A stretch of DNA of 64,000 bases from Bacteroidota bacterium. GTDB lineage: Bacteria; Bacteroidota; Bacteroidia; Cytophagales; Cyclobacteriaceae. The notes below the pieces were generated by a model, which was given only the letters and a program-made list of their open reading frames with translations, was not told where the DNA came from and searched no databases. The stretch's first letter is position 1. Every line of letters begins with the position of its first letter. The stretch lies in contig JAFEAM010000034.1 in assembly GCA_018266395.1 (NCBI GenBank), forward strand, positions 48,795-112,794. Direction: 5' to 3'. Shown here piece after piece: positions 1 to 64,000 of this stretch. A program made the translations under genes and the position numbers.

Positions 1-2
1 AG

Positions 3-1049
3 GAATTCAAGCGCTATGAGCAGGTGAAGAAAGACCAGTCTTATCATCTTTCCGAGAAATCGGAAGAAGATCTGTTCGATGACCAATATGTCATCCGGAC
101 ATGTGACATGGGGTTGTACTTCCACGGGGGTGAAGAGGGCAGGCAGGCTTTTGCACAGCAGCTCGGCGAGGCCATGAAGGGTATCGGCTTTGCCATTCTT
201 ACCAACCACGGCGTAGACCCTGCGTTGTATGACGATGCTGAGAAGAAGACCGCTGAATTGTTTGAGACCACCACACGTGAGGAGCGGATGAAGTACCACG
301 CGCAGCGTTTCGGATCGGTGAATCAAGGCTACTTTCCGATGAAGGAAACCACCATCATTCATCCCGACCTGGTGGAAGGCTGGGTATTTTGCCGCAGGGC
401 CTTTAATCTGGATGGCAAAGGAGACTATAAAGAATCAGACTTCTGGCCCCGGCCAGGTTACGAACCGTTCTTCAGGAAGCTGGTGATCGAGCACGAGAAA
501 CTCATTCTCCCCATCATGGAAAGCATACTCGTTTTTCTGGGTTGTGACCCACATCTATACGACAAGAAATTCACTGGCACCAATTTTGGCTTCAGGCTAA
601 ATTACTATCCGGCTCTAACGAAGGCTGACGAGGCCACCGGCGGCGGGCGCATGCTGGGACACGAGGATGTGGATTTCTTTACCATCCTCCCTGCCCAGTC
701 AGTTGACGGCTTGCAGGTGCTTAACCGTGAGAATATGAAATGGATACGACTCAACGCGCCAAAAGGAAGCATTGTACTTAACACCGGTGATTACATGCAA
801 CGGGTTACCAACGACATCCTGCCATCCACAACCCACCGTGTAAGTAAGCCCCGTAACCGTTCCCTTTACGGTAAGCCCCGCATCAGTTTTCCCATGGCTG
901 TTTATGTTTGGGAAGAAGAAATTCTCGAAGTGCTCCCCAATACCGGCATCCCCAGGTATGAACCGATCCGAGCCGAGACGTTCCATACAAGGATTACCAG
1001 CAAATATTATGGCGATGATTACGCCAAGGAAGTAAAGAACAACAGTTAG
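3..1049 (+). CDS. 2OG-Fe(II) oxygenase, isopenicillin N synthase-like (5' end probably cut by window edge)
   Basis: Non-heme iron 2-oxoglutarate dioxygenase of the IPNS/flavonol-synthase fold. Numbering from the GTG at 24: an N-terminal DIOX_N-like region (about 25-140), then the Fe2OG core with the HxD pair H213/D215, distal ligand H271 in STTHRV, and the 2OG-binding RxS at R286-S288. The reading frame has no stop back to base 3, so the true start may lie outside the window; the in-frame GTG at 24 has no clear ribosome site and is only an alternative. Family members oxidise small molecules or amino acids; substrate cannot be inferred. The next gene starts 186 bases downstream with its own promoter-like boxes, so this is not an obvious operon partner. 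Confidence 0.85.
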   Translation, partial: EFKRYEQVKKDQSYHLSEKSEEDLFDDQYVIRTCDMGLYFHGGEEGRQAFAQQLGEAMKGIGFAILTNHGVDPALYDDAEKKTAELFETTTREERMKYHAQRFGSVNQGYFPMKETTIIHPDLVEGWVFCRRAFNLDGKGDYKESDFWPRPGYEPFFRKLVIEHEKLILPIMESILVFLGCDPHLYDKKFTGTNFGFRLNYYPALTKADEATGGGRMLGHEDVDFFTILPAQSVDGLQVLNRENMKWIRLNAPKGSIVLNTGDYMQRVTNDILPSTTHRVSKPRNRSLYGKPRISFPMAVYVWEEEILEVLPNTGIPRYEPIRAETFHTRITSKYYGDDYAKEVKNNS

Positions 1050-1145
1050 CAGTGCCTGGTGGGTGAAGTGACCGCTTGTCAAAGAGGTCAGGAAATGTGT
1101 GCATCCTGCATTCAGGACAATTGAAGCCCCGTTATTCAGTCAGGG

Positions 1146-1175
1146 TTGTGACGCATCTGCTTTATCCATACTTTG
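1146..1175 (+). promoter_or_regulatory. Bacteroidota-type promoter candidate for the efflux gene
   Basis: TTG at 1146-1148, a 20-base spacer, then TACTTTG at 1169-1175, close to the Bacteroidota TTTG / TAnnTTTG pattern but one base short in the -7 box. It would start RNA near 1182, about 55 bases before the ATG at 1236, which supports that ATG over an upstream in-frame one at 1173 that overlaps the box. Pattern match only. Confidence 0.35.
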
Positions 1176-1235
1176 TGCACCTTGCACCCGGAAAATAATG
1201 ACCAGCTCCGGCATTCGGACAGGGCTCCATTCAAC

Positions 1236-2474
1236 ATGCGCACCAAACGCTACCATCTCATCCTCATCCTGGGTTTGCTTTCCACCATCGGGCCATTTTC
1301 GATAGACATGTATCTGCCCGCGTTTCCTGCAATAGCGCTGGGCCTTCATACAACCACTGCCAAGGTGATGCTTTCATTCTCCAGTTTTTTTATTGGCATT
1401 TCTGTCGGGCAACTGATCTATGGTCCGCTGCTGGAGCGGTATGGCCGGAAGAAGCCATTGTATATAGGCCTGGTTATCTACTTCGCGGCTTCTGCAGGAT
1501 GTGCCCTCGCCAATTCCGTAAATGCGCTGATTGCATTCCGCCTCCTTCAGGCATTGGGAGGTTGCGCCGGTATGGTGGCTTCCAGGGCTATCGTCCGCGA
1601 TTTGTTTGAAGTAAAAGACAGCGCCAAAATCTTCTCGTTGCTCATGCTTGTCGTGGCGGTTTCACCGATCATCGCTCCTACCGTTGGGGGCTATGTAACA
1701 GCCTTTTTAGGATGGCGGTATGTCTTCCTCATGCTCATATTGGTCACCATGATGATTCTCGTTGGCGTTCATTTCCTGCTTCCGGAAAGCAAGACGCCGG
1801 ATACCAACCATTCCTTGCGTCCTTCTTCGATTGCGAAAAACTATTGGAACATTCTCATCCAGCCCCAGTTCTACGTCTTTACCTTGACCGGATCGATAGC
1901 AGCGTCAGGATTATATGCTTATATCAGCGGGTCTCCTCATGTCTTCATAGAGCTATTCAAGGTAACCGAAGAGGAATATGGATGGATCTTTGCACTGCTG
2001 GCGCTTGGAGTGATAACCGCAAGCCAGGTGAACACCTTGGCGCTCAGACGGTATTCAAGCGAACAACTCATTGTCTATGCACTGTCATTTCAGAGCGTTG
2101 TGGGTGTTACGCTGCTGGCCCTTACCTATAGCGGATGGATCGGATTGCACATGACCGGCGTCCTTATCTTCCTGTTCCTTTGCTGCCAGGGTTTTATTTT
2201 CCCCAATGCGTCGGCGCTCACGCTCGCGTCTTTTGGTCATAGCGCAGGTAATGCTTCCGCGCTAATGGGCGCAGTGCAGATGGGCATTGGAGCGTCTGTT
2301 TCGGGCTTGGTCAGTTTTATGCAGAATGATACGGCATTGCCTATGGTCGGCACCATGGCATGCTGTTCATTGATCGCCTTTACCATTATTTTTATTGGCA
2401 GAAGGACGGCTGTCAAACAGCCCAGCCTGGAAGAAATAGAAGAAGAAGACGTGGAAATGGTGAGCGGGTTATAA
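1236..2474 (+). CDS. MFS drug-efflux transporter, Bcr/CflA type
   Basis: Inner-membrane 12-TM major facilitator, 412 aa, the usual length of the Bcr/CflA drug:H+ antiporters. Visible signatures are the STIGPFSIDMYLPAFP stretch in TM1 with the conserved acidic residue, motif A between TM2 and TM3 (GPLLERYGRKKP), and the RALQALGGCAG-like TM4. The ATG at 1236 puts the usual short cytosolic tail before TM1; an in-frame ATG at 1173 would add 21 hydrophilic residues and overlap a promoter-like sequence. The next gene begins 8 bases after the stop, so the two are probably co-transcribed. Substrate is unknown; Bcr-type pumps export compounds such as bicyclomycin or sulfonamides. Confidence 0.88.
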   Translation: MRTKRYHLILILGLLSTIGPFSIDMYLPAFPAIALGLHTTTAKVMLSFSSFFIGISVGQLIYGPLLERYGRKKPLYIGLVIYFAASAGCALANSVNALIAFRLLQALGGCAGMVASRAIVRDLFEVKDSAKIFSLLMLVVAVSPIIAPTVGGYVTAFLGWRYVFLMLILVTMMILVGVHFLLPESKTPDTNHSLRPSSIAKNYWNILIQPQFYVFTLTGSIAASGLYAYISGSPHVFIELFKVTEEEYGWIFALLALGVITASQVNTLALRRYSSEQLIVYALSFQSVVGVTLLALTYSGWIGLHMTGVLIFLFLCCQGFIFPNASALTLASFGHSAGNASALMGAVQMGIGASVSGLVSFMQNDTALPMVGTMACCSLIAFTIIFIGRRTAVKQPSLEEIEEEDVEMVSGL

Positions 2475-2482
2475 GCAGTGCC

Positions 2483-2926
2483 ATGAAGAAACACCCATCC
2501 AGAAGGAATTTTATGAAGCAATCCGCTGTACTGTCATCTGCACTGATGATGGGCGGAAGTCAAATGTTGTTCGCGTATGATAAGAAAACTCCAATGAATA
2601 CACCTGCAAATGATTCACCGGTGATACGACTGGCCCGGCTTCAGATCGATGCGTCACAATTGGACAAGTATAAGGCCGCATTAAGGGAAGAAGTCGAAGC
2701 ATCTGTCCGTGTGGAACCAGGCGTTCTCACCCTGTATGCTGTCCAGGACAAGAATCATCCTGATCGCGTTGTGGTCTTCGAAATTTATGCAAACCAGGCT
2801 GCCTATGATTCACACATCCAGACGCCGCATTTTAAGAAGTACAAGGATGCAACCCAGTCGATGGTCAAATCGTTGGAGCTGAATGAAATGGTAGCTGTTG
2901 CATTGAAATCACAGAATCAGAAATGA
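2483..2926 (+). CDS. Tat-exported antibiotic-biosynthesis-monooxygenase (ABM) fold protein
   Basis: 147 aa. It begins with a twin-arginine signal (SRRNFMKQS followed by a hydrophobic stretch to about residue 32), implying folded export. The mature part (about 45-140) looks like a YgiN-type ABM ferredoxin-like domain: IRLARLQIDASQLDKYKAAL, the EPGVLTLYAV strand, the VVVFEIYANQAAYDSHIQTPHFKKY core, and a C-terminal strand. Such domains are cofactor-free quinol monooxygenases or small dimeric heme/oxidation enzymes; the exact reaction is not inferable. A longer frame back to 2360 overlaps the preceding transporter; the start at 2483, 8 bases after its stop, restores the Tat signal at the N-terminus. 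Linkage to the efflux pump suggests a shared detoxification role (inference). Confidence 0.8.
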   Translation: MKKHPSRRNFMKQSAVLSSALMMGGSQMLFAYDKKTPMNTPANDSPVIRLARLQIDASQLDKYKAALREEVEASVRVEPGVLTLYAVQDKNHPDRVVVFEIYANQAAYDSHIQTPHFKKYKDATQSMVKSLELNEMVAVALKSQNQK

Positions 2927-2973
2927 AGATTCCTAAGTAAGGTGCAAAGCAGGACATCAAAAAAAATCAATAC

Positions 2974-3639
2974 ATGTTTATAGGACACTTCGCTCTTGGT
3001 ATGGGCGCCAAGGCTGCCAAACCGCAGCTTTCCCTCGGCACATACTTTCTTGCAGTTCAGTTCGTGGACCTTCTCTGGCCTACTCTACTCCTCTTCAACC
3101 TGGAGCAGGTGGCCATTGTGCCAGGCATCACCGAAATGACTCCGCTGGATTTCATCAGCTATCCTTATACCCATAGTCTCCTGATGGCGGTCACATGGTC
3201 AGCACTGGGATTCATCCTCATCTACCTGATAAAGAAAGATGTCAGTCTTGCCTTTATTATTGCGGCCTGCGTGGGAAGTCACTGGTTTCTGGATTTCCTC
3301 ACCCACCGACCCGATCTGCCTTTAACTATAGGCGGTGCTACCAAGGCGGGACTTGGCCTTTGGAATCATAAGATGGCCACCATCATCCTGGAAACCTCCA
3401 TGTTTGTACTTGGAGTTTATTGGTACCAACGGGTTACAGCTGCGACCGACAATACAGGAAAGTACGGATTCTGGGGCCTTGTGACTTTTATGCTTTTGAT
3501 CCACATCGGGAATATCATGGGGCCTCCTCCTCCAAATGTCGCAGCTATTGCATGGGCTGGACACCTGCAGTGGCTATTCGTTGTCTGGGCATACTGGGTG
3601 GACAAGCACAGAGGTACCAGGGAAGTGATACATGCTTAG
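2974..3639 (+). CDS. Membrane protein of the YdjM/DUF457 metal-dependent-hydrolase-like family
   Basis: 221 aa with about five or six transmembrane segments. Conserved polar motifs typical of the YdjM/DUF457 superfamily are present: GHFALG near the N-terminus, an in-membrane Asp (DLLWP), YTHSLL in the middle and SHWFLDFLTHRPDLPL near residues 101-116. These His/Asp residues are thought to bind metal in this family, but no reaction is established here. It lies 47 bases after the monooxygenase-like gene on the same strand and may be its operon partner. The C-terminus is short and charged. Confidence 0.65.
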   Translation: MFIGHFALGMGAKAAKPQLSLGTYFLAVQFVDLLWPTLLLFNLEQVAIVPGITEMTPLDFISYPYTHSLLMAVTWSALGFILIYLIKKDVSLAFIIAACVGSHWFLDFLTHRPDLPLTIGGATKAGLGLWNHKMATIILETSMFVLGVYWYQRVTAATDNTGKYGFWGLVTFMLLIHIGNIMGPPPPNVAAIAWAGHLQWLFVVWAYWVDKHRGTREVIHA

Positions 3640-3799
3640 CGGAGTTGATTCAAATCCACTTGTATCGGATTAGATTGGCGACTCATACGGTAAGATCGAT
3701 GATGGAGCATTGAAAACCGCTTTTGGGTGTCTGCCATTCACTCACCAGCCACAGGTCTAATTAAGGGCTGATAACCACAATCCTTATTAACTTCAGGAT

Positions 3800-4891
3800 A
3801 TGCTTTACCTAAGTGGTGTCGGCCTTGCCATTTTTCTGCTTTTGCTTTTGATAGCCAAGGATAAGAAAGTGCAATCCGACTGGGTATTGGCATGCTGGCT
3901 GTTGGTCATGGCCATTCATCTTCTCCTATTCAGTTTTGAGCAGAGCGGCATTTACCCTGAATTGCTGGGCGCCGCTTTGCCATTTCCACTTTTGCACGGC
4001 CCCCTACTTTATATATACACCCGTTCCCTCACCCGTTATCATTCTCTTTCCTATTACCAGCTTTTGCATTTTCTTCCTGCAACCCTGGTGGTCCTGTATA
4101 TGATCCCATTTTTTGGCATTCCTACCGAAGAAAAGATCGAGGTATTCAGAAACAATGGCGCCGGCTACGAAAATTTCAACCTGATCAGGCACGTCGCCGT
4201 TATGACATCAGGCATTTTATATGTGATCCTTTCCACAATCGCACTCATGCGGCATCGGGCGCGGATAGCGAGCCTGTATTCCAACACCGAAAAGGTCAAC
4301 CTGCTGTGGCTTCAATACATGATCTTTTGGATCGCGGCCATTTGGCTTTTTGTGCTCACCCACATTGATGAGCTGGTATTCGGTGCAGCTGTTCTGTTTG
4401 TGGGATTCATAGGATATTTTGGAATAAGGCAGATGGGAATATTTAATAATCCGTCGCCTGAAGAAAAGGGTCTGACTGCCGTGGGAGAAACAGACGCCGT
4501 TTCCACTCTGGAAAAACCCAAGTACCAGAAGTCTGGGCTTTCTGCGGAGGCTGCCGAAAAGATTCACAAGGGGCTGACCCAGGTTATGCATGATGAGAAG
4601 CTGTTTACCCAAAGTGATCTTTCTCTTGCAGATCTGGCAACCCGACTAAATACGCCAGCCAACCATCTTTCCCAGGTCATCAACGAGAGGGAAGGCAAGA
4701 ATTTCTATGACTACGTTAACAACCTTCGCATCCAGGAATTCATAAGAGTCACAGGCAGTCCTGAAAGCCAGAAGTACACCTTGCAGGCCCTTGCTGAAGA
4801 AGCTGGGTTCAGTTCAAAGTCCTCTTTTAACCGGCACTTCAGGAAAGTTACCGGTAAGTCCCCTTCAGAATATTTGCAAACCAAGGGCTAG
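3800..4891 (+). CDS. AraC-family regulator with N-terminal membrane domain
   Basis: 363 aa. Residues 1 to about 215 hold seven hydrophobic segments (first LSGVGLAIFLLLLLIA), and about 255-363 form an AraC-type double helix-turn-helix: SLADLATRLNTPANHLSQVIN is the first HTH and TLQALAEEAGFSSKSSFNRHFRK the second, ending in the typical TGKSPSEYL. This membrane-tethered arrangement is common in Bacteroidota and implies sensing at the membrane with DNA binding on the cytosolic side. Targets are unknown; the S33 hydrolase and outer-membrane-type gene downstream are candidates. The 160 bases upstream show nothing I can name. Confidence 0.88.
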   Translation: MLYLSGVGLAIFLLLLLIAKDKKVQSDWVLACWLLVMAIHLLLFSFEQSGIYPELLGAALPFPLLHGPLLYIYTRSLTRYHSLSYYQLLHFLPATLVVLYMIPFFGIPTEEKIEVFRNNGAGYENFNLIRHVAVMTSGILYVILSTIALMRHRARIASLYSNTEKVNLLWLQYMIFWIAAIWLFVLTHIDELVFGAAVLFVGFIGYFGIRQMGIFNNPSPEEKGLTAVGETDAVSTLEKPKYQKSGLSAEAAEKIHKGLTQVMHDEKLFTQSDLSLADLATRLNTPANHLSQVINEREGKNFYDYVNNLRIQEFIRVTGSPESQKYTLQALAEEAGFSSKSSFNRHFRKVTGKSPSEYLQTKG

Positions 4892-4986
4892 TATCTCCAT
4901 AAGTGGTGTCAGCCTACACGGTGGGCCTAAATGGGGTCATTTTGGGCCATCCCGCCATATACCTCCCCGTTAAGGTGACTTACATC

Positions 4987-5012
4987 CTTGACCCACTGCG
5001 CGCTGGGTTGAG
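4987..5012. other. Imperfect hairpin upstream of the S33 hydrolase
   Basis: CTTGACCCA and TGGGTTGAG pair over nine positions (two G-U wobbles on RNA) around the 8-base loop CTGCGCGC. It lies about 95 bases after the AraC gene and 25 bases before the next start. There is no T-run after it, so it is a weak terminator candidate or a leader structure. Confidence 0.25.
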
Positions 5013-5037
5013 GGCGCCAAACAAACCTTAATCCATT

Positions 5038-6027
5038 ATGAAACATCTATTAATTTTCCTTTGCTGCCTTTCTGCCATACAATTGTCATGCGAGGGCCCA
5101 CTCAATGCAGATGAGCCAGGGCTGCTGGTTCCGAAAACTGTCGACCAGGATGCCCTACTGCCTTCGATCAGGGCAAATAACACACAACTTCACTCAGAGG
5201 CATTTGGCGATCCTACCCAACCCATGCTCGTCGTACTCCACGGCGGGCCGGGATTGGACTATCGACCTTTACTCAACTGCAAGTCATTTGCAACGGAAGG
5301 TTATTACGTGGTATTCTATGACCAGCGCGGATCGGGCCTATCGCGCAGGGAGAGCAAGTCCTCCTACACAACGGAGATTATGTTGGATGATTTGGAGGCT
5401 GTTATCTCCTATTACCGAAGCAGTCCAAATCAAAAGATATTTCTTCTTGGTCAGTCCTGGGGTGCTATCCTGGCCACAGCCTACATTAACCAGCACCCTG
5501 ATGCAATCAATGGGGTAATTCTTGCCGAGCCCGGTGGTTTCATCTGGAATGACATTAAAGATTACATGGCACGGACGCGCAAGTATGACCTTCAAAGTGA
5601 AACGCTAAACGACGCCACCTACATGGATCAATTCATTACCGCCAAAGAATCTGAACAGGAGAAGCTAGACTACAAATTCGGGCTGCTGGCATCTTCTGAG
5701 GGTGCATCAGACAGTCCGCTTGGTGACGAAGGCCATATCCCCTTTTGGAGGATGGGGGCGCTGGTCAACCAGGCCATGTATGACCTGGGAAAAAGAGAGC
5801 AACCCGACTGGACTAAAAACCTGTCAGCCTTCAAGACCAAAGTACTGTTTGTTTACAGTGAGCACAACAAGGCATATGGGGCTGCTTACGCAGAGCATGT
5901 AAGTTCAGCGTATCCGAACGTCGAGTTGAAACGCATTGATGAGGCAGGTCACCATGTAATGACCTTTCCCGCTGGATGGAACAATTTCAAACCTTTCGCA
6001 CTGCAATACCTTAACGAATTAAGATAA
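5038..6027 (+). CDS. Alpha/beta hydrolase, proline iminopeptidase-like (S33), exported
   Basis: 329 aa. N-terminal hydrophobic signal ending in QLSC at Cys18, a loose lipobox, so probably a lipoprotein. The hydrolase fold shows the S33 oxyanion motif HGGPG (68-72), DQRGSG (95-100), the nucleophile elbow GQSWG with Ser140, and a C-terminal catalytic-type His in GHH (305-306). At the place where the acid is expected, the strand reads VYSEHNKAYG, so the acid would be Glu or lie elsewhere. Family members remove N-terminal proline or hydrolyse related amides/esters. The next gene starts 7 bases later, suggesting an operon. Confidence 0.82.
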   Translation: MKHLLIFLCCLSAIQLSCEGPLNADEPGLLVPKTVDQDALLPSIRANNTQLHSEAFGDPTQPMLVVLHGGPGLDYRPLLNCKSFATEGYYVVFYDQRGSGLSRRESKSSYTTEIMLDDLEAVISYYRSSPNQKIFLLGQSWGAILATAYINQHPDAINGVILAEPGGFIWNDIKDYMARTRKYDLQSETLNDATYMDQFITAKESEQEKLDYKFGLLASSEGASDSPLGDEGHIPFWRMGALVNQAMYDLGKREQPDWTKNLSAFKTKVLFVYSEHNKAYGAAYAEHVSSAYPNVELKRIDEAGHHVMTFPAGWNNFKPFALQYLNELR

Positions 6028-6034
6028 CCATCAT

Positions 6035-6697
6035 ATGAAAACCCTGATTATTTTCTGTACCACAATCCTTCTTCCACTCACTGGCGTCTTTGCTCAAACC
6101 CTGAACTGGCACAACATTGATGGAGGGAAGAAAAATGTTGTCAGTGTGAATGCCGGTTGGGATTATGCCAACACCATCGGGCTGGCCTACACACGAGTCG
6201 TGATGACAAAGATGCCCATTGCACTTTCCGGACAGTTCTCAAAACCTGCAGGCAATGATTTGCTGGATGACTTCAAGTCAAAATTAGGTGGTCAAATCCG
6301 ATTGATGACTGCAGGAAACTTTGCTGTTGCTGCGTCCGTGTACGGCAACTACCGGCAGTACCAATCATCGATGGCAAAGTTGCAGAGCTTTGGATGCGAG
6401 CTGACTGCGATCGGCGGATATTACAGGGCACACTGGTTCCTGGCAATGGAATTTGGCTTCGACAAAGCCATCGCCACCCGGATAAGGGGCAGCGATTGGA
6501 TGAAACAGAACTTCCCTTCATCCAAAGATGGATGGTATGTGCCGACCGCCGGCAACTTTCTCTTCGCCCTCCAGGCGGGCGGGTCTATAAAGAACGTCGA
6601 TCTGTTTCTTAGGGCCGGTCAAGTGACGGATCAGAATTTTAAGTCATCCGCCCAGGTGCCGTTCATGGCTCAAGTCGGCGTGAATGTGAAGTTCTGA
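6035..6697 (+). CDS. Exported protein, probably small outer-membrane beta-barrel
   Basis: 220 aa; cleavable signal peptide (MKTLIIFCTTILLPLTGVFA followed by Q). The mature chain alternates polar and hydrophobic residues in short strands with Gly/Asn turns, and ends in VNVKF, a terminal Phe as in outer-membrane barrels. I do not recognise a named family. It follows the S33 hydrolase by 7 bases and is convergent with the M28 peptidase, leaving 41 bases between stops. Confidence 0.6.
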   Translation: MKTLIIFCTTILLPLTGVFAQTLNWHNIDGGKKNVVSVNAGWDYANTIGLAYTRVVMTKMPIALSGQFSKPAGNDLLDDFKSKLGGQIRLMTAGNFAVAASVYGNYRQYQSSMAKLQSFGCELTAIGGYYRAHWFLAMEFGFDKAIATRIRGSDWMKQNFPSSKDGWYVPTAGNFLFALQAGGSIKNVDLFLRAGQVTDQNFKSSAQVPFMAQVGVNVKF

Positions 6698-6738
6698 TTG
6701 ATGTGGGCAGAGGTTGAAGATTGCAGAGAGTGCAGTCT

Positions 6739-8754
6739 TCACTTCTGCTTCACAATTACTCCGGCATTTTCGAGTGCCCTCAGGTATTCCTCCACCACTT
6801 CCAATGGTATGGGACCAAACTCGGCTGACACAGCATTACGAATTTCTTCAGTTGAACGCCTGCCGTCAACAAAATTGAGTGTTTCATACGCATATTCATC
6901 TCCCCAAAGCCCATGATATCCGGGAAGGCGAAGGGCTCCCACCTTCTCTTCACCCAGGTGGTCGGCGAGATAATCATATCCAAAAACAGAAAGCGGCCCT
7001 TTTATTGAGGCGTTGCGTTTATATACAGAGGTGGCATTTGATCTGGTTCCGGTCGATGGTTTCCCGGTGAGTTTCTCCATGGTCGAATAGAATTCTCCTG
7101 CTTCCTTTTCCATGGCCGCGTTCACCTGAACAAAAGATTTCAGAGATTGAAACACTCCGCGCTCATAGCGAAAATGCTGCGACCACAGGTTATCCACTTC
7201 TTCTTTTGGAATCTCGCCTGCCCGTCTCACCACATCAGATGTTCTCTTCAAGGCTTGCTGCCTGATTAAACTCCATAAGGAAGCAGCATCGGCTGCCTGA
7301 AGGTTAGAGAGGTAATATCCACTCGCCGCACCGATAAATCCTGCCCGCTTCAATTTCGTAGGATCTATATTGGCGGCCATGTCGAAGTTGGTATGGATGT
7401 ACCGGTCCGGCCAATCGTGCATGTAGATACACGGAATCCTGAAGGAACCCTCATTGTATACGTCGTGATCGCTCCCCATATGAAACTCTCCGAGCACTGC
7501 CTGCAAGGGTTCCTTCCCTCCTTCGTTGGAAACAAATTTGAAATCATGGGCATATCCGCTGGCATAGGCATCCGATTGGGCATTCACATATCCTCCGAAG
7601 GTTTGTCCAACATCTGCGACAAAATTCGGAAGGCTTTGAGGGGCGCCCGCCACGTGGAATACAGATTTCGTTATCGGACCCCCTCCCACCATATCCATGT
7701 GAATTACAGCTTTGATCCTGTCGGCATAGGTGGGTCGTTGTGCCAGTATCGCGAGTGTTCCTTCTATTTCCGGAGACCAGATGAAGCGGATAGTTCGTCT
7801 CGGTCGGCCTATTCTTCCCTCTGCAATCAATTTATTTAAGCTTCTCGCGATTTCCAGGATGGTCATACTTCCGCTTGCATTGTCATTGGCACCCGGACGC
7901 TGATGGTCAAGATGGCAGGTAAAGGCAATCTCTTCATTCTGCAGAACAGGGTCAGTGCCTTTGATGATCGCTGTAGCAAAACTGTAATTACCAGGATGCT
8001 GACCTGCCTTCACTTTTGCGTGCAGCACAATCCGCTCGCCTCGTGCTAGTCGCGATTGAAATTCCCTCGCTTGTTTCAACGAGATCATGAAACAAAAAGC
8101 CTTAGTCGGGGCAAAGCTGTCGAAGTGACCCCATCGGATCAGGTTCTGGTCCTCACGTGACCAGGCCGTAGGTTGATTTTGAGTATAGCTGATCAATCCT
8201 GCCGCGCCCTTTGCCACGGCTAGTTTAACTGCAGCTGAAGGAGATGAAGAGATAAGGACGATCTTGCCCCTGAAATCTATGTTTTCATAGTCCTTTTCTG
8301 AACTGCCTGCACCTGCATCCACCAGGTCGGCCGTTACTTCTCCGCTTTCACTGTCTTCTGCAAGGGTAATAGGCATGGATTCCCAATCCGCAAGCCTGGT
8401 CTTTGGCCTCCATTTGTCACCATCTTTCTCCATTTCCCACAACTCGGCGAACTCGGCCTCCCATACCAAACGAGATTTCTGGGTTCCATACATGGACTTT
8501 CCATCAGCCGGAATCTGAAAGACTTCAACACCCTCCAGGCCGTATTCCTTCAGTTTCGACTCCACAAAGTCAATGGCCATGCGGAATTCGGATGAACCAC
8601 GTATCCGGTGCAGGCGGGTGACATATTCAAGGTTTCGCTTTGCGGATTCACCAGAAAGTTCAGAATCAAAGGCCTTCACTGTGGCAGGATCCAGCAATGG
8701 CTGGGACCAAGCACAAGAGGCGATAAACAGGAACAAGAACGTTGTTCGAATCAT
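6739..8754 (-). CDS. Exported M28-family zinc peptidase with PA-like insert
   Basis: 671 aa from the ATG at 8754 (an upstream in-frame ATG would put 15 odd residues before the signal peptide). Signal peptide IRTTFLFLFIASCAWSQ. A PA-like region (about 135-235) precedes the M28 core: H281 and D291 in HLDHQRPGANDNASG, acidic E329/E331 in WSPEIEG, D354 in HMDMVGG, and a final His in YIHTNFD. These are the expected di-zinc aminopeptidase ligands, though the usual GEE motif is diverged to PEIE. The last 90 residues form a small helical domain that I cannot name. Likely a periplasmic or secreted peptidase for amino-acid scavenging. Confidence 0.85.
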   Translation of the reverse strand: MIRTTFLFLFIASCAWSQPLLDPATVKAFDSELSGESAKRNLEYVTRLHRIRGSSEFRMAIDFVESKLKEYGLEGVEVFQIPADGKSMYGTQKSRLVWEAEFAELWEMEKDGDKWRPKTRLADWESMPITLAEDSESGEVTADLVDAGAGSSEKDYENIDFRGKIVLISSSPSAAVKLAVAKGAAGLISYTQNQPTAWSREDQNLIRWGHFDSFAPTKAFCFMISLKQAREFQSRLARGERIVLHAKVKAGQHPGNYSFATAIIKGTDPVLQNEEIAFTCHLDHQRPGANDNASGSMTILEIARSLNKLIAEGRIGRPRRTIRFIWSPEIEGTLAILAQRPTYADRIKAVIHMDMVGGGPITKSVFHVAGAPQSLPNFVADVGQTFGGYVNAQSDAYASGYAHDFKFVSNEGGKEPLQAVLGEFHMGSDHDVYNEGSFRIPCIYMHDWPDRYIHTNFDMAANIDPTKLKRAGFIGAASGYYLSNLQAADAASLWSLIRQQALKRTSDVVRRAGEIPKEEVDNLWSQHFRYERGVFQSLKSFVQVNAAMEKEAGEFYSTMEKLTGKPSTGTRSNATSVYKRNASIKGPLSVFGYDYLADHLGEEKVGALRLPGYHGLWGDEYAYETLNFVDGRRSTEEIRNAVSAEFGPIPLEVVEEYLRALENAGVIVKQK

Positions 8755-8965
8755 GGTGCAAATTTTGATACAGGAAATATAACTAATCGGTTGTCTCAAG
8801 CCGAACCATGTTAGGCTAAACGGTCAGGAGTCAGAATGTCCGGAGGGTCTCTCTGGGTTGCCGCTCTTTCCGAGACGTTCAGCTAACAAATCAGGGTGAA
8901 TCCAAAAAACTTTCATTTCATGGTCCTCGTCCTTTTTTTATCTTGGTCACTCATAGTTGTAATTA

Positions 8966-10426
8966 ATGAAAGCCTTAACATTACTCGTTGTTCTCGCCAT
9001 GCATGTTGGCTGCAGCCTTGCACAGGAAGCTGATTTGCCGAATGACTTCTTAAGCAAAGCCTTCTACAAACAACGCAGAGAAGAGCTCAGGGAGAAGTTG
9101 CCGGCTAATTCGGTCGCAGTATTCTTCGCAAACCCCATACGAAACAGGGCCAAAGATGTGAACTACGTCTACCACCAGGATCCAGACTTCTTTTATCTGA
9201 CTGGCTATAAGGAACCCAACGCGCTGTTACTCGTATTTAAAGAAAAACAATCAGCAAGCAACGGAAGGGAATATGATGAAATTCTGTTCGCTCAGCCCCG
9301 GAACGAACAGGCTGAAATGTGGAACGGTCGGCGACTCGGAGCCTCAGGGGTAAAAGACTTATTGGGAATTGAACAGGCCTTCAATAACTCTGAATTCAGG
9401 AAATACAACCTGGACTTTTCAAAATTCAGTTCGGTATTGTTCTTCGATTTTCTCAACGACGTGCGCAACGATCCGCGTGATTCATCAGATCTGTATGACC
9501 TGATTGCCCAATTCAAAGTAAAGTCCAACTACCCTGACAAGAGCAGCAAGACCCTGACTGTAGAACCAGTTAAGAACAATCTTGACGTGCAGTCTCTCGG
9601 TAAAATCATGGACAACCTTCGTGGCATCAAAACCCAGGAAGAAATTGAGATGATTCGGAAGGCGGTCAGGATCTCCTGCGCCGGTCAGGCGGAAGTAATG
9701 AAAGCGATGAGGCCTGGTATGAGTGAACGTGAAATTCAGGGGATCCATGAATTTGTGTTTAAAAAATACCAGGCAGAAGATTTAGGCTACCCATCGATTG
9801 TGGGGGCCGGGCACAACGGCTGCATACTTCATTACATCGACAATTACAAGCCCAACATCTCCAACAAAGAATTGATCCTGATGGATCTGGGCGCCGAGTT
9901 CCATGGTTACACGGCAGACATCACCCGCACGATACCGGTGAACGGAAAATTCTCGCCCGAGCAAAAACTGATCTATGAACTTGTGTTGAAAGCCCAGGAG
10001 GAAGCGATGAAAATATGCAAGCCCGGCACTCCGTTCAGTGAATTGTACAAGGCCACCCGGATCACCATTGACAAAGGCCTGAAGGAATTAGGCATCATAC
10101 AAAATGAATCCGACAAGCACATGTTCTATCCGCACGGCTGTTGCCATCATATTGGTCTGGATGTACACGATCGCGGACCTTATGAAAAGCTGGAGGAAAA
10201 TATGGTAATTACAATTGAACCTGGCATCTACATCCCGGAGAACTCAAATTGTGACAAGAAATGGTGGGGAATTGCCGTACGCATTGAAGATGACTACCTG
10301 ATTACAAGAGACGGGTATGAACATCTTTCAGCATCAGGACCAAGAACTGTAAAAGACATCGAAGCAACCATGAAACTCTCCAGTCCCCTGGATAGTTTTG
10401 TGTTGCCTGATTTGGATAAGAAATAA
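8966..10426 (+). CDS. pepP: Exported Xaa-Pro aminopeptidase (M24B)
   Basis: 486 aa. Signal peptide MKALTLLVVLAMHVGCSLA. Then an AMP_N domain (about 28-165) with DFFYLTGYKEPNALLL, and the pita-bread metallopeptidase domain (about 210-460). Metal ligands are in place: D307 and D318 (11 apart as in the family), a His in HGCCHHIGLDVHD, Glu in ITIEPGIYIPE and Glu in VRIEDD. It removes N-terminal residues preceding proline, using two Mn/Co ions. Unlike E. coli PepP it carries an export signal, a common state in Bacteroidota. It is divergent from the M28 peptidase across 211 bases, so the two may share control. Confidence 0.88.
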   Translation: MKALTLLVVLAMHVGCSLAQEADLPNDFLSKAFYKQRREELREKLPANSVAVFFANPIRNRAKDVNYVYHQDPDFFYLTGYKEPNALLLVFKEKQSASNGREYDEILFAQPRNEQAEMWNGRRLGASGVKDLLGIEQAFNNSEFRKYNLDFSKFSSVLFFDFLNDVRNDPRDSSDLYDLIAQFKVKSNYPDKSSKTLTVEPVKNNLDVQSLGKIMDNLRGIKTQEEIEMIRKAVRISCAGQAEVMKAMRPGMSEREIQGIHEFVFKKYQAEDLGYPSIVGAGHNGCILHYIDNYKPNISNKELILMDLGAEFHGYTADITRTIPVNGKFSPEQKLIYELVLKAQEEAMKICKPGTPFSELYKATRITIDKGLKELGIIQNESDKHMFYPHGCCHHIGLDVHDRGPYEKLEENMVITIEPGIYIPENSNCDKKWWGIAVRIEDDYLITRDGYEHLSASGPRTVKDIEATMKLSSPLDSFVLPDLDKK

Positions 10427-10465
10427 AACTGAAGCTGCTAATTCAGGATTGGAAGACCGCAGACC

Positions 10466-11533
10466 TCAGTTTTTCACTGCCCAGGCCAGACCATCAGGTG
10501 CGTCACCGACATCAATCTTGCCGATCATTTCAAGTTTCTTCAGATCTACAACAGCTACATAGTTGTCAGGGGTGCATCCCAGAAAAGCACGCCCACCGTC
10601 CGGATCCACTAGAATTCCTGCGGCACCACGGCCAATGGGAATCCGCTTCACTTCTTTATGCGATTGAGCGTCGAATACAAACAAGTCGCCCATTCCCAAA
10701 CAGGAAACCAGAACGCGTTTGCCGTCGGGGGTGAACTTTAGCCGGTTCGCGCCTTTCACATTTGCATCCAGCTTGGCGGTCACTTTCTTTCCTGTAAGGT
10801 CAATGATCCAAATTGAACCATCACGTGCTGCTGCAGTCCAGAGTTGCTTGCCGTCGGGCGACACGTCAAAGCCTTCAGCACCAGGCCCCACCTGAATTAC
10901 AGTCTGCACCCAATCCTGACGCGGTTTGGCTCCTGGTATGACTGCACCCGTAGGTGTAGTGGGCGGAGGCAACAAAGTGTCGGCGAGGATGCTTACTGTA
11001 CCCGCATTTACATTGGTAGTGTAGATTCTCTTGATATCAGGCGTAACATAAATCATGTGAGTGCGATCCTGACCGGTTCCCATGCTCCAGTCAATTTTCC
11101 CTGAAGCGGGATCATAGCTTCCGACGGCCCGTGCACCTTCAGCCGAAAACCAGACTTTACCTCCTTCAAAGGCGAGTCCGTGCGGACCGATGAGTGGCCG
11201 GGTATCTATGTTCGGCAACGCCTTCTGGGCGACAAGATCGATTGCATTCATCTCAAATGATTTTCCCCCTCCAGTGATGGATACGTAAGCCATCTTTCCG
11301 TCAGCAGATGCAATCACTTCGTGTGGATCCGATCCTACCGGCACTTTGCCCATCACCTTTAACGTAACGGGATCAACTATGGCGAGCGTGTGATCGGCTT
11401 TGGATAGCGCCAGCAAAGTGCGCCTGGGATTGCCCTGTGATACACCCTCGGTCGTAACAGTGAACAGGAGCAAGTGAGCGCCCACGACAGCAAAAAGCAT
11501 CGTGAGGAAACTCTTTCTGGATGTAAGGATCAT
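10466..11533 (-). CDS. Exported YVTN-type beta-propeller protein
   Basis: 355 aa. Signal-anchor-like N-terminus, then about seven 40-residue blades of the YVTN/cytochrome D1-like type, for example LAIVDPVTLKVMGKVPVGSD, SPDGKQLWTAAARDGSIWII, TPDGKRVLVSCLGMGDLFVF and DPDGGRAFLGCTPDNYVAVV. No heme-binding CxxCH or catalytic motif is seen, so it is likely a periplasmic binding or scaffold protein. It is convergent with the M24 peptidase (39 bases between stops). A perfect inverted repeat lies 35 bases upstream of its start. Confidence 0.8.
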   Translation of the reverse strand: MILTSRKSFLTMLFAVVGAHLLLFTVTTEGVSQGNPRRTLLALSKADHTLAIVDPVTLKVMGKVPVGSDPHEVIASADGKMAYVSITGGGKSFEMNAIDLVAQKALPNIDTRPLIGPHGLAFEGGKVWFSAEGARAVGSYDPASGKIDWSMGTGQDRTHMIYVTPDIKRIYTTNVNAGTVSILADTLLPPPTTPTGAVIPGAKPRQDWVQTVIQVGPGAEGFDVSPDGKQLWTAAARDGSIWIIDLTGKKVTAKLDANVKGANRLKFTPDGKRVLVSCLGMGDLFVFDAQSHKEVKRIPIGRGAAGILVDPDGGRAFLGCTPDNYVAVVDLKKLEMIGKIDVGDAPDGLAWAVKN

Positions 11534-11567
11534 TGGGTTGTGTTGAATAACAGTTAGACAAGCCTAA

Positions 11568-11585
11568 GTTGGAAATTATTCCAAC
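11568..11585. promoter_or_regulatory. 18-bp dyad upstream of the YVTN gene
   Basis: GTTGGAA-ATTA-TTCCAAC: perfect 7-base arms around a 4-base spacer. It lies 35 bases upstream of the minus-strand YVTN start and 70 bases past the stop of the upstream TIR-like gene. No T-run follows on either strand, favouring an operator over a terminator. Confidence 0.35.
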
Positions 11586-11606
11586 CCCTGCAAGATATTC
11601 TTAACA

Positions 11607-11621
11607 GCAAAGCCCCTTTGC
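11607..11621 (-). terminator. Short hairpin after the TIR-like gene
   Basis: On the minus strand GCAAAG-GGG-CTTTGC forms a 6-bp stem 35 bases after the stop of the TIR-like gene, followed only by a weak TGTT. A possible but weak terminator. Confidence 0.25.
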
Positions 11622-11655
11622 CTTTATGAAAGGTACTTTAGGATGCCTGCAAGTA

Positions 11656-12423
11656 TTAGCTCCTGACCTTTCTGAAGTGATCAGAGGCAGTAAGCACCAA
11701 TAGTTTTGTTCCTGCATCAAACTGGATGGTTGCGAGTTCATCCTTCCCCAACTTTTTCACCGAATTAAGTTTGCCTTTGCCATAATTCATATGGAAAAGC
11801 TCATCTCCCGGCTTCAGCTTGAGAATCTCCTCAGCATTGAATGGATCGCCGACATAATCAGGCAGCGGTGAAATCACAGGGAGGTGAGAAGTCTTACTTA
11901 CACTCAATGGAGCCTCTGGTTGCGATGATCCACCAGATGATGGCGTTTCGGCAGAGGAGGAATGCAATCCAATACCAAGCCTGGTGATTATTTCATGCTT
12001 CTGCAATTTACTCTCGCTCGCCTTTTGAAGTGACTCGCTGAGTCCGTCAATTGCCTTCTGAACAGTGTCTATCCTCAGGGAGTCATCATATTCCACCACG
12101 TTCAAATCCACTGTCTGGAAAGGTATGTAGCTGTGAACATCCCTGATGAGCACCACGGGCAGGCCAAGCGCGTGCCGAACAGCCAGTCCATAGGAGGCAA
12201 GTTGATTATGACCGCTCATGTCGAAAATGGCCAATTCACTGTCGATCACTTCCTTTACCACATCAAATGGGTCGATGTGAACTGATCCGTCGGCCCTGTT
12301 CGGGAAAAAGCCGGCCTTGCGGCAGGCCGGTGCAACCACATATTCATATACACGGTTCACATGACCCTGCGGGTACCCATCCGGGTCATTCAGGGGCATG
12401 ATAATAAAGCATGTTTTGTCCAT
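11656..12423 (-). CDS. TIR/deoxyribosyltransferase-like domain fused to a UvrD/PcrA-type C-terminal tail
   Basis: 255 aa, cytosolic (no signal). Residues 4-95 match the widespread CFIIMPF family with a Rossmann-like TIR/nucleoside-deoxyribosyltransferase fold: CFIIMP (5-10), YEYVVAPACRKAGF, RAD (43-45), IFDMSGHN (66-73), then YGLAVRHALGLPVVLI. In active relatives the last block reads NPNVxYELGLAHALGKP; here the presumed catalytic Glu is Gly79. After a low-complexity Ser/Pro linker (about 150-195), residues 204-252 (KPGDELFHMNYGKGKLNSVK and onward to FDAGTKLLVL) resemble the Tudor-like C-terminal tail of UvrD/PcrA/Rep helicases that contacts RNA polymerase. No helicase or effector neighbour. 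Function unknown; a regulatory or defence-related nucleotide sensor is speculation. Confidence 0.65.
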   Translation of the reverse strand: MDKTCFIIMPLNDPDGYPQGHVNRVYEYVVAPACRKAGFFPNRADGSVHIDPFDVVKEVIDSELAIFDMSGHNQLASYGLAVRHALGLPVVLIRDVHSYIPFQTVDLNVVEYDDSLRIDTVQKAIDGLSESLQKASESKLQKHEIITRLGIGLHSSSAETPSSGGSSQPEAPLSVSKTSHLPVISPLPDYVGDPFNAEEILKLKPGDELFHMNYGKGKLNSVKKLGKDELATIQFDAGTKLLVLTASDHFRKVRS

Positions 12424-12643
12424 AAAACTCTCTTTGGTGCCTTATACAGATCGATAAAATTCAACGGTCAAATTAAGAAAAGTATTTCATTCGGAGCTTT
12501 TGATCCTTTTAGGGAATAATAGGCGGGTGAGGTCTTTGAAGGAAGTGATTGAGGATGGCCTGGGCGTGTTTGGCATAATCAAATTCCGCTTTTCTTTTCG
12601 AACGCCAAACCCTACCTTCCACGATAATCAATAACCAGTTTCA

Positions 12644-15600
12644 ATGAATCGCATCCGCCTAACCCTGATCCTGTGCGCGTTCCTATTGCAGGCCGCACTG
12701 GCACAAACCCTGAAGAAAGAAGATATCGAACAACTGAAATTCCGGTACATCGGTCCAATCGGCAACCGCATAAGTTGCGCGATAGGCATACCCGGGAATG
12801 ACCTGGTCTATTTTGCCGGTGCTGCCTCCGGCGGCCTCTGGAAAACCACAGATGGAGGTCTGAGTTGGAGGCCGGTATTCGACGACAAGAATGTGGCTTC
12901 GGTGAGCGCTCTTGCCGCAGCAGCATCGGATCATCAGATCATGTTTGCGGGCACCGGGGAGAGCTTCATCCGCTCCAACGTCACGATTGGAAACGGCGTC
13001 TACAAGTCTACAGATGGAGGTGAGACCTGGCAACTTTCCGGGCTCGAGAACACCGGCAGGATTTCACGCATCGTCATCCACCCCACCAATCCCGACATCA
13101 TTTATGTTTGTTCCGTGGGTCATGCCTATGCGCCACAGAAGGAACGCGGCGTCTACAAGTCAACTGACGGAGGAAAGACATGGAGGCAAGTGCTTTTTGT
13201 GGACGAAAACACCGGCGCGTCAGATCTCGTCATGGATCCAACAAATCCCAGAATTCTTTTTGCCGGGATGTGGCAGATTTCATTGAAGAACTGGAACCGC
13301 ACCAGCGGTGGACCAGGAAGTGGTCTTCATATGTCAACCGATGGCGGTGAAACCTGGAAGAAACTTTCAGGGAGCGGCTTGCCCGAAGGGCCCGTCGGCA
13401 AGATTGCCCTTACGATGACGCCTGCAGCGCCCAACCGTGTCTATGCACTTATCGAAACAGGGGATGGACTGGAGAAACTTAATGACAAAGACAAGGCAGA
13501 GACCGGTGAACTGTGGCGTTCAGATGACAAAGGAAAATCATGGACTCTCATGAGTTCTGACCGGAACATGTCGGGCAGGCAAGCTTATTATACCCGGACT
13601 GCTGCATCACCAGACAATCCAAATGAAATCTACTTCATCAACGCCGGTTTCTTTACCAGTATCGACGGCGGCAGATCTTTGGAGCCCATCACCAGTTTCC
13701 TGTCCCAGCCATATGGAGATCATCATGACATGTGGATTGATCCCACCAACGCCAACCGCTCAATCGTTTCACACGACGGGGGCATTTCCATCTCGAAGGA
13801 TCGTTGCAAAAGCTGGAGCAGGATTGCACTTCCCATCGCCCAGCTCTATCATGTGACGGTTGACAACAATATCCCTTACAACGTACTTACCAATCGTCAG
13901 GATGGCCCTTCGATGCGCGGCCCAAGCCGCAGCGGCATTGGGTCCTTCTTCGGAATGATGGGCATACCCAGCATTGGCACCGGGATGTGGCATGAAGTGG
14001 GTGGAGGTGAAAGCGGATTTGCTACACCGGATCCGAAAGATCCAGATGTGATCTGGTCAACAGCCTCAGGAACCGGCGCGGTAGGCGGTGTGGTTGTACG
14101 CTTCAATGAAAAGAACCGCCAGTTCCGTCAGGTTGAAATCTGGCCGGACTATGTGGCCGGTACGCCTGCGGCCGATGTGAAGTATAGATTCCAGTGGACG
14201 TTCCCGCTGCTTATCTCACCTCACGATCACAATACAGTTTATGCCGCAAGTCAAATGGTGCACAAGACAACCAACGGCGGACAAAGCTGGCAGGTGATCA
14301 GCCCTGATCTCACCCTAAATGACAAGAAGCAGCAACAACAGTCGGGTGGCCTTACCCCTGACAACATCGGCGTCGAGTATGCCAATGTCATTTCCGCTTT
14401 TGAAGAATCTCCAATGAAACAAGGTCTGCTCTGGACGGGCAGCAGTGACGGACAAATCAATGTCACGCAGGACGGCGGGAAGACCTGGACTAACGTAAGC
14501 AAGAATTTCACCGACCTCCCTGCCCAGGGTGCTGTGAGAAATATCGAAGCCTCCAAATATGCGGAAGGCAAAGCGTTCCTCGTGGTTGATTTTCATGAAC
14601 AGGGCAACTTCCAGCCTTATGCCTACAGGACTACAGATTATGGCAAGACCTGGAAGAAGATTGTGAAGGGCATCGAACCCGGTATAAGTTATTGCCGATC
14701 CATCAAGGAGGATCCCATTCGTAAGGGACTTCTCTACCTCGGTACCGAAACAGCACTCTATATTTCTTTTGATGATGGTGATACCTGGCAACCTTTCATG
14801 AATAACCTGCCTCATACTCCTTTCTATTGGCTGGAAGTACAGGAACATTTTAATGATTTGGTTATAGGTACATATGGTCGAGGCGTATGGATCCTCGATG
14901 ACCTGACTCCACTCCAGCAGTTGCCTGTCAACGCGGCAGAAACCAAAGCAGCCTTGTTCAATCCCAAGGATGCCTATCGCTTTCAGGCCAGGACCAGCTC
15001 GTTGCAGCAGCTGCCTGAACCATCATGGGGATTTGATCCGCCCTATGGCGCCTCAATCAATTACTGGACAAACTCAGACAAGGATAGTGTCAAGGTGTAC
15101 ATCACCAGCGCTTCCGGCGATACCATCAGAACCTTCAAACAAAAAGGCAAGGCAGGTATCAACAGAATTTGGTGGGACCTCCAGAACAAACCCACAAAGG
15201 ACATCATGATGCATACAAAGCCCCTTGGCGGAGATTGGGTCTCCTGGGACAAGGATCGCAAACGTCCGGCGCATGTGGCCACTTTCAAGTCCTATATGGT
15301 TCCTCCCGGTAAGTACAATGTTGTCATGACTACAGCAGGTCAGACATTCAAAAGTTCCGTCAATCTTCTGAAGGATCCTCACTCTGATGGAAGTGCAGAT
15401 GACATCAAGGCGCAGACTGACATGCTGGCCAGCATGTACAAGGATATCAATAGCATTGCGGATATGGTCAATGAGCTGGAAATCATCCGCCGTCAGGTAT
15501 ATGACATGCGTGACGTTCTGAAGCCTAAAGCCAGCAACAAGAAGCTGGTCGCAGCTGCCGGCAAGCTCGACTCAGCTATCATTAAGGTAGAGTCCAAACT

Positions 15601-15871
15601 GATTCAACTTAAGTACACGGGCACAGGACAGGATGATGTCCGGTATCCGGAAATGCTCGCAGGACGGATTGCTTATCTGGCCGGCGCAGTGGGTACGGCG
15701 GACTTCGCTCCAGCCGATCAGCACAAAGAAGTTTATGCCATGCTGAAAGAAAAACTTGCTCAATCGCAGAATGAAATGGACGCTTTGCTGAAAGGTGAAG
15801 TGGCGGCCTTCACGAAGCAACTGGATGACAGCGGCATCAAGCCCATAGTCATCACCTGGAAGAAACCATAG
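12644..15871 (+). CDS. Secreted sortilin/Vps10-like BNR-repeat beta-propeller protein
   Basis: 1075 aa; signal peptide MNRIRLTLILCAFLLQAALA. At least nine Asp-box (BNR) motifs of the form S/T-x-D-G-G-x-T/S-W are visible: KTTDGGLSW, KSTDGGETW, KSTDGGKTW, MSTDGGETW, RSDDKGKSW, KTTNGGQSW, VTQDGGKTW, RTTDYGKTW and ISFDDGDTW, the pattern of VPS10/sortilin-like ten-bladed propellers. The last 300 residues are a beta-rich and then helical region (KLVAAAGKLDSAIIKVESKL) without propeller repeats. Family members are often labelled glycosyl hydrolases but no sialidase active site is evident. Large secreted or periplasmic; no T9SS C-terminal sorting domain seen. A strong terminator follows, so it is transcribed alone. 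Confidence 0.82.
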   Translation: MNRIRLTLILCAFLLQAALAQTLKKEDIEQLKFRYIGPIGNRISCAIGIPGNDLVYFAGAASGGLWKTTDGGLSWRPVFDDKNVASVSALAAAASDHQIMFAGTGESFIRSNVTIGNGVYKSTDGGETWQLSGLENTGRISRIVIHPTNPDIIYVCSVGHAYAPQKERGVYKSTDGGKTWRQVLFVDENTGASDLVMDPTNPRILFAGMWQISLKNWNRTSGGPGSGLHMSTDGGETWKKLSGSGLPEGPVGKIALTMTPAAPNRVYALIETGDGLEKLNDKDKAETGELWRSDDKGKSWTLMSSDRNMSGRQAYYTRTAASPDNPNEIYFINAGFFTSIDGGRSLEPITSFLSQPYGDHHDMWIDPTNANRSIVSHDGGISISKDRCKSWSRIALPIAQLYHVTVDNNIPYNVLTNRQDGPSMRGPSRSGIGSFFGMMGIPSIGTGMWHEVGGGESGFATPDPKDPDVIWSTASGTGAVGGVVVRFNEKNRQFRQVEIWPDYVAGTPAADVKYRFQWTFPLLISPHDHNTVYAASQMVHKTTNGGQSWQVISPDLTLNDKKQQQQSGGLTPDNIGVEYANVISAFEESPMKQGLLWTGSSDGQINVTQDGGKTWTNVSKNFTDLPAQGAVRNIEASKYAEGKAFLVVDFHEQGNFQPYAYRTTDYGKTWKKIVKGIEPGISYCRSIKEDPIRKGLLYLGTETALYISFDDGDTWQPFMNNLPHTPFYWLEVQEHFNDLVIGTYGRGVWILDDLTPLQQLPVNAAETKAALFNPKDAYRFQARTSSLQQLPEPSWGFDPPYGASINYWTNSDKDSVKVYITSASGDTIRTFKQKGKAGINRIWWDLQNKPTKDIMMHTKPLGGDWVSWDKDRKRPAHVATFKSYMVPPGKYNVVMTTAGQTFKSSVNLLKDPHSDGSADDIKAQTDMLASMYKDINSIADMVNELEIIRRQVYDMRDVLKPKASNKKLVAAAGKLDSAIIKVESKLIQLKYTGTGQDDVRYPEMLAGRIAYLAGAVGTADFAPADQHKEVYAMLKEKLAQSQNEMDALLKGEVAAFTKQLDDSGIKPIVITWKKP

Positions 15872-15888
15872 GTTTCATTGGTTCAGAC

Positions 15889-15925
15889 AAAAAATCCTGC
15901 TCTTTCGCGAGGGCAGGATTTTTTT
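15889..15925 (+). terminator. Rho-independent terminator
   Basis: AAAAATCCTGC (from about 15890) pairs with GCAGGATTTTT (15913-15923), with an inner CTC/GAG pairing around TTTCGC and a T-run to 15925. It sits about 20 bases after the BNR-propeller stop. The arms are A/T-flanked on both sides, so it may also serve the minus-strand LanC-like gene ending at 15999. Confidence 0.85.
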
Positions 15926-15998
15926 GTTGGTGCTTGACACTAAATTTCAGTCCGAGCAAAAGATTATTGAGAATCCATACAGGAGGCTAAAAGGGATT

Positions 15999-17291
15999 CT
16001 AAGGCAATTTTGTCACCATGGTCATCTTCCTTTCAAACTCATACATCTGCAACAACCACATGCCAATGCCGGCGGCCCCCTGCATATAACCCGTTTGTGC
16101 TTGCAGTAATTCAGGCCTGCGACGATGTTCAGCCTGGACCCATTTGATGCCATTTCCTTCTTTCGTACCCCGACCAATCAGATTTTCAGTCAGATGTTGG
16201 GCAAACTCCAGATAAGAATTGTCGCCAAACAATTGATATAGCTCCAGGAAGAATGCAGCAACACCGGCAGTCCCGCAGCAAGGTCCGACATTGTTCCAAA
16301 GACCTGGCATCTGCTTCTCAGGAATGCCGCATTTCATCAAAGCACCTGCCGAAATCTTCATGCGTTCAAGCCATTGCTTGTCTTTTGTTGTTTCATAGAG
16401 CGCATAGTAGAGTCGGGCTGTGCCCGCCGGTCCGTGACACCAGCTCAGGTAGTACAGATCCTTTCCATCTTCAGCATCGTGATGGTAAACCCAACCATCA
16501 CGGTTTTGAATGGCGGACAGGTGACTTGCACCGGCCAACGCCGCGTCCAGGAATTGATTGTCCTTTGTTACCTGGTACAGTTTGGTTAAGAAGTAGCTGA
16601 CACCTGCGGTGCCATGTGAAAAGTTCGGCATGTAGTATCCACTCTTTTGCATAGAAGAGTCCATGTACCACCTTTTTCCGCCCTGCACCTCCTGAGCCTG
16701 GTCAATAAGGCCTTTCCCTGTTTGAATCGCCAGCTTCTTTGACTGCGGAGTGCCAAGTTCCAGCAACATCAATCCGATACCGGCACCGCCATAAACCACA
16801 TCAGAGTACCTCCACGAAACAGCGTCCCTTGATCGCTGTGCATGTGCTTCAAGCCTTTCGAATGACCGGCCCCAAGCCTTCTTGTATTTTTCCTCATGGG
16901 TCAGATCATACACTTTCTTCAAAGTGAAGCAAATGCCGGCCTCTCCCGTAAACAGGCCTACTTCATCAAAGCCGTTCATAGGATAAGTCAGTCTTGAAGC
17001 GAGGTAATCTGCGCCTGCCTTAGCCTTCAACAAGTATTGCTGATTCTTTGTTACGTGGAACAGCTCAAGGTAAAACAGGACCACTCCTGCTGATCCGGAA
17101 TAAAGGTTAGAAGCAGCTGAAGTATCCCCTTCGGCTATCCTCCATCGCGTTCCGGAATTACTGGAGATTTCTTGTGTGCTGATCCACCGTTCTGCGTCAA
17201 CCGCCACGGAAAGGTACTGGTCGGCCGCTTTCTGTGAACATGCCAGGCCTGGGATGAGGACAAGCATCAGAATAAATATCTTCATATTCAT
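15999..17291 (-). CDS. Exported LanC-like (lanthionine-synthetase-C-like) protein
   Basis: 430 aa. It has seven Gly-rich motifs ending the inner helices of an alpha/alpha barrel: YSGSAG (64-69), FTGEAG, VYGGAG, FSHGTAG (224-230), WCHGPAG (284-290), CCGTAG (338-343), MQGAAG (403-408). H226 matches the catalytic His of NisC; C285, C338 and C339 would ligate zinc, with Cys in place of the usual His of CHG, as in the CCG motif of LanL-type cyclases. Unusually, the N-terminus is a signal peptide, possibly lipoprotein (LACS, Cys18); a second ATG at 17285 is equally good. No precursor peptide or dehydratase is nearby, so lanthipeptide synthesis is unlikely; binding or thiol chemistry in the periplasm is conjecture. 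Confidence 0.8.
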   Translation of the reverse strand: MNMKIFILMLVLIPGLACSQKAADQYLSVAVDAERWISTQEISSNSGTRWRIAEGDTSAASNLYSGSAGVVLFYLELFHVTKNQQYLLKAKAGADYLASRLTYPMNGFDEVGLFTGEAGICFTLKKVYDLTHEEKYKKAWGRSFERLEAHAQRSRDAVSWRYSDVVYGGAGIGLMLLELGTPQSKKLAIQTGKGLIDQAQEVQGGKRWYMDSSMQKSGYYMPNFSHGTAGVSYFLTKLYQVTKDNQFLDAALAGASHLSAIQNRDGWVYHHDAEDGKDLYYLSWCHGPAGTARLYYALYETTKDKQWLERMKISAGALMKCGIPEKQMPGLWNNVGPCCGTAGVAAFFLELYQLFGDNSYLEFAQHLTENLIGRGTKEGNGIKWVQAEHRRRPELLQAQTGYMQGAAGIGMWLLQMYEFERKMTMVTKLP

Positions 17292-17367
17292 GGCGCGAAG
17301 TAGGTCACTTCATAGGGGATCAAACCTTGATAAAAATGCTCCGGATGAAGAAAGATACTCTTTTATG

Positions 17368-17395
17368 CAGACTTCGGTCTGACAAAAGCATTTTG
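17368..17395. other. Paired hairpins in the divergent LanC-like / M20 leader
   Basis: CAGAC-TTCG-GTCTG (17368-17381) is a stem capped by a UUCG tetraloop with the C-G closing pair on the plus strand; CAAAA-GCA-TTTTG (17383-17395) follows at once. They lie 45-70 bases before the M20 gene start. Could be a leader structure or a divergent operator. Confidence 0.35.
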
Positions 17396-17439
17396 CCAAT
17401 GACTGAAAAAACATACCTTAAAGCCTCAATCTCAATAAA

Positions 17440-18756
17440 ATGAAAATCAGATCAATTGCCACTTCATTCCTGGTACTTCTGTCCATGCTGACTTTTGGCC
17501 AGGCCAACACAGACAAATTGCGCGCAACAATCAAGGCCAAAGCCGAAGCCATTGACCCGAAAGTCATTGCCTGGCGCAGGGACATTCATCAACATCCCGA
17601 GCTCAGCAACCGTGAAGTCAGAACAGCGGATCTGATTGCCAAACATCTGCAATCCCTCGGCATCGAGGTCAAAACAGGAATTGCCAAGACCGGAGTGGTC
17701 GGAATACTCAAGGGAGCTCAACCGGGTCCCGTTGTCGCACTCAGAGCCGACATGGATGGCCTTCCCGTTCTTGAGGCCAGTGATCTTCCCTTTGCCTCCA
17801 AGGCCAGAGGTGAATTCAACGGACAGGATGCGCCAATCATGCATGCATGCGGGCATGATACCCATGTTGCCATTCTCATGGGGGTGGCCGAGGTGTTAAG
17901 CTCAATGAAGAAAGATCTTAAGGGAACAGTGAAATTTATCTTTCAACCGGCGGAAGAAGGAGCGCCTGCGGGTGAAGAAGGCGGCGCTTATCTGATGGTG
18001 AAGGAAGGCGTACTGGAAAATCCCAAAGTGGATGCAATTTTCGGCCTTCACATTTCATCAGGCAATGAGGTGGGAACCATTACCTACAGGTCGGGCGGGG
18101 AGATGGCAGGCGCCAGCGACGTGAGGATTGTCGTGACGGGCAAACCTTCTCATGGAGCGATGCCGTGGCTATCGGTGGATCCCATCCTGGTGGCATCGCA
18201 GATTGTCACTTCGCTGCACACCATCGTGAGCCGAAATGTAAACATCACTGAAAATCCCGCGATTGTTACCATTGGTTCCATCCATGGCGGCAACCGGGGG
18301 AACATTATCTCCGAGAAGGTAGAAATGGTTGGCACGGTGCGCACACTGAGCAATGATGATGAGAAATTGGTTTTCAGGAGAATCAACGAAATTGTCAAAC
18401 ACACTGCTGAAGCTGCCGGTGCAACGGCCACTGTTGAGTTGCCCTACACCATTCATTATCCTGTGACTTATAATAACCCTGAACTTGTCGCCAAAATGCT
18501 CCCGTCGCTGATGAAAACTGCAGGGCAGAGTAAAGTCGTTCAAACTCCTGCCCGGACCGGAAGTGAAGACTTTTCCTTTTTTGCGGAAAAGGTACCAGGC
18601 TTCTTTTTCTTCCTTGGTGGAATGCCAAAAGGAACCGATCCCGCCAAGGCCGGTCCACACCACACACCACAGTTTTATGTTGATGACAGTGGACTTCAGC
18701 TGGGTGTGAATGCCTTGTGCAACCTGGTGGTGGATTATTCTGCCGGAACGAAATAG
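17440..18756 (+). CDS. Exported M20D amidohydrolase (hippurate hydrolase / IAA-amino acid hydrolase-like)
   Basis: 438 aa; signal peptide MKIRSIATSFLVLLSMLTFGQ. The amidohydrolase core shows WRRDIHQHPELS, the metal site MHACGHDTH (H135, C137, H139), the catalytic acidic pair in FQPAEEG, IFGLHIS, and a dimerisation/lid domain with PSHGAMPW; the final metal His is within GPHHTPQF. This is the M20D pattern, hydrolysing N-acyl amino acids or amino-acid conjugates with a two-metal centre. Export suggests it works in the periplasm. An FHS sugar transporter follows on the same strand after 132 bases containing a perfect dyad, so the two are probably separate units. Confidence 0.87.
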   Translation: MKIRSIATSFLVLLSMLTFGQANTDKLRATIKAKAEAIDPKVIAWRRDIHQHPELSNREVRTADLIAKHLQSLGIEVKTGIAKTGVVGILKGAQPGPVVALRADMDGLPVLEASDLPFASKARGEFNGQDAPIMHACGHDTHVAILMGVAEVLSSMKKDLKGTVKFIFQPAEEGAPAGEEGGAYLMVKEGVLENPKVDAIFGLHISSGNEVGTITYRSGGEMAGASDVRIVVTGKPSHGAMPWLSVDPILVASQIVTSLHTIVSRNVNITENPAIVTIGSIHGGNRGNIISEKVEMVGTVRTLSNDDEKLVFRRINEIVKHTAEAAGATATVELPYTIHYPVTYNNPELVAKMLPSLMKTAGQSKVVQTPARTGSEDFSFFAEKVPGFFFFLGGMPKGTDPAKAGPHHTPQFYVDDSGLQLGVNALCNLVVDYSAGTK

Positions 18757-18802
18757 ATCAGCTGACTGTATTCTGAATTAGGGTCATTTGTTGGCTGTTG
18801 GT

Positions 18803-18820
18803 CGTGAAAATCATTTCACG
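18803..18820. promoter_or_regulatory. 18-bp operator-like dyad upstream of the FHS permease
   Basis: CGTGAAA-ATCA-TTTCACG: perfect 7-base arms with a 4-base spacer, 69 bases before the permease start. No T-run follows, so an operator is more likely than a terminator of the M20 gene. The regulator is unknown. Confidence 0.45.
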
Positions 18821-18888
18821 TCACGGACCCGTACTGTCTGTTGAAATCGATTTTAGATTTATATTAGCTACTGCTAAACCTATTCATT

Positions 18889-20184
18889 ATGGCCGGAGGA
18901 TTTGCCCCGTCGACTGTACCCCTCACCTCAACCGGGGAAAATAAGAGCTATACCTTTGCACTTTCAGTTCTGACTTCCCTGTTTTTCATGTGGGGATTCA
19001 TCACATGCCTTAATGACATCCTGATACCGCACTTGAAGGCCGTGTTCACCCTGAACTACGCACAGGCCATGCTCATACAGTTCTGTTTTTTTACTGCTTA
19101 CTTTATCATGTCGCTTCCCAGCGGTTACATCGTGGAGAAGACAGGGTACAAAAGAGGAATTGTACTGGGTCTCATTATCGCCGGAATTGGATGCCTTATG
19201 TTTTATCCTGCCGCCGGGGCACGCTCCTATGGCTTGTTCCTGACGGCATTCTTTGTTCTGGCATCGGGAATTACCCTGCTGCAAGTTGCGGCGAATCCAT
19301 ATGTTACCATCCTTGGTAAGCCCGAAACAGCTTCGAGCAGACTGAATCTCACCCAGGCTTTCAATTCTTTGGGGACTACCATCGCTCCCATCTTTGGAGC
19401 CTTCCTGATATTATCCATGAGTGTAAAATCAGGGGAAGCTTTGACAAGCCTTACGCCTGAAGAATTAGCCGCTTATCAATTGACGGAAGCAGCAGCAGTG
19501 CAGAAACCATATCTGTTATTGGCAGGAGTTCTCTTTACTATCGCTGCCATTTTTGCCATAATCAAGTTGCCTGTAATTGAAGCCGGTGAACAAGTGGCCT
19601 CTGGTGCGACGACGGGAGAAGAGCGAACATCTGCATGGCAGTATCCCCACCTCATTCTTGGGGCCGTAGGTCTTTTTGTATATGTGGGTGGGGAAGTCTC
19701 TATTGGCAGTTTTCTGGTAAACTTCCTTGGGGAGAAAAACATCGCGGGGCTTGCTGAAGCCGATGCCGGCAAATATGTTTCTTTCTATTGGGGTGGCGCC
19801 ATGGTAGGCCGGTTCATTGGCGCGGCTTTGCTGCAGAAACTCAATCCAGGTAAAGTACTCGGCGCCGCAGCCATGATAGCCGCTACTATGGTGGTCATCA
19901 CCATGCTTTCCAGTGGCACGCTGGCCATGTGGGTGGTGTTGTCGGTGGGACTTTTCAACTCCATCATGTTCCCCAGTATCTTTTCGCTTGGCGTTGCCGG
20001 CCTGGGCAAGCACACAGGCCAGGGTTCAGGGATCCTGTGCATGGCCATTGTTGGAGGTGCACTCATCCCATTGCTGCAAGGGTTTATTGCCGACAGCATT
20101 GGCATTCAGAGAGCTTTCTTTATACCGGTATTGTGCTACCTGTATATAGTTTATTATGGACTGAAAGGTCACAAGATAAGATAA
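18889..20184 (+). CDS. Sugar:H+ symporter, FHS family (FucP/GluP-like)
   Basis: 431 aa, 12 TM segments. Signatures of the fucose-galactose-glucose:H+ symporter branch of [22 protein letters not shown] in TM1 with the conserved N and [25 protein letters not shown] (TM2 and motif A), and [16 protein letters not shown] with [19 protein letters not shown]. Bacteroidota relatives move glucose, galactose, fucose or N-acetylglucosamine; the specific sugar is not evident. It is single or followed by the DUF6090-like gene after 57 bases. Confidence 0.88.
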
Positions 20185-20214
20185 GTCAATCTCCCTCCCC
20201 AAAATGCACGGAGA

Positions 20215-20231
20215 CTGTTCACTTAGAACAG
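20215..20231. other. 17-bp dyad between the permease and the DUF6090-like gene
   Basis: CTGTTC-ACTTA-GAACAG, perfect 6-base arms, 10 bases before the next start and 30 bases after the permease stop. Without a T-run it is either a weak attenuating hairpin or an operator. Confidence 0.35.
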
Positions 20232-20241
20232 GTGCTGTCAA

Positions 20242-20964
20242 ATGTTTAAGAACAAGAGTGTTCAATCCCTTATCACAGAGTTCATTTTGATCATCAGCGG
20301 GATATTGATTTCCCTGTTCGTACAAAACAAGTTTGAAGAGCGTCAGCAGAAAGCTGAGGGAATCAGGATACTCGGCCAGATTGCAAATGATCTCAAACTC
20401 GACACTGCGCTGTTTACTTCAAATCTCAAGAGTGCCGGATATCTCATGGATCAATACAAGTTGCTGTTATCCAAAAAGGGCAATATGGTGAAAGATCCAG
20501 GCATGCCGGCGGTAGTTGAAGGAGTGCTCGCTACAGACAGCAAAGTGCTCACCATGATAAACCGTGGCGGCTATCTTCGGTTCACGTCCTTCGGACAATT
20601 CGAGTTGTACCGGCAGCCGGAACTCATCAATGACATTCTGCACTACTACAACAACCAGAATGAAATGCTTAACTCATTCTCCGAATGGGACAGCAATTAT
20701 GTAAAGGATCAAGTAGTCGGATACTACCTCTCACATCATACAGGCAACCTCCGCAGGTATTTCGAACAGAGCATCCTTCACGACAGCTCACGGGCTGAAG
20801 ATGCCATGATGATGCGCCAAATGCTTGATGATCCGGATTTTCAAAGCATTCAGGTCTACAATTACATAATAAAGATGAATTACTACAATCAGTTGCAGGA
20901 GGCCAGAGAGGAAGCAGTCAGGCTACTCATAAAACTCCAGAACCTTCTTCCTGCACACGATTGA
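20242..20964 (+). CDS. DUF6090-like membrane-anchored protein
   Basis: 240 aa. One N-terminal transmembrane helix (EFILIISGILISLFVQNKFEE) followed by a mainly helical soluble domain. The helix and the following RQQKAEGIRILGQIANDLKLD match the layout of the DUF6090 proteins that are abundant in Bacteroidota. No catalytic motif is visible and the function of the family is unknown. It converges with the glycosyltransferase gene, 17 bases between stops. Confidence 0.6.
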   Translation: MFKNKSVQSLITEFILIISGILISLFVQNKFEERQQKAEGIRILGQIANDLKLDTALFTSNLKSAGYLMDQYKLLLSKKGNMVKDPGMPAVVEGVLATDSKVLTMINRGGYLRFTSFGQFELYRQPELINDILHYYNNQNEMLNSFSEWDSNYVKDQVVGYYLSHHTGNLRRYFEQSILHDSSRAEDAMMMRQMLDDPDFQSIQVYNYIIKMNYYNQLQEAREEAVRLLIKLQNLLPAHD

Positions 20965-20981
20965 CTCCCCTCCTGCCCGCT

Positions 20982-22655
20982 CTATTTGCTTACCGTCACC
21001 TTGTAACGACGGCTGTTGATGGTGGGCGGCAGCCGATCCGTCATGATGATGAAATGCATATCATACTTCCCTGACAAACCGGGGGCAATCAGCTTTACCT
21101 CGATCTCATTGTTAAGTTTGCCTTCAGCTAACTGCGTCAGCAAATATTCTGAGCTCCCATTCCCTTCTGAGGAAAATCTTACACCCAGATACGCCGGAAG
21201 CCTTGTGCCTGCCGGATCCCGAACCTTCTGCGGTCTTTCAATGGTGCACTTTACGGATGTGGAATCATGCGACGATAACTTCTCCACCTTCGTTAACATC
21301 CTGACCTTTATGTCAGAAAAGGACAGAAACGGGTTCATGATCAGGTAGTCACTGACGAGGGGTACACCTGGCACTGAGTCGCTGTACACAATTGATGTAT
21401 TGGGAACGACTACCACCTTTTTACCATTATATGACTTTTCGGTATCCCAGAGGTCATATTGATTCTTACGATAATATTCATTGTTGAGTGAAAATGAAGG
21501 ACTGCCACCATAGAATTCATAAAGCGACGCCCATTGATACGAATTCACGAAGGCAACGGGAAGACTCCCGGCCTTCTCATGGATTCTCCTTGACCACTCC
21601 CTCTTGTCAAAAAACTCATCCTCCAAAAGTCCAGGATAGAGTTTTGAAGGCGAATAGTTGAAAATCAGTACAATTCGAGTCACGAGTATCAAGACAACAG
21701 CAACCGGCAGCAACCTGAAAAAAATCTTTCTTCCGGCAGCAAATTCACTGAGGTGGCGGTAAGTAAAGTATACGGCGGGGAAAATACCTATGAGAGTCCA
21801 GTGGGCCTCTACCCTTCCCCTGAACGTCATGAGCAGAAAGAAGACCAGCACACCACAGAAAACAAATTTCAGTGCTTTTTCAAAGGGCCCCGCAGCACTA
21901 ACCTTATATACGGCCACTAATGCGAATATGCCGGTAAAAGGTCCCAAAAAAAACGGCTGAGACGCCAGGTAATCAATTGTATCCTGCAAGTGATAACTCG
22001 TGCTTCTCTCGAAGAGGTGATAACGAAAGGATGGCCAATCCAGATTTATCTGCCAGATTAAATGAGGAATGCAAAGAACAGCCGACACTCCACAAGAGAA
22101 CCAGAACAAAGGACTCCGCAGCAATCTTAAGTTTGAAAGAATGACGAGTCCAACAAGCAGGACAGCCTGATACTTGGAAAGCAGCATCGCAGCCATGGCT
22201 GCACCCATTGCCAGGGACAACCACCAGTCCTGCCTCTGGAGAAAGCGATTATAGAAGTAAAAGAACAATGAAGATGATAGCAGCAGAGGTGCATCTGGTG
22301 AAGCCAGGAAGCCAAACAGATGCAGCACTCCAATCGAAATCAGTAAGGCATAAAACAGTATTTTGTCTTTCGGCTGAATGACAGATTCCCAAACAATCAT
22401 CGTTGCCAGCGAGGTCAGCACCAGGAAAAATCTTACTCCCAGTTCACCTCCAAACAAAGATGTGCCCGCCTTAATAAGCAGTGCCAAAGCAGGAGGATGA
22501 TCAAAGTATCCCCATGCCAGGTGTTTGGAGTACATCCAATAGTATGCTTCGTCAGCAAACAATTGGGTGTAGGTCGCCTGGAGAAGCAGGGCTCCAAACC
22601 AGACTGGATAGAACCATATCGCCAATGACCGATCTCTGGAAAAAAACAGAGGCAT
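20982..22655 (-). CDS. Integral-membrane glycosyltransferase, PMT/ArnT type (GT39/GT83 clan)
   Basis: 557 aa with about 10-12 TM helices over residues 1-350, then a soluble periplasmic domain. The first loop has the acidic motif ADEAYYWMYSKHLAWGYFDHPP, the Asp/Glu signature of PMT_2/ArnT-type GT-C enzymes that use polyprenyl-phosphate sugars. FLASPDAPLLL in a later loop is also typical. The C-terminal 120 residues are beta-rich (IEVKLIAPGLSGKYDMHFII). Acceptor could be lipid A, a lipid-linked glycan or protein. It is alone, 166 bases after the T9SS protein gene on the same strand. Confidence 0.85.
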   Translation of the reverse strand: MPLFFSRDRSLAIWFYPVWFGALLLQATYTQLFADEAYYWMYSKHLAWGYFDHPPALALLIKAGTSLFGGELGVRFFLVLTSLATMIVWESVIQPKDKILFYALLISIGVLHLFGFLASPDAPLLLSSSLFFYFYNRFLQRQDWWLSLAMGAAMAAMLLSKYQAVLLVGLVILSNLRLLRSPLFWFSCGVSAVLCIPHLIWQINLDWPSFRYHLFERSTSYHLQDTIDYLASQPFFLGPFTGIFALVAVYKVSAAGPFEKALKFVFCGVLVFFLLMTFRGRVEAHWTLIGIFPAVYFTYRHLSEFAAGRKIFFRLLPVAVVLILVTRIVLIFNYSPSKLYPGLLEDEFFDKREWSRRIHEKAGSLPVAFVNSYQWASLYEFYGGSPSFSLNNEYYRKNQYDLWDTEKSYNGKKVVVVPNTSIVYSDSVPGVPLVSDYLIMNPFLSFSDIKVRMLTKVEKLSSHDSTSVKCTIERPQKVRDPAGTRLPAYLGVRFSSEGNGSSEYLLTQLAEGKLNNEIEVKLIAPGLSGKYDMHFIIMTDRLPPTINSRRYKVTVSK

Positions 22656-22821
22656 ATCTCATCTCATTGAACGAAACTCAAGATGCGTACCGCTCTCGCA
22701 TGCAATGCCCTCCCTTCAGCAACAAACGAAATTAATCCAATCGCAAGAACGGTTTGTCGTTTACCCCGAAAGTATATGAATTGGAACGTCCTCGTAGTAT
22801 GATTACTACCTGTTGATACTT

Positions 22822-25533
22822 CTAATATCTGAGGGAAAGCGAACCGCGATACTCCTTTTTAGTAAACCGGATGGAATAGTAATACACTCCCGGCGACTCG
22901 TTTTGACCAAACCATTTGAAATCACGCTCCGTGCTTGAGAAGACAGAACCTCCCCAACGATTGTAGATGTTGACTGACTCAAATTTCGATACGCAGTTAT
23001 CCAATGGTAGTATGTTCTTTGTTTCTCCCGTTACAGGATCCTTGGCTTCCATGGCAAAATAGTCGTTGATATTGTCGCCATTTGGCGAAAAAAAGTTGGG
23101 AGGCTGGAAATTGGTGTCAGAGCCGTCTACGTCTTTGATTTTCAGCGACAAGACAACAGAGTCCCGTTTTACGGAAAAGCAACGGTTGTCTCGAATCCTG
23201 AATGTGAATGAATAGTCGTTCTCGTAGATGTCATTCTGAAAAATCGAGCAATCTGGCGCCCATTGAAAAGCGGTGGTGATGGGGCTGACTCCCTTCACAG
23301 GCTTGAAAGAATAGCCGTCCGGATCCACACTGCCAGTGGGTTTCAGCAGCTCAATCCATAAGCTGTCTTTAGGCGACAGATCTTCATCCGTGCCGGTTAT
23401 TTGAAGTTGAACGGGGATACCTAAGGTATTGGTCAGACTGGCAAGACCGGAGAGCCGCGCAGAACTTACCTGATCGACAATAGTTAAAATGGGAGTGTGG
23501 TTGACCGGCGGGAGTACTTTTAATACAACGTCAACTGTATCGGTTTTGTAGAAATGACATTTATTGAGACTATCCACGACAATAAACCGGAAATCATACA
23601 GGTCCTTTTTCTTCAAATCCATGTTTGCACATTGAAGATTCCACAAGAAAGAGCTTGAAACTGCTCCGGTTCCAGTAGCCGGGAGTGGGCTTATCGTGGC
23701 AGATGTTGTGGCAATGGCAAAGTCAGTGCCGGCTCCCTTCAACTTCAGCAGATCATTGGGGTTAATGTTAGTGCCAAGGATATTGAACTTCAATGTTTCA
23801 AAAATTCTACGACTTACTTCCACTCTCCTTTCGGCAGGATCGCTGGTAAGATCAGTGTCAATAACCGGATCCGCGACAGCAGGAAGAATTACGGACAGGT
23901 TATATTGTGCAACTGCCGGACCCGGTAACAAACATTTGTCCTGATCTTCTACCATAATTCTAACCTGAAAGTTTGTGCGCTTGGTAAAATCGTAAATGTT
24001 GCAAAAAGCATCCCAGGACAACTGTCCATCTGCAGCCCCGGCTACCTGATTGGCGGTGGTGAATGTCATCCCGGCATTCTGTAATACAAATCCGTCTGTC
24101 AGCAACGAGACGATCAATGGATCACCATCATCATCTTTTGCTGCCCACGGCCAGGCTGCCTGCTGGCCCTCTGTCAGCACCGAAGTAACGGGATTGCTGG
24201 AAGTAAAATAGGGTTTGCTGTTAGGCGGGGGCTCTACGTGTACATTCACTTTCAAGGTATCGGTGAGGGGTAAGGCACAGGCATCATCCATTGCCACGAT
24301 CCCGATCTGGGGATCACCTCCTATGAAATAAGGACATTCCGGAAAGCAAATTGTAAATTCAACTGAGCTTCCGTTAATCAGTGTGGCAGTAGTCTCCGCA
24401 GGAAGGATTGAAGACAGGTCTTTTTTGAAGTTTAGCGCCACTGCCTTGATTCTCACACGTTCAGACCCATCACGATCCGCACGCGAGTCGTCATCGGTAA
24501 CCCGGACTTTGATGCAACGCTGGTCATCCGGCATTAAAGACGGAAAGACCACATCCATGGTGTTTTCATAAGTGTAAGAAGCATCATTCAGTTTCTTACC
24601 AACAATTTGCGGAGGCACTGCGTTGGGACAGGCATCGACAACCAGCATCTGAAAATCGCGCCGCGTTTCTCCGATCTTTATCTTATTCCTGTATTCCTCA
24701 ACTTTGACCGCAAACACAAAAAGTCCCTGAAAGCCCGGTGTTACCCTAAGCAGACCATCTTTGCTTATCGACAGGTCGGGATTACCGCCAATGATATTCG
24801 CAAAACTGAACGGAGACCGCCATTTAACCAGTGGATACGGTGCGGGATTGATTGGCGGAAGCGCTTCTGCTGTATGTGTATTCAAGGGTACTGCCAGCGA
24901 ATAGACAAGCGAATCGTTGTCAGCGTCAGTGCCGGAAAAGTCGGCATAGTAGGGCTTGCCGGGACAAGCATAGTCATTGAGCGGAGGGAACAGTTGAGGC
25001 GTTGAATCGACAAAAGGATCTCCTCCCTTTACAACAGGAGGAAATTCAAGATAGAATGTCTGGCCGGCATAATTACTAAAGTTGACCGAGTTCAGCGGAG
25101 GTGCCTCACTGATAATATTGATCAGGCCTGCAGTATTATAATTTCGGCAACACCGCTCCCAAACGACATAGTAGCCGGACGGGTCATTGTAAACCTCCGG
25201 TGACAAGGTGATCAACACAGTGTAGCGCAGTTTTTCGGTTTTGATTTCCCCATGTGAGCATTCAGGTTGAGTATAGGAAACCTTGGTGCTGTCTGAGAAT
25301 GGAAGCGTGATATTCTGCATGATGCTATTGTCCATCTTGCGAAAGATGCGGGCCTGGATAAGCGGATCAAATGCTCCCGGCGATCCGTTGATCTTATCAA
25401 AATATAATATCAGGTTCAACCGGTACTGGTAGCCCGAAAGGTGAATAAGTTCAAATTCACCCCCGACAATATGAGAGGACCTCGCCACCAACGGGCAAAG
25501 CAACAGCAACGCAATGACCGCTACCTTTCTCAT
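22822..25533 (-). CDS. Large secreted protein with T9SS type B (CHU_C) sorting domain
   Basis: 903 aa from the ATG at 25533; the ATG 42 bases upstream would add residues before the signal peptide RKVAVIALLLLCPLVARSS. The chain starts with HIVGGEFELIHLSGYQYRLNL, the opening of many gliding-associated Bacteroidota surface proteins. Several Ig/cadherin-like blocks follow, with repeated LPP-NxxPxxT linkers and W-x-x-x-C strands. The last 90 residues (NFFSPNGDNINDYF, IYNRWGGSVFSS, PGVYYYSIRF) form the gliding-motility-associated C-terminal domain that targets proteins to type IX secretion. Likely a cell-surface or released adhesin. Confidence 0.88.
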   Translation of the reverse strand: MRKVAVIALLLLCPLVARSSHIVGGEFELIHLSGYQYRLNLILYFDKINGSPGAFDPLIQARIFRKMDNSIMQNITLPFSDSTKVSYTQPECSHGEIKTEKLRYTVLITLSPEVYNDPSGYYVVWERCCRNYNTAGLINIISEAPPLNSVNFSNYAGQTFYLEFPPVVKGGDPFVDSTPQLFPPLNDYACPGKPYYADFSGTDADNDSLVYSLAVPLNTHTAEALPPINPAPYPLVKWRSPFSFANIIGGNPDLSISKDGLLRVTPGFQGLFVFAVKVEEYRNKIKIGETRRDFQMLVVDACPNAVPPQIVGKKLNDASYTYENTMDVVFPSLMPDDQRCIKVRVTDDDSRADRDGSERVRIKAVALNFKKDLSSILPAETTATLINGSSVEFTICFPECPYFIGGDPQIGIVAMDDACALPLTDTLKVNVHVEPPPNSKPYFTSSNPVTSVLTEGQQAAWPWAAKDDDGDPLIVSLLTDGFVLQNAGMTFTTANQVAGAADGQLSWDAFCNIYDFTKRTNFQVRIMVEDQDKCLLPGPAVAQYNLSVILPAVADPVIDTDLTSDPAERRVEVSRRIFETLKFNILGTNINPNDLLKLKGAGTDFAIATTSATISPLPATGTGAVSSSFLWNLQCANMDLKKKDLYDFRFIVVDSLNKCHFYKTDTVDVVLKVLPPVNHTPILTIVDQVSSARLSGLASLTNTLGIPVQLQITGTDEDLSPKDSLWIELLKPTGSVDPDGYSFKPVKGVSPITTAFQWAPDCSIFQNDIYENDYSFTFRIRDNRCFSVKRDSVVLSLKIKDVDGSDTNFQPPNFFSPNGDNINDYFAMEAKDPVTGETKNILPLDNCVSKFESVNIYNRWGGSVFSSTERDFKWFGQNESPGVYYYSIRFTKKEYRGSLSLRY

Positions 25534-25638
25534 AATACATTGAATCGAAAGATAAAAAAAAGGGGTACACGGCATGAAATGTCTATCGCTAAATTGCTAC
25601 CTAGTGAACCAAAACGTTGACCAATACTTGACGCTGGA

Positions 25639-27057
25639 ATGAAAAAAGGCGATGTACTCACCGATATCGTGGTAGACACCATGGCGTCTGAAGGCAAGTG
25701 CGTTGGCAGGTATAACGGGCAGGTGGTTTTCATTTCAGGTGCAGCTCCCGGAGATATTGCAGATGTAGTGCTGACTAAAATCAAAAGTACATTTCTGGAG
25801 GCCAGGGCGGTTGCGATCAAACAATTGTCACCCGACCGCTCCCAGCCATTCTGCTCACATTTTGGAAACTGTGGTGGCTGCTCCTGGCAACATATCCGGT
25901 ACGACAAACAGCTTGAATACAAACAAAAGCAGGTTTCTGACAACCTCGAACGCATAGGAGGGCTGGAATTGCCTGCCATGCGTCCCATCATAGGATCGGA
26001 TAAGCAAAGATTCTACCGCAATCGTCTGGATTTCACTTTCACTGCACAACGGTGGCTGACCCATTCTGAAATGACTTCAGGAAATATTTCTGAAGAGCCA
26101 GGATTGGGCTATCACTTGCCTCGCAAGTATGACAGGGTATTCAATGTAGATGAGTGTATGTTGCAGCCTGATCCCTCGAATGCACTTAGGCTGCTGGTCA
26201 GAACAACGGCCATTCAGGAGGGTATTCCTTTCTTTGATCTGAGAAAACAAACCGGCTTCCTCCGCACGCTAACCATCCGCACAGCCAACAGCGGAGAAGT
26301 GATGATCATCCTGCAGGTGACGTATGAAAAAATGGAATGGACTGACAAGATTCTTGCTGCCATCGCCCAGCAATTTCCTGCTGTCACTTCCATATACTAC
26401 GTTGTCAATGGAAAGCGAAACGATACCTTCAGTGATCTTGATATGACGTTATGGAAGGGCTCACCGCATATAACGGAGACGATGCCCCGGCCCGATGGCA
26501 AAGGCACACTTCAATTCAGGGTAGGACCCAAGTCCTTCTATCAGACCAATTCTGACCAGGCCTATAACCTGTACAAGGTGGCCTGGGAAATGGCTGATCT
26601 GAAAGGGACTGAACATGTGTATGACTTATATACCGGCACTGGAACCATTGCAAACTTCGTTGCTGCCAATGCAGCCAGGGTCACTGGTCTTGAGTATGTG
26701 GCCGCCGCCATTGAGGACGCCAAAATCAATTCGGCCATTAATGGGATAGCGAATACGGATTTTCACGCAGGCGACATCAAAGACTTGCTGGACGAAAAAT
26801 TCCTGAACGAACACGGCTGGCCGGACTTGGTGATCACTGACCCTCCCCGAGCGGGAATGCACGAAGATGTGGTCAGAATGCTCTTGAAGGCAGCTCCGCG
26901 AAGAATTGTGTATGTAAGTTGTGGTCCGGCCACACAGGCCCGGGATCTCAAGATCCTCAGTGACCTGTACACGGTGACATCCGTCCAGCCGGTTGACATG
27001 TTCCCACAGACCACGCACGTGGAAAACGTAGTTTGCTGCGATCGTAAGAACCTTTGA
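25639..27057 (+). CDS. rlmD: 23S rRNA (uracil-C5)-methyltransferase, RlmD/RumA family
   Basis: 472 aa. N-terminal TRAM-like domain (1-60), then the 4Fe-4S cysteines C72, C78, C81 (CSHFGNCGGC) and C173 (DECML). The methyltransferase domain has YDLYTGTGTIANF for SAM binding, TDPPRAGMHEDVV, and the catalytic Cys428 in YVSCGPATQARDL; it ends with the family motif FPQTTHVENVV. RlmD methylates U1939; RlmC/RlmCD paralogues methylate U747 and cannot be excluded from sequence alone. It is divergent from the T9SS gene (105 bases) and followed by the racemase after 57 bases. Confidence 0.88.
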   Translation: MKKGDVLTDIVVDTMASEGKCVGRYNGQVVFISGAAPGDIADVVLTKIKSTFLEARAVAIKQLSPDRSQPFCSHFGNCGGCSWQHIRYDKQLEYKQKQVSDNLERIGGLELPAMRPIIGSDKQRFYRNRLDFTFTAQRWLTHSEMTSGNISEEPGLGYHLPRKYDRVFNVDECMLQPDPSNALRLLVRTTAIQEGIPFFDLRKQTGFLRTLTIRTANSGEVMIILQVTYEKMEWTDKILAAIAQQFPAVTSIYYVVNGKRNDTFSDLDMTLWKGSPHITETMPRPDGKGTLQFRVGPKSFYQTNSDQAYNLYKVAWEMADLKGTEHVYDLYTGTGTIANFVAANAARVTGLEYVAAAIEDAKINSAINGIANTDFHAGDIKDLLDEKFLNEHGWPDLVITDPPRAGMHEDVVRMLLKAAPRRIVYVSCGPATQARDLKILSDLYTVTSVQPVDMFPQTTHVENVVCCDRKNL

Positions 27058-27114
27058 TCAACTTCCTTGTTGATGGTTGAGGATGCAAGTGTTAAATTGT
27101 TCTCACCGTCAACC

Positions 27115-28314
27115 ATGAAACTCTCCCGTCGCTCTTTCCTTTCATCTGTATCCCTGGCAGCAGTTGCGTCAGCCTCTTCCCATGCATCGTCGTTAAGTCG
27201 ATTTAACCATACACGCAATAATTCCTTCGATCCCTGGATTGAAGTTGACAAGAAGGCATTGCTCCAGAATGTACAGACTGTCTCGGCCCTTGCCAAATCC
27301 CGACCGATCATCGCGGTTGTAAAGAACAATGCCTATGGATTAGGATTGGAGTATGCAGCACCCATACTCGAGAGTTCAACTTCTGTGGTCGCCCTCGCAG
27401 TTGTCAAAACAGACGAATGCTTTACGCTTCTCAAGGCTGGCGTGAAAAAGCCGATTATGTTGATGGCGCTTCCGAACAGCGAACAGGACGAATTCGAATT
27501 GATAAGAAACGGTGTTCAACTCTGCCTGTTTGACAAGGACTGCAGGAAAAGGTTGGAGTCTTATGCTTCGAAATTGGGTAGCCGTATCAAGGTCCATGCC
27601 TACATCGACACCGGCATGAGTCGAATTGGTAGAAGGTTCAACCAGGCAGGTCCGTGGTTATCAGAATTGACTGCCGCCAGATCAATTGAAGTAATCAGCA
27701 CCTTTACAGACCTTACCGAAGACAACGCCTACGACCTTGAACAGGTGGACCGGCTGAAGAAAGTTGTCCTTCAGACGCCATCGTTAAACTGTAAACTGCA
27801 TGCCGCATCATCCTATCATGCATTCCATGCGCCCGGTACCCATCTTGACTGGATACGACCCGGCATGGCACTTTTTGGCGGATATCCTGATGAGGCAAAA
27901 GAATCACAAGGCAAGCTGGTACCCTCCTGCCGGCTCAAGGCCCGGGTGGTGAGAGTGGAGCAACTTCAGAAGGGAGACAGTGTGAGCTACGGCAGAAAAT
28001 TCATTGCAGAACAGCCTACATGGATTGCGACGCTGCCTGTGGGTCATACTGATGGGTATCCACGACAAGCTGTAAAAGGGGTACGCGTACTGATTGGAAA
28101 TGAAACTTATCCCGTTATAGGTGCGGTCAGCGCAAGTCACACGATCGTAAATCTTGGAGCTGAACGAAAGGTCAATGAAGGTGACTCGGCAACCCTGCTG
28201 GGTCAGGATCATCCCTACATCCTCCCGAACCGGGTTGCGCAAATCGCCGACGTCTCCGTATATGATATCTACATGCACCTGAATCCGCTAATCCCAAAAT
28301 TTGTTCTTGAATGA
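27115..28314 (+). CDS. Alanine-racemase-fold PLP enzyme with Tat signal
   Basis: 399 aa from the ATG at 27115, which begins a twin-arginine signal (KLSRRSFLSSVSLAAVASA); an earlier in-frame ATG at 27067 gives an implausible N-terminus. PLP lysine K70 in IIAVVKNNAYGLG and the second catalytic base Y292 in VSYGRKF are present, with the beta-domain following. Typical blocks are changed: the GRVCMDQ substrate-site loop reads GAVSASH (336-342), so the Met-Asp pair is Ala340-Ser341, and YADGYPR is HTDGYPR. Folded PLP-loaded export would place a racemase in the periplasm, as with broad-specificity racemases. Substrate unclear. The next gene overlaps or lies just downstream. Confidence 0.82.
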   Translation: MKLSRRSFLSSVSLAAVASASSHASSLSRFNHTRNNSFDPWIEVDKKALLQNVQTVSALAKSRPIIAVVKNNAYGLGLEYAAPILESSTSVVALAVVKTDECFTLLKAGVKKPIMLMALPNSEQDEFELIRNGVQLCLFDKDCRKRLESYASKLGSRIKVHAYIDTGMSRIGRRFNQAGPWLSELTAARSIEVISTFTDLTEDNAYDLEQVDRLKKVVLQTPSLNCKLHAASSYHAFHAPGTHLDWIRPGMALFGGYPDEAKESQGKLVPSCRLKARVVRVEQLQKGDSVSYGRKFIAEQPTWIATLPVGHTDGYPRQAVKGVRVLIGNETYPVIGAVSASHTIVNLGAERKVNEGDSATLLGQDHPYILPNRVAQIADVSVYDIYMHLNPLIPKFVLE

Positions 28315-28346
28315 TAAAGGCTCAAGTTTCAGACCTGCAGCTCCGC

Positions 28347-29585
28347 ATGTCACAATTTTTCATAGGTGTCTTGTGTCTGATGCCGCTTGTTCTTTTTGGC
28401 CAATCGGATGATTCCTATACACGGTATGAACTCCTGGATCCCGCCACCCAAAGTTTCCGGATTCTCTATGACGTTACGATTACCGAACCAGGAAGTACCT
28501 TCTACTATAATACCTTGCGGAAGGGAAGCGAGCACCAGGTTGCGATGGTCAAGGATCTGTCCACCGGCATGAACCTCGAATGGGCGATTGTAACGGGAGC
28601 CCAGGCAAAATCGGCTGGTTTTTCGTCTGCTGACCTTGCCACGGATTATCTGCAGGTTAAACTCACAAGGCCTGTGACCGAAGGAAGCGAGTATCGCATA
28701 AGAATTGACAAGACGTATAAAGATCCCAATAGCTACTTCGTCCGTGATCAAAAGTTGGTATTCAAGCGGGCACTTGGCATTAAGCGCAACGCAGTCGTTC
28801 TTCCGAAAGGCTACGAAATTATTTCCTGCAACTTCCCCTCCCAGGTGGGACTGGAACCAGATGGTCGCATAAGAACAAGCTTTATCAATCCTGACGCCAG
28901 CGAGGTCCCGTTACAAATTGAAGCCAGGAAACTTCCATCCTCTGCCGATCTGACTTTCCACGCCTCGCCTGCATCAACTGTCGGGGAAGGAAAAGGAAGA
29001 GACAAATCCAAAGCCCGGGTAGATTACACTCTCGCGGAACGGGCAGCACAAACAAGAGAAATAGTGTACTTTCTGCTGGATCCGGCTACACACTCCTTCC
29101 GCCTCTACCATGACTATACAGAATCACGAGCAGGCATGGATCACTACCTGAATGTTGTCCGTGCGGGAAGCAAGGCATCAAATCCATCCGCCAAAATCCT
29201 GGACAATGGGATGTCTCTGAAAGTCGAGACTTTACGGGGCAACGAAATTACCAGGAAAGGACTCGACCCGGGTGAACCTGTTACATCTGATACGGAAGTG
29301 GTGGTAATCTGGTACCCGGCAGTGAAGGACGGGCAGACCACACGGCTGCGCATAGAGGAGACCTATACTGATCCAAACCGATATTTATTGAACAATGATG
29401 AATTGGTATTCGACCGTTCGTTTGGACGGCCATTCAACACGGTGAAGCTCCCGCCAGGTTGGTTCCTGACCATGAACGTCGTCCCGGCCACCATACATTA
29501 TGACAATGACGGACTTATCAGCCTGGACTATGTGAACGGTTCCCCTGATGAGATCGATGTGCTTATCCGTGCAAGGAAGCGGTAG
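28347..29585 (+). CDS. Exported protein made of two tandem copies of one domain
   Basis: 412 aa from the ATG at 28347, which starts a clean signal peptide (SQFFIGVLCLMPLVLFGQ). The ATG at 28311 overlaps the racemase stop (ATGA) and is an alternative giving 12 more residues. Two copies of a beta-rich domain (about 26-195 and 240-412) align by eye: LLDPAT-SFR, TYxDPNxY, LVFxRxxG, a PxGW/YxxxxxNxP strand and a closing IEARK/IRARK. They are joined by a charged linker (EGKGRDKSKARVDY). I do not recognise the family. Its 3' end overlaps the convergent MBL-rhodanese gene by 23 bases. Confidence 0.7.
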   Translation: MSQFFIGVLCLMPLVLFGQSDDSYTRYELLDPATQSFRILYDVTITEPGSTFYYNTLRKGSEHQVAMVKDLSTGMNLEWAIVTGAQAKSAGFSSADLATDYLQVKLTRPVTEGSEYRIRIDKTYKDPNSYFVRDQKLVFKRALGIKRNAVVLPKGYEIISCNFPSQVGLEPDGRIRTSFINPDASEVPLQIEARKLPSSADLTFHASPASTVGEGKGRDKSKARVDYTLAERAAQTREIVYFLLDPATHSFRLYHDYTESRAGMDHYLNVVRAGSKASNPSAKILDNGMSLKVETLRGNEITRKGLDPGEPVTSDTEVVVIWYPAVKDGQTTRLRIEETYTDPNRYLLNNDELVFDRSFGRPFNTVKLPPGWFLTMNVVPATIHYDNDGLISLDYVNGSPDEIDVLIRARKR

Positions 29586-30960
29586 TTACATTGTCCGATT
29601 CTGTCACGACGTTGAGTCCGGCATTCATCATGGCCGTGAAACCACCATACACATTAATCAGATTCCTGAATCCTTCCTGCTTCATTAATGAAATGGCCGT
29701 CATTGATCTGTAACCTCCGCCGCAATGGACTACATAAGTCTTATCCCGATCCAGGTGCGCCACATTTGCAGGCATATCCGATAACGGGACCAATTGGGCC
29801 CCTGGCAGGTGGCTGACCTTCCATTCCCCTGGCCTTCGCACATCCAGCACCATGCCTTGTTGGTCCAGAACCGCAGGCACTTCCAATGCCGTTACACTGC
29901 GCACGGTATCCTTTTGTCCGCTCCATGCTTCAATGCCTCCTTCCAGAAAACCAAGCACATTTTCGTAACCCACACGCGCCAATCGCAGCACGGCTTCCTG
30001 CTCCTTTCCTGAATCTGCAACCAGGACCAGAGGCCTGTTGATATCAATCAGGGTTCCCACCCAAACGGCGTACTGCCCATTCAACCCAATGTTAAGTGAG
30101 CCGGGAACAAAGCCCTTTTCAAAAACATCAGATTGACGCGCATCCAGAATGAGCGCCCCGTTCTCCGCTGCCTTGACAAAATCCGATTGCGAAAGCGGCT
30201 TACAGTTTCTTTCAAGGACAGCGTCGATGGAGTTGTATCCGTATTTATTGATTCTTGCGTCTTCAAAAAAATATTGAGGGGGTGGCTGGATCCCTTCTGT
30301 CACCTGAAGAATAAAGTCCTCCTTCGATTTTGCTTTCAGTGCATAGTTAAACCTCTTCTGTTCACCTATGGTGGACATCGTCTCCTTTCCAATATTCTTC
30401 CCGCAAGCCGAACCAGGTCCGTGACCCGGATACAGCGTCACGTGATCGGGTAATACTTTCAGTTTAGTCTCAAGCGAGTCATATAGCATGCCTGCAAGTT
30501 CCTCGCTGCTCATCTTACCATCGAGTAAATCGGGCCTCCCCACATCGCCGACGAACAAAGTGTCACCGGTAAATACCGCATGTTCATCTCCGTTTTCATC
30601 AAGCAGCAGATAGCAGGAAGACTCCGGTGTGTGTCCGGGGGTGTGCAGGACACGAATCTTAATCTTGCCTAATGTAAATTCCTGGTTGTCCTTTGCGATG
30701 ATGACATCATATTTTGGGTCTGCCATCGGACCATAAACAATAACTGCTCCTGTTTCCCTGGCGAGATCAATATGGCCTGAAACAAAGTCGGCATGAAAAT
30801 GCGTCTCCATTACATACTTAATCCTGCTCCCACGACGGGTGGCCAGATCGATGTAGGGTTGCGTTTCACGAAGCGGGTCGATAATGGCAACCTCACCATT
30901 TGATTCTATGTAATAAGCGGCTTCCGCCAGGCAATTCGTGTAAAGTTGCTCTATGTGCAT
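29563..30960 (-). CDS. MBL-fold persulfide-dioxygenase-like protein with two rhodanese domains
   Basis: 465 aa from the ATG at 30960 (an ATG 15 bases upstream is also in frame). MBL domain 1-235: H54, H56, D58 and H63 in THFHADFVSGH, H110, D133 and H180, as in ETHE1-like glutathione-persulfide dioxygenases (mononuclear iron). The first rhodanese domain (about 260-350) has ADSGKE where the Cys loop should be and is probably inactive; the second (about 365-455) keeps C413 in VHCGGGYRS. Predicted role: sulfide/persulfide oxidation and sulfur transfer. Cytosolic, no signal. The final eight codons lie inside the opposite gene. Confidence 0.87.
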   Translation of the reverse strand: MHIEQLYTNCLAEAAYYIESNGEVAIIDPLRETQPYIDLATRRGSRIKYVMETHFHADFVSGHIDLARETGAVIVYGPMADPKYDVIIAKDNQEFTLGKIKIRVLHTPGHTPESSCYLLLDENGDEHAVFTGDTLFVGDVGRPDLLDGKMSSEELAGMLYDSLETKLKVLPDHVTLYPGHGPGSACGKNIGKETMSTIGEQKRFNYALKAKSKEDFILQVTEGIQPPPQYFFEDARINKYGYNSIDAVLERNCKPLSQSDFVKAAENGALILDARQSDVFEKGFVPGSLNIGLNGQYAVWVGTLIDINRPLVLVADSGKEQEAVLRLARVGYENVLGFLEGGIEAWSGQKDTVRSVTALEVPAVLDQQGMVLDVRRPGEWKVSHLPGAQLVPLSDMPANVAHLDRDKTYVVHCGGGYRSMTAISLMKQEGFRNLINVYGGFTAMMNAGLNVVTESDNVTTASLHG

Positions 30961-31084
30961 AATTAGATACGTCAAATAACAGCGCGAAGGTCTGAAAAAT
31001 TCACCATAGTCTGGGCAGCCAGCTTTGGTCTTACTCGCATGAACTATATGAATCGTAGCCCGATTATGGTTGGTATCACCCCGG

Positions 31085-33202
31085 TTATTTCAACCGGATC
31101 GTCGAGATCTCCGGTTCTTCTTTTACCAGAAAACAGTTTGGTCCACTGATATACTCCAGGCCTGCAAAATGGGTTGGCAATACATTGAGACCCCCATAAG
31201 TCAGAAGTCCATATTTGTTCGCCATGGACACCACTACCCTTCTTTCGGGCAAAGGTACCATGCTGTCAAAACGGGGTTCGATCATGATTCTTCCGTCAGC
31301 ATCTGCGAGTCCCTTCAGATTTCCAGAACAGATGATGAAATGATTGTCAGGCAACCGACGGATCGAGTCATATCGGAGCTCAAGCACTTCGCGACCATTG
31401 GCATCCACCAGCCCTGCCAGTCCTGCCCTTTTTACAACGGCCAAATGATTTTTGAAAGACGTGACCTTATCATAGGTTGGCTGGATGACGATCTCGTCGT
31501 GTTTGTTCAGGTAGCCCCATTTGCCCACGAGGAACACCGGTGCCAATCCCTCATGAAATTCGCCGATACTGTCATAACGATTTGCGATCAGCAGTCTGCC
31601 CTTCAAATCCACAAACCCATATTTGCGGTCCTTTCTGATTCCAATCATGCCCTCTGATTCGTGGAATACCTCCTCCGCTCCCGCAAAAATCGATTGCGTC
31701 GTTTCGATGGTTCTGCCATCAAAATCCGTATGCTTTTCTTCACCATTTGGCATCCGTTCCAAAATGTAATCGGAATAAATCATCACAGGGTTGTCGGTGA
31801 AATAGATGACATTGTCTTTTACATCATGGAGGAACAAGGTGGCCCCTTCGATAAAAACAAATTTCTCCGGGTTCACCAGGTGTATGGGTTGTTTCTGAGG
31901 TTTAATCACCCATTCATCCTGAGTATTGATGATGCCGTAATGCTCTTTAAACATCACTACCACATGATTACCCCTGATCTGGAGAAGGGAGTCATAAACA
32001 CAGGCAATTTTTTCTTCGCCATACCTGTCCAATCCGCCCCAGAATTCACCCGACCGCGCCGGAAAGAAACTTCCGTTGTATGGACCAATAAAGTCATACG
32101 CCCTTCCCTTTTGGATCCCGATCGTATCATACAGTTGCCACTTCGAAATGCCGGATGAAACCAGACGAGTGCGGATGTAGTTACCCTCCACACATAATGA
32201 ATCAAAAGAAAACGGAAGCACCGGCGACCCATCGGTCCTCTCCAGTCCCCACCTGCCGCCCTTCTTTGAAGTAAATTTTCCGTTAGTCAGACCCCCAATC
32301 TGTTCATATTCCAATGGCAATACCATCTTAAGGTGGTCATTACAGGTTCCCGACCTTCCCGAAATGCGCATGATATTCCACCCCGTGCCAGAATAATTAA
32401 GTTCATCGGCCTCCAGACTGACAACCTTATTCAGTTTTTCATCCATTAGGGTCCACACCGGAATCTGTTGTACCTCAGCTTTGTTGTCAGGAAGAATCCT
32501 GATGGCCCGGTAGGAGGGCTTAACAATTAACTCACCTTCCCGGTTAATGATACCGTGCTTCCATCCGTCTGTGACTATGGCATAGTCAAACTGAAAGTCG
32601 GAAATATGATCAATAAAGAAATCAGTAATCCACTTTCCTTCTTCAGAACTCAAGGCGATTTTGTTGTCAAAATTCCTGACGGCATAACGAAGGCTGCCCA
32701 CGGGCCAGATTTGCTGATATCGAACCGGGATGACCGATCTGTCATTAAGGTCGATGAGCCCATATTCATAACGCGATCCATTTTTCGTCATCACAATAGC
32801 CCTGAGTCCATGAATGTCCACATCATCGTAGACCAGGGGGATTGCCATCTTCCCTTCAAGGTCGAGGCATCCGTACTTCACTGTATAGGGATTGATGAGT
32901 TTGCTGACTATGATTCGGTCGCCGTCTGCCGAAGTAATGCTTTCGAATTCGGCAGGTGTAAGAAACTGATGTTGAAGGTTTATGAGTCCCCAGCGACCAT
33001 TCTGTCTGTACCCAGTGATATTGCCGGAAATAGAAAATTGACCATCCGACCACCCAAGCCCATCGAAATCCGGAGGCAAAACCACGTGTCCCTCTTCATC
33101 ACGCAATCCGATTTTGCCGTTTTCCTCAAATCGCTCATAGGTTGCGGCATAAAGTCCGTGAACTCCTATGACAAGGATTAAGATAAGCGAGAAGCGATTC
33201 AT
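31085..33202 (-). CDS. Exported WG-repeat protein
   Basis: 705 aa; signal peptide MNRFSLILILVIGVHGLYA. The mature chain is built of many WG repeats about 45-50 residues long, each with a core such as GRWGLINLQHQFLTPAEFES, YGCLDLEGKMAIPLVYDDV, RKYGFVDLKGRLLIANRYDS or GKWGYLNKHDEIVIQPTYDK. WG (KWG Leptospira-type) repeats form beta-propeller-like folds with binding roles; no enzyme is implied. Function here unknown. It lies 192 bases after floA on the same strand, separated by a terminator. Confidence 0.85.
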   Translation of the reverse strand: MNRFSLILILVIGVHGLYAATYERFEENGKIGLRDEEGHVVLPPDFDGLGWSDGQFSISGNITGYRQNGRWGLINLQHQFLTPAEFESITSADGDRIIVSKLINPYTVKYGCLDLEGKMAIPLVYDDVDIHGLRAIVMTKNGSRYEYGLIDLNDRSVIPVRYQQIWPVGSLRYAVRNFDNKIALSSEEGKWITDFFIDHISDFQFDYAIVTDGWKHGIINREGELIVKPSYRAIRILPDNKAEVQQIPVWTLMDEKLNKVVSLEADELNYSGTGWNIMRISGRSGTCNDHLKMVLPLEYEQIGGLTNGKFTSKKGGRWGLERTDGSPVLPFSFDSLCVEGNYIRTRLVSSGISKWQLYDTIGIQKGRAYDFIGPYNGSFFPARSGEFWGGLDRYGEEKIACVYDSLLQIRGNHVVVMFKEHYGIINTQDEWVIKPQKQPIHLVNPEKFVFIEGATLFLHDVKDNVIYFTDNPVMIYSDYILERMPNGEEKHTDFDGRTIETTQSIFAGAEEVFHESEGMIGIRKDRKYGFVDLKGRLLIANRYDSIGEFHEGLAPVFLVGKWGYLNKHDEIVIQPTYDKVTSFKNHLAVVKRAGLAGLVDANGREVLELRYDSIRRLPDNHFIICSGNLKGLADADGRIMIEPRFDSMVPLPERRVVVSMANKYGLLTYGGLNVLPTHFAGLEYISGPNCFLVKEEPEISTIRLK

Positions 33203-33337
33203 CGAATGTCAAAAATAGAAAAAAGGTATCACGATCGGTCATGGGATTCAACAGGAGGCGATTGGTTTCGGTTCATTTGCATTATTGCAGCGCCAAGGTC
33301 CCTGGGCAGCAACCCGATCAGGATGGACTTAAAGAAG

Positions 33338-33374
33338 AAAGAGGCCAAATCAACTCTCGCTGACTGGCCTCTTT
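33338..33374 (-). terminator. Terminator after floA
   Basis: AAAGAGGCCA (33338-33347) pairs perfectly with TGGCCTCTTT (33365-33374), a 10-bp stem with a 17-base loop, 20 bases after the floA stop on the minus strand; the exit side is T-rich (TTTCTTCTTT). It ends the nfeD-floA unit before the WG-repeat gene. Confidence 0.75.
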
Positions 33375-33394
33375 GCCTAATGTTTTGTTTTGTC

Positions 33395-34384
33395 CTACTT
33401 GGCTGGACCAGCGCCCTGGCCAGGCTTACCTGAACCAGAGATGGATTGTCTCATTTCAGTGTCGGCCTGCACATTCTGCATTTTGTAATAATCCATGATG
33501 CCGAGATTACCGCTGAGGAATGCCTGTGCGATCGCTTTGGGAATTTCAGCCTCAGCCTGAATTACATTCGCCTTTGCTTCCTGGGCCTTTGCAATCATTT
33601 CCTGCTCCATTGCAACGGCCATTGCGCGGCGCTCTTCTGCGCGGGCTTCTGCCACCTTCAAATCTGCAGCAGCCTGATCGGTCTGGAGTTTTGCCCCAAT
33701 GTTGGCTCCGACATCCACATCGGCAATGTCAATGGAGAGAATCTCGAAGGCAGTTCCAGCGTCAAGACCACGCGACAGGACCAGCTTGGATATCTTGTCA
33801 GGGTTGGCCAACACTTCTTTATGTGTGTTGGCCTGACCGATAGATGTCACAATGCCTTCTCCGACCCTTGCAAGGATTGTGTCTTCACCGGCACCACCTA
33901 CAAGTTGAGCGATACTGGCACGAACCGTCACCCGAGCAATTGCAATGAGCTGAATTCCGTCTGCAGCAACTGCGGCCACTTTGGGGGTTGTGATCACTTT
34001 GGGATTAACGGAAATCTGTACGGCCTCAAATACATCCCGGCCTGCAAGGTCGATAGCTGTTGCCTGCTTGAAGCTGAGACTGATATTTGCCTTCTCTGCA
34101 GATATCAATGCACGAATCACATTCGGCACATTTCCTCCTGCCAGATAGTGCGTTTCAAGTTCCCTTGTGGTGACCTGAAGTCCGGCTTTGGTAGCGGTAA
34201 TAAGAGAATTTACAATCACGCTCGGCGGCACCTTGCGGATCCGCATACCGATCAATTCCCCAATCGTAACTTTTACGCCGGCGAATATGGCGGTTACCCA
34301 TAACCCGACCGGGACAAAGTACATGAACAGGAAGAATCCAATAATGCTGAGGAATACAATCAATAGAAATGCTAAGCCTTCCAT
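33395..34384 (-). CDS. floA: Flotillin-like protein FloA (SPFH/YqfA family)
   Basis: 329 aa, the usual FloA length. A single N-terminal membrane hairpin ([22 protein letters not shown]) is followed by the SPFH domain ([47 protein letters not shown]) and an EA-rich coiled coil ([20 protein letters not shown]), ending in a Gly/Pro-rich tail. FloA oligomerises at the inner membrane in lipid microdomains and scaffolds signalling or secretion complexes. It begins 12 bases after the NfeD stop, the conserved NfeD-flotillin pairing. Confidence 0.93.
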
Positions 34385-34396
34385 ATTATAAAGTGT

Positions 34397-34867
34397 TTAG
34401 GATAGTGGTTCGACAATAATCTGATGGGCATTGATCTGCAGTACCCGTATTCGCGTACCTGCTTCAAGATACTTGCCCATTGTTCGTACTTCAAAAGTCT
34501 TGCTATTTAGTTCTGCCTTCCCCACAGGACGAAGCGCAGAGAGTGTCACTCCTTCCTGCCCGGCGGAAACGGACTCCAGTTCACCTTCATTAACCTTGCT
34601 GTTACTTGAAGATTTCAATGAAAATTTTCCCCATACATTAGCCCTGAAGGCAATAAATAAGGAGACCGTTGAGACAACAATCGTGGACCCGGTTATGATC
34701 CATCCGGCCACATTTCCAAAGTACCGGAAACCAAGTCCCACGCCGGCTACCATGAAAACAAATCCCAAAAGTCCTATCAGGGTCGTGCCCGGAACAAATA
34801 TGATTTCCACCAGTACGATAACCAGTCCTATGAGGATGAGCGATATGATGGTGATCCATTCGATCAT
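34397..34867 (-). CDS. NfeD-family membrane protein, partner of FloA
   Basis: 156 aa from the ATG at 34867; an upstream ATG at 34921 would add 18 atypical residues. Three to four TM segments (ISLILIGLVIVLVEIIFVPG, LIGLLGFVFMVAGVGLGF, WIITGSTIVVSTVSLFIAF) precede a C-terminal OB-fold (about 95-155: AGQEGVTLSALRPVGKAELN, LEAGTRIRVLQINAHQIIVE). This is the short NfeD form without the serine protease domain. Co-encoded NfeD and flotillin proteins act together; details here are inferred from that pairing. Confidence 0.9.
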   Translation of the reverse strand: MIEWITIISLILIGLVIVLVEIIFVPGTTLIGLLGFVFMVAGVGLGFRYFGNVAGWIITGSTIVVSTVSLFIAFRANVWGKFSLKSSSNSKVNEGELESVSAGQEGVTLSALRPVGKAELNSKTFEVRTMGKYLEAGTRIRVLQINAHQIIVEPLS

Positions 34868-35017
34868 GGTGTAAAAATAACTCTTTTGGCAGCGTGGTCC
34901 CAGTATATCGCATGGCACCAATCTGGAGCGACACGAATCAACATGACTTAATGGATAATAAGTGGGACATTAGATTCTTGTAAGTTACTTGCCGAGGATG
35001 CCTGTCTCATAACAATT

Positions 35018-36496
35018 TCAATACGCTTTCGCGAAAAGCACCCTTTGATTGGAGGGATTACCGGTCAGAACGCATTTTCCCTTTTCGACAGGGGCATCCA
35101 ATGGAATACAACGGATGGTTGCTTTCGTTTCTTCCTTGATCTTTGCCTCTGTCTCGGCGGTGCCATCCCAGTGGGCCAGAAGGAATCCACCCTTTTCTTC
35201 AAGAACCTTTTTGAATTCATCCCACGAATTCACTGGCGTCGTCATATCCTCTCTGAATTTCAACGCCTTTCTGTAAAGATTCTTCTGTATGTCATCCAAA
35301 AGAGAAGGAACTTCCGTTGCCACATCTGTAGCTTTCATGGATTTCTTTTCCCTGGTATCCCGTCTCGCAAGTTCCACGGTTCCCTGTTCTAGATCTCGGG
35401 GGCCGATAGCGAGACGAACAGGGACACCTTTCAATTCATACTCGGCAAACTTGAATCCGGGTTTGTGCGTATCCCGGTTGTCAAATTTCACCGAAAGTCC
35501 TGCAGCCTTCAACTCCTTCATCAGTTTATCAGCGACTTCTGATATGGCTGATAGTTCCTGGTCATTTTTGAATATGGGCACAATAACCACATGGATCGGC
35601 GCAAGTTTAGGAGGGAGAATAAGTCCATCGTCGTCAGAGTGTGCCATAATAAGTCCGCCGATCAGTCGTGTGCTCGCTCCCCATGAAGTGCCCCACACGT
35701 ATTCCAATTTGCCATCTTTACCGGTGAACTTGACGTCGAATGCCTGGGCAAAATTTTGGCCAAGGAAATGCGACGTACCTGCCTGAAGCGCTTTGCCATC
35801 CTGCATAAGCGCCTCGATGCAGTAGGTATCAATAGCACCCGGAAACTTCTCCCCTTCACTTTTCTTGCCTTTGATAACAGGTACAGCCATAAAATTCTCA
35901 GCGAAGTCGGCATACACATCCAGCATGGTGCGCGTTTCCTTTTCCGCTTCGGCGGCCGTTGCATGAGCCGTATGTCCTTCTTGCCAGAGGAACTCAGCGG
36001 TTCGCAGGAAAAGTCGCGTACGCATTTCCCAACGAACGACATTTGCCCACTGGTTGACGAGAATGGGCAGGTCCCGATGAGACTGAATCCACTTCTTGTA
36101 CGTATTCCAAATAATAGCTTCACTGGTTGGCCTCACCACAAGTTCTTCCTCTAATCTCGCTTCGGGATCGACCATCAGCTTGCCATTTCCGGCCGGATCG
36201 GTCTTCAAGCGATAATGGGTAACAATAGCACACTCCTTTGCAAAGCCCTCCGCATTCTTTTCTTCAGCCTCAAACATGCTTTTGGGAACAAACAATGGGA
36301 AATAAGCATTGACATGACCAGTATCCTTGAACATCTGATCAAGCCCTTGTTGCATCTTCTCCCATATCGCATATCCATACGGCTTAATAACCATACAACC
36401 GCGGACGTCGGAATTTTCAGCCAGATCAGCCAATTTGACAAGCTCGACATACCACTGCGAATAGTCTTCGGCACGGGATGTTATTTGTTTTGCCAT
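35018..36496 (-). CDS. proS: Prolyl-tRNA synthetase (archaeal/eukaryotic-type ProS)
   Basis: 492 aa from the ATG at 36496, where the conserved [16 protein letters not shown] begins; an ATG 24 bases upstream exists but lies at the -7 box. Class II motif 2 region ([24 protein letters not shown]), motif 3-like [16 protein letters not shown], and the anticodon-binding domain from about residue 300. No INS editing domain, so it is the ProS3-like type found in Bacteroidota. It charges tRNA-Pro with proline. The C-terminal region with CIPLD and C-rich KGKCVLTG is typical of the zinc-binding-like tail. Confidence 0.95.
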
Positions 36497-36517
36497 ATGG
36501 AACGGTTTTTGAGCCTG

Positions 36518-36525
36518 CAAATATA
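36518..36525 (-). promoter_or_regulatory. -7 box of proS
   Basis: The minus strand reads TATATTTG, a perfect TAnnTTTG match, ending 22 bases before the proS ATG. I see no matching -33 TTTG at the right distance. Confidence 0.4.
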
Positions 36526-36630
36526 AGGGTATAGGCTATATGGCCGATTTTGAAATAATTGAAGCCTTTATAAGGGATTCTCTTACTGGCAAAAAGCCAA
36601 AAACCGGCGAAAACAGTACCCAAAATAGTG

Positions 36631-36661
36631 TTGTTGAAGGGCACCAGCCTTGCTAACTTTA
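36631..36661 (+). promoter_or_regulatory. Promoter candidate for the Tyr/Gly/Met-rich gene
   Basis: TTG at 36631-36633 (and again at 36634-36636), a 17-20-base spacer, then TAACTTTA at 36654-36661, one mismatch from TAnnTTTG. The start codon is 38 bases further on. It lies in the divergent region with proS. Confidence 0.4.
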
Positions 36662-36698
36662 CGTTTAACAGTATAGATACAAACCAATCCAATTTGGT

Positions 36699-37805
36699 AT
36701 GAAAGCGAAATACACTTTAATGCTGCTGGGGATCATGTCTGCAGCTGCAGTCTGGGCGCAGGAAACAGATGACATGTATTTCAATTCGAAAGATCGCGCG
36801 CAGATTATTGCCGCAAACAATGTGGTAATGGCGAAAAGGTATCAGCAGGAAGATATCAATGCCGTAAGAACCAATCCTGTCAACCCGTCTGACAGCTATT
36901 CAGGACGAGGGATCAATCCCGAGTTCAACGCTCAGACGAAGAACGGCACACAAGTAATTCAAAACAACCCTGATTATTTCATTGCAAATTATCAGCCCAC
37001 GAATGTCAACAAGAATCTTTATGGCGGAAACTCCATGACAGGTTATCCTTATTATGGAGGAACAAGTTCATACATGAATTCTTCCTATGGAATGGGATAC
37101 TCACCGTATGGCAGCATGTATTCGCCTTATGGAATGGGGATGTACTCACCCTATGGTATGTACTCACCGATGAGTATGTATTCGCCTTATGGTATGTATT
37201 CACCCTACGGAATGGGGATGTCAGGATTAAGCATGTCCATGGGATATGGCTTCGGGGGCTACGGATCCGGATTTTACAGTGGCATTGGCTACGGAATGGG
37301 CAGCATGTATGGACCTTCCAGCATGTTCTGGAATGTAGGCATGGGCTCATTCTACGGAATGTACCCATATGGCTCTCCTTACAGCTACGGCTATGGGCCG
37401 GCAGCGGCTTATTATTCTGACGCCCCGAATGTAGTGCATGGCAGGCACCCTGCACGGAGTTCCGGACTTAACAATTATGTAGATAACTCGAGAAGCGCCG
37501 GTATGATTAACGGCACCAACGGACGTGCACGAATGGAAGGGCGCGCAAGCGGTACTACGAATAACTATTATGACCGCAGTTGGAGGAACACTGTCGATAA
37601 CTATGGTTCAATGAGCAATGGTTCCGGTTGGAACGGCGGTAGCAACTCCCGAAGCGGCTTCTGGAGTAACAATAACGCCTGGGATGGCGGCAGCAGGTCT
37701 TCATTTGGATCAAGCAACTTCGGGTCACGTAGTGGCGGCTTCGGAGGCGGTGGCTTCAGCGGTGGTGGTGGCGGCGGTGGAGGTGGTCATTCACGCGGTC
37801 GTTAA
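36699..37805 (+). CDS. Exported low-complexity Tyr/Gly/Ser/Met-rich protein
   Basis: 368 aa. Signal peptide MKAKYTLMLLGIMSAAAVWA. Residues 21-105 are ordinary, with two polar stretches. Residues 110-240 are almost only Y, G, S, M and P, including five YSPYG units (134, 141, 149, 161, 167) and one YSPMS variant, then FGGYGSGFYSGIGYGMG. After a charged stretch (245-300) the C-terminus is Asn/Gly/Ser-rich and ends in a run of nine glycines and HSRGR. I do not recognise a family. Aromatic/Gly repeats of this kind suggest an extracellular structural or adhesive, intrinsically disordered protein (inference). It is 24 bases upstream of the FadL-type porin, so likely co-transcribed. Confidence 0.75.
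   Translation: MKAKYTLMLLGIMSAAAVWAQETDDMYFNSKDRAQIIAANNVVMAKRYQQEDINAVRTNPVNPSDSYSGRGINPEFNAQTKNGTQVIQNNPDYFIANYQPTNVNKNLYGGNSMTGYPYYGGTSSYMNSSYGMGYSPYGSMYSPYGMGMYSPYGMYSPMSMYSPYGMYSPYGMGMSGLSMSMGYGFGGYGSGFYSGIGYGMGSMYGPSSMFWNVGMGSFYGMYPYGSPYSYGYGPAAAYYSDAPNVVHGRHPARSSGLNNYVDNSRSAGMINGTNGRARMEGRASGTTNNYYDRSWRNTVDNYGSMSNGSGWNGGSNSRSGFWSNNNAWDGGSRSSFGSSNFGSRSGGFGGGGFSGGGGGGGGGHSRGR
37098..37211 (+). repeat. Coding micro-repeat: YSPYG units
   Basis: About 114 bases encoding YSPYG-x(1-3) units with similar codons (tattcgccttatgg, tactcaccctatgg). Slippage or recombination here could vary repeat number between strains. Confidence 0.7.
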
Positions 37806-37829
37806 CAAATCCATTAAATTCTTTTCTAT

Positions 37830-39374
37830 ATGCGCATAAAGGTCGTTTCAGCGATCGTGGGATTGGTATGGATGTGGGGTTCGGCGGCAATGGGGCAGAC
37901 TTATTCAGAAGAAGCACTGACGTTAAGCCGCATCAGCCCTGGAGGAACGGCCAGAATACAAGGAATGGGCGGCGTGCAGAATTCATTGGGAGGAGATCTG
38001 AGTTCCGCATACTACAACCCCGCCGGTTTGGGAATGTTTAACCGTTCTGACTTCCAGATAACGCCCGGTTATGCGATGTCAGGAATCGGCACTTCTTACC
38101 TTGGTAACTCAGCCAATGCCAATCAAAACAATCTCATGCTTGCCAACCTTGGCATTGCATTTCATACCAGCAAGGATGGAGAAAAAGGACTCTGGGGCGG
38201 GACTTTTGCCATCAACTTCAATCGTACTAACAATTTCAATGAATCATTCACCTATTCGGCCCTGAATAAAGACAACTCTATTATTGACTATTTCATCCAG
38301 GACGCCAACGGAGCCGGCACTTCTCAGTTTGATACAAACGGAGCCAACTACAATACGCCAACCGGTCTTAGTTACTTCAACTATCTTATCGGCCCGCAGT
38401 CAGAAGTGGATGCCAATGCACCCAACGATCAGTACTTCACCTACATTTATCCCTATCTACCTACTCAAACCGAGACCGTCAAGAACAGCGGTTCACAGAG
38501 TCAGTGGACCTTCTCCTATGGGGTAAACTATAATGACAAGATATTTCTCGGATTCGGCATCGGACTGGCTTCCTTCAAATACAAGTCGCAGAAGACTTAT
38601 ACTGAAACCTTTCTGGATCCTTACAATTTCCCTGATGGCACAACCGGTACGTCTCCCATGTCCAAGATGGTACTCAATGAGACCCTTGATCTCAGTGGAT
38701 CTGCTATCAATGCCACTTTCGGAGCAATCTTCAGGCCTGTCGATGACTTTCAGTTTGGCCTGTCCGCGGCTACACCCAGCGGATACCTCATCAATGACAG
38801 CTACAACGCTTCCATGCAGACCACCTGGAACAATTTCACCTATCCGGCTACAGGCAAGGCGTTAAACAACGAAGCTGCCAATACAGATATCGTTTCTACG
38901 ACCTACAATTTATCCACACCCTGGCGTGTTACAGGTGGTGCAACATACTTTTTTCAAAAGAATGGATTCATAAGCGCCGATGCTGAATGGGTAAATTATG
39001 GAGCGACCCACTACAGCTCCACCACCGGCGATGACTGGTCGGCAGACAATCAAGACATCAAAGATCTCTACAAGTCGGTCATTAATCTCCGGGTTGGCGG
39101 AGAATACCGCATGAAGGACTATCGTTTCCGTGCAGGGTATCGCCTTATGCCTGATCCATTTCAGTCTTCTCAGAATGGCGTGGACAGAAGCCTGTCATCT
39201 TATACAGCGGGAGTCGGCTACCGGAAGACAAGTTTCTACATTGACATGGCCGTGGTCTACACAATGGGCAGCAATTCATACCGGCCCTACCACCTCAATT
39301 CTCCGTACAGTCCCCTCGTCAATCTGAGCGGCCAGGCCACAACCGTTATGTTTACCGTGGGGTTCCCGTTTTGA
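37830..39374 (+). CDS. Outer-membrane transporter, OmpP1/FadL/TodX family
   Basis: 514 aa; signal peptide ending GSAAMGQ. The start of the mature part carries the FadL-family hatch signature: ALTLSRISPGGTARIQGMGGVQNSLGGDLSSAYYNPAGLGMF, with the conserved NPAGL. The remainder is an antiparallel barrel ending VMFTVGFPF with a terminal Phe. Family members take up long-chain fatty acids or other hydrophobic compounds across the outer membrane. It follows the low-complexity gene by 24 bases, and its last 23 bases overlap aroK on the other strand. Confidence 0.87.
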   Translation: MRIKVVSAIVGLVWMWGSAAMGQTYSEEALTLSRISPGGTARIQGMGGVQNSLGGDLSSAYYNPAGLGMFNRSDFQITPGYAMSGIGTSYLGNSANANQNNLMLANLGIAFHTSKDGEKGLWGGTFAINFNRTNNFNESFTYSALNKDNSIIDYFIQDANGAGTSQFDTNGANYNTPTGLSYFNYLIGPQSEVDANAPNDQYFTYIYPYLPTQTETVKNSGSQSQWTFSYGVNYNDKIFLGFGIGLASFKYKSQKTYTETFLDPYNFPDGTTGTSPMSKMVLNETLDLSGSAINATFGAIFRPVDDFQFGLSAATPSGYLINDSYNASMQTTWNNFTYPATGKALNNEAANTDIVSTTYNLSTPWRVTGGATYFFQKNGFISADAEWVNYGATHYSSTTGDDWSADNQDIKDLYKSVINLRVGGEYRMKDYRFRAGYRLMPDPFQSSQNGVDRSLSSYTAGVGYRKTSFYIDMAVVYTMGSNSYRPYHLNSPYSPLVNLSGQATTVMFTVGFPF

Positions 39375-39870
39375 TTACCTGAAGGAGGGTTGAGATACTG
39401 ATTTCTGAACCTTCAACCGTATGGTGTGCCAGGTGATAGAAGGAGATTCTTTTGGAACGTAATGATTCAAGATGACTTTCCAATTCCTCTGTTGAGGTCC
39501 TTGCAAAAAGGGGCCGATCCTCAAGCGCAGTCTGCCTGAGTCGGTCCGCGATGACCTGAACGGGGACATCAAGGAAAATAGTCAGTCCGGAAAGCTTCAT
39601 CAAAGAAAGGTTGTCATAGAAACAGGGTGTACCTCCCCCCGTGGCCATGACAAATGAATCGGCTCCCGTACACCACTTTTCAAGTTCTTTTTTTTCAATT
39701 TCACGGAAGTGATCTTCCCCCTTCTTCGAAAAAATGGAGGCTATGCTCTCGCCCGCATTCTTTTCGATTTCAGCATCCAGGTCTACAAACTGAAGATTCA
39801 ACTGGCTTGCCAATGCATTGCCGATTGTAGTCTTACCGGATCCAGGCAGTCCCAATAGAAAGATTTTCAA
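39352..39870 (-). CDS. aroK: Shikimate kinase
   Basis: 172 aa, normal AroK length. Walker A GLPGSGKTT (8-16), DLDAEIE for shikimate binding, FREIEKKEL, the ATGGGTP glycine motif near 77, and the LID-type arginine region (ALEDRPLFAR). It phosphorylates shikimate to shikimate 3-phosphate in aromatic amino-acid synthesis. The start is TTG: no in-frame ATG fits between the upstream stop 6 bases away and the P-loop. It is the last gene of a DUF1599-DoxX-aroK run, and its 3' end lies within the porin gene for 23 bases. Confidence 0.93.
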   Translation of the reverse strand: MKIFLLGLPGSGKTTIGNALASQLNLQFVDLDAEIEKNAGESIASIFSKKGEDHFREIEKKELEKWCTGADSFVMATGGGTPCFYDNLSLMKLSGLTIFLDVPVQVIADRLRQTALEDRPLFARTSTEELESHLESLRSKRISFYHLAHHTVEGSEISISTLLQVIKTGTPR

Positions 39871-39876
39871 AATATT

Positions 39877-40989
39877 TCAGTTAGATCCCAATATGGAAAC
39901 AATGTCTGCGACACCCGGGGTGTCGTTATAGTGCCAATTACCCAGGACCGTACCATCCTTCCACAGTGCTATTCCGGGATTGGAGCGGATGATTGTCTTC
40001 AGTACGGTCGCATCGGCATAACCAAAGGGGCATGCCAACTGAAATTCATGCCTGAAAGCTTCAGTTTGCTCATATGGCGATGAAGTGAGCAGTAAGCAGT
40101 CAACTTTTCCACGAAGACCATCGGTCAACTCTTTAATATCTTTCAAATGGGATGAAGAAGCTTTTTTCACATCATACATGACGATCAGCAATTTGGATCC
40201 CTGAAAAGTGGACTGCGTTACATCTTCACCTTCCGGAGTGCTGACAGAATAATCGGTGATCTTAGGTTTGATTTTGTCCTCATTCAGTACCCTCGACGAT
40301 TTGTATACATATCCTTCTTCGGCTTGCAGGAATTTCATCGAATGAACGATCTGGCCGTCTTTTTCAAACGCATATTCAATTTCAGGTTGTTCAGCGGGCA
40401 ACATCTGCTGAGGAATGTTATTGCCCACCTTGTAGGCCCTGAAATCAATAAATGGAAGATGGTTTATGGCATAGACCCCAAGCGCGAGGCAAATTACTGC
40501 AGTTGCAGTAACAACTGTATGACCCTCCATGGTACGAAGAGCGCTCTGATATTTCCTTCTGTACCAGAACAGGTGCAGGACAAAGGTCATCAGGAACACA
40601 TCTTTCCAGAAGGATTCCCATGGTGTGAGTTTGATGGCATCGCCAAAACATCCGCAATCCGTTACTTTTTCAAAATAGGCCGAATAGAAAGTCAGGAAAG
40701 TGAAGAACGTCATCAGCAAAAGCAGCACCCAGGTTGTACTGCGCATGCGATAGTAAATCAGTATGGCAACGCCAAGCGTAATCTCAAGTATGATCATCAC
40801 CATCGCAATCTCCAGGGACCATGGAATGAAGAAATGGAAGAATGAAGCAAAGTCAGTTGCAAACACTTCGAAATACTCCTCCATCTTGATCTGGGTTCCA
40901 ACAGGATCATTCAGTTTGATCAATCCTGAAAAAATAAAGAGTCCACCTACAAGGTAACGGGCAACGTGATCAATGATTCTAAAAAACAT
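39877..40989 (-). CDS. DoxX-type BT_3928-family membrane protein with thioredoxin-like tail
   Basis: 370 aa from the ATG at 40989 (a GTG at 40998, directly next to the DUF1599 stop, is the alternative). Four TM helices in a DoxX-like domain (1-150) with VGGLFIFSGLIKLNDPVG and the Cys motif DCGCFGDAI after TM3. A fifth TM (about 160) leads to an extracytoplasmic domain resembling a thioredoxin fold (about 220-370), which has no CxxC. The family BT_3928 is widely conserved in Bacteroidota; a membrane redox role is suggested by the CGCFGD motif but unproven. Confidence 0.82.
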   Translation of the reverse strand: MFFRIIDHVARYLVGGLFIFSGLIKLNDPVGTQIKMEEYFEVFATDFASFFHFFIPWSLEIAMVMIILEITLGVAILIYYRMRSTTWVLLLLMTFFTFLTFYSAYFEKVTDCGCFGDAIKLTPWESFWKDVFLMTFVLHLFWYRRKYQSALRTMEGHTVVTATAVICLALGVYAINHLPFIDFRAYKVGNNIPQQMLPAEQPEIEYAFEKDGQIVHSMKFLQAEEGYVYKSSRVLNEDKIKPKITDYSVSTPEGEDVTQSTFQGSKLLIVMYDVKKASSSHLKDIKELTDGLRGKVDCLLLTSSPYEQTEAFRHEFQLACPFGYADATVLKTIIRSNPGIALWKDGTVLGNWHYNDTPGVADIVSILGSN

Positions 40990-40998
40990 TTGTTTCAC

Positions 40999-41553
40999 TT
41001 AAGAATTGCTGCCGGACTGCTCTCCCAGTTTGATAAGGCAGAATACGGCATAGTTGATGATATCCTGGTAATTGGCCGCAACGCCTTCGCTTACCAGGGT
41101 AACTCCGGCATTGTCCTCAATTTGTTTGACCCGAAGCAGCTTCATAAGTATGATGTCGGTCATGGATCCTACTCTCATGTCTCGCCATGCTTCTCCATAG
41201 TCATGATTCTTGTCCTCAAGCAATTGTCGTGTTTCGGTTATAACCTCTTCATAATAACGCGCCACCTCCTGGGGTGATAACTCCATGACAGCAGATTCCC
41301 GCAGGCGGAGTTGAATCAAGGCAATAACACAATAATTAATGATCCCAATGAATTCATCACGGATACTGTCAGCTATTTTTTGAGTTCCCTTTTCCTGTAT
41401 GCTCCGGATTCGCTGTGCCTTTATGTAAAGTTGATCGGTTATGCTTGGAAGTCGGAGTACACGCCAGGCAGTTCCGTAGTCGCGTGTTTTCTTCACGAAC
41501 AGGTCTTGGCAGGCGCTTATAACCTCGGTATATTGGGTTGCGGTTCGGGTCAT
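40999..41553 (-). CDS. DUF1599 protein (duplicated MazG-like helical domain)
   Basis: 184 aa. Two halves repeat: FVKKTRDYGTAWRVLRL...IINYCVIALIQL (about 19-83) and LEDKNHDYGEAWRDMRV...IINYAVFCLIKL (about 112-176), each with K-x-DYG-xAWR and a closing IINY helix. The DUF1599 family has an all-alpha NTP-pyrophosphatase-like fold, and the DYG/E pattern fits a metal-binding helix, but activity is not shown. It starts only 10 bases from folP in the opposite direction and is the first gene of the DoxX-aroK run. Confidence 0.85.
   Translation of the reverse strand: MTRTATQYTEVISACQDLFVKKTRDYGTAWRVLRLPSITDQLYIKAQRIRSIQEKGTQKIADSIRDEFIGIINYCVIALIQLRLRESAVMELSPQEVARYYEEVITETRQLLEDKNHDYGEAWRDMRVGSMTDIILMKLLRVKQIEDNAGVTLVSEGVAANYQDIINYAVFCLIKLGEQSGSNS
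41506..41536 (+). promoter_or_regulatory. Promoter candidate for folP-cdaA inside the DUF1599 gene
   Basis: TTG at 41506-41508, 20-base spacer, TATATTGG at 41529-41536 (one mismatch to TAnnTTTG), lying in the first codons of the opposite gene. It would give a leader of about 20 bases to the GTG at 41564. Confidence 0.3.
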
Positions 41554-41563
41554 TTGATGAAGG

Positions 41564-42457
41564 GTGCAAAATAACAGATTTTACAGCAACAAAACATTGA
41601 ACGTCGGCGGTCGACTGGTGCCGATGCAGCCCCCTCTTGTCATGGGCATTATCAACGTCACCCCCGACAGTTTTTATGATGGCGGCCAATTCAATAATGA
41701 GAAATCAATCCTGGAACTGGCCGCGCGTCATTTGAGTGAAGGGGCCGCATTTCTTGATATAGGCGGATACTCAACCAGGCAGAATGCCGATCAGGTAAAG
41801 GAAGAAGAGGAGCTTAAACGTGTGCTTCCTGCACTGAAGGCCATTGTCAGGGAGTACCCTCATGCGACCATTTCGGTCGATACCTTCACTGCGTCAGTTG
41901 CTTACGCTGCCTTGAGTGAAGGGGCGGGATTGATCAACGATGCTTCAGGGGCCACCAACAGTTCACTGCTTGACGTTATTTCACGTCATAAGGTCCCCTA
42001 TGTACTTATGCACACAAGGGGCAATCCCCAGACCATGACCGGCCTGACAGACTACACTGATGTGGTAGCGGACATAATGAGTTACTTCCTTGCTAAAGTG
42101 GATACGCTGAGAAGCCAGGGAATAGCAGACATTATTCTCGATCCCGGATTCGGATTTGCGAAGACTCCCTACCAAAACTTTCAGTTGTTGGGCTCCCTCG
42201 ATCAATTTCACGTGCTGGCAAGGCCCTTGATGGTGGGGCTTTCACGCAAATCCATGATTTGGCGTACACTGGAAACAACACCGGATCATGCATTGAACGG
42301 AACTACCGCGCTCCACACTGTGGCGCTACTGAAAGGAGCTTCCATTCTGAGGGTGCACGATGTGAAGCAGGCAATAGAATGTATCCGTCTGGTTTCAACA
42401 CTGTCCGCTGGGACAGAACCGTTTCTCAAAGGGTTCCCAATGGCTGATCAAAAATGA
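41564..42457 (+). CDS. folP: Dihydropteroate synthase
   Basis: 297 aa. TIM-barrel motifs: VMGIINVTPDSFYDGG, DIGGYSTR, ISVDTF, INDASG, VLMHTRGNPQTM, ILDPGFGFAKT and VGLSRKSM, all as expected for pterin and pABA sites. It joins pABA to dihydropterin pyrophosphate in folate synthesis. The start is GTG at 41564 with a stop just upstream in frame; the homologous domain begins about ten residues in at LNVGG. cdaA follows after 12 bases, a pairing I know from other Bacteroidota. Confidence 0.95.
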   Translation: MQNNRFYSNKTLNVGGRLVPMQPPLVMGIINVTPDSFYDGGQFNNEKSILELAARHLSEGAAFLDIGGYSTRQNADQVKEEEELKRVLPALKAIVREYPHATISVDTFTASVAYAALSEGAGLINDASGATNSSLLDVISRHKVPYVLMHTRGNPQTMTGLTDYTDVVADIMSYFLAKVDTLRSQGIADIILDPGFGFAKTPYQNFQLLGSLDQFHVLARPLMVGLSRKSMIWRTLETTPDHALNGTTALHTVALLKGASILRVHDVKQAIECIRLVSTLSAGTEPFLKGFPMADQK

Positions 42458-42469
42458 CTTAACTTTGAC

Positions 42470-43333
42470 ATGGTGACGCTCGCTTTCAAAGTTGCATTCC
42501 TTGATATCACCTGGGTGGATCTCGCCGATATTACCCTGGTCGCGATCCTTTTGTATCAGGTGTACAAAATGATTCGCGGAAGCCTGGCAGTAAATATTTT
42601 TCTGGGGATTCTGTCACTTTACCTGATCTACCTCGTGGTGCGCGCAGCCCAGATGGAACTTCTGGCCACTATTTTAGGACAGTTCATGGGTGTTGGGGTT
42701 TTGGCCATGATCATTCTCTTCCAACCCGAGCTGAGAAAGTTTCTACTGGTTATTGGCAGGAGTACGGAGCTTAATCGTGATTTTTTCAAGTCATTGGCCA
42801 ACTGGAGCAACCGATTCCATGATGATTTTGATGTTCACAGTCTTATTGAGTCGATAAAGACTATGAAAGCTACCAGGACGGGAGCTTTGATTGTCTTTTC
42901 AAGAGACAGCGAATTAAAGTTCTATGTTGAAACCGGTGACCCATTGGATGCAGAGGTCAATAAGCGCCTGATCATCTCGATCTTCGGAAAGAACAGCCCG
43001 TTGCACGATGGCGCCGTTATCATATACAAAGGCAGAATCAAAGCGGCGCGTTGCGTACTTCCTGTAAGCGAAAATGATCACTTGCCTGCTCATTTTGGTT
43101 TGCGTCATCGCTCGGCAATAGGTATGAGCGAAGTGACCGACACGCTCGTCCTTGCGATTTCGGAAGAGACCGGGAGACTGATTCTTGCCCGTAACGGAAA
43201 ATTTCTAAGAAGTCTCAAGCTGAGACAGGTCGAGCAGAAAATCCTTGAGTATCTCCATCGTGAAGAGCCGGAAAAGTGGGATGCGATGCCCGTTGAAACT
43301 GAGGCTTCTGAGCCACAGGAAGTCAAAGGTTAG
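42470..43333 (+). CDS. cdaA: Diadenylate cyclase CdaA (c-di-AMP synthase)
   Basis: 287 aa. Three N-terminal TM helices (about 20-85), then the DAC domain with the catalytic DGA at 180-182 (SPLHDGAVII) and RHR at 212-214 (GLRHRSAIG). It makes cyclic di-AMP from two ATP at the inner membrane, a second messenger for osmolyte and cell-wall control. No CdaR or GlmM is beside it. It lies 12 bases after folP, and the WD40-caspase gene begins 51 bases later in the same direction. Confidence 0.94.
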   Translation: MVTLAFKVAFLDITWVDLADITLVAILLYQVYKMIRGSLAVNIFLGILSLYLIYLVVRAAQMELLATILGQFMGVGVLAMIILFQPELRKFLLVIGRSTELNRDFFKSLANWSNRFHDDFDVHSLIESIKTMKATRTGALIVFSRDSELKFYVETGDPLDAEVNKRLIISIFGKNSPLHDGAVIIYKGRIKAARCVLPVSENDHLPAHFGLRHRSAIGMSEVTDTLVLAISEETGRLILARNGKFLRSLKLRQVEQKILEYLHREEPEKWDAMPVETEASEPQEVKG

Positions 43334-43384
43334 TCTCCATCCAAGATGGTCAGGTTATTCCTTTGCATAAGTTTAAAGCGCCTA

Positions 43385-46300
43385 ATGTCGATGCAACTCC
43401 TGATTGCCCTACTGGTTCTCGCACCCTTGCTCGCCAACGGCCAGGAAATTGAAACCGTTATCCAAAGAGGACATGAGCTCGCTGTGATCTCTATTGCCAC
43501 GAGTCCTGACAGCAATTTGGTAGCCACCGGCAGTCGTGACAAGTCGGCAAAACTCTGGGATCTTCACTCTTTGCGTGAAGTGCGGAGTTTTCTTGGTCAT
43601 GAGTACTCCGTTACAACTCTTGCTTTCACTCCGGATGGAGAGTTTCTCTTGACTGGAAGTAGTGATGGTACACTCCGCAAATGGGACGTTCTTACCGGAA
43701 GGGAAATAAGCAACTTCAATCCCTTTGGGGAGACCATAACTGATATTGTCATCTCACCCGACGGGAAGCATTACGCTGTTTCCTGCCTGAAATACGCAGT
43801 CAGAATTTACGGGTTGGATAATGACAAACTCGTTAAGGAACTGGAGGCAAATCCGGAAGGCAACCGAAGGGGAGTGAATCTCGCCTTCAGTGCCGATGGA
43901 AGGTTTCTTGCCCTTGGCGAAGACAATCGCAAGGCTTCTGTTTACCAGACCTCCGACTGGAAGCCCGTCCATGCTTTTGAATTTGGATCCGGCTGGTGCG
44001 GAGGTTGCGCCACTTTTGTTGGTTTTACTCCCGACAGTAAGTCACTCGTGATGGCTTCCCACCACGGGTCTGTAAAGCAATACGATCTTGAGAACGGGAA
44101 ACTCTATCGACAGTACGCAGATGAAATCTCTGACCCTACATCCATTCAGGTAAGCCCAGACGGAAGGCTGCTGATGGTGGCAACAGAAAAAGACATTCAC
44201 TTGTGGGACATCTCGAACGGTAAAGCCCACTCGTCATTTAATGCCGGCAATGACAAGGAAATCAATGAAGTAGCGTTCACCAGAAATGGCAAATACCTTC
44301 TGATTACCTCGAACGATAACTCTTGTCACCTGTGGAATTTGGCACTTGCGAAGGACACCGGAAGTCTTACCGGTTTCCTGAACATGAGAGACAAGGGTGG
44401 AATGACCTATGACCCAAACTTCATTTGGGATATGCAGATTTCAAAATACGTACGCTTCAAAAATCATCTCCTACTCACCCCGGACGGAAAGACATTGATC
44501 AAAGGCAAGTTTGGCTCAAAGGTTAAACGATGGGATATCGCCTCTGGAAAAACAAAAATGGAATATGCCGGCCATTCGAAGGCGGTACTCTGCTATGATC
44601 TTTCACGGGATGGTAAGAGACTCATCACAGGGGGCGGTGATGGACGCATTATTCTCTGGGATACCGAAACGGGCGATACCATAAGAGTAATCAAAGCTCA
44701 CCGGGAACCGATACTCGACGTACAATTCTGCAGTGATGAATCCAAGGTTGCAGCCTCCAGTTGGGATGCCACTTTGGCAACCTGGGATCTCTCGTCCGGA
44801 AAAGCACTCAATTATTTCGACTTTGAAAACAACTCGGCGCTTAACCTGCTTTGGGGGCCATCCGACCTTTATCTTTTCACCTCCCAGGGAAAGGATTTAA
44901 GGCTCCTGGAATTGGATTCAAAAACCGCAGTGAGAGATTTTGTGGGGCATCAGGATATCATTGGTTCAATCCGCCTCAGCAACGATCAGCAGCAACTGCT
45001 TTCTGCCAGTTGGGACGGAAGCATCCGGTTGTGGAATGTTTCTAGCGGACTGATGACCAAGAAATTCCTGGGACATCATGGAGCGGTTCACACAGCCGTC
45101 TTCAGTCCAGACGAAAGATATATTTATTCTGCGGGGGCCGATCGTCAGATAAGAGTGTGGGAAGTCCTCTCGGGCAAAATAATACGTACAATGGATGGGC
45201 ATAAAGCTGAAGTCACCTCGCTCATATTCAGTCCGGATCATTCCATGCTGATCAGCCACAGCGTCGATGGCGCAACAAAATTCTGGGATTTAAATAATGG
45301 AAAAGAGTTTTTTGAACATATTCACTTTGGTGAGAATGAATGGATGGTTAAAAATCCTGAAGGATATTTTAATGGAACTCAGGAAGCAAGACGTTTCATT
45401 CACTTCGTGGATGGATTGAAAACTTACTCTGTTGATCAGTTCTTTGAAGAGTTCTTCAGACCCGATCTCCTTCCCCGCATCTTTCAGGATAGAGGTGGTG
45501 ATGACTTGAAGGGCCTGAAGGGGAAATTGCAAAAGTCTCCTCCACCGAAGGTTAAACTCGCGGTGGTGCCAACGACAGAGCCTGGCAAAGCCGATGTCTT
45601 CATCAAAGTTACGGACACCGGGAGTGGCCTGAGCACCATTCGGCTATTCCAAAATGGCAAGTCGATACCCATCAAATACCAGGAAAGTCCAACTCAGGAA
45701 AAAGATCAGACCTTCACCCACCGGCAGACCATCAATCTGGTGGCCGGCAATAACACCATCACCGCCTCTGTATCAAATAAAGACAGAATCGAATCTGATC
45801 CGGTGTCAACTGAAGTCTTTTCTGAACAGGCAGGACAAACCAGCACCTGTCACATCCTTGCAGTGGGGATCAATCAATATAAGAATCAGCGGATGACCCT
45901 TAACTATGCACGCCCTGATGCAGAATCTTTTGCTGAAATCATGAACAACAAAAGTTCCAGCCTGTTCAGGAAGGTCGAGGTCATCACGCTTTTCGACAAT
46001 GACGCAACCAGACAGAATATTCTGGCCAAACTGGACGATATCGCATCGCGAATCGGACAAGAAGATGTGTTTGTATTTTACTACGCAGGTCACGGAAGCA
46101 TGGTTGATGATAAATTCTTCTTTATCCCAACCGAAAGTTCAAGGCTTTATGATATAGGGAGCCTCCAGAAAGAGGCCATTGAAGCGGGGTTGCTTCAGGA
46201 AAAGTTTAGAAACATCAGGGCCCTTAAGCAGCTCATCGTCATGGACGCATGCCAAAGCGGTGGATCCGTCGAACTCCTCGCCACGCGGGGTGCTGCCGAG

Positions 46301-46600
46301 GAAAAAGCAATTGCTCAGCTTTCACGCAGCGCAGGCATACATGTCATGGCCTCTGCGGGAAGTGATCAATTCGCAACCGAATTTGCCCAATTACACCATG
46401 GGCTTTTCACTTACCTGCTCATAAAAGCCCTTCAAGGCGATGCCGATGGTGCCCCCAAAGACGGGAAGGTGACGATCTATGAACTCAAAAGCTACCTCGA
46501 TGACCAAGTGCCTGAAATGACACACAAACTCAAGGGCAAACCCCAGTATCCTTACACTTTTTCCCGTGGTCAGGACTTCCCGGTAGTTATTGAAAACTAG
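43385..46600 (+). CDS. Exported WD40-repeat protein with C-terminal caspase-like (C14) domain
   Basis: 1071 aa from the ATG at 43385 (others at 43346 and 43391); signal peptide QLLIALLVLAPLLANGQ. About 11-14 WD40 repeats fill residues 20-640 (for example SRDKSAKLWDL, GSSDGTLRKWDV, SWDGSIRLWNV, GADRQIRVWEV), probably two propellers. Next comes an Ig-like segment (about 715-800), then a caspase-hemoglobinase-fold domain (about 820-1065) with the catalytic dyad H903 in YYAGHGS and C956 in MDACQSGG. This metacaspase-like peptidase would be outside the cytosol. Target unknown. It may share the folP-cdaA transcript. Confidence 0.88.
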   Translation: MSMQLLIALLVLAPLLANGQEIETVIQRGHELAVISIATSPDSNLVATGSRDKSAKLWDLHSLREVRSFLGHEYSVTTLAFTPDGEFLLTGSSDGTLRKWDVLTGREISNFNPFGETITDIVISPDGKHYAVSCLKYAVRIYGLDNDKLVKELEANPEGNRRGVNLAFSADGRFLALGEDNRKASVYQTSDWKPVHAFEFGSGWCGGCATFVGFTPDSKSLVMASHHGSVKQYDLENGKLYRQYADEISDPTSIQVSPDGRLLMVATEKDIHLWDISNGKAHSSFNAGNDKEINEVAFTRNGKYLLITSNDNSCHLWNLALAKDTGSLTGFLNMRDKGGMTYDPNFIWDMQISKYVRFKNHLLLTPDGKTLIKGKFGSKVKRWDIASGKTKMEYAGHSKAVLCYDLSRDGKRLITGGGDGRIILWDTETGDTIRVIKAHREPILDVQFCSDESKVAASSWDATLATWDLSSGKALNYFDFENNSALNLLWGPSDLYLFTSQGKDLRLLELDSKTAVRDFVGHQDIIGSIRLSNDQQQLLSASWDGSIRLWNVSSGLMTKKFLGHHGAVHTAVFSPDERYIYSAGADRQIRVWEVLSGKIIRTMDGHKAEVTSLIFSPDHSMLISHSVDGATKFWDLNNGKEFFEHIHFGENEWMVKNPEGYFNGTQEARRFIHFVDGLKTYSVDQFFEEFFRPDLLPRIFQDRGGDDLKGLKGKLQKSPPPKVKLAVVPTTEPGKADVFIKVTDTGSGLSTIRLFQNGKSIPIKYQESPTQEKDQTFTHRQTINLVAGNNTITASVSNKDRIESDPVSTEVFSEQAGQTSTCHILAVGINQYKNQRMTLNYARPDAESFAEIMNNKSSSLFRKVEVITLFDNDATRQNILAKLDDIASRIGQEDVFVFYYAGHGSMVDDKFFFIPTESSRLYDIGSLQKEAIEAGLLQEKFRNIRALKQLIVMDACQSGGSVELLATRGAAEEKAIAQLSRSAGIHVMASAGSDQFATEFAQLHHGLFTYLLIKALQGDADGAPKDGKVTIYELKSYLDDQVPEMTHKLKGKPQYPYTFSRGQDFPVVIEN

Positions 46601-46618
46601 GATATTACAGTCCCAATG

Positions 46619-46650
46619 TTGATACATTGTGGATAATTGTTATAACTTCG
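46619..46650 (+). promoter_or_regulatory. Promoter candidate for the small membrane protein
   Basis: TTG at 46619-46621, 21-base spacer, TAACTTCG at 46643-46650 (one mismatch to TAnnTTTG), 28 bases before the ATG. It would make the gene independent of the WD40-caspase gene. Confidence 0.4.
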
Positions 46651-46678
46651 TCCACCCAAACAATACTTTTTCAATGAG

Positions 46679-47110
46679 ATGAAAGAAGCCAGTCCTGTGA
46701 AGTATTACTTCGCTAAGTATTTTTTTCTGGCGTTTGGATTACTGCAATGGTCGTGTGGAATGCTCCTGTTCCTCCAACGAGACATTGAAAAGAGTCGCAA
46801 CGCAGCTCTCGTATTTTTTCTCACCGGTCTTGTTTGCCTGATCCTGTATTTTGCAATTGCGCACCGGTTCAGGCGAGTGGCCTTCGGAAAAAATCGCATC
46901 GCCGTGTTCAGCCATGACGGCATTGAACATTACGAATGGCCTGAAGTAAAGTGGATCAAGCCAGTACCCTATTTCAACGTCTACCGTCTGAAACTGAAAG
47001 GCAGAAAGGATAAGATCTATTTCCTGCCTGACCAGAATGTAGCGCCATTGTACGGAATATTCACCGGGCACTCTTCTGTCTCCGAATTGGTGAAGAAGAG
47101 AGTTAAGTAG
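46679..47110 (+). CDS. Small two-TM protein with PH-like soluble domain
   Basis: 143 aa. Two hydrophobic helices (about 10-31 and 42-60) form a membrane hairpin; the rest (65-143) looks like a small beta-rich PH-like domain: RVAFGKNRIAVFSHDGIEHYEWPEVKWIK, YRLKLKGRKDKIYFLPD. This resembles the YdbS/DUF304-type bPH layout, but I cannot assign it. It converges with kbl, with 2 bases between stops. Confidence 0.6.
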   Translation: MKEASPVKYYFAKYFFLAFGLLQWSCGMLLFLQRDIEKSRNAALVFFLTGLVCLILYFAIAHRFRRVAFGKNRIAVFSHDGIEHYEWPEVKWIKPVPYFNVYRLKLKGRKDKIYFLPDQNVAPLYGIFTGHSSVSELVKKRVK

Positions 47111-47112
47111 CC

Positions 47113-48309
47113 TTATTTCAGTACACCCAATTCTTTGCCTACCTCTACAAAGGAACGAATGGCCTTGTCCAGGTGATGTCTTTCATGGGCAGCAGAAAGC
47201 TGAACCCGTATCCTTGCCTGACCTTTGGCAACCACAGGGAAGAAGAATCCTATAACATAGATTCCTTTCGACAATAACTTCTCTGCAAACTGCTGCGCCA
47301 AAGGAGCCTCGTACAGCATAATAGGGACAATAGGGTGTTCACCGGGTTTGATATCAAAACCTGCCTTGGTCATTTCCGAACGGAAGTATTTTGTATTCTG
47401 CTCCAGCTTGTCCCTCAGTTCCGTTGTCTCCGACAACATGTTGAATACTTCGATGGATGCTCCTGTAATGGATGGGGCCAGCGTGTTCGAAAAGAGGTAA
47501 GGCCGGGAACGTTGACGCAATAATTCGATGATTTCCCTGCGACCTGAAGTGAATCCGCCTGATGCTCCTCCCAATGCTTTGCCTAACGTGCCGGTTATGA
47601 TGTCCACCCGGCCCGTGACACCGCGGAGTTCTGGCACACCCCGGCCTGTTTTACCAAGAAATCCGGAAGCATGACACTCATCGGTCATCACCAAGGCTTC
47701 GTATTGGTCGGCGAGATCACAGATTTTGTCCAACTGAGCAATGGTTCCGTCCATACTGAAAGCTCCATCGGTTGCTATTAGGATCTGTTTTGCCCCGGCC
47801 TGCTTCGCCGCATCCAGCTGGGCTTTAAGATCACTCATGTCATTGTGCTTGTACCGGTAGCGCATCGCTTTGCACAACCGGACGCCATCAATAATGGATG
47901 CATGATTCAGTTCATCAGAAACAATGGCATCCTCCGCACCCAATAACGGTTCGAAAACTCCACCATTGGCATCAAAGGCTGCAGCATATAATATAGTGTC
48001 TTCGGTGCTGAGAAATTCGGAGATCTTCCTCTCCAATTCCTTGTGGATATCCTGTGTGCCGCAAATAAACCTGACGCTGGACATTCCAAACCCATGGGTG
48101 TCGATTGCTTTCTTGGCCGCAGCTATGACCCTGGGGTGGGATGAAAGGCCCAAATAGTTGTTCGCGCAGAAGTTTATCACCTCGCGGCCATCACTGGTCC
48201 TGATTTCGGCACCCTGTGGCGTTGTAATGATTCTTTCGTTCTTGTAAAGACCGGCGTCTTTAATAGACTGAAGTTCCTTCTGCAGTACGGGCTGTAATTT
48301 TTTGTACAT
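47113..48309 (-). CDS. kbl: 2-amino-3-ketobutyrate CoA ligase (glycine C-acetyltransferase)
   Basis: 398 aa. Alpha-oxoamine synthase with [42 protein letters not shown] and the PLP lysine K244 in [14 protein letters not shown], the same position as in E. coli Kbl. It cleaves 2-amino-3-ketobutyrate with CoA to glycine and acetyl-CoA. The threonine dehydrogenase that supplies this unstable intermediate is encoded divergently close by, so the pair gives threonine degradation. An 81-aa gene sits 2 bases upstream in the same direction. Confidence 0.95.
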
Positions 48310-48311
48310 GG

Positions 48312-48557
48312 TTATCCCATTTTGGGTTTTATAACAGGTTTATTGACGGCTTTCTGAGTCAACGGCGCCGCAGCTGAAGTACCCTGGTGGGGAAATCTTC
48401 TTCGAATGCCGTTGATCATATAAAGCTGACGGGCCGTGAAGCTGTTGGGATGCATTTGAGAAAATATTTCCGTCCATTCCTTCCACCGTTCCGGTTCTGC
48501 GGCTTTGAATGCTTCGGCATTGATCTTCTTCTCCTGCAAATATTCTTCCAGGCTCAT
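48312..48557 (-). CDS. Small conserved-looking protein upstream of kbl
   Basis: 81 aa from the ATG at 48557 (ATG at 48566 also possible). Charged and helical: [20 protein letters not shown], then [19 protein letters not shown] and [16 protein letters not shown], with a basic tail KPVIKPKMG. No signal or TM. The stop is 2 bases before kbl start, so the two are almost certainly one transcript, and the codon pattern looks real. I recall similar proteins in Bacteroidota but know no function; a partner of Kbl or of translation is speculation. Confidence 0.7.
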
Positions 48558-48601
48558 GCAGGGCAAATCTAGGTTGGGTAAACGTAAATGTGAAATTTTG
48601 T

Positions 48602-48609
48602 TACTTTCG
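48602..48609 (+). promoter_or_regulatory. -7 box candidate for tdh
   Basis: TACTTTCG, one mismatch to TAnnTTTG, 27 bases before the tdh ATG in the 79-base divergent kbl-side/tdh gap. The nearest TTG (48574) is 25 bases away, a little too far. Confidence 0.3.
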
Positions 48610-48636
48610 TCGCGCGTTGGTTGCGCTATTTATTTC

Positions 48637-49596
48637 ATGAAGAAGACAACGATTTTGCTCATAGGCGCCGGGGGCCAACTGGGCAGCGAATTGACCCAGG
48701 GACTCTGGAAAATCTACGGGCAGGAAAATGTCATTTCATCCGATATCAAAGATCCGACAGGGATTCTGAAGGAGGGCCGATATGAGAAATTTGATGTGAT
48801 GCAACGCGACAAGCTTTTTGAAATCCTGAAGAAGCATAATGTCACCCAGGTATATCACCTTGCTGCCCTCCTTTCCGCCACGGGTGAAAAAGATCCCCGA
48901 TGGGCCTGGAAGCTGAATATGGAAAGCCTGTTGTTTGTATTGGAGGCAGCACAGGAACTCAAACTTCACAAAGTATACTGGCCCAGTTCAATCGCAGCCT
49001 TTGGCCCCACCACCCCAAAGCAAAATACACCGCAGGACACCATCATGGACCCCACCACCGTGTACGGAATTACCAAGCTGGCCGGTGAGCTATGGTGCTC
49101 ATATTACTTTCGCAGATACGGTGTCGATGTCAGAAGTCTCAGATATCCGGGTCTGATTGGATGGAAGACCCCTCCCGGCGGCGGCACAACCGACTATGCG
49201 GTTGACATCTATTTCAAAGCCATCAAGGAAAAGAAATTTGAATGCTTCCTCGCCCCCGATACCTATTTACCCATGATGTACATGGAGGATGCGGTCAAAG
49301 CTACGATCGACCTGATGGAAGCCCCTGCAGAAAAAGTAAAGGTGAGAACCAGCTACAATATCTCATCAATGAGCTTTTGCCCTGCCCAGGTAGCGGCGAC
49401 TATCAAGAAACACATACCAGACTTTACCATCACCTATAAGCCGGATTTCCGCCAGTCCATCGCCGACTCCTGGCCCAAAAGCATAGACGACTTACCGGCA
49501 CGACAGGACTGGGGTTGGCAACATAGGTTTGGATTGGAAGAGATGACAAAGGACATGATTAGCAATCTGCAAAAAGCCGAGTCTGGCATATCCTGA
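48637..49596 (+). CDS. tdh: L-threonine 3-dehydrogenase, extended-SDR type
   Basis: 319 aa from the ATG at 48637, just before the Rossmann motif LIGAGGQLGSEL. Extended SDR with YxxxK (YGITK) and the blocks that distinguish SDR-type TDH from UDP-sugar epimerases: HLAALLSATGEKDPRWAWKLN, WPSSIAAFGPTTPK, LRYPGLIGWKTPPGGGTTDYAV, PMMYMEDAVKATIDLMEAP and YNISSMSF. It oxidises threonine with NAD to 2-amino-3-ketobutyrate, the Kbl substrate; the match to vertebrate and Flavobacterium SDR-type TDH is recalled, not searched. The gene is divergent from the kbl unit across 79 bases. Confidence 0.9.
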   Translation: MKKTTILLIGAGGQLGSELTQGLWKIYGQENVISSDIKDPTGILKEGRYEKFDVMQRDKLFEILKKHNVTQVYHLAALLSATGEKDPRWAWKLNMESLLFVLEAAQELKLHKVYWPSSIAAFGPTTPKQNTPQDTIMDPTTVYGITKLAGELWCSYYFRRYGVDVRSLRYPGLIGWKTPPGGGTTDYAVDIYFKAIKEKKFECFLAPDTYLPMMYMEDAVKATIDLMEAPAEKVKVRTSYNISSMSFCPAQVAATIKKHIPDFTITYKPDFRQSIADSWPKSIDDLPARQDWGWQHRFGLEEMTKDMISNLQKAESGIS

Positions 49597-49669
49597 CTAC
49601 AGGATCTTCATTTTCCGGCCTTTCTATTATTGCGTTTAAGTGGTTATTTCGTAGAACAAAAAACCCCTT

Positions 49670-51109
49670 TTGAATCAGCTTAAGAGACTAGCAGGGGAAA
49701 CTGCACTTTACGGACTGGGGAGTATGCTTCCGCGCATACTTAACTTCTTCCTGGTACCCCTTCATACCTACAACATGTTCAGCCGTGAAGAATACGGCCA
49801 GATCACCAAGGTATTGTCAATTGTGGCGTTTGTAAATGTGGTGTACATGTTCGGGATGGAAACTTCATTCTTTCGTTTTGCCACAAGGGAAAACGCTGAC
49901 CCCGGCAAGATATTCAGACTGGCCCAAACAGTAGTACTTCTTGTAAGCTCTGCTTTGACGCTCCCCATTCTCGTTTGGTCAGATTCTATTGCATACTTGC
50001 TCGGACTGGGCCACCGCTCTGATATCATCAACTGGGTAGCCACCATTATGTTTATTGATGCGCTGGTGGCCATTCCATTTGCAAGACTTCGGCTGGAGCA
50101 CAAAGCAATGCTGTTTGCTTCAGCAAAAATCCTGAACGTCCTCGTACTGGTAGGTCTGAATATCTATTTTCTCAAATTCAGTTACCATCATGAAATAGGC
50201 ATTGGCTATGTCTTTCTCGCCAATCTGGTGGCCAATGCATTGTTTGTTCTTTTCTTCTTCAACATGCTGATCGGGTGGAGACCAGAATGGGACAAAACCA
50301 TCTCGCCCCAAATGATCCAATATGCATACCCGGTCATGCTCACCGGGCTGGCGGGGATGACAAACGAAATGTTTTCAAGGCTGACACTGGACTGGTGGCT
50401 CCCTGAAAATTTTTATGGTCAGGTTTCAAACCAAGATGCGTTGGGCATTTTCGGTGCGTGCTACAAATTTGCAGTTTTCATGAATTTGGGTATTCAATCA
50501 TTCCGTTATGCGGCTGAACCTTTCTTTTTCTCAAATGCGAAGGAAAAGAATTCCCCTGCTTTGTTCGCCAGAGTGAATCACTTCTTCATCATTACTGCCT
50601 GTGTTGTCCTGCTTGCAGTAAGTCTGAATCTTGACATCCTGCAATACCTGATCGGTGAGGAGTTCAGAGAGGGGCTCTCTATCGTCCCGGTATTGCTGCT
50701 GGCCTATCTCTGCCTTGGAGTCTACTATAACATCAGCATTTGGTTCAAACTTACTGATAGGACATATTTCGGAACCATACTGACTGTCGGGGGTGCCCTT
50801 GTAACTATTGGCGCCAACTACCTGCTCATCCCGATCTGGGGATATACCGGCAGCAGTTTCGCCGCACTTGCCTGCTATGCCGGGATGATGATCTTCTGCT
50901 ACATCATTGGGAAGTATTATTACCCGGTGCCTTACAAAGTGACCAATGGTCTCTTCTACATTGGACTCTCCGTGCTGATGGTCTGGGCTGCACAGCAAGT
51001 TGTTATTGACAATCTATTCGCTTCAATCCTCATTCATTTTCTTATTATCATTTTATTTGTGGGGTTTGCTTTCTGGAAAGAGCGGCCCTATTGGAGTGAA
51101 AATTCCTAA
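49670..51109 (+). CDS. Polysaccharide flippase, Wzx/MVF (MOP) type
   Basis: 479 aa with about 12-14 TM helices. The conserved N-terminus NQLKRLAGETALYGLGSMLPRILNFFLVPLHT starts at a TTG codon (49670); no ATG precedes it in frame and the next ATG is 18 codons in, within the first helix, so TTG is favoured. EEYGQITKVLSIVAFVNVVYMFGMETSFFRF is typical of Bacteroidota lipopolysaccharide/O-antigen flippases. It moves lipid-linked oligosaccharides across the inner membrane. Next gene after 24 bases is a sugar nucleotidyltransferase. Confidence 0.87.
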   Translation: MNQLKRLAGETALYGLGSMLPRILNFFLVPLHTYNMFSREEYGQITKVLSIVAFVNVVYMFGMETSFFRFATRENADPGKIFRLAQTVVLLVSSALTLPILVWSDSIAYLLGLGHRSDIINWVATIMFIDALVAIPFARLRLEHKAMLFASAKILNVLVLVGLNIYFLKFSYHHEIGIGYVFLANLVANALFVLFFFNMLIGWRPEWDKTISPQMIQYAYPVMLTGLAGMTNEMFSRLTLDWWLPENFYGQVSNQDALGIFGACYKFAVFMNLGIQSFRYAAEPFFFSNAKEKNSPALFARVNHFFIITACVVLLAVSLNLDILQYLIGEEFREGLSIVPVLLLAYLCLGVYYNISIWFKLTDRTYFGTILTVGGALVTIGANYLLIPIWGYTGSSFAALACYAGMMIFCYIIGKYYYPVPYKVTNGLFYIGLSVLMVWAAQQVVIDNLFASILIHFLIIILFVGFAFWKERPYWSENS

Positions 51110-51133
51110 ATTGTTTGGAGTAAATCCTCTCAC

Positions 51134-52138
51134 ATGAATATTGTTATTCCCATGGCGGGGCTGGGCAAGCGGCTTCGTCCCCACACCCTCACCACCGCAA
51201 AACCTTTGCTTCCCATAGCAGGCAAGCCCATTGTACATCGGCTTGTAGAAGATATCGCCAAAGTCTGCCCGGAGAAGATCGATGTTATTGGATTTATCAT
51301 TCACCCCACTTTCGGAAAGCAAGTAGAGGATGATCTGAAGTCGGTAGCCAACGATGTCGGTGCACAAGGCAAGATATACTATCAGGAGAAGGCATTGGGT
51401 ATTTCACATGCATTGCTCTTTGCACGGGAAATCCTAAGAGGGAAACTTATTGTGGCCTTTGCCGATACCCTGTTCAGGGCGGACTTCAAGCTTGATACTT
51501 CAAAGGATGGCATCATCTGGGTGCAAAAGGTCGAAAACCCGAGTCAGTTTGGCGTAGTGAAACTCAATGATGATGGTCACATCTCAGATTTTGTTGAGAA
51601 GCCCTCCACCTTTGTATCCGACCTGGCTATCATCGGCATCTACTTCTTCCGGGAAGGGGAATTCCTGAGGGATGAAATGCAATACCTGCTGGATCATGAT
51701 ATCAAAGAGAAGGGCGAATATCAAATTACAACCGCCCTGCAAAATATGAGAAAGAAAGGCGCCGTTTTCACACCAGGACGCGTAGAAGAGTGGCTTGACT
51801 GCGGGAATAAAGACAACATGGTACAGACCAACCAGCGATATCTCACATATCTTCCCGTGGACAAATTGGTATCGCCGGCTTTCAAACCTGTCAATTCAAA
51901 GATCATACCTCCGGTCTTCATTGATCATGACGTTATTGTTGAAAACTCGACCATTGGACCCTATGTGTCGATCGGTGCACACACCACGGTTCGGGATTCC
52001 ATCGTTATTAACTCTATTGTAGAAAAGCATTGTTCGCTGAAAGGTGCACATCTGGAAAACTCCTTCCTGGGAAATTTCGTTAATTTTGAAAGCAAATCTT
52101 CAGATGCAAGCCTGGGTGATTACAGCGTGGTCCGGTGA
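51134..52138 (+). CDS. Sugar-phosphate nucleotidyltransferase with left-handed beta-helix
   Basis: 334 aa. Start motif IVIPMAGLGKRLRPHTLTTAKPLLPIAGKPI is the nucleotidyltransferase signature, with the FADTLF metal-binding Asp near 115 and VEEWLDCGNKDNM. Residues 255-330 are short hexapeptide-type repeats (IENSTIGPYVSIGAHTTVRDSIVIN) forming a left-handed helix. It activates a hexose-1-phosphate (glucose, mannose or similar) with NTP for glycan synthesis; specificity cannot be read. Its stop overlaps the next gene start (GTGA). Confidence 0.87.
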   Translation: MNIVIPMAGLGKRLRPHTLTTAKPLLPIAGKPIVHRLVEDIAKVCPEKIDVIGFIIHPTFGKQVEDDLKSVANDVGAQGKIYYQEKALGISHALLFAREILRGKLIVAFADTLFRADFKLDTSKDGIIWVQKVENPSQFGVVKLNDDGHISDFVEKPSTFVSDLAIIGIYFFREGEFLRDEMQYLLDHDIKEKGEYQITTALQNMRKKGAVFTPGRVEEWLDCGNKDNMVQTNQRYLTYLPVDKLVSPAFKPVNSKIIPPVFIDHDVIVENSTIGPYVSIGAHTTVRDSIVINSIVEKHCSLKGAHLENSFLGNFVNFESKSSDASLGDYSVVR

Positions 52139-53892
52139 ATAAAATAACTTTCTTCTTGTTCCTGTCAGCCGCAGTTTTCTGCGCAGGGCAGGCATTTGGT
52201 CAAAAAGACAAGCGAAAGAAGATCACCGACCAGCAGGCCATTGAGTTTCAAAAACAACGCGCAGAAGAAATTTTTACTGTCGCTGAGAAGTATTTCATCC
52301 TTGAAGACTATGCAAAGGCCCTTGCTTACTACCAGAGTGCCCTCGAATTAGGTCCCGAGAATCCGACTGTTCATTACAAAATCGCAGAAGTTCTTTCGAA
52401 AAGCAAAAAGGAAGAAGATCATCGCCTGGCCATCACCAGTGTTGAAAATGCACTTCGCCTGGACAAAAAGAACAAGTATTACTACCTCCTTGCGGCCAAC
52501 CTCTACGGTGAAGTCAATGACTACGCGAAAGCCGAACAGACTCTTGAAACCATGTTAAAGGAGGTTAAAGGCACGGAAGAATATTTGTATGAACTGGCTG
52601 CAATGTATCAGTACGACAAAAAGCCCGAAGAAGCCATCAAAGTTTACAATCGCGCTGAGGCGACACTGGGCATCAACGAAATATCTTCCCTCGAAAAACA
52701 GAAGCTCTATTTCCGCATGGGGAAGATTGACGAGGCGATTGCTGAAGGGGAGAAATTGATCAACACCAACCCGGACGAAGAGCGATACGCCATGGGTTTC
52801 GCAGAGACTCTCGCACAAAATGGACAGCGGAAAAAGGCAATAGACGTACTTGAAAAGTTTTCATCGACGCATCCTGATGCTGGCTCCTCAAGAATTTTGC
52901 TGGCCGGGCTATACCGCGACGACGGCCAGGAACAAAAGGCAAGGGACTTGTTGCTTAAGGTCGTGAGTGATCCGACGGTTGATTCCCGCTCAAAGGTGAT
53001 TGTGCTTGGTACATACAACGCACAGATTGCCCAGATGATGACCAGAAACCAAAGAGACCAGGCATTGGAAGACTTTGCATTGCAACTCTTTTCCAAGATG
53101 AAGACAACACATGGTGCGGACCCAAATGTCCACCTGGCCGGCGGTGACCTTCTGCTCACACTCAAACGGCTTCCCGAAGCTGAAGTTGAATACCTGGAAG
53201 CTATCAGAAGAGGTGCGTCGAGTTTTGAAGCCTGGCAGAACCTACTAAGCATCGAATCTGAAGCAAACAAATTTGACAGTCTGATCGTCCATACTGAAAA
53301 AGGTCTGGAGTTATTCCCCAACCAGGCCATGATGTACTATTTCAATGGTTATGCCCACATTCGAAAAAACCATTACCGTGAAGCCGCCACGTCGCTTGAG
53401 ATGGCCAGGAAACTGGCAGCGGGAAATGCAGCCCTGGTCAGCGATGTGAACAGCATGTTGGGTGATGCCTATAATGGAACCAAGGAATATGCGAAATCGG
53501 ACAAAGCGTATGAGGATGCTCTCCAATTTAATCCCAACAATGATTATGTACTCAACAACTACAGCTATTACCTCGCATTAAGAAAGGAGAACCTTGACAA
53601 GGCTGAGCGAATGGCGGCACAAGCGGTACATAATCAGCCTACCAACGCGTCCTTCCTGGACACGTATGCCTGGGTTCTTTACATGCATGAAAAGTATAAA
53701 GACGCCAGAAAAATCATGGAGCGGGCCCTGGCGCAGCCGGAACCATCATCAACCTTGTTTGAGCATTACGGTGATATCCTGTTTCAATTGGGTGATGTAG
53801 ACGGCGCCGTTCGTCAGTGGGAAAAGGCCCGATCGCTAACCACGCAGCACGAACTTATCGACAAGAAGATTGCCAATCGTAGACTTTATTAA
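52135..53892 (+). CDS. Exported tetratricopeptide-repeat protein
   Basis: 585 aa. GTG start overlapping the preceding stop by 4 bases, with signal peptide NKITFFLFLSAAVFCAGQAFG. At least ten TPR-like units run along the chain (YFILEDYAKALAYYQSALEL, YAKAEQTLETMLKEV, AKSDKAYEDALQFNPNNDYV, DARKIMERALAQPEPSS). Periplasmic scaffold, likely an envelope-assembly partner since DUF4292, EnvC-like and glycan genes follow. No enzyme motif. Confidence 0.87.
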   Translation: MNKITFFLFLSAAVFCAGQAFGQKDKRKKITDQQAIEFQKQRAEEIFTVAEKYFILEDYAKALAYYQSALELGPENPTVHYKIAEVLSKSKKEEDHRLAITSVENALRLDKKNKYYYLLAANLYGEVNDYAKAEQTLETMLKEVKGTEEYLYELAAMYQYDKKPEEAIKVYNRAEATLGINEISSLEKQKLYFRMGKIDEAIAEGEKLINTNPDEERYAMGFAETLAQNGQRKKAIDVLEKFSSTHPDAGSSRILLAGLYRDDGQEQKARDLLLKVVSDPTVDSRSKVIVLGTYNAQIAQMMTRNQRDQALEDFALQLFSKMKTTHGADPNVHLAGGDLLLTLKRLPEAEVEYLEAIRRGASSFEAWQNLLSIESEANKFDSLIVHTEKGLELFPNQAMMYYFNGYAHIRKNHYREAATSLEMARKLAAGNAALVSDVNSMLGDAYNGTKEYAKSDKAYEDALQFNPNNDYVLNNYSYYLALRKENLDKAERMAAQAVHNQPTNASFLDTYAWVLYMHEKYKDARKIMERALAQPEPSSTLFEHYGDILFQLGDVDGAVRQWEKARSLTTQHELIDKKIANRRLY

Positions 53893-53952
53893 GTCAGATA
53901 AGCCCAAGAGGGTCTGTGTTATTTTAAATCCAAACCTTACCTTAGCCCCCCA

Positions 53953-54699
53953 ATGACCTACCGGGCCCTAACCTGCGTTTTACTGTCTCTGCTTCTTCTT
54001 GCGTGCAGCAAGAAGACCGTTCCTGTCATTACCCCGGCAGCCCCCACACTTGACATTGAAGAGATTAACTTCGATTACTTTCACGGCAAGGCCAAGATGG
54101 TGTTCCGGGATGAAAAGAAGGAAAGGGAAGTGAAGGCTAATATCAGAATCAGGAAAGACAGCGTTATATGGATGACATTTTCTGTCATTGGCGTGCAGGG
54201 AGGCAAAGTACTGATCAACAAAGATTCCATTACAGTCGTGAGTACCGTCGATAAAGAATACTTCGTGTTTGATTATAAGGAGCTTTCCAAACGGTTCAAT
54301 TTTGAAGTGAATTACCAAACTGTCCAGTCAGCCATCCTGGGCAATCTGATCACGCCCAAAGACGAAAGTGATGTGATCGTTCCCGGACCCAGCTTTAATG
54401 TGCTGGAGCAACACCGCAATGATGTAACCATCCGCAATTACATCAATGCGGCAAGCAGAAAGCTTGAAAAAATTGAAATGAAACAAAAGGACAGCAACAA
54501 CTCCATCACGATGAATTACTCCAATTTTCAGCCTCTTGGAGACAAGATCTATCCTTATAACGGAGTCATTACCATACTCTACCGCACCACGGCCGGTCTT
54601 TTGAATAATACCATTGTCCTGGAATACAATAAAGCCGAAGTAGGCGACAAGGAATTGAAGTTTCCGTTCAATATTCCACGGAAATATGACCGTCGTTAA
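53953..54699 (+). CDS. DUF4292 lipoprotein
   Basis: 248 aa. Lipoprotein signal with lipobox LLLAC (Cys18). The mature protein is a flattened beta-sheet-type chain (KAKMVFRDEKKEREVKANIRI, IWMTFSVIGVQGGKVLINKDS) as in the DUF4292 family, which resembles LolA/LolB-like lipid carriers. Function unknown; an outer-membrane lipid or lipoprotein trafficking role is a reasonable inference. The next gene overlaps it by 14 bases. Confidence 0.82.
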   Translation: MTYRALTCVLLSLLLLACSKKTVPVITPAAPTLDIEEINFDYFHGKAKMVFRDEKKEREVKANIRIRKDSVIWMTFSVIGVQGGKVLINKDSITVVSTVDKEYFVFDYKELSKRFNFEVNYQTVQSAILGNLITPKDESDVIVPGPSFNVLEQHRNDVTIRNYINAASRKLEKIEMKQKDSNNSITMNYSNFQPLGDKIYPYNGVITILYRTTAGLLNNTIVLEYNKAEVGDKELKFPFNIPRKYDRR

Positions 54700-55903
54700 A
54701 CGAGCGGTACTTTGCCTCTTCCTGCTGGTGTTGAGCACATCCTATGTGGTGCTGGCCCAGAAATCAAAATCCCAACTTCAGAAGGAAAAGCAACAGAACC
54801 TTGACAAAATCAAGGAAACAGAAAAGATTCTTGCCCAAACTTCCAACCAGAAAAAAACCAGTCTTGGTGAACTCTCCGCACTTAGTCAGCGGATTCGACA
54901 ACAGGAAGCCCTGATTCTTTCCATTCAAACCGAGATCGAACTGATGAACCTTGATATCGGGGAGAACAATGACATACTGAAGGCATTACAAATGGATCTC
55001 TTCAGGCTCAAAGAGGAGTACGGTGCCATGGTATTCTCGGCACAAAAGACAAGCAGTGGTGTGTCCAAATTAATGTTTGTTTTTTCTGCATCCACATTTG
55101 ATCAGCTCGCCATGAGACTCAAGTATATGGAACAATATTCCGCCGCCAGGCAGGAGCAGGCAGCGGCCATCAAAAGGGTCCAGGAGCAACTGGCTGAGCA
55201 AGTACTAGTAATTGAAGGAAAGAAAGAGGAAAAAAATACGCTCCTGGAATCCGAATTGGCGGAAAGGAACAACCTGGAAGGGCTGAAGAAGAAACAAAAC
55301 ACCTTGATTCTGAGTTTGTCAAAACAGGAAATCAAGCTGCGAAAAGATCTGGATGAAACCAGGAAAGCAGTCGTCAAGCTTGATAAACTCATCAATGAAA
55401 TCATAAAGGAGGAAATGGAGCGTGCAGCGCGGGAGGCTGCGGCCAGGAATCGGAACAAGGAAGCGGCCAGGAATGCTGAGGCAATAAGCGCACTTTCATC
55501 CACTTTTGAGGAGAACAAACACAAGTTCCCCTGGCCCGCATCCGGGTTCATTTCGCAAAAATTCGGCAGACAGAACCATCCGGTTTTAAGAGGAATAGTC
55601 TTGCAGAATGACGGCGTTAATATTCAGACTGCGCAGGGAGAAAAAGTAAAATCCATTTTTTCAGGAGAAGTGCGCGCCGTAGCTTTCATTCCCACCCTGG
55701 GCAGTTCGGTCATCATCAACCACGGCGAATACTATACCGTCTATTCAGGCTTGAAGGAAGTCGCGGTGAAAAAAGGACAAAAAGTGGTATCCGGACAGGA
55801 ACTGGGCAAGGTATTGGTAAATAGCGACGGCATTTCGGAATTGCGTTTCCAGATTCGGAAAAACACCACTGCCCTGGACCCTATGGATTGGCTGAAAGAA
55901 TGA
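54686..55903 (+). CDS. envC: EnvC-like murein hydrolase activator (degenerate M23 domain)
   Basis: 405 aa; signal peptide ending SYVVLAQ. A long coiled coil (about 27-230, with LDKIKETEKILAQTSNQKKT and EAAARNRNKEAARNAEA) precedes a LytM/M23 fold (about 285-402). The zinc motifs are lost: the first HxxxD is NDGVNIQ and the HxH is ELRFQI, so it should not cut peptidoglycan itself but activate an amidase, as EnvC does in cell division. It starts inside the DUF4292 gene (14-base overlap). Confidence 0.88.
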   Translation: MTVVKRAVLCLFLLVLSTSYVVLAQKSKSQLQKEKQQNLDKIKETEKILAQTSNQKKTSLGELSALSQRIRQQEALILSIQTEIELMNLDIGENNDILKALQMDLFRLKEEYGAMVFSAQKTSSGVSKLMFVFSASTFDQLAMRLKYMEQYSAARQEQAAAIKRVQEQLAEQVLVIEGKKEEKNTLLESELAERNNLEGLKKKQNTLILSLSKQEIKLRKDLDETRKAVVKLDKLINEIIKEEMERAAREAAARNRNKEAARNAEAISALSSTFEENKHKFPWPASGFISQKFGRQNHPVLRGIVLQNDGVNIQTAQGEKVKSIFSGEVRAVAFIPTLGSSVIINHGEYYTVYSGLKEVAVKKGQKVVSGQELGKVLVNSDGISELRFQIRKNTTALDPMDWLKE

Positions 55904-55905
55904 CA

Positions 55906-55936
55906 AATGGGCATTTTAAAGGTCTAATGGGCATTT
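55906..55936. promoter_or_regulatory. Tandem AATGGGCATTT sites upstream of tatA
   Basis: AATGGGCATTT at 55906-55916 and again at 55926-55936, exactly 20 bases apart (two helical turns). Each holds the inverted repeat AATG-GG-CATT. They lie 30-60 bases upstream of the tatA -7 box, a position fitting a regulator. Confidence 0.4.
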
Positions 55937-55966
55937 GATCTCTCTGATTAATTCGATTTTTTAAGC

Positions 55967-55974
55967 TAATTTTG
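55967..55974 (+). promoter_or_regulatory. -7 box of tatA
   Basis: TAATTTTG, a perfect TAnnTTTG, 19 bases before the tatA ATG; no TTTG at the ideal -33 distance. Confidence 0.45.
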
Positions 55975-55993
55975 CCTTCCAAACTATAGCATT

Positions 55994-56212
55994 ATGAAAG
56001 CGGTATTATTGTTTCTCGGTGGCGTTGGGTTCAACGAAATTTTGGTTATCGGATTGGTTGTGCTGGTACTTTTTGGAGCCAAGAAGGTTCCTGAGTTTAT
56101 GAAGGGACTGGGCAAGGGAGTTCGCGACTTCAAGGATGCCATGAACGATGTCAAAAAGGAAGTAGAAGACGGCGGAACAAAGCAGCCGGGAAGAATTGAT
56201 GAGCGCAAGTAA
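55994..56212 (+). CDS. tatA: Sec-independent translocase subunit TatA/TatE
   Basis: 72 aa. Short N-terminus, one TM helix (EILVIGLVVLVLFGAKKVPEF), then the hinge and amphipathic helix (MKGLGKGVRDFKDAMNDVKKEVED), the standard TatA layout, with the conserved FGAKKxPE. It forms the Tat pore for folded proteins. Two predicted Tat substrates (at 2.5 and 27.1 kb) are in this window. No tatC is nearby. gatA begins 3 bases later. Confidence 0.93.
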   Translation: MKAVLLFLGGVGFNEILVIGLVVLVLFGAKKVPEFMKGLGKGVRDFKDAMNDVKKEVEDGGTKQPGRIDERK

Positions 56213-56215
56213 CCG

Positions 56216-57640
56216 TTGAAGGCTCATTCCAGTCTTAGGGACATTCAATCAAAATCATTGTCTGGTGCCGAAACCTGTACATCCAGGGTACGTCACCATC
56301 TGTCCCGAATTCAACAGGGACAACATCTTAATGCCTTCCTGAGCGTATATGGCGAAGAGGCCCTTAAGCGCGCAGGCTACATTGATCAAAAAATAAAGGA
56401 AGGAACTCACGGTCCGCTGGCCGGTCTGGTAGTGGGCCTCAAGGATGTATTCAGCTATGAAGGACATCCCCTTCAGGCAAGCAGCAAAATTCTGAACGGC
56501 TTTCAGGCCCAGTATAATGCAACTGCTGTTCAACGACTGCTTGATGCTGACGCGATCGTCATCGGGAGACAGAATTGCGACGAATTCGGCATGGGTTCGT
56601 CAAATGAAAATTCAGCATTTGGACCTGTACTCCACCCTATCAATCATGATCATGTTCCGGGCGGTTCATCGGGGGGATCGGCAGTTGCCGTAGCCTCGGA
56701 TATGTGCCAGGTCTCCCTTGGTTCTGACACTGGCGGCTCAGTTCGTCAGCCTGCCGCCTTTTGCGGAGTAACCGGTCTTAAGCCAACATACTCCAGAATA
56801 TCCAGGTATGGGCTTGTAGCCTATGGCTCATCTCTCGACTGTGTCGGATTGCTTGGTTCGGATGCTGAAGACATTGCACGTGTGCTTTCCATTATCGCGG
56901 GTCCGGATGAATATGACAGCACCGTGTCTGGCAGACCTGTAAATGACTACCTCGGTGAAATGAGACAGAATGAGCCGCTCAAGATTGCCTACGCGGCTGA
57001 GATGGTGGATGCCCCTGTATTGCAGCCTGAAATCAAAGTAGCTATGATGAGCGCCATTGACCGATTGACGGGGATGGGGCATTCGGTAACCAGGATTGAC
57101 TTCCCGCTATTAGACTACATTCTGCCAACCTATTACATTCTTGCCACCGCTGAAGCAAGTTCCAATCTTTCCCGATATGACGGCGTCCGTTATGGTTACA
57201 GGACTCCGCATCCTGCCTCATTGGATGAAATGTACAAGAGAACACGCAGCGAAGGTTTTGGACAGGAAGTGAAACGCCGAATATTGCTGGGGACATTTGT
57301 ACTTACCTCCGACTATTTTGACGCCTATTACACGAAAGCGCAAAAGGTAAGAACACTCATACGGAAAAAGACAAAAGAGATTCTCGATCAGTTTGATTTC
57401 CTGCTGATGCCAACTGCACCAACAACCGCCTTCAAACGTGGGATGCATGCAAGGGATCCGCTTCAAACATACCTTGCCGACTTGTACTCTGTTCAGGCCA
57501 ATGTAGCCGGTGTTCCTGCTATTTCATTCCCATTCGGCAAGGATAAGAAGGGCCTGCCCATTGGGTTACAAGCCCTTGCAGGTGACTTCCAGGAAGGCAA
57601 ATTACTGCGCCTGGCGTCCCTTTTGACTGAAGATTTGTAA
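56216..57640 (+). CDS. gatA: Glutamyl/aspartyl-tRNA amidotransferase subunit A
   Basis: 474 aa. Amidase signature with the Ser-cisSer-Lys triad K76 (GLKDVF), S151 (GGSSGGSA) and S175 (GSDTGGSVRQPA), each three residues before the S. aureus GatA positions. It liberates ammonia from glutamine for transamidation of Glu-tRNA-Gln or Asp-tRNA-Asn with GatB and GatC (not here). The start is TTG at 56216, keeping the conserved N-terminal SLRDIQ region; the previous gene stops 3 bases earlier. Confidence 0.94.
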   Translation: MKAHSSLRDIQSKSLSGAETCTSRVRHHLSRIQQGQHLNAFLSVYGEEALKRAGYIDQKIKEGTHGPLAGLVVGLKDVFSYEGHPLQASSKILNGFQAQYNATAVQRLLDADAIVIGRQNCDEFGMGSSNENSAFGPVLHPINHDHVPGGSSGGSAVAVASDMCQVSLGSDTGGSVRQPAAFCGVTGLKPTYSRISRYGLVAYGSSLDCVGLLGSDAEDIARVLSIIAGPDEYDSTVSGRPVNDYLGEMRQNEPLKIAYAAEMVDAPVLQPEIKVAMMSAIDRLTGMGHSVTRIDFPLLDYILPTYYILATAEASSNLSRYDGVRYGYRTPHPASLDEMYKRTRSEGFGQEVKRRILLGTFVLTSDYFDAYYTKAQKVRTLIRKKTKEILDQFDFLLMPTAPTTAFKRGMHARDPLQTYLADLYSVQANVAGVPAISFPFGKDKKGLPIGLQALAGDFQEGKLLRLASLLTEDL

Positions 57641-57658
57641 TTTTGACCCAATTCTTAG

Positions 57659-58918
57659 ATGAGAATCTGGATTATCAGTTGGTTGCTTTCGGCTCTTTTC
57701 AATGACGCCCAGTCACAGGATGTGCCTGTGATGGATTCCATTGCCGAAGATGTGGAGTCCAAATGGATGGCTGCTGATACCCTCGCCGACCCTGCGTTAT
57801 TTGCTCTTCCACTGGAGTACGAATACATCCCCGGCGAAGTCACGCCCGAGCTTGTGGAGGATCGTCTTTCCTGCATTCAGAAGACAATTCCACTTACTTA
57901 TCACAGCACCGTGCATGGCTTCATCGATTATTTCACCATGCGTAACCGGGATTTCACGAAGCAGATGTTACGCAGAAAAGATCTCTACTTCCCGATGTTT
58001 GAAAAGTACCTCGCACAATACAACTTACCCGATGAACTGAAGTACTTGTCGATCATTGAGTCTGCTCTCAATCCCAGGGCCGTATCCAGAGCCAGCGCCG
58101 TCGGACTTTGGCAATTCATGGCCTATACCGGTCGCTACTTCGGTCTGCATAATGACTATTACTTTGATGAACGTATGGACCCGGAGAAGTCCACTGAGGC
58201 AGCCTGCAGGTACATCGGGCAGTTGTATAGCATGTTCGGCAGCTGGGAGCTCACACTCGCGGCTTACAATTCAGGACCCGGTACGGTCAAGCGCGCCATT
58301 CGAAGGTCAGGATACAAAAAATCCTTCTGGGAGATTTATAACTATTTACCGCGCGAGACGCGTTCTTACGTTCCACAATTCATCGCCATGATCTACACGA
58401 TCAATTATGCCGAAGATCATAACCTGTTTGTGGACGATCCTGAAAGAATCATTCCACACGATACCATCACAGTAAATAAGTTCCTTCACCTTGAGACGTT
58501 TGCACAACTCACCGGCAGTTGTGCCGATGAGTTGCTCCAACTCAATCCGACGATCAGGCACATGGCCATCCCTGATAATAAATCATTCACGCTGAAATTG
58601 CCGCTCGAATCAAAACAGCAATTCGCAGCCAGACGATTGGCCATACTGGATTCGGCGTCCAGGGGAAGAAAAGAATTTGAGCAGATCGCCATAAACGCAG
58701 TTGGAAATACTGCCGGCCGGGATTTGGTAGTCTATCATGTGAAGAATGGCGACGTCCTCGGACTGATAGCTCAGCGGCATCGCGTGAGAGTTGAAGATAT
58801 CCGCACCTGGAATAATCTCCAATCTAATATGATCAGGGCAGGCCAACGTTTGAACATCTGGGTCCTTTCATCCCAGAGGGCCAAAACAACAGCAACCGGA
58901 TCTGCCGGAAGTCAATAG
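57659..58918 (+). CDS. mltD: MltD-like lytic transglycosylase with LysM domains
   Basis: 419 aa, signal peptide ending NDAQSQ. SLT domain (about 105-245) with the catalytic Glu134 in YLSIIESALNP, SAVGLWQFM, ERMDPEKSTEAACRYI and TLAAYNSGPG. A weak LysM (about 265-318) and a clear C-terminal LysM (about 355-400, VVYHVKNGDVLGLIAQRHRV) bind glycan. It cleaves peptidoglycan forming 1,6-anhydro ends. End of the co-directional envelope cluster; it converges with the permease gene (11 bases). Confidence 0.9.
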   Translation: MRIWIISWLLSALFNDAQSQDVPVMDSIAEDVESKWMAADTLADPALFALPLEYEYIPGEVTPELVEDRLSCIQKTIPLTYHSTVHGFIDYFTMRNRDFTKQMLRRKDLYFPMFEKYLAQYNLPDELKYLSIIESALNPRAVSRASAVGLWQFMAYTGRYFGLHNDYYFDERMDPEKSTEAACRYIGQLYSMFGSWELTLAAYNSGPGTVKRAIRRSGYKKSFWEIYNYLPRETRSYVPQFIAMIYTINYAEDHNLFVDDPERIIPHDTITVNKFLHLETFAQLTGSCADELLQLNPTIRHMAIPDNKSFTLKLPLESKQQFAARRLAILDSASRGRKEFEQIAINAVGNTAGRDLVVYHVKNGDVLGLIAQRHRVRVEDIRTWNNLQSNMIRAGQRLNIWVLSSQRAKTTATGSAGSQ

Positions 58919-58929
58919 CCAATCTTCTT

Positions 58930-61338
58930 TCATTCACTCCTCAGTGAGTCCACTGGATTAACAACGGCCGCTTTGGCGGAACGGTATCCCACCGTGAGCA
59001 TGGCCACCAGCAAGGTCATCAGGAGGCCACCCAAGAACATCCAGGGCTCAATGCTGATTCGATAAGTAAACTCGCTCAGATAGGAGCGCATGACAGTCCA
59101 GGAAACGGGCACAGCCAAAGCAAAACCAATCACGATCAAAACGACAAATTCTTTTGAAAAGAGAAGTAAAATGTTTTCTACTGAAGCGCCCAAAACTTTT
59201 CTGATGCCAATTTCCTTTGCCTTTTGATTTGCCATGAAAGATGCCAGGCCAAAAAGCCCCAGGCACCCGATAAAAATGGCGAGCCCGGTAAAGATGGAGA
59301 GCAAGGCAGAGGTTCGACGTTCGTTTTCATAAAACTCACGAACAGATTCATCGAGAAATTCATAGGAAAACACATACTCCGGGTAAGTCGATTCCCACAG
59401 GCGTTTGACTTCTGAGATCGTCTCCTGCATATTCTCCGACCTGATCCCGACGGAAAGTGATCGATAATTTCGAATTCTGTTAAGTAAGATGGTCGGTTCA
59501 ATGGGAGAGTGAAGTGAAACTGTATGAAAGTCCTTCACTACGCCTACAACAGGCAGCGTCTTTCTCCACATTGTAATTCTTTTCCCGATTATGTCACCCG
59601 GTGGATTAAATCCGGCCAAAGCAGCCAGTTTTTCATTGACAAGAAATCCTCGTGCTGTATCCATGTCCTCGAGGTTTCTCCCTACTGTCAACTGCAAGCC
59701 AAACAAAGGGACATAATTCGCGTCAATCGTTTTAACCTGGGCTTCGAAGAATCTTTCATCGCCTTCCAGCGCAAACCTTGTGCCGCTTACACTGCCCGAA
59801 GATGGGGGTGTGTTGCACAAGCTGGCCATTTCCACATTGCTCAGGTTTTCTATCTGTTGTCGCAATGTTCTCATACGGCTTCTCCGTGAAGTATCAGCCT
59901 GAGGGCCTTCATCGTTTACTGGTATCGGTAACGTAAGTATGGCATCTTTCCTGAACCCAAGATCCTTGGTCTGGAAGAAATTCATTTGAGAAACAAATAT
60001 GATCGTTCCGATGATCAGGAATTGTGAAATGAAGAACTGAAATACTACAAGCATTCGCCGGAGGACAAAACTGGAAGAGTGTCGGTCACCTGTTTTATTC
60101 TTGAGCGCTAGTGCAGGCTGATACGAAGAAACGATGAAAGCAGGGTACAGGCCTGAAAGGAGTGAGGTGATCACAACTATTCCAATAAGTACCGCCAAAA
60201 TCAATGGATCCGAAAGGCTAAGGGTAACGGACACATTCAGATAACTGTTAAGAAACCCAAGACTTAGTTCGACAAGTCCCAGGGCCAAAATGGTGGATGA
60301 CAGTGTAATGAGAAAAGTCTCACCCAAAAATTGTCTTATCAATTGTTGACGCGAGCTACCCAGTGATTTTCTGATCGCTACTTCCTTTGATCGTTTGATT
60401 GCTTCGGCAGTGGATAGGTTTACAAAATTTATGCAGGCTGTAACCAGCAGAAAGATGGCCAATACCACCATCATAAATAGGGTCTGCCTGCTCACCGTGT
60501 TGTAGTTAAAATTTCCGTAGCGTTCGTCGAAATGAACTTCCTTCAGTGGCTGAAGAGCATAAGTCGTATTGGACGGGTTGTCATCTCCGAGGTACTTCTT
60601 TACAAATGCGGGCATGCGACGCTCCATGGCCTGCAACGACTCTCCTTCCTTTAAGGCGAAATAGCAGTGCTCATCACTCCATATGCTGTGCCAGCCATGT
60701 TCATCCAACTCTTTCTTTATGGTTGCATAGGAAAGCATCAACGACAATGGCACATCGGTGTTAACAGGTGCATCCTCCATTATCGCCGCCACCCTGTAAT
60801 CCCTGTTGTCATACCTCAGCACCTGACCAATCGCATCTTCCCTGCCGAAGTACTTGATGGCCAAGGAGCGGGACAGGATGGCTTCATTGGGTTCATCGAG
60901 TCCCTTTTCAGCAGACCCAATCAATATATTCCGGTCGAATACTTTGAAGAAATCAGGCTGAGTGTACGCAATTCCTCTCGGCTCTTCGAATTTTGTTGGC
61001 ACCCCTCCATCTTTCACTATAGTGACCAACCCTCCTGCCCGGTATGAAATGAATGCTACATTTTCCGCTTCGGGAAAATCAACGCCAAAGGCCTCGGGCA
61101 AAACAGAAGGAATCCCGGCGGAGTAGTCCTTCCCATTGTTGCCGTTGGATTCTGTTACTACACGGTAAATCCGATCCTTCCTGGAATGAAAAGTATCAAA
61201 GCTAAGATGGTATCCAACCAGAAAAATGAGGATCAATGCTGAGGCGATTCCCAGCGTGAGCCCGGCGATGTTAATAGTTGCTGTAGTCTTTTGGCGCAGG
61301 ATATTGCGCAGTGCTGTTACAAAATAGTTCTTAATCAT
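58930..61338 (-). CDS. MacB/FtsX-type ABC transporter permease, no ATPase partner
   Basis: 802 aa from the ATG at 61338. N-terminal MIKNYFVTALRNILRQK with one TM, an extracellular MacB_PCD domain, an FtsX domain with three TMs (about 280-425), a second periplasmic domain and a second FtsX domain near the C-terminus (SALLSIFTGLAIFIGCLGLFGL, KEIGIRKVLGAS). This duplicated form is common in Bacteroidota, where many copies act in peptide or stress export. No ATPase gene is adjacent, so it must pair with a distant one. A perfect dyad lies 110 bases upstream. Confidence 0.88.
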   Translation of the reverse strand: MIKNYFVTALRNILRQKTTATINIAGLTLGIASALILIFLVGYHLSFDTFHSRKDRIYRVVTESNGNNGKDYSAGIPSVLPEAFGVDFPEAENVAFISYRAGGLVTIVKDGGVPTKFEEPRGIAYTQPDFFKVFDRNILIGSAEKGLDEPNEAILSRSLAIKYFGREDAIGQVLRYDNRDYRVAAIMEDAPVNTDVPLSLMLSYATIKKELDEHGWHSIWSDEHCYFALKEGESLQAMERRMPAFVKKYLGDDNPSNTTYALQPLKEVHFDERYGNFNYNTVSRQTLFMMVVLAIFLLVTACINFVNLSTAEAIKRSKEVAIRKSLGSSRQQLIRQFLGETFLITLSSTILALGLVELSLGFLNSYLNVSVTLSLSDPLILAVLIGIVVITSLLSGLYPAFIVSSYQPALALKNKTGDRHSSSFVLRRMLVVFQFFISQFLIIGTIIFVSQMNFFQTKDLGFRKDAILTLPIPVNDEGPQADTSRRSRMRTLRQQIENLSNVEMASLCNTPPSSGSVSGTRFALEGDERFFEAQVKTIDANYVPLFGLQLTVGRNLEDMDTARGFLVNEKLAALAGFNPPGDIIGKRITMWRKTLPVVGVVKDFHTVSLHSPIEPTILLNRIRNYRSLSVGIRSENMQETISEVKRLWESTYPEYVFSYEFLDESVREFYENERRTSALLSIFTGLAIFIGCLGLFGLASFMANQKAKEIGIRKVLGASVENILLLFSKEFVVLIVIGFALAVPVSWTVMRSYLSEFTYRISIEPWMFLGGLLMTLLVAMLTVGYRSAKAAVVNPVDSLRSE

Positions 61339-61447
61339 AGGCAACAATTAACTTCCACCTAATGACGGATCAACGCTGTCTAAAGTTTCATGCCCGATTA
61401 TTTCCTGAATTGTATTGTGTAATTTATGTAGTGAAATACACTTGAGC

Positions 61448-61461
61448 GTCCGGTTCCGGAC
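61448..61461. promoter_or_regulatory. 14-bp palindrome in the permease / FeoB-associated gap
   Basis: GTCCGG-TT-CCGGAC, perfect 6-base arms. It is 110 bases before the permease start and 26 bases before the -7 box of the small Cys-rich gene, so it could control either. Confidence 0.45.
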
Positions 61462-61487
61462 AGGCTCCATGCTAATCTGTTATGCCC

Positions 61488-61495
61488 TATATTTG
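61488..61495 (+). promoter_or_regulatory. -7 box of the FeoB-associated gene
   Basis: TATATTTG, perfect TAnnTTTG, ending 4 bases before the ATG at 61500. Transcription would begin at about the start codon, implying a leaderless or nearly leaderless mRNA. Confidence 0.45.
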
Positions 61496-61499
61496 CAAT

Positions 61500-61643
61500 A
61501 TGATTCAGGAAGTATTGGTTGGCGTGTTCTTCTTATCCGCTCTTGTATATGTTGGGCATGCGATCTACAAGAGTGTGCGGACCCAGAAGGGTTGTGCAAG
61601 TGGCTGCGGCAAATGCCAGGAAACGTCGGTTAAGTCCAGCTAG
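61500..61643 (+). CDS. FeoB-associated Cys-rich membrane protein (small ORF)
   Basis: 47 aa. One N-terminal TM helix (EVLVGVFFLSALVYVGHAIY) followed by KSVRTQKGCASGCGKCQ, with Cys32, Cys36 and Cys39 (C-x3-C-x2-C), then a short polar tail. This matches the tiny FeoB-associated Cys-rich membrane proteins that accompany ferrous-iron transporters and probably handle Fe(II) or a metal cluster. No feoA or feoB is in the window. Its stop overlaps the convergent radical SAM gene by 4 bases. Found by direct translation; it is too short for most gene callers. Confidence 0.75.
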   Translation: MIQEVLVGVFFLSALVYVGHAIYKSVRTQKGCASGCGKCQETSVKSS

Positions 61644-62662
61644 GCCCAGACCCTGGTTCCCTCACTGCAGTTTCTGCAGATTTCAATTTCACTTCGGGAT
61701 TTGAGAAGCGTAGTTCTGAATCGCTGATACGACTCGCCTGTCCATATGGACCGGAAGTCTTGCGTGGAAATATCTCCCATTACATGAGACCCATCCTTAT
61801 CAAAGCAACAGGGCAGAATCTTGCCGTCCCAGGTCATCACGCAACTATGCCACATCTTCCAGCAGTGATTAAGGAGATCATTTTTAATGCTGTAGGTACC
61901 GTCCAGGTTGCGCCTGTATCGCGATAATTTCTCATCCTTTGGGATCAGATCAGAGCCGTGTTCAAAGTCATAGATTTGGGCAGTCTTGATAACCACCTTG
62001 TCGACACCCATTCGTTTCGCCAATTCATGCAAGGGCTGAATTTCATTCTCATTCGGACGAACAGCCAGAAGTTGAAAAACTACCTGGGGTGTGGACATCT
62101 TCAGGGACTTCCTTGCTTTGAGAACATTTCTTGTTCCCTCCAGCACTTTTTCAATTTTCCCTCCCACCCTGTACTGTTCATAAGTTTCCTGGCTTACCCC
62201 ATCGATTGAAATGATAAGTCTGTTCAAACCTGATGTTACAGTCTTCTCGGCATTCTTCTCGTCGAGATAATGCGCGTTGGTAGATGTTGCTGTGTAAATG
62301 CCCCTCGATGAGGCTTCCGTGACCATATCCAGGAAAAGTGGATGCAAGTATGGCTCCCCCTGAAAATAGAAGATCAAATAGGCAAGAGAGGGACCCACTT
62401 CATCCAGGATTTTATTAAAGACATGAGTGTCCAGCATACCTGTCGGTCGTGTGAATGATCTTAAACCGCTGGGGCATTCCGGGCATCGAAGATTGCAGCT
62501 CGTGGTAGGCTCGATGGAAAGCGAAATGGGTAGTCCGGAAATGGCAGCCTTACCTGTAACCCTGGAGCGATGATAGCTTCCCAGAACTTTCGCAGCATTA
62601 AACAGTTTTCTGGTGGACATGCCACCAGCCAGACTCATCGCATCCTTCCAGCCTGCTACCAT
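61640..62662 (-). CDS. Radical SAM protein with SPASM domain
   Basis: 340 aa; ATG at 62662 (a GTG directly before it also fits). Radical-SAM 4Fe-4S motif C56-x3-C60-x2-C63 (SCNLRCPEC), YFQGEPYLHPLF, and a SPASM-type C-terminal cluster region with Cys in HCWKMWHSCVMTWDGKILPCCFDKDGSHVMGD and EICRNC. Such proteins modify peptides, cofactors or lipids; the substrate is unknown and no small peptide gene is next to it. Divergent from the DUF4105 gene across 89 bases. Confidence 0.87.
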   Translation of the reverse strand: MVAGWKDAMSLAGGMSTRKLFNAAKVLGSYHRSRVTGKAAISGLPISLSIEPTTSCNLRCPECPSGLRSFTRPTGMLDTHVFNKILDEVGPSLAYLIFYFQGEPYLHPLFLDMVTEASSRGIYTATSTNAHYLDEKNAEKTVTSGLNRLIISIDGVSQETYEQYRVGGKIEKVLEGTRNVLKARKSLKMSTPQVVFQLLAVRPNENEIQPLHELAKRMGVDKVVIKTAQIYDFEHGSDLIPKDEKLSRYRRNLDGTYSIKNDLLNHCWKMWHSCVMTWDGKILPCCFDKDGSHVMGDISTQDFRSIWTGESYQRFRTTLLKSRSEIEICRNCSEGTRVWA

Positions 62663-62751
62663 CACCGCTAAAGTAGAAAAAAGCCTGCAGGCCTAATCAT
62701 CAGCCACATTATGAAACGATTCAACAAGTTCGATATTTGTACTTTAAGAAC

Positions 62752-63915
62752 ATGCGCAAAGTATTACTTCTGCTGTTTTGCTGCCTGGGAATAGCCACCA
62801 GAGCCCAGGAAATAAAGTTATCCCCAAACACGCGGGTATCCATCATCACATGTGGTCCAACACAGTTGGAACTCTACTCCGCCTTTGGACACAGCGCCAT
62901 CCGGGTGGAGGATCCAGCCAGTGGAATCGACTATGCTTACAACTATGGGGTGTTCGACTTTGATCAGCCCAACTTCTATCTGAACTATACAAAAGGTCTC
63001 CTTCTCTTTAAACTTGGTGTCTACCCTTATAGGGATTTCCGGGATTACTACATCTATTTTAACAGATCCGTCACAGAACAATACGTCGATCTTACTGCGG
63101 GACAGAAACAACGGCTATTTGACTTCCTCGAATGGAATGCCAAGCCTGAAAATCAGACTTACCGCTACGATTACTTCTACAACAATTGTGCATCCAAGGT
63201 CAGGGATGTCTTCAGGCAAGTTCTTCGTGACTCCATTCAATTCGATTCAACTTTCATTCAAACGAAGTATACCATCCGGCAGCTTACAGACCTGTACCTC
63301 CAGGAACAGCCCTGGGGAGACCTCGGGATAGACATTTGCCTTGGCTTGCCCATAGACAAGCAAGCGAAGCCCTATGAGTATATGTTTCTTCCCGACTATA
63401 TAGAATCCTCCTTCGATCACGCCACTGTTCTGGGTAAGTCAGGATGGAAGCCGGCAGTCATTGCCAAAGTTCCCGTTTACCACCATAGGCCCGAACCACA
63501 AACTTTCAATTGGTTTCACCCCTGGATCGTGTTAGGGCTGTTCTTCGTCATTGGGTCAATTATCAGTTTTGTTGATTGGAGGAGAAAGAAACTGTCGAAA
63601 TGGTTCGATCTGATATTCTTTCTTGTATTGGGTGCCGTGGGCGTTCTGCTATTGGTGTTGTGGACTGCCACCGATCATCGCGCCGCGGCCAACAACATGA
63701 ATTTGTTATGGGCACTCCCGAGCCATCTGGTCGTGATAGCCGTCTATAATTCAAAGGCTAAAGATTTTATCCGGAAGTACTTTACTTTATCCATGTACCT
63801 CAGCGCTTTCCTGCTTGCCGGCTGGGTCCTTTTGCCTCAGCAACTGAATCTGTTCCTGATTCCGGTTGTTGGTGTAGCATTGATGAGGTCAATTCTGTTG
63901 AGAAGACTCATTTAG
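62752..63915 (+). CDS. DUF4105 membrane protein, Lnb-like lipoprotein N-acyltransferase candidate
   Basis: 387 aa from the ATG at 62752; a TTG frame start at 62737 lies upstream. Signal peptide ending TRAQ. The periplasmic DUF4105 domain (about 20-250) carries the conserved His47 in FGHSAIRV and Cys146 in YNNCASKVRD, the likely catalytic pair. About four to five TM helices (265-385) follow. In Bacteroides a protein with this layout, Lnb, was reported to N-acylate lipoproteins in place of Lnt; I apply that from memory and it needs a search. Confidence 0.75.
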   Translation: MRKVLLLLFCCLGIATRAQEIKLSPNTRVSIITCGPTQLELYSAFGHSAIRVEDPASGIDYAYNYGVFDFDQPNFYLNYTKGLLLFKLGVYPYRDFRDYYIYFNRSVTEQYVDLTAGQKQRLFDFLEWNAKPENQTYRYDYFYNNCASKVRDVFRQVLRDSIQFDSTFIQTKYTIRQLTDLYLQEQPWGDLGIDICLGLPIDKQAKPYEYMFLPDYIESSFDHATVLGKSGWKPAVIAKVPVYHHRPEPQTFNWFHPWIVLGLFFVIGSIISFVDWRRKKLSKWFDLIFFLVLGAVGVLLLVLWTATDHRAAANNMNLLWALPSHLVVIAVYNSKAKDFIRKYFTLSMYLSAFLLAGWVLLPQQLNLFLIPVVGVALMRSILLRRLI

Positions 63916-63932
63916 GAAATGTCTGGAAGTAA

Positions 63933-63956
63933 GATTGCGAGCGTAGCGACGCAATC
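63933..63956. repeat. REP-like palindrome at the right edge
   Basis: GATTGCG (63933-63939) and CGCAATC (63950-63956) flank AGCGTAGCGA, itself partly self-complementary. Sequences like ATTGCGAGCGTAGCGACGCAATC are common bacterial intergenic repeats. The last bases of the window (CGTCATCGTGAGCGT) look like the start of a second, diverged copy. Confidence 0.5.
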
Positions 63957-64000
63957 CTCCACGTATCCCAAACTCGGAACTACGACGTCATCGTGAGCGT

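Follow-up and report, generated by a model that had tools for sequence, protein, structure and literature searches.

Structure of the P0001 locus

The window analysed here is a stretch of 64,000 nucleotides on contig C27 of a Bacteroidota genome (G000; 4.4 Mb in 56 contigs). Its minus strand carries, at positions 11656..12423, a gene for a protein of 255 amino acids, P0001, which is recognized from its open reading frame and from full-length relatives. The frame starts with an ATG and runs from 12423 to 11656. On this strand the interval holds one open frame, and several stops occur in its plus-strand frame 1. A preliminary description of this DNA had proposed a fusion of a TIR/deoxyribosyltransferase-like domain with a UvrD/PcrA-type tail. 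The frame and all of the quoted motifs are present, with CFIIMP (residues 5-10), RAD (43-45), DMSGHN (68-73), and HALGLPVV (84-91) in the N-terminal part and PGD...H..YG.G (205-217) and FDAGTK.L (235-242) in the tail.

The AF2 model of P0001 has a mean pLDDT of 84.5, with ten-residue means of 84-97 through residue 140. A Rossmann-type TIR/NDT-like domain occupies residues 4-137 or so (12013..12414, minus strand), as supported by pLDDT, phrog_3634, Foldseek, and PADLOC matches in relatives. Within it, alignment column 79 places Gly79 (codon at 12187..12189) where relatives have their catalytic Glu. A disordered linker follows at residues 157-183 (11875..11955; pLDDT below 50). Ahead of the tail, at residues 181-193 (11845..11883), the alignments contain the motif LPVISPLPDYVGD, which is kept in most members of the clade described below and is shorter in L038 and L042. 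The PcrA/UvrD-type Tudor tail takes up residues 202-253 approximately (11665..11820), as drawn from profiles, Foldseek, and a tail alignment, and the model has five strands at 208-253. Profile, structural, and comparative evidence all back the fusion architecture.

The gene lies beside a putative beta-propeller-like protein gene (10466-11533, minus strand) and a putative large repeat protein gene (12644-15871, plus strand). Judging by their sequences, these nearest genes look to have no apparent relation to P0001.

Fold and family of the N-terminal domain

In the predicted structure, the N-terminal domain of P0001 is of NDT/DNPH1/TIR-like fold. The phage family phrog_3634, whose function is unannotated, matches residues 2-135 with an E-value of 6.6e-21. 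Foldseek matches of the P0001 domain are weak, with NDT at rank 11, DNPH1 at 13, and TIR-STING at 19, below EF-Tu and KRAS chains. For the Betaproteobacterial relative L046, ranks 1-14 are all MilB, NDT, and DNPH1, with TIR-STING at rank 15. PADLOC's TIR effector profile PDLC00733 matches each of the five Glu-bearing relatives scanned (E = 2.8e-7 to 4e-6), two of which have a PcrA-like tail; the PADLOC scan of P0001 gave no match. P0001 likewise does not match PF05014. Among the relatives, L046 (15.7 bits), L049 (17.3), and L041 (13.9) match this family below its 28.8-bit cut-off, and L039 and L061 do not match it. One of five relatives matches PF10137, also below cut-off.

P0001 differs from each of its closest known kin. 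The NDT, DNPH1, and MilB proteins share its fold, and their Asp...Asn...Glu region is found in its relatives, but P0001 is only 8-19% identical to them (Foldseek rows), has lost the Glu, and has an extra tail. The kinship with PDLC00733 is seen in the Glu-bearing relatives, whereas P0001 is unmatched, lacks the catalytic Glu, and carries another C-terminal module. The phage members of phrog_3634 that we read share the N-domain with P0001 but retain the Glu and mostly have other C-terminal domains. A likeness of logic exists with the DUF4062/Swarozyc TIR-like NADase, which the excerpted text of PMC13174449 describes as a TIR-like domain with a helical stalk and an auxiliary domain that binds its target; that target is the phage portal, while for P0001 we propose RNA polymerase (RNAP). 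A distant branch of the N-domain within the same order is fused to a TPR-S sensor domain, as found in L061 (tested with PF20308); L064, L066, and L071 are placed in this branch by similar length and sequence only.

Kinship of the tail with PcrA/UvrD

Taken alone, the tail of P0001 has a weak match that is also like the RNAP-interaction domain of Mfd and CarD. Pfam gives CarD_TRCF_RID (PF02559) at E = 0.019, below threshold (15.5 bits against a cut-off of 23), and PcrA_UvrD_tudor (PF21196) is unlisted. The best Pfam row, Peptidase_M35 (E = 0.0075), is taken as chance. Against PDB sequences, the best match for the tail is a helicase tail (9dqs, E = 0.048).

The relatives sharpen this picture. 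L041, from Formosa algae, clears the PF21196 cut-off (27.3 versus 23.9 bits), and three others fall below it (the G026 relative at 23.0 bits, the G034 relative at 20.3, and L039 at 19.7). Among the nine members of alignment A1, six match CarD_TRCF_RID and four match PF21196. A profile of sixteen tails finds helicase tails in its eight best PDB matches (named PcrA, UvrD, helicase II, or plain DNA helicase), the first being 5dma at E = 1e-6; Mfd and CarD chains are absent from its matches up to E = 1. In profile-profile comparison, the clade tails score 32.8 against PcrA tails over forty-four columns (probability 91%), and the highest of 200 column-shuffled PcrA alignments scores 23.7, which rules out a chance likeness to PcrA. 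The score against the Mfd RID is 31.8 over twenty-two columns (highest of 200 shuffles, 20.7). Tails of the Glu-bearing relatives separate the two families further, matching genus PcrA tails with 99.2% probability and E = 1e-19 and Mfd with E = 2.9e-6. Foldseek of the P0001 model puts the PcrA Tudor domain 5dma at rank 1, with TMt values for the tail of 0.78 (5dma), 0.80 (9dqs), and 0.82 (7egs_B).

Because the profile, shuffle, and Foldseek results agree once relatives are included, the match is more than chance, and we conclude that the clade tail is of the PcrA type, diverged in P0001's clade. The kinship with the UvrD/PcrA C-terminal domain suggested beforehand is thus borne out both by profile and by Foldseek, and homologues carry a conserved tail instead of random sequence there. 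P0001 has in common with the PcrA/UvrD Tudor domain (PF21196; 5dma, 7egs) the fold, the length, the His, Lys, and Leu positions, and a flexible linker before it. Unlike in those proteins, the domain sits on a TIR/NDT-like domain without a helicase; an SF1 helicase core is absent from P0001, which has 255 residues, no helicase family match, and an N-domain of another fold. In addition, PcrA Trp684 is replaced by Tyr, His, or Phe, and genus PcrA tails end in SFAKL, whereas P0001-type tails end in ASD.FRK or similar. G000 keeps its own PcrA with a Tudor tail, so the P0001 Tudor domain is an extra copy and was not taken from the host's own PcrA.

Loss of the catalytic glutamate and selection

The catalytic Glu was correctly described as lost. 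At column 79, the fifteen clade rows have G, A, V, I, or S without exception, and twenty-three of the twenty-five other aligned rows have E; a further relative, L068, was left out of this count by the motif filter and has an E visible in its sequence. All Glu-less rows of the P0001 type form one clade in the tree (support 100/97). The two other exceptions, L054 and L055, have K and Q. Two losses are seen in all, both in tail-bearing lineages, which are too few to tie the loss of the Glu to the tail. Among phage and plasmid relatives, E is present in 40/40 N-domains read (41 loci, near-duplicates included). Asp68, Ser70, Arg83, Arg117, and Asp119 are kept in 15/15 clade rows, and Asn73 varies (to Tyr or Asp) in four of the fifteen.

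Both domains are under purifying selection among the relatives. In the closest pair (L033/L034), dN/dS is 0.06 for the N-domain, 0.22 for the linker, and 0.095 for the tail, and the linker value is always above that of the domains where both ratios exist; in the two pairs that include the P0001 gene itself, dS is saturated in both domains and gives no ratio. Since dN/dS is well below 1 in both domains, the Glu-less protein is maintained in the relatives. A decaying pseudogene is ruled out by the intact frames together with these values in pairs with measurable dS.

Where P0001 has its disordered linker, the Glu-bearing relatives nearest to it show a helix-like segment. With a profile of this segment, built from the same ten rows that it then matches, none of the fifteen clade rows scores above -0.9 bits; the profile is weak also in three tail-bearing relatives and in many phage rows. 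That an oligomerizing helix was lost together with the Glu is suggestive only.

Distribution of relatives

Whole-protein relatives with 41-53% identity occur in nine of thirty-six genomes of the same genus, counting the source genome, with the tail of the G004 copy cut by a contig end. Profiles added full-length relatives in five more genomes (G207, G050, G039, G090, and G377), so the same architecture recurs elsewhere. This patchy distribution within the genus indicates that the gene is not essential. Scanning named genomes with A1 gave twenty-four loci. Thirteen are from Bacteroidota MAGs and are of the full-length Glu-less type, and one more, L042, is cut by a contig end. Three combine the Glu with a tail (Cytophaga aurantiaca L039, a Flavobacteriaceae MAG L040, and Formosa algae L041), and seven (L043-L049) have the N-domain with a different C-terminus or none. 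Within the order, A1 gives matches in 350 of the 390 genomes. Those listed are mostly to the tail by itself, in frames whose length (about 740-850 amino acids) is that of PcrA/UvrD, and many of the rest are to N-domains followed by a different C-terminus. Class-wide, A2 matched in 7/395 genomes at E = 1e-18 or better, and at full length only in the source genome.

No neighbouring gene common to the whole clade was found, and context gives no function. Neighbours are shared by close relatives (G002 with G032, and G001 with the genome of L031). In G034 and G004, a gene for a 323-amino-acid protein lies 0.8-1 kb upstream of the fusion with another gene between them (L020:6503-7474 and L024:5777-6733). 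In Winogradskyella jejuensis (L047:4769-6693), a gene that from its sequence is putatively patatin-like lies just upstream of an N-domain relative that has no Tudor tail.

Relatives in phages and plasmids

Of 50,697 phage records, 55 contain a member of the N-domain family (query L041), as do 80 of 72,556 plasmid records (query L046); many of these are near-duplicates. None of these records matched over 80% of the query, and no fusion was found among them. Viral contigs searched with P0001 alone yielded no relative; searched with alignment A4, they yielded thirty-seven loci. In eighteen of the thirty-seven, the gene lies between a cI-like repressor and an integrase, and the same holds for L147, which belongs to a prophage carried by a plasmid of Pantoea. 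The cI and integrase profiles were built from three of those eighteen loci, and L147 was assigned by annotation (full set: L147, L154, L159, L161, L164, L166-L173, and L176-L181). The corresponding position in P2-related Vibrionaceae phages is described as a hotspot with defence systems in the excerpts of PMC9122126. These phrog_3634-type genes are candidates for a single-gene defence family that prophages carry and whose C-terminal domains vary.

C-terminal domains do differ among the viral and plasmid proteins. A PcrA-like tail turns up in one viral homologue, L182 (E = 2.8e-6, with only the frames of these loci searched), and the model of L046 also has a C-terminal beta domain, predicted with confidence. 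We infer a modular family in which a TIR/NDT-like domain is joined to a small, exchangeable docking domain. In Escherichia phage vB_EcoM-689R2 (L144:1938-4346), two TIR/NDT-like genes, one of them annotated as TIR-like, lie about 0.7 kb apart, separated by a nuclease gene and two small ones.

Proposed docking on RNA polymerase

In the excerpted text of PMC5397179, the PcrA substitutions H681A, W684A, K712A, and L714A each severely reduce binding to RNAP. HMMER alignment to 1pjr/5dma equates these four residues with His211 (11791..11793), Tyr214 (11782..11784), Lys240 (11704..11706), and Leu242 (11698..11700) of P0001, all on the minus strand. All sixteen tails have the His and the Lys; the Leu is found in fifteen, with Ile in the other, and the Trp position holds Tyr, His, or Phe.

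The PcrA Tudor domain binds a beta-hairpin motif of RpoB, given as [VIL]-D-x-x-T-G-E-[VIL]-[VILT] in the portion of PMC8318588 on this interaction. In G000, RpoB contains VDEDTGEVV, which fits this pattern, just ahead of a contig end; the gene (L132, G000:C15) is split right after the helicase interaction motif, probably by an assembly break. The same VDEDTGEVV is present in RpoB of ten of twelve further genomes, the other two giving no rpoB match. Thus, all eleven genomes with RpoB read have the motif, eight of which carry the fusion and three in which no fusion was found. Its presence in genomes without a detected fusion is expected of PcrA's own site, and it follows that the motif does not single out P0001. 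The UvrB of G000 has a degenerate version, with TGK for TGE. Given the kept binding residues, the exact motif in RpoB, and the TGK in UvrB, docking on RpoB is our best guess from the sequences.

Discussion

Computation supports the fusion architecture of P0001, the kinship of its tail, the kept binding residues, the RpoB motif, the loss of the Glu in one clade, purifying selection, and kin in a prophage hotspot. The reading that we favour, with a probability of roughly 40 per cent, is that P0001 is a pseudo-enzyme docked on RNAP, where it would sense a partner or a nucleotide-like ligand and modulate the access of PcrA to the polymerase. Its Tudor domain would bind the TGE hairpin that the beta subunit of RNAP exposes (the site used by PcrA) through His211, Tyr214, Lys240, and Leu242, and the flexible linker would hold out the N-domain of NDT/DNPH1/TIR fold. 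Without its Glu, this domain would most likely bind a nucleotide, an NAD-like ligand, or a partner and cleave nothing. The simplest output would be regulatory: occupancy of the hairpin by P0001, tuned by the N-domain, would compete with PcrA and thereby influence R-loop clearance and the backtracking of RNAP. For P0001, we infer binding to RNAP, loss of catalysis, binding of a ligand, and competition with PcrA. The ancestors may have been stand-alone TIR/NDT-like proteins of a family common in temperate phages, with the Glu intact and exchangeable small C-terminal domains, and were probably defence effectors. P0001 resembles a protein of the phage-defence type that has been converted into a putative transcription-bound regulator. 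Several observations go against this pseudo-enzyme reading: Pfam places the P0001 tail nearer to CarD/TRCF_RID, the Trp684 position has changed in the clade, the NDT and TIR matches of the N-domain rank below those to EF-Tu and KRAS, and neither PADLOC nor a neighbour common to the clade marks the gene.

RNA polymerase is a favourite phage target. The main rival, which we consider rather unlikely, is accordingly one of guard immunity, where the tail watches RNAP and the N-domain is a defence module. Relatives with both Glu and tail (Cytophaga aurantiaca, Formosa algae) would respond to phage proteins that disturb RNAP by cleaving NAD or nucleotides, and the clade without the Glu would serve as a decoy or in regulation. 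The PADLOC matches in all five Glu-bearing relatives, two of them tailed, the cI-integrase placing of eighteen viral loci, a position that PMC9122126 describes as a defence hotspot in P2-related phages of Vibrionaceae, and the PcrA-like tail of the viral L182 all point this way. Yet the tail-bearing gene is solo and chromosomal, the neighbours inspected (few by family search) do not look like defence genes, and P0001's own clade lacks the catalytic residue. The step of docking on RNAP is common to this reading and to the pseudo-enzyme.

The remaining alternatives concern what the tail binds and whether the N-domain still works as an enzyme. The excerpts of PMC8318588 report that the PcrA Tudor domain also binds UvrB, and those of PMC7585439 that the UvrD Tudor domain binds DNA non-specifically, so the tail could dock on UvrB, on some other protein with such a hairpin, or on nucleic acid instead of RNAP; with the exact motif in the host's RpoB and TGK in its UvrB, we think this improbable. 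It is also improbable, and slightly more so, that the tail binds RNAP as the Mfd RID and CarD do, at the beta1 lobe rather than the PcrA hairpin and without competing with PcrA. CarD_TRCF_RID is matched by most A1 members and the Mfd score of the clade tail nearly equals that for PcrA, but the PDB matches are helicase tails, Foldseek ranks 5dma first, the tails of Glu-bearing relatives are far closer to PcrA, and the equivalents of Lys712 and Leu714 are kept. Finally, the five invariant residues of the N-domain, together with the MilB, NDT, and DNPH1 folds nearest to L046, would suit a nucleotide N-glycosidase that acts near transcription through another acid (e.g. Asp68). Against such a surviving enzyme stand a position 79 that is small or hydrophobic throughout the clade and an Asn73 that varies, and we regard it as very improbable.

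The separate parts of P0001 have precedents; their combination, like the Glu-less clade, appears in none of the literature matches listed. Those matches are from open-access papers, with subscription papers mostly outside, and among them we found no fusion of a TIR/NDT-like domain with a PcrA-type Tudor domain and no Glu-less clade of it. A search of PMC9503650 for deoxyribosyltransferase returned nothing.

If the favoured reading is true, P0001 would use the docking site of PcrA/UvrD on RNAP without being a helicase, and it would connect immune domains of the TIR/NDT type with the machinery of transcription. A broader idea, which we hold as speculative and doubtful, is a transcription-anchored immunity or stress sensor in Bacteroidota: phage-borne TIR/NDT-like effectors may have gained a PcrA docking domain and so read the state of RNAP directly, with one clade switched off and kept as a PcrA-competing pseudo-enzyme. 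The family phrog_3634 gains a probable context as prophage defence cargo. Two ideas become testable with these proteins, namely that antiphage immunity monitors RNAP as a target and that the access of PcrA to RNAP may be regulated by a competitor.
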